Source: a virus | DNA length: 23,640 nucleotides | Virus record (IMG/VR): IMGVR_UViG_3300038682_000072 | Location: 1-23,640 of that record | Reading direction: 5' to 3' (one strand) | In this document: in pieces, positions 1 through 23,640 of the stretch | How positions within the stretch are numbered: position 1 is the first letter of the stretch | Layout of the letters: each line of letters begins with the position of its first letter | Notes under the pieces: generated by a model | What the model was told of the DNA's origin: nothing | Seen by the model: only the letters and a program-made list of their open reading frames with translations | Database searches by the model: none | Translations under genes and position numbers: made by a program

Positions 1-17
1 GTTTCCCAGTCACGATC
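1..17 (+). other. Random-amplification primer remnant at the left edge
   Basis: The first 17 bases, GTTTCCCAGTCACGATC, are identical to the fixed tail of the primer commonly used in sequence-independent (round A/B) random amplification, itself related to the M13 forward primer. The match ends exactly where ordinary phage sequence begins, and the sequence sits at the very edge of the window. It is therefore best read as untrimmed synthetic sequence. The identity of the primer is from memory of the method. Confidence 0.88.
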
Positions 18-31
18 AGGGAGGAAGGGTT

Positions 32-424
32 GTGACAAGAATTAACGTTGTTCCTGTATCAGAGCTTTGTGATGAGCATCTGAGAGCAGAGCATAGAGAG
101 CTAACAAGAATCCCTAATTCTATTTTTAACGGCAAGCTTTCTGATGAAAGAAGAATACCATCTGAGTATAAACTCGGAACAGGGCATGTGTACTTTTTTG
201 CAAATAAGCTTGGATATTTGTTTGATCGTTATGACGATTTATTATTTGAATTGTTAGAACGGGGGTTTAAGGCAGAGGATAGGTGGCCGAGCCATGTAAT
301 ACCTATCGGAGAATACACCCCAACAAAAGCAGCACTTAAAATCAACCGTGAGCGCATAAAAGAACGATGGCCAAAGAATGCTCACTATTATAGTAATAAA
401 GTAAATTATGAGGATATGTTATGA
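32..424 (+). CDS. denV: Pyrimidine-dimer DNA glycosylase / AP lyase, T4 endonuclease V (DenV) family
   Basis: This 130-residue protein closely resembles T4 endonuclease V (138 residues), which excises UV-induced cyclobutane pyrimidine dimers and nicks the abasic site. It begins MTRIN as in T4: Thr2 is the catalytic nucleophile after Met removal. Arg3, Arg22, Glu23 (catalytic acid) and Arg26 are all at the T4 positions. A second conserved block, LGTGHVYFFANKL, lies near residues 48-60. The start is GTG with a strong purine-rich SD (GGGAGGAAGG) a few bases upstream, and only this start puts Thr at position 2. The C-terminus differs from T4 and lacks its WYKYYG ending, although HYY is present. 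It would let the phage repair its own UV-damaged DNA. The ATGA at its end overlaps the next small ORF. Family assignment is firm; activity is inferred from residue conservation. Confidence 0.93.
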   Translation: MTRINVVPVSELCDEHLRAEHRELTRIPNSIFNGKLSDERRIPSEYKLGTGHVYFFANKLGYLFDRYDDLLFELLERGFKAEDRWPSHVIPIGEYTPTKAALKINRERIKERWPKNAHYYSNKVNYEDML

Positions 425-489
425 CAGATTGGATAAGTGTTGAGGAGAGGATCCCACTACCAGAACCACCAGCAGGAGAAGAAAAATGA
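421..489 (+). CDS. Short DUF551-like N-terminal stub
   Basis: This 22-codon ORF overlaps the denV stop through ATGA. It reads MTDWISVEERIPLPEP and then stops. The WISVEERxP start is the hallmark of DUF551 proteins, which are common small phage and prophage proteins of unknown function and are normally several times longer. The hallmark is therefore present but the rest of the domain is absent. It may be a decayed gene kept as a translational bridge to the membrane-protein gene that overlaps its last codons (start at 486). It could still be translated, but 22 residues are unlikely to fold alone. Confidence 0.5.
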   Translation: MTDWISVEERIPLPEPPAGEEK

Positions 490-644
490 GCAGCAGATGG
501 AAGACTTTTATTGTATGTATGATCTTTCTGGTTGTTATTGATGTAATCACATATATAACAATAGGGTCAGGTGCTGAATTCATGGATATGGTTATTATAT
601 CAGTAGTATGTGTATGGTTAGGGGAAGAAAAATGTCAAAAATAG
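486..644 (+). CDS. Small two-helix membrane protein
   Basis: A 52-residue ORF starting with ATG, 4 nt into the end of the preceding stub and behind a GGAGAAG SD. The sequence has a short charged N-terminus (SSRWK) followed by a hydrophobic stretch at about residues 8-27. A second hydrophobic stretch lies at about residues 33-45, and the C-terminus is charged (GEEKCQK). This predicts a small inner-membrane protein with one or two spanning helices. I do not recognise the family. Its 3' end overlaps the next gene's start by 13 nt and carries that gene's SD. Small phage membrane proteins of this kind can be superinfection-exclusion factors, lysis modulators or unknowns; nothing here decides between them. 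Confidence 0.55.
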   Translation: MSSRWKTFIVCMIFLVVIDVITYITIGSGAEFMDMVIISVVCVWLGEEKCQK

Positions 645-904
645 AAGAGTATATTTTTAGTGATATTGAGATAACTGGAGTGATGGGGGCTGCTAATGAT
701 GAGATAGCTATAGATACAGGGAAAAAGTTGATTTATATGCGTAAAGAGGACGTAATCGCAATGGCTGAGCATTTTGGTTTGGTGGTTATTCCTGTTGAGC
801 CGGATATTAGTAAGCTGCAAAAATGCGGATTTGGTGATTGTGGGAATACGTTAAAAGATGATTATTTAGCCATAATCAAAGTAGCGGGGGAGGGGGGGTG
901 GTAG
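632..904 (+). CDS. Hypothetical phage protein, 90 residues
   Basis: The start chosen is ATG 632 (MSKIEEYIF...), because GGGGAAG lies 5 nt upstream. The alternative in-frame ATG at 608 has no SD and would add eight unconvincing residues. The protein is soluble and mildly acidic, with a predicted alpha/beta character (EIAIDTGKKLIYMRKEDVIAMAEHFG). It has two cysteines in CGFGDCGNT near residues 68-76. I recognise no family. The last codons run through a G-rich tract (881-901), so the exact C-terminus is sensitive to sequencing error. It lies in the small-gene accessory cluster between denV and the terminase. Confidence 0.6.
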   Translation: MSKIEEYIFSDIEITGVMGAANDEIAIDTGKKLIYMRKEDVIAMAEHFGLVVIPVEPDISKLQKCGFGDCGNTLKDDYLAIIKVAGEGGW

Positions 905-920
905 TTAGACCAAAGTCTAA
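905..920. repeat. Perfect 6-bp inverted repeat after the stop codon
   Basis: TTAGAC and GTCTAA flank a CAAA loop directly after the stop at 902-904. There is no T-tract, so it does not look like an intrinsic terminator. It may be an mRNA processing or stability hairpin, or an operator half-site pair. Together with a weaker CCCAT/ATGGG pairing downstream it fills the 73-nt gap before the next gene. Confidence 0.3.
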
Positions 921-977
921 TACACATAATCCCCATGCTCGGTAAGATGGGTTATAACAATTTGAAGGGGAATGAAA

Positions 978-1139
978 ATGAACAAAGCTGACCTGATCCG
1001 CGCAATGCTCGATGGCAGTACTATTACCAACGGCAAGGTTGAGATTTATTTCTCGGGTGGAAAGTTCCTTTATGTGGATGATCACTACGCAGTGAATGTA
1101 AATGACTTTTGTTTTAAGGGATGGAGTGTAAAGCAATGA
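978..1139 (+). CDS. Hypothetical phage protein, 53 residues
   Basis: A short ORF (MNKADLIRAMLDGSTITNGK...) starting at ATG 978 with AAGGGG about 7 nt upstream. An in-frame ATG at 972 is too close to that SD. The N-terminus, a helix followed by 'DG..I', resembles the start of many small phage proteins of unknown function. The rest looks like a compact beta-rich fold (KVEIYFSGGKFLYVDDHYAV). The stop overlaps the next start as ATGA at 1136-1139, suggesting coupled translation. No function can be assigned. Confidence 0.55.
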   Translation: MNKADLIRAMLDGSTITNGKVEIYFSGGKFLYVDDHYAVNVNDFCFKGWSVKQ

Positions 1140-1585
1140 ATAACGAAGAATGGAAAGACGGATTGCCGGGTGTTGGGGTTGTTTGTGAGTGCTATACAAC
1201 AGATGGCGCCGGAATGTTCAAATGGCAGAAAGGCGAGGTTCTTAAATGCCTTGATGGTGAATGCGCTGTAGTGGTCGAGTCTTCATTGCTGCGGTGGTGT
1301 GATCAATTCCGCCCAATCAAAAAGCGGGAGCCTCAACCGGGTGAGGTTTGGGCTACACGCGGGCAGTTCGTGCTAATCACAACCGAGACTAATTCTATGG
1401 AGGTAGGTTACGTATTTTTAGATGGCGCAAACCTACATGTTTCAGACGTTAGGTTTGATGATATGACATACGCCGCCCCAGACGTTAAGAGCTACATTGC
1501 GCGGGAGTTGTTGAAGGATACTAATCACAAAGACGAGTTTGTGTTTTGTGTTCTAAAAGATGCCGCCCGACTGGATGAGGAGTGA
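1136..1585 (+). CDS. Hypothetical phage protein with tandem 'PGxVxE' beta-rich segments, 149 residues
   Basis: The start is ATG 1136, overlapping the previous stop (ATGA) with GGAGTG upstream. A longer in-frame start at 1121 would lie inside the previous gene without a good SD. The N-terminal region (GLPGVGVVCEC) resembles phage proteins of unknown function that begin with 'LPPVGTVCE'. A second beta-type segment (PQPGEVWATRGQFVLITTE) lies at about residues 66-84 and resembles the small 'PGEVW' fold seen in other hypothetical proteins. The protein is soluble and has no recognised catalytic motif. It is immediately upstream of the PP-loop gene, with its stop 3 nt before that start. Confidence 0.6.
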   Translation: MNNEEWKDGLPGVGVVCECYTTDGAGMFKWQKGEVLKCLDGECAVVVESSLLRWCDQFRPIKKREPQPGEVWATRGQFVLITTETNSMEVGYVFLDGANLHVSDVRFDDMTYAAPDVKSYIARELLKDTNHKDEFVFCVLKDAARLDEE

Positions 1586-1588
1586 GTG

Positions 1589-2353
1589 ATGAATATAATA
1601 TTTTCAAGCTACGGAAATGATTCAATCGCCCTTATTCAGTGGGCGCATAACAGCGGATTGGATGACGTTCACGTAGTGTTTACGGACACAGGGTGGTCGC
1701 CAGGATGGTGGGTTGACCGTCGCAAAAACCTTAACGTATGGGTGAGATCACTCGGCTTTACGGTTGTTGAGATTGCCAGCGAGGGTATGGAAGCGCTGGT
1801 TCGTCGCAAGAAGGCATGGCCACGCGGCGGCGGCGGTAAGTATCAATTCTGCACAGAGGCTCTTAAAGAAGCTCCGGCTCGTGAGTGGTTAGACTCTGTA
1901 GACCCAAACTGTGATGCTACATGCTTAATCGGAGTTAGACGAGAAGAGAGCGCTAATCGGATGAATCACCCTGAGTTTATAGTTGAGAGTGATAAACATG
2001 GTGGTCGAGAGTTGTGGGCGCCGCTTGTCAGGCACACTGAGTTAATGAGGAATGATTTGCTTGCAGAAGCAGGCGTGACCCCGCTACCTTTCCGAAGTAA
2101 AGAATGTTATCCGTGCGTGAACGCGAGAAAGGGTGAATTAAGGAACTTGGGCGAGGAGGAAATTAAAAGAATTGAAGCCATCGAGATCGATATGGGTATA
2201 AATTCTAAAGGCAACCCTCGTGTGATGTTCTCTCCGAAAAGAGAAGGAGGGGCTGTGGGTATACGTGCTGTTGTTGAGAATGCCAAGAAATCCAAAGCTA
2301 AAAACATGCCAGACGCGGGTTTGGGTTGTACGGCTGGTTACTGCGGTAACTAA
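1589..2353 (+). CDS. PAPS-reductase-like PP-loop protein (adenine nucleotide alpha-hydrolase superfamily)
   Basis: A 254-residue protein. Residues 6-12 read SSYGNDS, a variant of the SGGxDS PP-loop that binds the nucleotide phosphate in PAPS reductases. TDTG at 32-35 and GVRREESANR at 115-124 are further family motifs. Cys88, Cys173/Cys176 (CYPC) and Cys247/Cys252 near the C-terminus could ligate an Fe-S cluster, as in 4Fe-4S members of PF01507. ATG 1589 is preferred over GTG 1586 because GAGGAG sits 6 nt upstream. Many phages carry such genes; they may take part in sulfur assimilation, or in DNA or nucleotide modification like DndC. No dnd or other sulfur-pathway gene is visible here, so the substrate remains unknown. 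Family membership is confident, function is not. Confidence 0.82.
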   Translation: MNIIFSSYGNDSIALIQWAHNSGLDDVHVVFTDTGWSPGWWVDRRKNLNVWVRSLGFTVVEIASEGMEALVRRKKAWPRGGGGKYQFCTEALKEAPAREWLDSVDPNCDATCLIGVRREESANRMNHPEFIVESDKHGGRELWAPLVRHTELMRNDLLAEAGVTPLPFRSKECYPCVNARKGELRNLGEEEIKRIEAIEIDMGINSKGNPRVMFSPKREGGAVGIRAVVENAKKSKAKNMPDAGLGCTAGYCGN

Positions 2354-2365
2354 TGGTTATACATC

Positions 2366-2397
2366 TGGCTCGCACTACTAACCCTAGTCGTGAGCCA
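2366..2397 (+). repeat. Imperfect hairpin downstream of the PP-loop gene
   Basis: TGGCTCGC (2366-2373) can pair with GTGAGCCA (2390-2397), with one G-U pair. After a small internal loop, ACTA pairs with TAGT around an ACCC loop. The following sequence (TTATTCAAATAAGTTTT) is A/T rich but lacks a continuous T-run. It is either a weak terminator or an mRNA-stability hairpin in the 73-nt gap before the next gene. Confidence 0.35.
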
Positions 2398-2426
2398 TTA
2401 TTCAAATAAGTTTTGGGGAGAGTGAG

Positions 2427-2690
2427 ATGAAAAAAATAGACATACCACCACAGGAATTGTGCGAGCGGTTGTTTAAGGGTGAGAGTTTTTACAACGAAGA
2501 GGAAAGGACTTTAATCTACTCCAAACAGAAGAAAAAGTTTGTTGCATTTAATCGTGATGGTGAATCGTATAATCCAGACATGAATGTGTGGTTTAAAAGT
2601 ACTATATACACCAAGCCCCACTGGACGGATAACCTGTCTAAAGAGAATCCGGTGTTGTGTTGGTTGCGAAAAGACAGGTATACCGTCTGA
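2427..2690 (+). CDS. Hypothetical phage protein, 87 residues, N-terminal part of a split gene
   Basis: This ORF starts at ATG 2427 behind GGGGAGAG and runs to an in-frame TGA at 2688-2690. It has a lysine- and aromatic-rich N-terminal region and the segment NPVLCWLR near its end. In phage proteins of unknown function, 'NPVLCWV' is typically followed by more residues and a closing 'YAxPVKPED'. Exactly such an ending continues in the same frame after the TGA (next entry). This ORF therefore looks like the front two-thirds of a 124-codon gene. It may be a truncated but still functional protein, the product of a nonsense mutation, or the termination product of a readthrough gene. Confidence 0.6.
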   Translation: MKKIDIPPQELCERLFKGESFYNEEERTLIYSKQKKKFVAFNRDGESYNPDMNVWFKSTIYTKPHWTDNLSKENPVLCWLRKDRYTV

Positions 2691-2801
2691 GTAGTAGTAG
2701 GTAGAAAAGGGGACGGGTATACGCTAAACAGCGGTCAGTGGAGCAGTTACGCCGAACCCGTAAAGCCTGAAGACGCTTGTATATGGGAGGAGGAAACATG
2801 A
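2691..2801 (+). pseudogene. In-frame C-terminal continuation after a TGA stop
   Basis: After the TGA at 2688-2690 the same frame stays open for 36 codons to a TGA at 2799-2801. It contains GYTLNSGQW and YAEPVKPEDACIWEEE, a pattern typical of the C-termini of 'NPVLCW' phage proteins. The second stop overlaps the next gene's ATG in an ATGA junction, the same arrangement as neighbouring intact gene pairs. This indicates that translation ended here in the ancestral or functional gene. No good independent start lies in this stretch. Options are a recent nonsense mutation, a base-call error, or opal readthrough. GTA occurs three times in a row after the stop, so slippage or indels nearby are also possible. 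Confidence 0.6.
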
Positions 2802-3013
2802 TTAACTACACAGAACTAACCCTAACAATCCCTTACCCATCAATAGACTTTGTGCTGTGCTATTTGATTGTGGGGAGTTTGTTCAATATGTATACGTCTA
2901 CTCGGCCAGGTTATGGAGGTTTTGTTATTACAGCGACAGGTTGTTGTGTTGCAACTATCGGATGGCTACCCGGTGTGATTTACTGCAAATATAAAAGGAT
3001 GATGGGGCGATGA
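2798..3013 (+). CDS. Small membrane protein with two predicted helices, 71 residues
   Basis: The start is ATG 2798 with a strong GGGAGGAGG SD. An upstream in-frame start at 2777 would place the SD inside the gene. Hydrophobic stretches lie at about residues 12-31 (PSIDFVLCYLIVGSLFNMY) and 39-59 (GGFVITATGCCVATIGWLPGV). The tail is basic (CKYKRMMGR), suggesting an inner-membrane protein with a cytoplasmic C-terminus. It overlaps both the extended upstream frame and the next gene by ATGA. Family and role are not recognised. Two helices and a positive tail are compatible with a holin-like protein, but nothing else in this neighbourhood is a lysis gene. Confidence 0.6.
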   Translation: MINYTELTLTIPYPSIDFVLCYLIVGSLFNMYTSTRPGYGGFVITATGCCVATIGWLPGVIYCKYKRMMGR

Positions 3014-3174
3014 GAAACTTATTGATACAAACGGTCGAAAATGGGTTTACGGCTTCAGAGAATAATCAAGGCAGTCAATATACCCAAGGGAAGATGTGGG
3101 TATTTGAGACATCTGAAAGCTTAGCTAAATTTGTTGCGGAATGGGGTATGATGGAGGAAACCAAAAATGACTGA
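3010..3174 (+). CDS. Hypothetical phage protein, 54 residues
   Basis: ATG 3010 overlaps the upstream stop (ATGA), with GATGGGGCG just before it as a weak SD. The protein (MRNLLIQTVENGFTASE...) has a central MWVFETSESLAKFVAEWG segment. This kind of 'VFET.ESL..FV..W' ending is familiar from small phage proteins that pair a short beta-hairpin with a terminal helix. It has no known function. Its last 8 nt overlap the start of the following gene, whose SD (GGAGG) is within it. Overlaps on both sides argue that it is a real translated gene despite its size. Confidence 0.55.
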   Translation: MRNLLIQTVENGFTASENNQGSQYTQGKMWVFETSESLAKFVAEWGMMEETKND

Positions 3175-3451
3175 TGTGAATAAGATTGTTGTAGGAAACG
3201 AGCCACAATGTGAGCCTGCGATTATGCTCGATGGTAAAGTTATTACAGCTGACGACTACCAAGCACTACAGGCTGAGAATGAGCGACTGAAAAACTCACT
3301 CAATAACACTGCAGCCGCCTTATCTGAAAGGATTGATGTTCGCAAAATAAAGGCCGATGCGGTGAGGGAGGCGGCTGACGAGTTATTTTACCAAGGTAGC
3401 GAGCAACATATGTTTTGCTATAAATACGCCAACAAACTGGAAGCGGAATAA
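3167..3451 (+). CDS. Coiled-coil phage protein, 94 residues
   Basis: A soluble 94-residue protein with SD GGAGG at 3153-3157. Residues about 42-66 (LQAENERLKNSLNNTAAALSERID) form an evident coiled coil. They are followed by the amphipathic block KADAVREAADELFYQG, very common near the C-termini of small coiled-coil proteins (Ea22-like and similar) in enterobacterial phages. The N-terminal 35 residues contain CEPAIMLDGKVITADDYQAL, where 'DG..V...DY..L' leads into the helix. The molecular role of this broad group is unknown. It is the last of the overlapping small-gene block. Confidence 0.6.
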   Translation: MTDVNKIVVGNEPQCEPAIMLDGKVITADDYQALQAENERLKNSLNNTAAALSERIDVRKIKADAVREAADELFYQGSEQHMFCYKYANKLEAE

Positions 3452-3482
3452 CCAATCTTCTACACATTCATAAGGGAAAACT

Positions 3483-3644
3483 ATGAAAACACGACTGTTA
3501 ATAGCGAGAATGCGTGAAAAAGGAATGAAGTGGAGTGAGATTTCTAGGCTGACTAAGATTGATGTTACCAGGATTCAAGCTATTCATGATGGAGCGGATC
3601 CTACGCCTAAAGAGGTTGAGGTTATAGCGGGGGTTGGTGTATAG
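3483..3644 (+). CDS. Small helix-turn-helix protein, 53 residues
   Basis: A 53-residue ORF too short for routine gene calling. Residues about 2-40 (TRLLIARMREKGMKWSEISRLTKIDVTRIQAIHDG) fit a Cro/CI-type helix-turn-helix: a first helix, 'W.EIS..T.I....I..I' as the recognition unit, then 'G..PTPKEVEVIA' as in XRE proteins. A weak SD (AAGGGAAAA) lies upstream. It sits just before the structured 3645-3940 region, and a promoter-like sequence overlaps its last codons. It may regulate either that RNA or the late promoter at about 3980, for which the 3946-3960 palindrome is a candidate operator. The fold is inferred from the pattern, the targets by position only. Confidence 0.65.
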   Translation: MKTRLLIARMREKGMKWSEISRLTKIDVTRIQAIHDGADPTPKEVEVIAGVGV

Positions 3645-3645
3645 T
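3616..3645 (+). promoter_or_regulatory. Candidate sigma70-type promoter for the structured RNA
   Basis: TTGAGG (3616-3621) and TATAGT (3640-3645) are separated by 18 bp, inside the last codons of the helix-turn-helix gene. Transcription would start near 3652, just ahead of the first hairpin, and end at the terminator at 3908-3940. Both hexamers are reasonable but not perfect matches to consensus. Confidence 0.4.
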
Positions 3646-3773
3646 AGCTATTCCAAGACGTTAGTAAGGCAATCGAGATTATAGGTTGCTTTAATCTTAA
3701 CCCGACCCATCGCGGTGATGTTTTAACGGTGGGCAATGTAGAGTGTATTCCACACCACGCAAATGGAGCGGAA

Positions 3774-3836
3774 ATGTCGAGTATCTTCTACATTGCAATG
3801 AACATCACTTCTCTTTCGTTGGCGTTATTCAATTAG
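3774..3836 (+). CDS. Possible 20-codon hydrophobic peptide ORF inside the structured RNA
   Basis: ATG 3774 follows GGAG (3765-3768) at a usable spacing and opens a 20-codon frame (MSSIFYIAMNITSLSLALFN) ending in TAG. The peptide is almost wholly apolar, with no charged residue. The start and SD lie in the apical loop of the nested stems. In an alternative fold, SD bases pair with CTGCTCCA at 3866-3873 and would be hidden. It could be a leader peptide or a small membrane toxin controlled by RNA structure, or a chance ORF: 20 codons is short enough for chance. Confidence 0.28.
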   Translation: MSSIFYIAMNITSLSLALFN

Positions 3837-3907
3837 CTAACCAGCTTAAGACCATTGCGATACATCTGCTCCACCACAGTCTAGTTCCCCTTAACTGTGA
3901 CCCTTAG

Positions 3908-3940
3908 CCCGCCTATTTTCGGATAGTGCGGGTTTTTTTT
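3908..3940 (+). terminator. Intrinsic (rho-independent) terminator
   Basis: CCCGCCTAT (3908-3916) pairs with ATAG-T-GCGGG (3923-3932), with one bulged T and a TTTCGG loop. Eight consecutive T residues follow (3933-3940). It closes the accessory gene region or structured RNA and insulates the late promoter just downstream. Confidence 0.9.
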
Positions 3941-3945
3941 GTACA

Positions 3946-3985
3946 ATTAATAGTATTAATCCTTGTTGAGTGTTTCAGGTATAAT
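3946..3985 (+). promoter_or_regulatory. Candidate late promoter with overlapping palindromic operator
   Basis: TATAAT (3980-3985) is a consensus -10. The -35 position is poor (TTAATC at 3956-3961, spacer 18). It is covered by a perfect 15-nt palindrome, ATTAATA-G-TATTAAT, at 3946-3960. A TGAGT/ACTCA pair also flanks the -10. A weak -35 overlain by a palindrome suggests activator or repressor control. The promoter lies between a strong terminator and terS, so it would drive the packaging and head genes. Confidence 0.5.
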
Positions 3986-4027
3986 GTGAATAATAACTCA
4001 GCATTTAATTAATTAGAGGTAATGGTG

Positions 4028-4531
4028 ATGGGCGCACCAACCGGAAATAGATTTTGGAAGAATAGGTCTACATACGGAAGAGAAAAGATATTTGATAACA
4101 GCGAGTCGTTATGGATGGCAGCGTGTGAGTATTTCGAGTGGGTGGAAGATAATCCGCTGTATGAAGATAAGGTTTCTTTTTATCAAGGCGTTCCGACTCA
4201 TGATCCTATAGAGAAAATGAGGGCTATGACTATTTCTGGATTATGTTTGTTCTTGGAGATAGATCATCAGACGTTTGATAACTATGGATCAAAGCCCGGA
4301 TATGAAGATTATTTCGGAATCGTTGAAAAAATAAGGCAAGTAATATACACGCAGAAGTTCACAGGAGCCGCTGCCGACCTGCTTAATTCAAACATTATCG
4401 CTAGGGATTTAGGGCTTGCTGATAAGACTGATATTCAGTCAACAGATGGGAGCATGACACCAGCACAAATCTCCGATGAAGACTTAAAGAAAGAGCTTGA
4501 GAAGTATGGTATCAAACCAACGGATTCTTGA
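4028..4531 (+). CDS. terS: Terminase small subunit
   Basis: This 167-residue protein begins MGAPTGNRFW and carries ESLWMAACEYFEWVEDNPL, MRAMTISGLCLFLEIDHQTFDNY and FTGAAADLLNSNIIARDLGLADK. These are characteristic blocks of a terminase small-subunit family common in proteobacterial phages. The central block is a helix-turn-helix-like DNA-binding segment and the later helices mediate oligomerisation. The small subunit recognises the packaging site and stimulates the large subunit. ATG 4028 fits the SD GAGGT better than ATG 4022. It is the first gene after the late promoter, and its end overlaps terL by 26 nt. Confidence 0.9.
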   Translation: MGAPTGNRFWKNRSTYGREKIFDNSESLWMAACEYFEWVEDNPLYEDKVSFYQGVPTHDPIEKMRAMTISGLCLFLEIDHQTFDNYGSKPGYEDYFGIVEKIRQVIYTQKFTGAAADLLNSNIIARDLGLADKTDIQSTDGSMTPAQISDEDLKKELEKYGIKPTDS

Positions 4532-5951
4532 GCTTTTAATAGAGCATAAAGTAAGAGCTGCAAGGGATAGTTTCTGGGACTACCGGCAGCTAATGAATCC
4601 CGGCATGAAAGACGGCTGGTGGCAAAGGGAGATTGCCGCCGAGCTACAGAAGTTTGCCGAGGACTTTCTGTCAGGTAAGGCACCTAAGTTAGTCATACAG
4701 GCACCTCCACAGCATGGCAAATCAGTGCAAATAATAGATCTTATTTCATGGATAGCCGGTAAAGACCCTGATAAGAAGGCAATATATACGTCATTCTCTG
4801 CGCGTCTTGGTGTTAGGGCTAATCTACGAATTAGACGCTCGATGGCAAGCGGTATGTATGGGCGCATCTTTCCGGGTACGCATATCAATGGTTGTCGAAA
4901 CGATACCCCTGACAGTGATGCAGTAAAAAACTCAGAGCTTTTGGAGTATGTAAACAAAGAAGGGTATTTCAGGAACACTACTGTAAACGGATCTATTACA
5001 GGTGAGTCGCTTGATTTGGGTGTTATTGATGACCCTATAAAGGGACGAAAGGACGCTAACTCAAAAACCGTTCGTGATGCGGCTTGGGACTGGTTTACAG
5101 ATGATTTCTTCACTCGATTTGATGAGAGCGCAGCGCTTCTGTGCATCCTTACGCGCTGGCATGTAGATGACCCTATCGGTCGATTAATAGAGCGTGATCC
5201 TGATATAAAACTGCTAAGCTACCCAGCAATAGCTGAAAAGGATGAAAAGAACCGTCTTGAGGGGGAGGCGTTATTCCCTGAGCATAAAAGCGTTGATTTC
5301 TTATTGCAGCGTAAAGAGGTAATGGACTCGTCAAGTTGGGAAAGCTTATATCAGCAGAATCCGTTTATTAAGGGCGGCGAGATAATCAAAGGGGCATGGT
5401 TTGGCCGGTATAGCGTTGCTCCCAAATTAAAATGGCGGGCTTGCTTTGGTGATACCGCTGTAAAAGCAAAGCAGGCGAACGATTACCAAGTTGCTGTATG
5501 TGTAGGATTGGGTGACGATGGCAAGCTTTATTTGTTAGATATGATGAGAGAGAAATTCGAAGCGTATCTATTGGAAAAGAAGTTCCCTGACTTTTTTGAA
5601 AAGCATAGAGCCGACAGAACATCCAGGCTAAGATATTTTGGCATTGAAGATAAAGCAAGTGGTAGCGAGCTTATACAAAAAATGAGGAACGTTATCAAAC
5701 CAAAGATACCAGTTAAAGCTATACCGAGATCAATAGATAAATATACAAGAGTCCAAGATGTTCTTGGATACATCGAGTCAGGATTTGTCATGCTTCCTGT
5801 CGGGGCTTCATGGGTGCATGACTTCATAGCAGAGTGTGAGTCATTTACAGCAGATGACGCGCACGACCATGATGATATGATAGATGTTCTGTGTGATGCT
5901 ATTTCGTTGATGCTAAACAATGGATCATCGTCAATAACAGATATGTTATAA
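4506..5951 (+). CDS. terL: Terminase large subunit (packaging ATPase-nuclease)
   Basis: A 481-residue motor protein. Walker A is QAPPQHGKS at residues 65-73. Walker B is LGVIDDP around 171-177, followed by a coupling motif region (ILTRWHVDD). The C-terminal RNase H-like nuclease has its acidic residues in CFGDTA, FGIEDKASG and HDHDDMID, matching the psiM2-type C-terminal domain. It cuts concatemeric DNA and pumps it into the prohead through the portal. ATG 4506 is preferred. TTG 4497, three codons upstream in frame, is possible, and neither has a clean SD, so coupling to terS through the 26-nt overlap is likely. Length is normal for the family. The protein is intact up to SSSITDML, so the HNH gene that follows has not interrupted it. 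Confidence 0.95.
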   Translation: MVSNQRILELLIEHKVRAARDSFWDYRQLMNPGMKDGWWQREIAAELQKFAEDFLSGKAPKLVIQAPPQHGKSVQIIDLISWIAGKDPDKKAIYTSFSARLGVRANLRIRRSMASGMYGRIFPGTHINGCRNDTPDSDAVKNSELLEYVNKEGYFRNTTVNGSITGESLDLGVIDDPIKGRKDANSKTVRDAAWDWFTDDFFTRFDESAALLCILTRWHVDDPIGRLIERDPDIKLLSYPAIAEKDEKNRLEGEALFPEHKSVDFLLQRKEVMDSSSWESLYQQNPFIKGGEIIKGAWFGRYSVAPKLKWRACFGDTAVKAKQANDYQVAVCVGLGDDGKLYLLDMMREKFEAYLLEKKFPDFFEKHRADRTSRLRYFGIEDKASGSELIQKMRNVIKPKIPVKAIPRSIDKYTRVQDVLGYIESGFVMLPVGASWVHDFIAECESFTADDAHDHDDMIDVLCDAISLMLNNGSSSITDML

Positions 5952-5968
5952 TGGCTTTAATCGCCTGA

Positions 5969-6029
5969 GGGGTTTAGCGGCCCCGTCCTTTAATCTCGCG
6001 CAGGGCAGGCGGTTTATTTTAATGCGCGA
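5969..6029 (+). repeat. Two inverted repeats in the terL-HNH gap
   Basis: GGGG (5969-5972) can pair with CCCC (5981-5984). Further on, TCGCGCA (5996-6002) pairs perfectly with TGCGCGA (6023-6029) across a 20-nt loop. The 97-nt gap is more GC-rich than its flanks and lies directly before the homing endonuclease gene. It may have arrived with that gene, or may control its translation. No intron core was recognised. Confidence 0.4.
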
Positions 6030-6048
6030 AGTCATTGCGAGGTGACAC

Positions 6049-6591
6049 ATGCTTAGTTCAGAATATATCAAAGAATGCGTATCTTATAACAGAGAAACTG
6101 GAGATTTTTTTTGGCTCAAAAGACCGGAAAGACACTTTAAAAATAAGAAAGCAGCCACGGCGTTCAATTGCAGATTTCCAGGGAAGAGACTTTCTTCTAT
6201 AAGCCACTCTGGTTATAAGTCTACGATAATAAGCGGGCATGGGATTGAATCAAAAAAACACTACCTACATCGTTTAGCGTGGCTTTATGAGTACGGAGAG
6301 TGGCCTGATAATATTGATCATATAAATGGAAACACGAAAGACAATAGAATTTGCAATTTAAGAAGCGTTACGCATCAGGTGAATCTTAAAAACTGCAAGC
6401 TATCAAAAAATAACACATCTGGCGTAAATGGCGTTAGATTTAACAAAAATATCAACCGATGGGTAGCTAGAATATTCGACGGCGGTGTTGATATTCACTT
6501 AGGCGTTAGTGATAACCTGCTGGATGCTTGTTGTATGCGAAAGTCTGCTGAGTCAAAACAAGGGTTCCATGAAAATCACGGCATGAGGTAG
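6049..6591 (+). CDS. Free-standing HNH homing endonuclease with AP2-like DNA-binding domain
   Basis: A 180-residue protein. The HNH core lies around residues 72-105: YLHRLAWLYEYGEWP (His74), then DHINGNTKDNRICNLR with Asp90-His91, Asn93 and Asn99. This is the HNH_3 pattern. Residues about 119-160 (NTSGVNGVRFNKNINRWVARI...) match an AP2/ERF-like DNA-binding domain, the usual partner in phage homing enzymes. Such enzymes cut an allele lacking the gene and spread by recombinational repair. The SD is GAGGTG 5 nt upstream. It sits between terL and portal genes that both appear complete, so it is an intergenic insertion, not intron-encoded. Its A-rich composition and rare-looking codons (ATA, AGA) differ from the head genes, in keeping with transfer. 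Confidence 0.9.
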   Translation: MLSSEYIKECVSYNRETGDFFWLKRPERHFKNKKAATAFNCRFPGKRLSSISHSGYKSTIISGHGIESKKHYLHRLAWLYEYGEWPDNIDHINGNTKDNRICNLRSVTHQVNLKNCKLSKNNTSGVNGVRFNKNINRWVARIFDGGVDIHLGVSDNLLDACCMRKSAESKQGFHENHGMR

Positions 6592-6598
6592 ATCAATC

Positions 6599-6615
6599 AT
6601 TAAAGTCGATTTAAT
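6599..6615. repeat. Small inverted repeat upstream of the portal gene
   Basis: ATTAAA and TTTAAT flank GTCGA (6599-6615). The 61-nt gap also contains the direct repeat TCAATCATT at about 6593 and 6631. This A/T-rich spacer may be the right border of the HNH insertion or a regulatory element. No promoter is convincing. Confidence 0.25.
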
Positions 6616-6652
6616 GTTACTATTCAATCATTGAACTTAATAGGAAATAACA

Positions 6653-7987
6653 ATGAACGCATTTGATAAGCCGCGTGTAAGGCTGCCATCAGCACAAACA
6701 TCAGCAGTAGACGGGCTTATTAATGTCGTTTCAGGTCTGGGAACAGCTCAAGGTAAGCGGGCGCATAACCAGTTTGCATACTCTGGCCTTAATAATTATC
6801 AAGAGCTAGACGCTTCTTATCAGACAAACTGGATAGCACGACAGATCGTGGATATTCCAGCCGGTGATATGTGTCGTGAGTGGCGTACGATTAAGTCTAG
6901 CGGGGCTGAGGCTATACAGGCAGAAGAGCAGAGGATAGGGCTTCGGTTTGCGTGTGAAGAGGCGCTAAGCTGGGCAAGACTTTTTGGCGGTGGCGGTATC
7001 TTAATGATCACCAACCAAGACCTAAGCAAGCCGCTTGATATTAACGAAATAGGCAAAGGTGATCTTGAAAGACTGCTTACATTTGACCGCTGGGAAATGT
7101 CACCACAAACAATCAATACATGGAACGTATTAGCTCCAAATTATCTATTGCCTGAATTCTATACTATTCAAGGGGGTACACAGCAAATTCATTGGACGCA
7201 TTTTGCTAGATTTAATGGTGCTAGATTGCCACGCAGACAAATGGCACAAACCAGCGGATGGGGTGACTCAGAGCTACGCAAGTGCATGGAAGATCTGAAA
7301 GATACCGTGTCAGCTAAGGGCGGTATTGCGGAGTTAATGCAAGAAGCAAGTGTTGATATTATTACTCGGGAAGGGCTGTCTGATGATCTTGCATCCGATC
7401 AAGATGAGGCTATCACTAATCGCTACTCCCTATTTTCGCAAATGAAGTCAATCGTTAACCTTGCCCTGTTAGACGGTGATGAGACTTATGATCGGAAAAC
7501 ATTACAGCTATCAGGCGTATCACAGACGCTTGAGGTTTTAATGGTTTGGCTTGCAGGCGCTGCTGATATTCCTGTAACTCGACTGTTTGGTACTAGTGCT
7601 AAAGGGTTGAACGCTACTGGTGAGGGCGATCTTTCTAATTACTACGATTCAATCAGAGCAAAACAAGGGGTTCAACTTGCCCAGCCGTTGCAGTATTTCG
7701 ATCAAGTGCTTGTACGGTCGGCTCTTGGTAACTATCCAGATGATTACGATTACATATGGAACCCGCTAAAGCAGCCAAATCAGGTAGAAACAGCTCAGGC
7801 GCAACTACTACAGGCGCAGAAAAACCGCATATACCTTGAAGATAATGTGGTTATGCAGTCACAGATTCAGAAGAATTTGCAAGCCAATGAAGAATATCAG
7901 TTCAATGACGGGCAGATAGAAGACGCTGAAAAAGCAGAAGCGAGCAATCCTTTTGATGTTGTTGATCCGGTAGAGTCTGAAGAATGA
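6653..7987 (+). CDS. Portal protein, DUF1073 (PF06381) family
   Basis: A 444-residue portal protein. The N-terminal block YQELDASYQTNWIARQIVDIPAGDM (roughly residues 47-71) is the signature in which 'Y..nwi...iVd.pa.Dm.R.w' opens DUF1073 portals. Further family features are the ARLFGGGGILM segment, and PVTRLFGTSAKGLNATGEGDLSNYYDSI around residues 307-334. Portals form the dodecameric ring at one capsid vertex through which DNA enters and leaves. The SD is AGGAAA. Position after terL and 4-nt overlap with the MuF-like gene are canonical. Databases sometimes label this family 'anti-CBASS Acb1-like', but the context and full-length match support portal. Confidence 0.92.
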   Translation: MNAFDKPRVRLPSAQTSAVDGLINVVSGLGTAQGKRAHNQFAYSGLNNYQELDASYQTNWIARQIVDIPAGDMCREWRTIKSSGAEAIQAEEQRIGLRFACEEALSWARLFGGGGILMITNQDLSKPLDINEIGKGDLERLLTFDRWEMSPQTINTWNVLAPNYLLPEFYTIQGGTQQIHWTHFARFNGARLPRRQMAQTSGWGDSELRKCMEDLKDTVSAKGGIAELMQEASVDIITREGLSDDLASDQDEAITNRYSLFSQMKSIVNLALLDGDETYDRKTLQLSGVSQTLEVLMVWLAGAADIPVTRLFGTSAKGLNATGEGDLSNYYDSIRAKQGVQLAQPLQYFDQVLVRSALGNYPDDYDYIWNPLKQPNQVETAQAQLLQAQKNRIYLEDNVVMQSQIQKNLQANEEYQFNDGQIEDAEKAEASNPFDVVDPVESEE

Positions 7988-8880
7988 AAGAGCAAACCGC
8001 TAACCAACAGCTGCTTGAAAATCAGATAAAAGAGATTGACGTAAGCGCACAAAAAACAAGGGAATTTAAGCCTGTTGGCATTCCGGTAGCGTCTGGTATT
8101 GCCTACAACGCGCAGTTACAAAAGCTGGTTAGAGCGGTTAGAAAGGATATTAATACGATTATTATCCCGATGGTCAAGGCGCTAGAGCCGCAATATGTAA
8201 CAGATGGCTGGTCTACGGATATTATGAAGGTGTTCGGTAATCTATTAGGAAAATGGACTTCCCCAGAATTCGTGAGCGCTGCCAGTAAGACAGCTGACAA
8301 GTTTGTTAAATCAGTTAATAATCAGAATCAGAACAGATTCAATCGCAATGCGGATAGGTTTGGAATAGATGTTTTTGGAGATAGCCCACAGTTACAAGAT
8401 CTGCTGCAGGCATCAGCATTGGATAATACAAGGCTAATTACCACTATCCCTGAACAGTATTTAAACAACGTTCAGTCGATTGTAATGTCTAACATGCGCT
8501 CAGGTCTGCGGCCTGCAAATATTGCTGCACAGTTGCAAAATCAATTCGGCGTAACTCAGCGAAGAGCTACATTAATTGCAAGGGATCAAACCACAAAGCT
8601 AAACGGGGAGATAACAAAAACACGCCAGAATAATGCTGGCTTTGAGTTCTTCAAATGGAACGATTCGTCTGACTCAAGAGTTAGAACAGATCACGAAGAT
8701 ATAGCTAACGCTGACATAGGGTATGGTAAGGGCGTTTATAGATGGGATGACCCGCCCAAGAATGACAAAGGCGAGGCCATTATACCTGGCCAAGAAATAC
8801 AGTGCCGGTGCGTTGCGGGTGCGCGAACTCGATCACAAGTTAACGCATACAGAGAAAGCAAAGGTCTGAAGCCAGTGTAG
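7984..8880 (+). CDS. Head morphogenesis protein, Mu gpF / SPP1 gp7-like (PF04233)
   Basis: A 298-residue protein that starts in an ATGA overlap with the portal stop. The C-terminal half contains the MuF signature. RATLIARDQTTKLNGEITKTRQNNAG is followed by FEFFKWNDSSDSRVRTDHEDIA and the closing cysteine motif IQCRCVAGA. MuF-like minor head proteins associate with the portal, and a few are ejected with the DNA. The N-terminal 140 residues are less conserved and partly helical. No toxin domain is fused at the C-terminus. The order portal, MuF, protease is standard. Confidence 0.9.
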   Translation: MKEQTANQQLLENQIKEIDVSAQKTREFKPVGIPVASGIAYNAQLQKLVRAVRKDINTIIIPMVKALEPQYVTDGWSTDIMKVFGNLLGKWTSPEFVSAASKTADKFVKSVNNQNQNRFNRNADRFGIDVFGDSPQLQDLLQASALDNTRLITTIPEQYLNNVQSIVMSNMRSGLRPANIAAQLQNQFGVTQRRATLIARDQTTKLNGEITKTRQNNAGFEFFKWNDSSDSRVRTDHEDIANADIGYGKGVYRWDDPPKNDKGEAIIPGQEIQCRCVAGARTRSQVNAYRESKGLKPV

Positions 8881-8902
8881 TTTTACTATATTGCGTGGCA
8901 TG

Positions 8903-8915
8903 TTATCATTGATAA
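8903..8915. promoter_or_regulatory. Perfect 13-nt palindrome upstream of the protease-scaffold gene
   Basis: TTATCA-T-TGATAA occupies most of the 56-nt gap between the MuF-like gene and the SD (GAGGG) of the protease gene. It could be an operator or a small hairpin. TTGCGT at 8891 might be a -35, but its spacing to an A/T-rich -10 is poor. Seen directly; function unknown. Confidence 0.3.
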
Positions 8916-8936
8916 AACCAATTTGAGGGCGAAAGC

Positions 8937-10055
8937 TTGAAAATCAAATTATTTGACCGGTCTACCTACTCGATCAGTCAGAGAGAATACACCGAAGAGG
9001 GCTTTTTAAAGGTTCCCGGACGTGTTGCGCGTACAGGTATCCAAGATTATCTTGCTTCTGAACTAGGCTTAGACGGCGATCCTATGCGGATCGTTAAGGT
9101 TTACCGCCCTAGCGACGAAGTGTTCTCTCAAGAATCCCTAAACTCATTTAATGGCGTTGATGTTACAGATGATCATCCGACAGGGTTAGTCGATTCTAAA
9201 ACTTACAAATCAGTTGCTGTTGGTAATGTTGTTGGAGAAGGTATTCGGGATGGTGATTACGTTCTAGCCTCTCTTATCATCAAAGATGAAACGGCAATAA
9301 AAAATATTGAGTCAGGTAAATCAGAGTTGTCAGCTGGTTATACTGCTGAATATGTCAACGAACCGGGCGTAACTGCTGACGGCGTTGAGTACGAATTTAT
9401 ACAGCGTGGCATCAAGATCAATCATGTTGCACTCGTTGATAAAGCAAGGGCGGGCGCGATGGCTCGTATTTTTGATAAACAATTGGAGGTCGTTATGGCC
9501 AAAGTAACATTAGATAATGGTCGAGCCATCGAGCTGGAGGATGCAATCGCGGCGCAAGTCGAAGACGCAATTTCCCGCCTGACCGCTCAGGCTACAACTG
9601 AAAAGGGTCGCGCTGACGGCTTACAAGCTAAGTTTGATGGCGTGTCCGAAGAACTGAAGACTGCTAAGGAACTGGCTTCTGCTGACTCTGTAGCGGCTAA
9701 GGTCAAAGCTGTTGCTGTAGCGATGGATGCAGCGCGAAAACTTGCTGGTGCTGATTTTGTTTGTGATTCAGTTGATGAGACTGAGATCAAACGCGCAGTA
9801 ATGGGCAAAGTAAAAGATTCTATCGTATGGGCTGAGAAGTCTGACGCTTACGTAGAAGCTGCTTTCGATATGGAAATGGAAAAGAAAGAAGCTGAAGACG
9901 AAGAAGAAGAAGAGACAAAGAAGGAAGCTTCTGATTCTCTGGCGCGACTGGCTCAGGATATGTCTACTAAAGACAAGCAAACCGTAACAGCTAAGCAGAA
10001 GTTTAACGATGGCTTAACTGGTGCATGGAAGAAAACTCTAGGGGAGGACGCATAA
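8937..10055 (+). CDS. Prohead protease fused to scaffold, DUF2213 (PF09979)
   Basis: A 372-residue two-part protein. Residues about 1-180 form the DUF2213 serine protease: TDDHPTG holds a likely catalytic His80, ELSAGY holds a likely Ser132, and INHVALVDKARAG follows. Residues 187-372 are highly charged and helical, with an acidic Glu run at about 320-332, as expected for a capsid scaffold. During assembly the scaffold guides capsid protein polymerisation and the protease then degrades it. The start is TTG at 8937 with GAGGG 7 nt upstream; no better start exists. A strong internal SD and ATG begin the scaffold half at 9495 (separate entry). It ends in a TAATG junction with the cement gene. 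Confidence 0.88.
   Translation: MKIKLFDRSTYSISQREYTEEGFLKVPGRVARTGIQDYLASELGLDGDPMRIVKVYRPSDEVFSQESLNSFNGVDVTDDHPTGLVDSKTYKSVAVGNVVGEGIRDGDYVLASLIIKDETAIKNIESGKSELSAGYTAEYVNEPGVTADGVEYEFIQRGIKINHVALVDKARAGAMARIFDKQLEVVMAKVTLDNGRAIELEDAIAAQVEDAISRLTAQATTEKGRADGLQAKFDGVSEELKTAKELASADSVAAKVKAVAVAMDAARKLAGADFVCDSVDETEIKRAVMGKVKDSIVWAEKSDAYVEAAFDMEMEKKEAEDEEEEETKKEASDSLARLAQDMSTKDKQTVTAKQKFNDGLTGAWKKTLGEDA
9495..10055 (+). CDS. Probable separately translated scaffold from an internal in-frame start
   Basis: ATG 9495 lies in frame at codon 187 of the protease gene, with a near-perfect SD, GGAGGT (9485-9490), 4 nt upstream. The main gene itself uses a weak TTG. Translation from here would give a 186-residue protein (MAKVTLDNGRAIELEDAI...) made only of the charged helical scaffold half. 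It contains a coiled-coil segment (TTEKGRADGLQAKFDGVSEELKTAKEL) and an acidic tail. This is the arrangement of lambda C/Nu3, where scaffold is made in excess from a nested start. The SD is seen; its use is inferred. Confidence 0.6.
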   Translation: MAKVTLDNGRAIELEDAIAAQVEDAISRLTAQATTEKGRADGLQAKFDGVSEELKTAKELASADSVAAKVKAVAVAMDAARKLAGADFVCDSVDETEIKRAVMGKVKDSIVWAEKSDAYVEAAFDMEMEKKEAEDEEEEETKKEASDSLARLAQDMSTKDKQTVTAKQKFNDGLTGAWKKTLGEDA

Positions 10056-10543
10056 TGACCGTTCAAACTTCTTACTCAATTGATCACGGCCAAGCATATG
10101 CGGGCCAGCTTGCAGATCAGCAGCTATGCAATACCGTATCCAAGCTTAATGCTAGTGGTGCGACTATTGTTTATGGCAAGGCTGTAGCAACTGACACAGA
10201 CGCAGGTAAGGCGCGTTTGGTAGCGACTGGCGATACCGCTTTGGATTTCAACGGCATTGTAATGCGCGAGCTTAACCGAGCTTATGCAGACGGCGATACT
10301 TTCGGCGCACCTGATAGCAAAGATATGACTGTTGTATCTGAGGGCGTTGTCTGGGTTGTGGCTGCTGAAACAGTTGCTGTTGATGAACAGGCTTACTTCC
10401 GAGTAGGCGCTACCAGCCAAGGCGATTTCTCTAACGCAGCTGGTACAGGCGTAACTGAGAGCATCCTTATTCCGGGCGCTAAGTTTGTGACCGCAGGCGC
10501 ACAGGGCGCACTTGTTAAAATTTCTCTAGGTCTGGGAGGCTAA
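10055..10543 (+). CDS. Capsid cement / decoration protein
   Basis: A 162-residue protein beginning at ATG 10055 in a TAATG overlap, behind GGGGAGG. Features such as GKAVATDTDAGKARLVATGD, FNGIVMREL and GVVWVVAAETVAVDEQAYFRVGA belong to the structural cement / DUF2190-like group of small beta-barrel proteins. These sit on the capsid surface and stabilise the expanded head. The Ala/Gly-rich beta composition and position just before the major capsid gene agree. The alternative start at 10025 lies inside the upstream gene and lacks an SD. Confidence 0.82.
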   Translation: MTVQTSYSIDHGQAYAGQLADQQLCNTVSKLNASGATIVYGKAVATDTDAGKARLVATGDTALDFNGIVMRELNRAYADGDTFGAPDSKDMTVVSEGVVWVVAAETVAVDEQAYFRVGATSQGDFSNAAGTGVTESILIPGAKFVTAGAQGALVKISLGLGG

Positions 10544-10546
10544 TCA

Positions 10547-11515
10547 ATGAATAAAGTTACAGTAACATTGGATAACGGCAAAACCGTATCCTATGACGCG
10601 AACATCCCGACCGTTGATGACGGTTTGGCGTTCTATCTAAGCCAGCTGTCTCAGACAGAGGCTAAAATCTACGAGTCTAAATACCGCAATATTGTATTTC
10701 AAGACTTTGTACCTGTAGATACTTCACAGCCTGAATGGGTTGATGAAGTTTCTTATATCAGCTATGACGCTGTAACCATGGGTAAGTTCATTGGCGCTAA
10801 CGCTAAAGATCTGCCACAGTCTGACCTGAATGCAAGCAAGTCTACAATCCCTGTATTCTATGGCGGTAATAGCTACGGCTACAGCTTGGATGAACTGCGT
10901 AAATCTCAACAGCTGCGCATCCCTCTGGACGTTACGAAAGGTCGCATGACTCTTCGAGGCTTCCAAGAACATGCACAGCGCGTTGCATTCAATGGTGATA
11001 CTGATCGCGGTATTACTGGTCTATTCAACAACGCTAACGTTGCTCTGACTAACGCACTGATCGACTTTACTTCCGCAACCGGGCAGGACATTGTGTCCTA
11101 CTTAAACGGAATCCTGATCAGCGTTTGGCAGAACAGCGCAGAGACTCACCTACCAAACGTGCTGGCTATGCCTTCCGATGACTGGGCGATTATCTCTGAT
11201 CGCCGTATGGCCGATGGTACTGATACCACTATTCTGGAGTTCTTCAAAAAGAACAACCTTTATACTGGTATGACAGGTGCGCCGTTGACTGTTAAGCCTA
11301 ACTTCGAGCTTAAGACTGCCGGTGTTGGTGGTGTTAGCCGTTACATGGCTTACGAGATGAACGATGACAACTTGGTGATGCATATGCCAATGCCTTGGCG
11401 CTCACTGGCTCCACAGCCAGTAGGTCTTCGCATTGAAGTGCCATGTGAGTACAAGTTCGGCGGTGTTGAGTTCCGTTACCCTGGTTCAGCTGCGTATAAA
11501 GATAACGTAGCATAA
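10547..11515 (+). CDS. Major capsid protein, DUF2184 (PF09950) family, HK97 fold
   Basis: A 322-residue protein with the DUF2184 layout. It has an N-terminal arm with TEAKIYESKYRNIVFQDFVPVD, then SYISYDAVTMGKFIGANAKDLP. YGGNSYGYSLDELRKSQ is followed by QEHAQRVAFNGDTDRGITGLFNN. The C-terminal region PWRSLAPQPVGLRIEVPCEYKFGGVEFRYP is the conserved closing block. It forms the icosahedral shell. A strong SD (GGGAGG) and codon use richer in GC than the accessory genes fit high expression. The position between cement and neck genes is canonical, and a structured RNA element follows its stop. Confidence 0.93.
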   Translation: MNKVTVTLDNGKTVSYDANIPTVDDGLAFYLSQLSQTEAKIYESKYRNIVFQDFVPVDTSQPEWVDEVSYISYDAVTMGKFIGANAKDLPQSDLNASKSTIPVFYGGNSYGYSLDELRKSQQLRIPLDVTKGRMTLRGFQEHAQRVAFNGDTDRGITGLFNNANVALTNALIDFTSATGQDIVSYLNGILISVWQNSAETHLPNVLAMPSDDWAIISDRRMADGTDTTILEFFKKNNLYTGMTGAPLTVKPNFELKTAGVGGVSRYMAYEMNDDNLVMHMPMPWRSLAPQPVGLRIEVPCEYKFGGVEFRYPGSAAYKDNVA

Positions 11516-11523
11516 AAAAGGTT

Positions 11524-11597
11524 AAATCTGGCTAGGGGGAATCTCTGAAAAGCAGTAAGCCCACTGCCTGCCAGATTTTATAGGGCTGTATTTTTTT
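11524..11597 (+). promoter_or_regulatory. RNA structure with possible pseudoknot after the capsid gene
   Basis: AAATCTGGC (11524-11532) pairs perfectly with GCCAGATTT (11570-11578). Inside, GCAGT (11552-11556) pairs with ACTGC (11563-11567) around an AAGCCC loop. AGCCC of that loop is complementary to GGGCT at 11583-11587, allowing a pseudoknot. The same AGCCC/GGGCT pair followed shortly by seven T residues (11591-11597) could instead act as a weak terminator. It may lower expression of downstream genes or protect the capsid mRNA 3' end. Pairings are seen; the role is inferred. Confidence 0.55.
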
Positions 11598-11619
11598 GGG
11601 CAAAATACGAGGTATTAAA

Positions 11620-11862
11620 ATGAAAGTTATTAACAAATCCGCACGACTAATTACGATTAACTTTGATCATAAATCTTACGATTTAATGCCAGCTGGTGAC
11701 GCTGTAGAGATCCCTAGCGAAGCAAAGTCAAAGTGTAAGTTTCTGGGTCACTTGATCGAGGACGGTTCTGTTGATGTGTTGGCTGAAGAAAAACCAAAAC
11801 GCCGCACAAAAACAAAGGAAGCGACTGAAACAGCAGACGCTGAAACTACTGATTCAGAATAA
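11620..11862 (+). CDS. Small protein downstream of the capsid gene, 80 residues
   Basis: ATG 11620 follows GAGGT with a 6-nt gap; an upstream TTG at 11596 has no SD. The first 55 residues (MKVINKSARLITINFDHKSYDLMPAGDAVEIP...) look like a compact beta structure. The tail changes abruptly to a basic stretch (KPKRRTKTK) and then to acidic Thr/Glu/Ala-rich sequence, which is probably disordered. Short proteins of this layout are found next to capsid genes in related phages and are probably minor head proteins. I do not recognise a named family. Confidence 0.6.
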   Translation: MKVINKSARLITINFDHKSYDLMPAGDAVEIPSEAKSKCKFLGHLIEDGSVDVLAEEKPKRRTKTKEATETADAETTDSE

Positions 11863-11873
11863 GGCATAACACC

Positions 11874-13340
11874 GTGGCCGATACACTACCAAATATACCA
11901 CTACCAGCCGGTGGGCAATGGGTTGACCTGTATGCGGCCACATCTATTCCTGTGGGTACAGCTTTAGAAATACGTTCCATTAATTCAGTGGGCGTAAATC
12001 TGGTTATATCTGCAACAAAGCCCGATGATGATAGCGGGTATGAAACAATAAAGACCGAAACGGCTAACTATGTCGAGTCCGGTGCTTCTGGTGCTTGGGC
12101 TAGATCGGTTGGTGGTACGTCTGTAAATGTAAAAGTAAGAGAGATAAGCCAAGAGCCTCCCAAACCAGAAACATCTAGCAGCAAAACATACAACACTGAT
12201 GCGTGGTTTAGAAATAAAGCAGTATTTGATAGATCCTTGCTGCATGGTATGTTCACATTCAACGTGCCTGCAGATAAATGGTATGAAATGATTGATGATG
12301 TTGAGCAGACTGCGTTTGTGTCTGCTACATCGGTGGATGGCGCTCTCCGCATGGCGTCAGGCGCGTTAGATGAAAAGCGTCAGTTGCGTACATTCAGGCA
12401 TCCACGCTATCAGCCGAACCGGGGACATCTGTACTCTGATGCTGGGTGGTTTCCTGATCCTAATGCAGCAGGGGAGCGTACATGGGGGGTATTCACCAAA
12501 GAAGCAGGGGTTGGCTTTAGGTTGAGGTCTGGCGTTCTGTATGCTGTAAGGCGTACCACTATCGGCGGTGTAACTTCTGACATAGAGACGGTGATAACAC
12601 TACCTGTCGGGGTTGATCTATCCAAAAACAATGTTTTCGATATACAGTTCCAATGGCGAGGCGCTGGCGATTATTTCTTTTACATCAATCTCCAGAAGGT
12701 TGCTTCTCTTGATCTACTCGGGACGCTTTCAGGTCTGTCTATATTCAATCCTGCCCTCCCTATTGCCTTTGAGTGCATTAATCAGGGTGATGCGGTTGAA
12801 ATGTATGTTGGCTGCGTTGATGTGTCGTCTGAAGGTGGCGATGATAACGGCAAGAGTTATGGGTCAATAACCACTGAAACAGAGTCAGCATCTGTAGCTA
12901 TTAGTGGATTCAATGTACCTATCATAGCTGTCAGAAATAAGTCTTTGTTTGGGTCGCTTCTAAATACCCGTGATGTTTTGTCGCTACTGGCTACGGCTTA
13001 CGGTGATCAGCGATGCGTGTTTCGGGTTTGGGCAACAAGGGACGATACAGCGATTACACTCAACGATCAGTCATTAAAGGATTTTCGAGATGGTCACATG
13101 GATTATGTTGTATATGACACGCCGAATGTAGCTACTCCTATGACATTTGACACAAGCAAAGCAGCTCTTGTTTTCGGTGCGCGTGTTGATCAGGATCAGA
13201 GCTATTCTACCTCAGCTATATTTGAGGGGCGGACGGATATATATCAAACACCAGGTGATACGTTTATATTCACGATGCACCGAGAGACAGGACAAGCTTG
13301 TAATGTTGGTGTAACTTATGAATTTGCAGAGGCTATATAA
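11874..13340 (+). CDS. Large virion protein, probable capsid surface fibre or decoration
   Basis: A 488-residue protein with a GTG start and weak AAGG SD. Residues about 1-90 (MADTLPNIPLPAGGQWVDLYAATSI...ISATKPDDDSGYE) resemble small stand-alone phage head-associated proteins, with 'W.dlya.tgi..Gt.l.v.n.g...v.l...a..P..d.gy'. This could be an anchor domain. After a Pro/Ser linker (QEPPKPETSSSKT, about 98-110) the remaining 380 residues look like beta-rich surface domains. WFRNKAVFDRSLLHGMFTFNVPADKWYE opens this part and a lectin-like or jelly-roll pattern follows. The position between capsid and neck genes suggests a head fibre that contacts the environment or host. The domain reading is by eye and the fold is uncertain. 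Confidence 0.6.
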   Translation: MADTLPNIPLPAGGQWVDLYAATSIPVGTALEIRSINSVGVNLVISATKPDDDSGYETIKTETANYVESGASGAWARSVGGTSVNVKVREISQEPPKPETSSSKTYNTDAWFRNKAVFDRSLLHGMFTFNVPADKWYEMIDDVEQTAFVSATSVDGALRMASGALDEKRQLRTFRHPRYQPNRGHLYSDAGWFPDPNAAGERTWGVFTKEAGVGFRLRSGVLYAVRRTTIGGVTSDIETVITLPVGVDLSKNNVFDIQFQWRGAGDYFFYINLQKVASLDLLGTLSGLSIFNPALPIAFECINQGDAVEMYVGCVDVSSEGGDDNGKSYGSITTETESASVAISGFNVPIIAVRNKSLFGSLLNTRDVLSLLATAYGDQRCVFRVWATRDDTAITLNDQSLKDFRDGHMDYVVYDTPNVATPMTFDTSKAALVFGARVDQDQSYSTSAIFEGRTDIYQTPGDTFIFTMHRETGQACNVGVTYEFAEAI

Positions 13341-13537
13341 TGTCGATTACTAACGGTTTTTATACGGGTGACGATGGTGAAGTTATACGGCTTTCGGCTG
13401 TTATAATGGTCGAACCTATGCAAGGGAATAACGGCGGATCTCATTACCAAGTTATTGTATCTAGTGGGGATCATTTCTCTGTACGTGAGTCTTATTATTC
13501 ACGCGCTAACTTTATTACAGAATGGAAGGCGAGTTGA
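13340..13537 (+). CDS. Hypothetical structural-module protein, 65 residues
   Basis: It starts in a TAATG overlap with the previous stop and ends in a TGATG overlap with the connector gene, so it is probably coupled to both. The sequence (MSITNGFYTGDDGEVIRLSAVIMVEPMQ...) predicts a small beta-rich protein with no membrane segment. No family is recognised. Its place between the surface protein and the head-tail connector suggests a head-associated role. Confidence 0.6.
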   Translation: MSITNGFYTGDDGEVIRLSAVIMVEPMQGNNGGSHYQVIVSSGDHFSVRESYYSRANFITEWKAS

Positions 13538-13959
13538 TGGATATTACAGCAGAAATAATCTCCTCATTCAGAACTGCTTACCCGGCTTTCGGAAGTGCTT
13601 CAGATTGGCCTGATTCTGTATTAACCACTGCCCTATGTGAAGGTGATGCAGAGACAGGTGGTACAGGCTGGGGTGGTTATTCCGATGACTGCCACAACTT
13701 CAAGCAGCGAGGTATGTTCATGTTTGCGGCTCATTGGCTTGCCACTACATACCCAAAGACAGCTGCTGATGATTCCAACATGAACGGCAGCGCTAATCAG
13801 ATCGTACAGAGCAAATCTGTAGGCGACGAGTCTGTCTCATTCGCGGCTATTGGTGGCGGTCAAATGTCTGCTGACAATACGTGGTTAGCATCTACCTCTT
13901 TTGGACAACAGTTTATGCGATTACGTAGACGCGCAGCCATGGGCGCAAGGGCTGTATAA
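13537..13959 (+). CDS. Head-tail connector protein, DUF4054 (PF13262)
   Basis: A 140-residue protein starting at ATG 13537 (TGATG overlap, GGCGAG SD); the in-frame ATG at 13522 lies inside the previous gene. The family pattern is clear. ITAEIISSFRTAYPAFG opens helix 1, then come W.D..L..AL.EGD, FKQRGMFMFAAHWLATTYP and SKSVGDESVSF. The final segment is FGQQFMRLRRRAAMGARAV. DUF4054 proteins form the adaptor ring under the portal. The gene order portal...capsid, DUF4054, completion, closure, terminator fits the standard myophage neck. Confidence 0.88.
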   Translation: MDITAEIISSFRTAYPAFGSASDWPDSVLTTALCEGDAETGGTGWGGYSDDCHNFKQRGMFMFAAHWLATTYPKTAADDSNMNGSANQIVQSKSVGDESVSFAAIGGGQMSADNTWLASTSFGQQFMRLRRRAAMGARAV

Positions 13960-14429
13960 TGATTAAAACCAACGTCAAAGGTGTTCAGGAAGCTAAGGCG
14001 GCTATGAAAAAAGCCATTGAAGACTTTATGAGCGACAAGTTTGTGACGGTTGGTATTCATGAAGATGCTGGAGCGCGTGAAGACGGTGTTACGAATGCGC
14101 AGATAGGCGCTGTTAACCATTTTGGCGGCGGAAATACTCCAGCAAGGCCATGGCTTGATATAGGCGTTATGAAAGGTGTTCCGCTTTATTCTGATGTTAT
14201 AAGAAGCGTTTCAGAAAGCGGTGAGAATCTAGATATGGCGCTTAATCGGATAGGTATATTGGCTGTCACTTCTGCGCAGGAATACATAACAGAATTAAAT
14301 TCCCCTGCCAACGCGCCTTCAACTGTAGCCAAAAAAGGTTCGGCAAATCCGTTGATAGATACTGGCATACTGAGATCTTCTGTATCATACAAGATTACAG
14401 CAACTGAATCAGAAGAAGGGATTAGCTAA
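13959..14429 (+). CDS. Neck / tail-completion protein (HK97 gp10- and Mu gpG-like)
   Basis: A 156-residue protein in a TAATG overlap with the connector gene. The signature is FVTVGIHEDAGAREDGVTNAQIGAVNHFGG followed by PARPWLDIGV. A long helix (residues about 85-110) and PLIDTGILRSSVSYKI follow near the C-terminus. This combination is typical of phage neck or virion morphogenesis proteins that link connector and tail. No unusual features; length is normal. Confidence 0.8.
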   Translation: MIKTNVKGVQEAKAAMKKAIEDFMSDKFVTVGIHEDAGAREDGVTNAQIGAVNHFGGGNTPARPWLDIGVMKGVPLYSDVIRSVSESGENLDMALNRIGILAVTSAQEYITELNSPANAPSTVAKKGSANPLIDTGILRSSVSYKITATESEEGIS

Positions 14430-14788
14430 TGAGCTTAGATATGGCCGGGCACATTGACTCAACCTTTGAGTCTGTTTCTGCTACACGTACAAGCTATACA
14501 GGCGGAGGGTATGTTGATGGTAAGTGGGTGGAAGGCTCTTCAGTCGATACACCTCATGCTGTAAATATTCAACCGCTATCTGACAAGGAGCGAAGAACTC
14601 TACAGGAGGCTGGAGAACGTGTTGTTGATGCTCGTAAGGTATATGTTAACGATGGTGATCTATATTCTATTAGCGAGGCTGATACATGGGCGCTATCCGG
14701 TATAGACGGAGAATTCAAAGCCGTAAGCATGGATAATCGCCCATGGCGGAACTATTGCAAGATTGTTGTGAGCCGTAAAGATGACTAA
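14429..14788 (+). CDS. Head closure / head-tail joining protein
   Basis: A 119-residue protein in a TAATG overlap with the previous gene. GYVDGKWVEGSSVDTPHAVNIQPLSDKERRTLQEAGERVVDARKVYV is the hallmark. In related phage head-closure proteins, 'G.y.dG.W..G......I..svQP.s.kel..L.eGeR..d...iYt' occupies the same region. It closes the packaged head and forms the docking surface for the tail. It overlaps the next gene by 8 nt. Confidence 0.78.
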   Translation: MSLDMAGHIDSTFESVSATRTSYTGGGYVDGKWVEGSSVDTPHAVNIQPLSDKERRTLQEAGERVVDARKVYVNDGDLYSISEADTWALSGIDGEFKAVSMDNRPWRNYCKIVVSRKDD

Positions 14789-15320
14789 AGAAGAGATATT
14801 TGATGCGATACGCCCTATTATTATCAGAACCACTGGCGTTCCTGAGTGCATTCTAGCGTCACCTAATGCGCCAGCCCCCTCTGGTTTATATGCCGTTGTG
14901 CAACCGAAACAAACGGTATTGCAACGAGGCCAAGCAAACATTACAAGAAAGAGAGTTCCTTTTCAGAACAATATTACCGTAGACGTTAAGTCACAGATTG
15001 TTGTGAATTGCAGCGTTAATTTTTACCGGACAGGCGCTCACGATGCAGCAACAAAACTACTGCAAGCAAACAAACGCCCAGATAATAGCGCTGATCTATT
15101 TCGCGCTGGCATTGGGTGGAATAGAGCTGGCCCGGTAAATAATCTTACAGCGTTACAATCTGACAATAATGAAGAGCGAGCGCAAGTGAGTATTTATCTT
15201 ATGTATGAAGAGACCGACCCTATTGTGATTAACAGTATCGAATCTGTGACAGTCACGGTAGAAAATGAGAAAGCAGAGGAATTAGAGAGCATTACTGTAG
15301 CGTCAAATGACGCGCCTTAA
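14781..15320 (+). CDS. Neck/tail terminator protein, gp12-like
   Basis: A 179-residue protein that overlaps the closure gene by 8 nt. The N-terminus (MTKEEIFDAIRPIIIRTTGVP...APSGLYAVVQP) fits the helix-then-strand start of the 'phage neck terminator protein gp12-like' group. SQIVVNCSVNFYRTGAHDAATKLLQ lies mid-protein and ERAQVSIYLMY is the terminal strand. It caps the tail tube and joins it to the neck. The last 25 residues are acidic and extend beyond the common core. It is followed by a 45-nt gap and the sheath gene. Confidence 0.75.
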   Translation: MTKEEIFDAIRPIIIRTTGVPECILASPNAPAPSGLYAVVQPKQTVLQRGQANITRKRVPFQNNITVDVKSQIVVNCSVNFYRTGAHDAATKLLQANKRPDNSADLFRAGIGWNRAGPVNNLTALQSDNNEERAQVSIYLMYEETDPIVINSIESVTVTVENEKAEELESITVASNDAP

Positions 15321-15365
15321 TAGCTGTGTTAAAATCTGATTTAAGAATATCAAGAGGGGCATAAG

Positions 15366-16508
15366 ATGCCGTATAACGTAAACAATATTATTAATATTCA
15401 AACCCGTATCAGCCCAGCTGGTTTGGGGTTTGCTAATTTTGCCAAGGCGGTCTTATTTGCTCCTGAGTCTGAACTTCCTGTAGGCTTCAATACTGACACC
15501 TATCGTGAATATACCAGCATGGCGGCGCTTGATGATGACTTTGCATCAACAACAGAAGTCTATAAAGCGGCAAATCGCTGGCTTGGTGGTATCCCATCAT
15601 CTAGCAATCTGACTGTATATGCGGTTGATGATTTGGATGCAGATTGGGCGACCACGCTGGGTAAGGCGCGTGATCAAATCTGGTGGTTCTGGTCGTTCTT
15701 TACCGCTCCGATTTATGCTGATGTTGCACAAGTGGCTGAGATTGCAAGCTGGTGTAATACGTTTGAGTCCTATTTTATGGATTGTCAAACAGGCGCTAAC
15801 GCAACTGCTATCCGTGACCCTGGTGATGCTACTGATATTTCAACAGTGCTAACTACATCGGGTTATCGTTACGCGTCAACATTTGCACACGCTACTGACC
15901 CATACGCGGGCATCTCGCTATGTAAATGGTTTGCAGGTGTTAATTATTCTGCTGATAAGTCAACGATCACCGGAGAATATAAAAAGCTTTCTGGTGTAGC
16001 TGCTGAAGATTTGACCGATACAGAATACGGCGCAATGACTCAGGCGACTAAGAAGTGTATGTTCTATTCGGTTGTCGAGCTTCAAGGCTCTGTTGATTCA
16101 GGCCGGGTTATTAATAGCTACAGCCACTCATCATTCGGAGAGTTCATGGATGATGTTGTTAACCTTGCTGCATTCGTTAACAACCTGAAAGTAACGCTTT
16201 ATAACACAATTGCTAACAGCACAACCAAGGTTGGGCAAGATCCAGTTGGGCAGTCTCTGTTAATCGGTGCGGCACGTTCTATCTGTGAACAGTATATCGC
16301 CAATGATTATCTTGGGCCGCGCAACTATACCGACCCAGACGATGGCGTTGATAAATTTACAGCAGGCTATGAGATCCTAACAAAGCCTGAAGATATTTTA
16401 GACCTTTCTGACGCTGATCGTGATGCTCGTAAATCGGCACCATTAAGAATTCGCGTATTCCGCAAAGGCGCTATCCATGCGGCTGATATTAGCGTAGACG
16501 TATACTAA
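15366..16508 (+). CDS. Tail sheath protein, DUF3383
   Basis: A 380-residue protein with GAGGGG SD. The opening VNNIINIQTRISPAGLGFANFAKAVLF and the early block EYTSMAALDDDFASTTEVYKAANRWLGGIP are typical of DUF3383 sheath proteins. TIGQ-type repeats are absent, and VGQSLLIGAARSICEQYIANDYLGPRNYTDPDDG closes the core. Sheath subunits contract to drive the tube through the envelope, so this gene establishes the contractile tail. At 380 residues it is a compact version of the sheath. The following tube gene is 12 nt downstream. Confidence 0.9.
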   Translation: MPYNVNNIINIQTRISPAGLGFANFAKAVLFAPESELPVGFNTDTYREYTSMAALDDDFASTTEVYKAANRWLGGIPSSSNLTVYAVDDLDADWATTLGKARDQIWWFWSFFTAPIYADVAQVAEIASWCNTFESYFMDCQTGANATAIRDPGDATDISTVLTTSGYRYASTFAHATDPYAGISLCKWFAGVNYSADKSTITGEYKKLSGVAAEDLTDTEYGAMTQATKKCMFYSVVELQGSVDSGRVINSYSHSSFGEFMDDVVNLAAFVNNLKVTLYNTIANSTTKVGQDPVGQSLLIGAARSICEQYIANDYLGPRNYTDPDDGVDKFTAGYEILTKPEDILDLSDADRDARKSAPLRIRVFRKGAIHAADISVDVY

Positions 16509-16520
16509 GGAGTTAAAAAA

Positions 16521-16934
16521 ATGTCGGTGAACGATTTTTCTACAGATTTGCACGTTGTAACAGTAAACGGGCGTATTATTAATGATTGGGGCGAAGCTAC
16601 AACACCATGCACAGACGACCCTATTGATCAAAAGTCTACGCTCCGGCGTGGACAGGGCGGCAATGCTGTTCGGCTTGATCGTAAGAACCCTGGTCGTCGT
16701 GTGACGCTTAACCTTAACCCTGGTAGCTCTGATTCTGCATTCATGCAGGGGCTATTTAACTCATCTGCAAACATCACTATTAACATCCAGCAGATTGGTA
16801 CTCTTGAGGTATCAACCGGCACAGAGGGTGTTATTGTAAACGATGGGCAAGTAGGCCGAGCCGGTCAGACTATTACTGATGACCAGTACATGATCGAGTT
16901 CAACCTATGGACTGCATTAAAAGGCGGTGAATAA
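16521..16934 (+). CDS. Tail tube protein, DUF3277
   Basis: A 137-residue protein preceded by TAAGGAG, the best SD in the window, which fits a protein needed in many copies. MSVNDFSTDLHVVTVNGRIINDWGE resembles the opening of DUF3277 tube proteins. The central GGNAVRLDRKNPGRRVTLNLNPGSSDSAFMQGLFN and the closing QTITDDQYMIEFNLWTALKGG are family blocks. It polymerises into hexameric rings inside the sheath. TAATG overlap with the chaperone gene. Confidence 0.9.
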   Translation: MSVNDFSTDLHVVTVNGRIINDWGEATTPCTDDPIDQKSTLRRGQGGNAVRLDRKNPGRRVTLNLNPGSSDSAFMQGLFNSSANITINIQQIGTLEVSTGTEGVIVNDGQVGRAGQTITDDQYMIEFNLWTALKGGE

Positions 16935-17353
16935 TGTATATTGAATCAGTCACAGTGGGCAGTGCTGTATTCAATGTCGTTCAAGCATCAGCAGTTGATC
17001 AAAAGTCTCTGCTGATGTTGTTAGGTGGCAAGATTGCAATGCACAGCGCAGCGGGGAAGGTTGAAGAAATCAATACCGTTATGCTTAAAGGTGCATTGCT
17101 AACCCTGCCAGAGGATACGCTTGATAAAGTTGCTGGGATCGTTCTTTACAAAACAGTGATGAATGGATCTGATCAACTAGTTACTGTCGAGAACTTCCAA
17201 GGCAATATTAACGACTATTTCACACTGATAGCCGAAGCGGTGAAGGTGAATCTGCAAGATTTTTTTACTTGGCTGGACAGCGAAAACAAAGCCGTCCGGG
17301 ATCAAGTGACAAAGAGCAAGCTGGAAGCAATGTCAGGGAATCAAGCGCTGTAG
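16934..17353 (+). CDS. Tail assembly chaperone, short (G-like) product
   Basis: A 139-residue protein between tube and tape-measure genes, the canonical chaperone position. It is largely helical with HSAAGKVEEINTVMLKGALLTLPEDTLDKVAGIVLYKTVM in the centre, and a C-terminal NINDYFTLIAEAVKVNLQDFFTWLDSE. Its 3' part is overlapped in the -1 frame by a second ORF. A T-run slippery site at codons 110-111 links them. As in lambda G/GT, the short form and a longer frameshift form probably coat the tape measure while the tube assembles. Confidence 0.85.
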   Translation: MYIESVTVGSAVFNVVQASAVDQKSLLMLLGGKIAMHSAAGKVEEINTVMLKGALLTLPEDTLDKVAGIVLYKTVMNGSDQLVTVENFQGNINDYFTLIAEAVKVNLQDFFTWLDSENKAVRDQVTKSKLEAMSGNQAL

Positions 17354-17505
17354 ATTGGCAATTGATGCGACCATGTGTAGGAGTTGAAGGTGTTTGCCAT
17401 CCGCTTTGCGCTTGGTCAGACCTTGTAGACGGAACCTACAGCCTTGCAGACGTAGAGCGGTTTAATCAAACGATCTACGAAATAGTAAAAGCAGCAGCCC
17501 CTTAA
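16934..17505 (+). CDS. Tail assembly chaperone, long (GT-like) -1 frameshift product
   Basis: Ribosomes slipping back one base on T TTT TTT (17260-17266) after Phe111 enter a frame open from 17212 to the stop at 17503-17505. The product would be 190 residues: 111 from the first frame and 79 new ones. The new part contains AVDWQLMRPCVGVEG and LVDGTYSLADVERFNQTIYEIVKAA. This fits the second tail chaperone domain seen downstream of similar genes ('W...P.....l.dG...L.dv..mN..l'). No credible independent start precedes it; TTG 17269 has no SD. Its stop lies in the loop of the terminator at 17495-17518. The frame relation is seen; frameshift efficiency cannot be judged. Confidence 0.8.
17260..17299 (+). 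promoter_or_regulatory. Programmed -1 frameshift signal: slippery heptamer and downstream hairpin
   Basis: The 0-frame codons are GAT TTT TTT ACT, giving the heptamer T TTT TTT (17260-17266). Six nucleotides later, CTGGAC (17273-17278) can pair with GTCCGG (17294-17299), with one G-U pair and a 15-nt loop. The spacing is in the range usual for stimulatory structures. The heptamer lies inside the 17212-17353 overlap of the two frames, as required. Confidence 0.78.
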
Positions 17506-17518
17506 CTGGGGCTGTTTT
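17495..17518 (+). terminator. Intrinsic terminator after the chaperone gene
   Basis: CAGCCCC (17495-17501) pairs perfectly with GGGGCTG (17508-17514) around a TTAACT loop that contains the frameshift product's TAA. TTTTGT follows. The T-run is short, so termination may be partial, reducing expression of tape measure and baseplate genes relative to sheath and tube. Confidence 0.75.
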
Positions 17519-17542
17519 GTATCTGGCTATAAATGATATACT
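17515..17542 (+). promoter_or_regulatory. Weak candidate promoter before the tape-measure gene
   Basis: TTTTGT (17515-17520) and TATACT (17537-17542) are 16 bp apart. They lie directly after the terminator stem and before a TAACGTTA palindrome (around 17542). Position after a terminator makes a restart plausible, but the -35 is poor and readthrough from upstream may suffice. Confidence 0.25.
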
Positions 17543-17567
17543 AACGTTAATCATATAGGGGCTAACA

Positions 17568-18614
17568 ATGGCTGAAACAATACAAAACTTTCTTGTCGGG
17601 ATCGGATACGACTACGATGAGAAAGGACAAAATCAAATTGCATCAGGCATTGACGGTCTAGCATCCAAGGCGTTAATGCTTGGCTCCGTTGTCGCTGGAG
17701 CATTTGGTATTAGTGCTTTAACGGCTGATTTTGCCAACGCCACGGACACGCTAGGTAAGTTTAGCGAAACATTTGATATGACTGCCAATGATGTTGCCGG
17801 GCTAGGTAGAGCAATACAGATTGAAGGCGGTACTTTTGAATCTATGGTTTCTCAGCTTGAGGCTATAGAGCGCCTACGAGCAATGCGCCCTGATGAGATA
17901 GGCGGATTCTTTGCTGATGCTGGAATAGTTGGATTTGATCCTAGCGTTATATTAAACGCGAAGAACGCTACAGAAGCGTATATCGCTCTAGGCGATGTGA
18001 TGAAGCGAGCATCACAAGACAGGCGGTTACAAATCGCTGATGTTCTTGGTCTTGATCCTGCCTCCATTAGATTATTATCACGCGGCACTGATGGTGTTAG
18101 AAGCCTTGTTGAGAAAATGAAAGCTGCAAGACCTGTTACTGATGAGATGACAAAAAGCTCTGCTGCATTTAACGACCAGCTATTCATGATGAAAACCAAT
18201 ATAGGCGGTGTTTCTGATGCTGTTGCCAATGAATTACTACCAAGTCTTACTGAGTCAATGGGCGAGTTTAATGAATTCATGGCCGAGAGTGACGGGCCGT
18301 CAATGGCAGTTAATACAATTAAATCAATAAAGGCAGCAGCATCCCCAATAGGCAGCGTAATTGACGCTCAGGGATCAGTCCTTAATTTCCTGTTTAACGA
18401 CCTGCCAGAAAAAGTTGCTGATGCAGTAAAAGAGCAAAGATCTATATTTACTAAATCATTTGGAGGAACTGGAGTTTCTCCATCTTCTGGAGCAAGCACA
18501 ATACAAATAAATATGATGCTAGACGGGCAAGTACTTGATCAAAGAATAATTAATGTTAACGAGCAGATGAATCAGCAGGCTATTGATGATCTGTCTACAT
18601 CAACAGGTGGATAA
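17568..18614 (+). CDS. Tail tape-measure protein, short
   Basis: A 348-residue protein immediately after the chaperones. The N-terminus IQNFLVGIGYDYDEKGQNQIASGIDGL, with a hydrophobic stretch at about 30-56 (ASKALMLGSVVAGAFGISALTADF), and the repeated helical segments are those of tape-measure proteins. 'T..LG.fSe.f.mt..dv..lgrAi..eGGt' is a common early pattern in this group. The protein sets tail length and is ejected with DNA. At 0.15 nm per residue, 348 residues would span only about 52 nm, shorter than most myophage tails. The C-terminal 50 residues (SGASTIQINMMLDGQVLDQRIINVNEQM) form a separate beta segment. The SD (AGGGG) is good. Confidence 0.82.
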   Translation: MAETIQNFLVGIGYDYDEKGQNQIASGIDGLASKALMLGSVVAGAFGISALTADFANATDTLGKFSETFDMTANDVAGLGRAIQIEGGTFESMVSQLEAIERLRAMRPDEIGGFFADAGIVGFDPSVILNAKNATEAYIALGDVMKRASQDRRLQIADVLGLDPASIRLLSRGTDGVRSLVEKMKAARPVTDEMTKSSAAFNDQLFMMKTNIGGVSDAVANELLPSLTESMGEFNEFMAESDGPSMAVNTIKSIKAAASPIGSVIDAQGSVLNFLFNDLPEKVADAVKEQRSIFTKSFGGTGVSPSSGASTIQINMMLDGQVLDQRIINVNEQMNQQAIDDLSTSTGG

Positions 18615-19265
18615 ATGTCAATTGTAACGCTATTCACAAGAACAGCCCCGAGCTTTGGCGGGTTCCAGTTTGATGCAGTGCTTGAGGACACATTGGAAGC
18701 TTCTGTTGAATGGACTCAGTACCCTATCGAGTCAGGTGCCAACGCTGTCGACCATGGAATTATACAACCGTTCAAATATACTTTGACCGGGGCTATATCA
18801 AACAATCCTCTAAAAACAGATGTAACTGATTTTACAGGCGCTCTGTCTGAATTACTTCAAGACTCAGGTATAGGTGCAACTATTGCAGGGTTATCTGCCG
18901 GTTTTTTGTCTGGCAGTAGTGACACAAGAGCCAGCGAAACTTTAAACTTTCTCATTGGGTTAATGACCAGTCGATCTCCTTTTGATTTGGATGCCGGTGA
19001 TATTCAGCTTTCAAATATGGTTATATCAAACATAACCCGCGTAAAGACAGCTGAAAATGAGGGAGGGTTAGAGTTTGTAGCCGAACTTATGGAGCTTGCT
19101 ACACTTGACACGGTATTAACAGCTGGAAGTCCTAGGCAAACACAGCTGAGGGATGGCGACCCAGCAAAGTCACAGGCCGCAGAGTTTATAAATCGCGGTG
19201 AGCAGGCTTTGAGAGATGCTGGAGAAGTAACGAGAAATGCTGTTAATGAGGTGCTAGGGCTATGA
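18615..19265 (+). CDS. Dit-like baseplate/tail protein
   Basis: A 216-residue protein that starts one base after the tape-measure stop. The N-terminal half fits the 'Dit-like phage tail protein' fold. FQFDAVLEDTLEASVEWTQYPIESGANAVDHGIIQPFKYTLTGAISN carries the 'E....e.T.yPiE.Ga.i.DH....P....l.G..s' pattern. A Gly/Ser-rich helical insertion lies at about 75-130. The C-terminal tail after residue 180 is charged and helical. In myophages these proteins form the ring linking tube and hub. It overlaps the next gene by 4 nt. Confidence 0.75.
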   Translation: MSIVTLFTRTAPSFGGFQFDAVLEDTLEASVEWTQYPIESGANAVDHGIIQPFKYTLTGAISNNPLKTDVTDFTGALSELLQDSGIGATIAGLSAGFLSGSSDTRASETLNFLIGLMTSRSPFDLDAGDIQLSNMVISNITRVKTAENEGGLEFVAELMELATLDTVLTAGSPRQTQLRDGDPAKSQAAEFINRGEQALRDAGEVTRNAVNEVLGL

Positions 19266-19552
19266 TGGTTATACCACTTAAGGGCGGGTCTGTTAACGCG
19301 CATCAGCAAATTACGATACAGTTAGGCGATAACCTATTAACATTTACGGTTAATTATTTGCAGTCTGGCCAATGGTCTGCCGACATAGCGCGAGAAGGTG
19401 TGCCACTAATAACCGGAGCAATGCTTGAGCCTAATGCAGATTTGACCCTGACTTATCCGGCGCTCGATATAGGAAAGCTTGTGTTTACTGGCTCAAATAC
19501 AACACTGGATAATCTAGGCTCTGATAACAAACTTACATGGGTTGCTCCATGA
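19262..19552 (+). CDS. Small tube-initiator-like tail protein (DUF6983 / Pam3 gp18-like)
   Basis: A 96-residue beta-rich protein in ATGA overlap with the previous gene; ATG 19265, one codon later, is an equally possible start. QITIQLGDNLLTFTVNYLQSGQWSADIAREGVPLITGAMLEPNADLT matches the small protein usually found between the Dit-like and hub genes in phages of this type. 'l.g..y.l.v.yn...g.W.ldi.d..g..li.g..lv.gadLl' is its pattern. It is thought to start tube polymerisation on the baseplate. The name is given from memory of the family. Confidence 0.68.
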   Translation: MMVIPLKGGSVNAHQQITIQLGDNLLTFTVNYLQSGQWSADIAREGVPLITGAMLEPNADLTLTYPALDIGKLVFTGSNTTLDNLGSDNKLTWVAP

Positions 19553-20400
19553 CTCGATATTACGACCGAAGATTTGAGATTCTTGTCGATGGGGAGTCTT
19601 TCATTGAAGAGTCGGCCGGGCGGCAATTTAGGGTAACATTTAATGTTATGCTCGACTTCGGCGGTTTTATTTCTTATGCAGATATAGGCATTTACAATCT
19701 AAGAAATGAATCTGTATCAAAGCTACTTAAACGTGATGCTGTCATAACTATAAGAGCTGGCTATCAAGAAACAATAGACACTATTTTTCAAGGAAAGATA
19801 AATAATACTTTTAAGGAAAGATCTGGGCCGGATACTATAGCCCGAATAATTGCTAGGGGTGGATCTCAGCCGAAAGGGTCAATTAACAAAACCCTAGGCA
19901 AGAACGCAAAGTTAACTGACATTATAGCGGCTTGCGCTAACTCGCTTGGGTACCCACTGGTTATAAATTCAGATGACTTTGCATCAGTTCCGCCCTACCC
20001 GCGAGGATATGTATTAAACGGCGATCCCCGTGTTTACTTAGACAGCTTAGCGCAGGCTCATGGGTTTAGTTATATCGTTGATAACGAGCGCCTTATCGTA
20101 ACTGGAAACGAGTCGTTTAGAGATGGGGAGCCTTTTATAGTTTCTCAATTTAGCGGAATGGAAGGGATCCCGGAAATAACAGAGGTTGGATGTGATGTTT
20201 CTGTCAGGCTTAGTCCAAAAGTACGCATTGGAGGCCGAATTGATGTAAAATCAGAACTAGCAACGTTTAACTTTAGCAACTTGTATTTTCAGAACATACC
20301 AGAAAATGCAGGCGCGGGTATTTACAGGGTTTTCAAGGTTGAGCATGTTGGCGACTCATGGGGCGACAAATGGACAACTCAAATAACAGGATATAGATAA
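19549..20400 (+). CDS. Baseplate hub protein (gp27 / gpD-like)
   Basis: A 283-residue protein starting at ATG 19549 (ATGA overlap); an in-frame ATG at 19537 would add MGCS from within the previous gene. The N-terminal RFEILVDGESFIEESAGRQFRVTFNVMLDFGG...ADIGIYNLRNES fits the hub's first beta-barrel. VITIRAGYQETIDTIFQGKINNTFKERSGPDTIARIIARGG is the classical 'AGY....i..iF.G.v.......g.d....i.a.dg' motif. The C-terminal part mediates contact with the spike encoded next. Length is normal. Confidence 0.85.
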   Translation: MTRYYDRRFEILVDGESFIEESAGRQFRVTFNVMLDFGGFISYADIGIYNLRNESVSKLLKRDAVITIRAGYQETIDTIFQGKINNTFKERSGPDTIARIIARGGSQPKGSINKTLGKNAKLTDIIAACANSLGYPLVINSDDFASVPPYPRGYVLNGDPRVYLDSLAQAHGFSYIVDNERLIVTGNESFRDGEPFIVSQFSGMEGIPEITEVGCDVSVRLSPKVRIGGRIDVKSELATFNFSNLYFQNIPENAGAGIYRVFKVEHVGDSWGDKWTTQITGYR

Positions 20401-20987
20401 TGTCAGCAAGGGCTACGCAGACAGAATTAATAAAAAGGTCTTTCTCAGAAATGATGAAAGACCTTGGCACATCTATACCCGGACATATTCTTTCTTTTGA
20501 TTCGTCAACCCAGCTTGCACAGATCCAGATTGGAATACAAAGGATTGATTCTGAGGGCGAAAAGTTTACCCCGCCGCCTTTGATTGAGTGCCCTGTCTAC
20601 GTATATGGTGGGGATTATTCAGTTGAAGCGCAAATAGATCCGGGCTGCGAAGGTGTTATTCTGTTTAGTCAGCGCTGCATTGATGCTTGGGTAAATACTG
20701 GCGGCGTGGCTAACAATCCTATATTACGGTTTCACGATTTTAGTGATGCTTACTTTTTGCCCGGCCTTAGATCTCAGCCAAACAAAATAGCTTCTTTCCA
20801 AAACAACGGAATAAGGTTAAGGAATAAAGCTGGTGATCAATATGTGTGGCTTAAAAATAATGGTGAGGTTCACATTAACTCAACCGGGCTTTTCCATAAT
20901 GGGGTTAATATTGGTGAGACTCACGTACATGCGCAAAGCCCAGACTCAGCAGGTAACACACAGCAGAATACAGAGGTTCCGCAATGA
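20400..20987 (+). CDS. Baseplate spike / membrane-puncturing protein, Gp138-type with HxH tip
   Basis: A 195-residue protein in TAATG overlap. Residues about 25-120 (IPGHILSFDSSTQLAQIQIGIQRI...DPGCEGVILFSQRCIDAWVNTGG) form the OB-fold of Gp138_N proteins. QYVWLKNNGEVHINSTG then gives the narrow beta-helix. The tip contains His175-Val-His177 (GETHVHAQ), the HxH pair that binds an iron ion in P2 gpV-like spikes. The 18 residues after it are polar and may cap or mask the apex. The spike pierces the outer membrane, so the host is Gram-negative. Confidence 0.88.
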   Translation: MSARATQTELIKRSFSEMMKDLGTSIPGHILSFDSSTQLAQIQIGIQRIDSEGEKFTPPPLIECPVYVYGGDYSVEAQIDPGCEGVILFSQRCIDAWVNTGGVANNPILRFHDFSDAYFLPGLRSQPNKIASFQNNGIRLRNKAGDQYVWLKNNGEVHINSTGLFHNGVNIGETHVHAQSPDSAGNTQQNTEVPQ

Positions 20988-21340
20988 CGGTTAGAAATAT
21001 AAACCCTGTGACGGGTGAGATAGTTACTTCTGGGATTCACTTTGTATCAGGACAAGAAGAAATAGCCCAAACCATCAGAACACGTTTAAAGCTATTTTTA
21101 GGAGAATACTTTAGAGATGTTACAGATGGGACACCATGGTTTCAGGAAATATTAACAAAGCGCGGCGAGTTATCAAGCACAGATTCGGCCATTAAGCTGC
21201 GAATATTCCAGACTGATGGCGTGGTAAGAATTACATCATTTAGCACAGATTACGATATAGACAGCAGGACGTATTCTGTTCAGGCCAGCGTTTTAACAAC
21301 GTTCGGGGAAATTAATCTAAACCTTGGCGAGGTTGTATAA
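20984..21340 (+). CDS. Baseplate wedge protein, gp25-like
   Basis: A 118-residue protein starting in an ATGA overlap with the spike. EEIAQTIRTRLKLFLGEYFRDVTDGTPWFQEIL around residues 25-57 corresponds to the family pattern in which an 'i.qrl..rL.l..GEwf.d...Gip....ilgk' segment precedes a terminal beta domain. That domain is seen in FSTDYDIDSRTYSVQASVLTTFGEINL. These proteins form the inner wedge that starts sheath polymerisation. It is directly before baseplate J. Confidence 0.82.
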   Translation: MTVRNINPVTGEIVTSGIHFVSGQEEIAQTIRTRLKLFLGEYFRDVTDGTPWFQEILTKRGELSSTDSAIKLRIFQTDGVVRITSFSTDYDIDSRTYSVQASVLTTFGEINLNLGEVV

Positions 21341-22539
21341 TGGCCGAAGTAACGAGTACGGGCTATCAGCTCAAAACACAGAATCAATATTTCGATGAAG
21401 AGAAACAGCTTTATGTCGATATAGATCCACTGTGGAATCTAGACCCATCGACACCTGACGGCCTAAAGATTGCTCATGATGCTGAGTTGTTTGGTAACTT
21501 GGATGAGGTATTACAGTCTGCATACAACTCAAAAGACCCAAACAAGGCACGGAATCTTGAGCTTGATATAGTGTCAGCCATTACTGGGACGTTCAGAAGC
21601 CAAGGGACACCAAGCACGGTGATATTAACCCTAACAGGCGTTGCTGCAACTATTATTCCTATAGGCACTACCTTTGAGTCGACGGCAGATTCTAGCCAGT
21701 GGACAACTGATGCAGAGTCCGTAATAGGTGGCGGCGGCACTGTTAACGCTAACGCTACATGCACAGTTAACGGCGCTACAGAGGCAAGCATAGGCGACAT
21801 AACTCGAATAGTAGATACTATCGGTGGTCTTCAATCTGCAACCAACGGGACTGTAGCGACTATTGGAACAAACGCAGAGACAGACGCAGAGTTAAGGTTA
21901 AGACGAGCGCTGTCGGTTGGTCGATCAGGTGACAACCAAATTGATTCAATGCTTGGGGAAATCGGTGCAACAGAGGGTGTTAGGCGGTTTAAAATATACG
22001 AGAATGATACCGGCTCTGTTGATGCTAACGGCCTGCCAGCTCATAGCATTGCCCCTATAGTTGATGGGGGTACTGACGAGGATGTCGCGCTTTCTATCTA
22101 CCTAAAAAAGAATCCCGGCGTTGCGCTGTATGCTGCAGGTACGCCGGTTGTTGTAAATGTTGCTTCTCCTGTTTATCCGAGCAACACAAAAGACATTACC
22201 TTTAGCCGGCCGGTTTATGTTGATATTACAGTTGTTGTTGATGTAACAAATGACGGGACACTTCCCGCTAATGCTGATGACCTGATTAAGCAAGCTATTA
22301 TTGATTATTCTGGCGGTGATCTGACAGCTGCCGAGTGTGGGTTTAATGTTTTAGGGTTCGATATAGGTGAGGATGTCCCTATTTCGAGAATGTACACCCC
22401 TGTAAACCAAGTGATAGGTCAATACGGGAATAGCTTTATAACTAGCATTACTCTCAATGGTGGTTCGTCAAATATAGCGATTGCTTTTGAAGAGTTGTCG
22501 CGATGGACAACACCTAATATAACGGTAAATATTGTATGA
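21340..22539 (+). CDS. Baseplate J-like protein (PF04865)
   Basis: A 399-residue protein in TAATG overlap. LDPSTPDGLKIAHDAELFGNLDEVLQSAYNSKDPNKARNLELDIVSAITGTFRSQGTPSTVILTLTG, abbreviated here to its key residues, is the N-terminal baseplate-J region: P..p.G.....aE.....e....y.s.dp..A.G..Ld....i.G..R..at.S......G. TDAELRLRRALSVGRSG (about residues 183-199) and the end region VPISRMYTPVNQV are further conserved points. It builds the wedge ring, similar to P2 gpJ and T4 gp6. A repeat-like Gly/Thr/Val central segment is usual. Confidence 0.9.
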   Translation: MAEVTSTGYQLKTQNQYFDEEKQLYVDIDPLWNLDPSTPDGLKIAHDAELFGNLDEVLQSAYNSKDPNKARNLELDIVSAITGTFRSQGTPSTVILTLTGVAATIIPIGTTFESTADSSQWTTDAESVIGGGGTVNANATCTVNGATEASIGDITRIVDTIGGLQSATNGTVATIGTNAETDAELRLRRALSVGRSGDNQIDSMLGEIGATEGVRRFKIYENDTGSVDANGLPAHSIAPIVDGGTDEDVALSIYLKKNPGVALYAAGTPVVVNVASPVYPSNTKDITFSRPVYVDITVVVDVTNDGTLPANADDLIKQAIIDYSGGDLTAAECGFNVLGFDIGEDVPISRMYTPVNQVIGQYGNSFITSITLNGGSSNIAIAFEELSRWTTPNITVNIV

Positions 22540-23177
22540 GCCTAACAGCCCCAGAGCGCGTATATGCTCAGTACAGAGATAAGCCTAAAACTTATCAATG
22601 GTATGGCATAACACAATCCATATCGAATGATATTCAGTCTGCGGCTGATGATGTTCGGTTAATGTACGACATAGATAATAACGAAGGCGAGCAGCTTGAT
22701 ATTATCGGGCGAATAGTTGGGGTTGATAGGCGGGTTATAACGGGAATTACTACCGTAGTCTCTGAGTTCGGAGATACCGCCGCTGAGTGCGGAGATGTTG
22801 AGGTTCAGTTTGGCAATGACACAATCACGGAAGAGGACAGTCTCTCAGATGATTATTTCAGATCTCTGATAAAAGCCAAAGTGCAAAACAATAATAATGA
22901 CACCACTATCGACGGGGTTATTGAATCAATCAACGCTATTATAAGTGGGGACGTTTCAGTCATAGTTAACGACAACGAGGACATGACTTTCTCGGTCGAG
23001 ATTTATGGTATTATGACTGAAATAGAAACTTACTTAATATTAAACAATAACATTATTCCAAAGCCTCAAGGGGTTAGGATTACAGGGTACTTACTAGCAT
23101 CTGCAGCCATGTCTTGCGGTGATGGCGTGTCTTGTGGAGATCCAGAGGCTGAGTGCTCTGGGTTTATTTCAATATAG
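22536..23177 (+). CDS. DUF2612 baseplate protein (gpI-like position)
   Basis: A 213-residue protein in ATGA overlap with baseplate J. ERVYAQYRDKPKTYQWYGITQSISNDIQSAADDVRLMYDIDNNEGEQLDIIGRIVGVDR is the DUF2612 N-terminal region, with the characteristic 'a.G.qLD.iGrivG..R'. SLSDDYFRSLIKAKVQNNNNDTTIDGVIESINAI follows. The extreme C-terminus is unusually cysteine-rich (SCGDGVSCGDPEAECSG) and could be a metal site or a fibre-attachment tail. The gene links the baseplate to the tail fibre encoded next. Confidence 0.85.
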   Translation: MSLTAPERVYAQYRDKPKTYQWYGITQSISNDIQSAADDVRLMYDIDNNEGEQLDIIGRIVGVDRRVITGITTVVSEFGDTAAECGDVEVQFGNDTITEEDSLSDDYFRSLIKAKVQNNNNDTTIDGVIESINAIISGDVSVIVNDNEDMTFSVEIYGIMTEIETYLILNNNIIPKPQGVRITGYLLASAAMSCGDGVSCGDPEAECSGFISI

Positions 23178-23186
23178 GTGTGAAAA

Positions 23187-23640
23187 ATGGCTATAGATAG
23201 AAGCGTAACATACCCAGGAAGGTTTGATGCTCCAACAGCAAGCAGCCCCCAAGGGCTTTTTAAAAATAGAACTTCCCCTGTTGCTCTGGACGGTTCTTAT
23301 TTAGATGAGTCATGGGCAAATGATTTAGCCTCCCTTGTTGACTCACTGATAGTTTCTAGTGGGGCGGCTGTCACAGGGGTTAAGGATGATGGATTATCAT
23401 CTCAAGCTATGCAGGGACTGATCGAGCAGGTCATAGGTAGAGCTTCCGAGATGGTAGATGGCGCATCAGCTGTGAACGCTTACGTAATATCGCCACAAGC
23501 AAACAACCAAGGGCCAGCTTCATACTTTGATGGAATGACGGTGTCTTTTACTCCGGCAGCGTCTAACACTTCGACATCAACGGTTAATGTTTCTGGGCTA
23601 GGCATTAAGACAGTTGCAGGATCATCTGTTGCAGGTGTTA
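23187..23640 (+). CDS. Tail fibre protein, N-terminal part (runs off the window)
   Basis: ATG 23187 (SD GGTGTG) opens a frame that has no stop before the window ends, giving at least 151 codons. The N-terminus contains SSPQGLFKNRTSPVALDGSYLDESWANDLASLVDSLI, typical of fibre N-termini in related myophages ('GPQGLFknrtt....DGSYLe..WaNDw..f...ll...G'). This domain docks to the baseplate. PASYFDGMTVSFTPAASNTSTSTVNVSGLGIKTV begins the repetitive shaft. The receptor-binding C-terminus is outside the window. Confidence 0.88.
   Translation, partial: MAIDRSVTYPGRFDAPTASSPQGLFKNRTSPVALDGSYLDESWANDLASLVDSLIVSSGAAVTGVKDDGLSSQAMQGLIEQVIGRASEMVDGASAVNAYVISPQANNQGPASYFDGMTVSFTPAASNTSTSTVNVSGLGIKTVAGSSVAGV

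Follow-up and report, generated by a model that had tools for sequence, protein, structure and literature searches.

Does the tail assembly chaperone gene of this virus encode one protein or two? A reading frame for a 139-aa protein is overlapped at its 3' end by a second frame, and the first-pass annotation had taken a run of seven Ts inside the overlap for a site of -1 programmed frameshifting of the G/GT kind. The window, by which we mean the whole stretch of DNA analysed, is a complete virus record of 23,640 bases, and such a record may itself be a fragment of a genome. It carries a contractile-tail gene set (sheath, tube-like, chaperone, tape measure-like and Dit-like genes), and the genes around the locus are as follows:

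15366..16508, + strand: tail sheath (PHROG 205, 5.7e-73; DUF3383).
16521..16934, + strand: tail tube / virion structural protein (PHROG 280, 1.2e-22, listed as virion structural protein).
16934..17353, + strand: tail assembly chaperone, short form, 139 aa, 0 frame (by Pfam, PHROG and model).
17260..17505, + strand: -1 extension, 79 residues after the slip (PHROG 4364; pN/pS 0.165).
17568..18614, + strand: tape measure-like protein, 348 aa (PHROG 12278, 3.9e-82, 'tail fiber protein/ lysozyme'; PHROG 2276, 5.9e-24, tail length tape measure).

In relatives the gene at 16521..16934 carries the annotation tail tube, and the order sheath, tube, chaperone, extension, tape measure is the place in which a G/GT gene is expected. 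Of the 63 phage records that match the DNA of the window, the best 20 include phiPLPE of Iodobacter, at 70.5% over 25% of the query, and one Erwinia phage; phages of Klebsiella, Escherichia, Alcaligenes and Pantoea match at about 68-71% over 13-19%. Elsewhere in the window, the open reading frame at 6049-6591, between terminase-like and portal-like genes, may encode an HNH homing endonuclease (by its motifs), and that at 1586-2353 encodes what we take to be a member of the PAPS reductase / adenine nucleotide alpha hydrolase family (by its motif).

The short product falls into a chaperone family. It matches Pfam PF21822, Phage_TAC_15, at 30.8 bits (cut-off 22), PHROG 1613 'tail assembly chaperone' at 2e-6 and PHROG 9141, of unknown function, at 8.8e-36; Phage_TAC_15 is matched at E 0.001 by 10 of 48 aligned sequences, that of the window included. 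An AlphaFold model of the protein has a pLDDT of 90.8. A Foldseek search with this model returned nothing below E 0.001, the HK97 tail assembly chaperone 2ob9 standing at E 2.2; when the Foldseek candidates were compared again, 2ob9 came third (Z 4.0, rmsd 3.7, 73 aligned), a match consistent with the HK97 chaperone fold, if not conclusive. First in that comparison, with a Z of 8.0, was V. cholerae 5ir0, which is ORF19 of a PICI-like element and has no known function; possibly it is a chaperone-like protein encoded by a phage satellite, though a Z of this level can also reflect a common arrangement. By tblastn, the 0-frame part matched 29 of 50,697 phage records at E 0.001, and 19 of these 29 are also among the listed matches of the searches made with the extension.

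The overlap itself contains the following:

17260..17266, + strand: slippery heptamer T_TTT_TTT in the -1 slip phase (by sequence, with X_XXY_YYZ at the aligned site in 58 of 65 clusters of relatives).
17351..17353, + strand: 0-frame stop TAG, read in the -1 frame as GTA GAT TGG (V-D-W), with which the conserved domain begins.

No stop interrupts the -1 frame from 17212 until 17505, and the heptamer at 17260-17266 is the sole X_XXY_YYZ of the slip phase in the overlap (17212-17353). Read in the 0 frame as GAT TTT TTT ACT, it would leave both Phe tRNAs paired after a back-slip of one base, and the fusion computed from such a slip is 190 aa long, of which 79 aa are new; the phase, the overlap and the 79 residues thus agree with what had been proposed. 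However, X_XXY_YYZ heptamers number 87 across the window, and simple arithmetic gives about 0.17 expected by chance in the slip phase of the overlap. A heptamer in the right phase is not rare by itself, so conservation had to decide.

When the 0-frame protein was searched against viral contigs only one relative came up, and the survey was therefore run with the extension. It comprised 22 phage-record loci, 80 viral contigs (the best 80 of 164 confirmed), 13 bacterial genome loci and the window, 116 in all; L043, whose chaperone is truncated, was excluded, so that 115 loci were scored, and L002, which is the same contig as L025, was counted once. In 115 of 115 loci the extension lies in the -1 frame of a chaperone-sized (or contig-truncated) open reading frame with a matching C-terminal stretch, both other frames having been compared for the 80 viral contigs. 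Fused frames, which the first-pass annotation had named among the findings that would speak against it, occurred in none of the 115; apart from the window, L003 and L006, every locus had been retrieved through its extension, and a lineage that lost the extension could not have come to light.

Clustering at 90% nucleotide identity reduced the 115 loci to 65 clusters, of which 58 have X_XXY_YYZ at the aligned site (30 U_UUU_UUU, 21 U_UUU_UUC, 6 C_CCU_UUY and 1 A_AAU_UUU). The slip pattern is kept where the bases change; the C_CCU_UUY clusters consist of ZF40 and bacterial genome loci, and Iodobacter phage phiPLPE has T_TTT_TTT like the window. For L012 and L014 the first of two overlapping heptamers was used, and where one overlap held several heptamers the T- or C-type one was chosen. 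Seven clusters (6 U_UUU_UCN and 1 U_UUU_ACA) are without the full heptamer and keep only U_UUU, with re-pairing for the first tRNA only; the site in these seven was picked by hand from the shared GGGGATTTT context and not by an automatic rule. In L029, L030, L033, L035, L042, L046-L048, L070 and L072 the second Phe codon has become Ser (GGG GAT TTT TCN), which leaves U_UUU only, and the heptamer-bearing tree neighbour of this lineage is L041. All 58 heptamers fit H_HHU_UUY, listed by Sharma et al. among efficient E. coli motifs (PMC4066793), and the opinion that an all-U site is less usual is not upheld, since U_UUU_UUY falls in that class and phage P2 is described as using TTTTTTG (PMC3091744).

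Conservation of the heptamer in homologues had been suggested as a check, and it was compared with what the protein alone would demand. Under a null built from the codon usage of each locus, the match of the P-site codon and of the third base ahead of it in the 58 clusters has a log10 p of -44.6, a figure that assumes independent clusters, an assumption that does not hold completely. Among 72 control Phe-Phe pairs from other places in these loci, 9 have xxT TTT. Judged by codon usage, the slip site is conserved more closely than the encoded amino acids require.

The product of the -1 frame also bears the marks of selection. The extension consists of a basic linker followed by a conserved [DN]W..(M)RPC.G...CPPLC.W..L.DG domain. 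It matches PHROG 4364 at 1.7e-13, a PHROG of unknown function that also holds DUF6889 proteins and is matched by 12 of 13 aligned extensions at E <= 0.01; by tblastn, the extension found 342 of 50,697 phage records at E 0.01. In the -1 frame its pN/pS is 0.165, while the same bases give 1.48 and 2.16 when read in the two remaining frames, which indicates purifying selection; the values cover 41 codons beginning at the conserved Asp/Asn-Trp, which in most loci stands at the 0-frame stop or a little beyond it, and come from 435 pairs of 70-97% identity that overlap in sequence, with L017 and L022 left out. Conservation of the -1 peptide begins right after the slip site, where the 0 frame still runs alongside, and opens with a basic patch whose R8 is nearly invariant. 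The AlphaFold model of the extension is poor (pLDDT 57), a sequence search against solved structures gave no credible match, and Pfam and PHROG family searches on the extension named no T domain.

Could the -1 frame instead be a separate small gene with its own start? A separate CDS ending at the extension stop is present in 9 of the 21 annotated records fetched, and the window offers TTG at 17269, TTG at 17362 and ATG at 17365, so that the first-pass statement that the frame has no start of its own was too strong as worded; what stands of it is that a simple scan found no SD-like sequence at any of the three. However, when the frame is followed from where it opens until 30 nt inside the conserved part, ATG, GTG and TTG are all lacking in 6 of 65 clusters and ATG is lacking in 11, and only 6 have any start with a nearby SD-like sequence; in 15 of the 65 a -1 stop lies immediately 5' of the heptamer. 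The scarcity of credible starts, this stop and the conservation of the peptide from just past the slip site together argue against a separate gene, as does a slip site kept beyond coding need, and we regard such a gene as very unlikely.

Frameshifting by ribosomes would be helped by stimulatory elements, and two candidates flank the heptamer:

17268..17306, + strand: putative stimulatory hairpin (by folding, synonymous null and arm-swap covariation).
17244..17249, + strand: SD-like AGGTGA, possible second stimulator, ending 10 nt 5' of the heptamer and the same in L025.

The first-pass annotation had pointed out that CTGGAC (17273-17278) can pair with GTCCGG (17294-17299) after a 6-nt spacer. 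To this core are added inner GC pairs (17280-17281/17291-17292) and outer pairs (17268-17272/17302-17306), the outer ones starting one base past the heptamer in the 40-nt fold. For the 40 nt 3' of the heptamer the folding energy is -14 kcal/mol (z -2.97; equalled or bettered by 1 of 200 dinucleotide shuffles), and over 45 nt the hairpin of the window also beats synonymous-codon resampling (z -2.57; 3 of 200 as good). Across the 65 clusters the mean 45-nt folding energy is -13.65 kcal/mol directly 3' of the heptamer, compared with -9.7 and -8.3 at 10 nt to either side, and in both frames this trough stands out most among the positions compared with synonymous resampling (mean z -0.94, 49% below -1); 19 of the 65 clusters fold no better than the mean of the synonymous null (z above 0). 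A second trough of -13.7 kcal/mol lies about 80 nt further on, in the coding region of the extension (mean z -0.8 under a synonymous null for the -1 frame, 40% below -1); it falls about 85-130 nt past the heptamer in relatives, corresponding to about 17353-17400 in the window, with a modest arm-swap gain at offset 90.

RNAalifold, applied to 32 aligned downstream sequences (a subset of the 65 clusters chosen for similarity), found no consensus structure, which we attribute to stem register and loop length varying between lineages. An arm-swap test was therefore used instead, with position controls added later. In the 65 clusters, own arms fold at -14.74 and swapped arms at -11.8, a gain of 2.94 kcal/mol reached in 0 of 500 permutations, although this permutation is poorly calibrated, as 2 of 12 control positions (gains 1.0-1.2 kcal/mol) also gave 0 of 500 and one gave 1 of 500. 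With one member from each of 27 broader groups the energies are -13.63 vs -10.57 (gain 3.03 kcal/mol, 0 of 500). The gain at the 12 control positions reaches at most 1.22 in the 65 clusters and 1.20 in the 27 groups, and the hairpin site thus has the largest gain of the 13 positions. By class, the permutations as good number 0 of 500 for U_UUU_UUC, 4 for bare U_UUU, 7 for U_UUU_UUU and 79 for C_CCU_UUY. The arms of the proposed hairpin co-vary in relatives more than those at the 12 control positions.

The SD-like signal is weaker. In the window, 9 of 100 synonymous resamplings were at least as strong as AGGTGA, and overall z is below -1 in 20 of 65 clusters with a median z of 0. A peak at a spacing of 7-10 in the mean profile was set aside, as it is confounded by conserved Trp-Asn codons and the median z under the synonymous null is 0.

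These data also bear on whether it is RNA polymerase that slips on the T run, the long product then being made from slipped mRNA. The window does have seven Ts, and UUUUUUU may cause such slippage according to PMC4066793. However, the run is down to six Ts (T_TTT_TTC) in 21 of 65 clusters and is replaced by C_CCT_TTY in 6 and by A_AAT_TTT in 1, so that what these clusters keep is the pattern for tandem slippage and not a homopolymer; a covarying hairpin is likewise in keeping with ribosomal slippage, even if by itself it is compatible with the transcriptional kind as well. We consider slippage by the polymerase highly improbable. The notion that a sequencing error or gene decay split one long open reading frame has in its favour that homopolymers are error-prone and that the window is an assembled contig, but with the same -1 arrangement in 115 of 115 loci, including isolate phage genomes and bacterial genome contigs, and with purifying selection on the extension, its probability is practically negligible.

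Ribosomal -1 frameshifting at 17260-17266 is thus, on comparison of sequences, very probable, and the -1 arrangement, the site, the selected extension and the gene order all agree with the G/GT-type chaperone proposed at the outset. We envisage two tail assembly chaperones made from a single start codon. Most ribosomes would translate 16934-17353 and give the 139-aa short form. A minority, stalled by the downstream hairpin and perhaps also by the upstream AGGTGA, would slip by -1 with both tRNA-Phe on U_UUU_UUU and continue to 17505, giving the 190-aa form. If lambda gpG/gpGT is taken as the model, the shared part may coat the tape measure protein, and the rare long form, through its basic linker and small C-terminal domain, may recruit tube subunits; the tube would then polymerise around the tape measure, after which both chaperone forms would leave. 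That the long form works like gpGT is likely.

The stimulators are unevenly distributed over the slip classes. A hairpin (z below -1) is found in 18 of 21 U_UUU_UUC clusters vs 6 of 30 U_UUU_UUU clusters (Mann-Whitney p 5.6e-6), the Klebsiella-type U_UUU_UUC clusters L005 and L024 being without one, and in 5 of the 7 clusters without the full heptamer; tetramer sites such as U_UU.Y are stated to need a strong stimulator (PMC4066793). SD-like elements occur in 4 of 6 C_CCU_UUY and 11 of 30 U_UUU_UUU clusters. Neither stimulator is present in 22 of 65 clusters, 16 of them U_UUU_UUU (16 of the 30). A poorly resolved tree of the upstream protein shows at least 12 changes of slip class. The association of slip base with hairpin fails a tree-aware test, in which 6 independent pairs gave on average 3.4 in the same direction and 0.1 in the opposite one (median p 0.25), and it is suggestive only.

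Does the same arrangement extend beyond the survey? The extension of the window scores 18.7 bits against Pfam DUF6889 (PF21829), under the cut-off of 23.9, and, of 13 aligned extensions, 11 match DUF6889 at E <= 0.1, the best of them at 1.7e-5. In all four DUF6889 loci above the Pfam cut-off (L118, L119, L121 and L122) the domain is the -1 extension of a chaperone-sized open reading frame, with slip sites of AAATTTTTT type; the overlaps have AAATTTT followed by TTTTTTG (three loci) or by TTTTTTT (L118). L120, whose DUF6889 match is below cut-off, has the same -1 arrangement with AAATTTT alone. In L118 and L119, the two that were scanned, the chaperone frame matches Phage_TAC_15 and PHROG 1688 'tail assembly chaperone'. 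Their DUF6889 proteins match PHROG 4364, as does the window extension; the neighbours in L118 are a tube-like gene (PHROG 280) and a tape measure gene (PHROG 2276). By their common PHROG 4364, DUF6889 and the window extension belong to one family. The DUF6889 set is small and class-wide sampling sparse (2 of 369 genomes match, 1 over cut-off; 4 of 394 in the order), and one of the three handle genomes had no DUF6889.

Taken jointly, the comparisons could mean that an orthologous site was kept through changes of slip base with the stimulator co-changing, that the ratio of the chaperones and not the signal was selected, and that PHROG 4364 and DUF6889 are a frameshift-encoded C-terminal domain of contractile-tail chaperones; we hold the case for and against this composite picture to be evenly balanced.

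The tail of lambda is long and non-contractile, unlike the contractile set of the window phage, and that of P2 is contractile. As far as sequence can tell, the device is of the ordinary lambda G/GT type, a known kind, and is well supported by comparison. The lambda gpG/gpGT -1 frameshift is spread among long-tailed phages, and the window shares with it a single chaperone gene in the neighbourhood of those for tube and tape measure and, as we infer, short and -1-extended products with low-level slippage (PMC5009743); the site in the window differs in being U_UUU_UUU with a hairpin. P2 E/E+E' resembles the window in a -1 shift at a U-run heptamer, TTTTTTG, but is reported without a downstream hairpin, whereas one is present in the window and in 18 of 21 U_UUU_UUC clusters by z < -1 (PMC3091744). 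In Vandenendeviridae and Andersonviridae the chaperone frameshift likewise has a U-rich site and an extension for which hypothetical protein is the routine annotation; these are other families, however, and their GTTTTT motif is not a full heptamer and lies near the U_UUU_UCN subset found here in 6 of 65 clusters (PMC12846349). The slippery motifs of PRFect include one named 'five' (PMC10885494), and the P. anserina U_UUU_UCC site is a precedent for our U_UUU_UCC subset (PMC5009743). In the literature searched, outside which most subscription papers lie, we found PF21822, PF21829 and PHROG 4364 named in no paper and, in the portions available, no report of a frameshift in the chaperone family of the window; the available portions of PMC7556043 and PMC10269795 do not mention one.

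Finally, we examined how public records treat the locus. Of 22 phage records one is unannotated; among the other 21, none joins the two frames, 9 have a separate short CDS and 12 have no CDS ending at the extension stop, much as the first-pass annotation had predicted in saying that automatic annotation would miss the long product or call a false gene. In phage vB_KsaM-C1 the extension (L004 1576-1728; ON807605.1 43733-43885) is called 'tetracycline resistance leader peptide' and carries the remark 'Anti-defence mechanism protein'; its frame and homology mark this label as a misannotation.

The public records checked for this phage group thus omit or mislabel the long product. If the frameshift reading is true, PHROG 4364 and DUF6889, both of unknown function, would be explained as the missing half of a tail chaperone. 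Slip sites and stimulators that vary at one orthologous position would also provide a natural series for testing how ribosomes and phages set the ratio of the two products.
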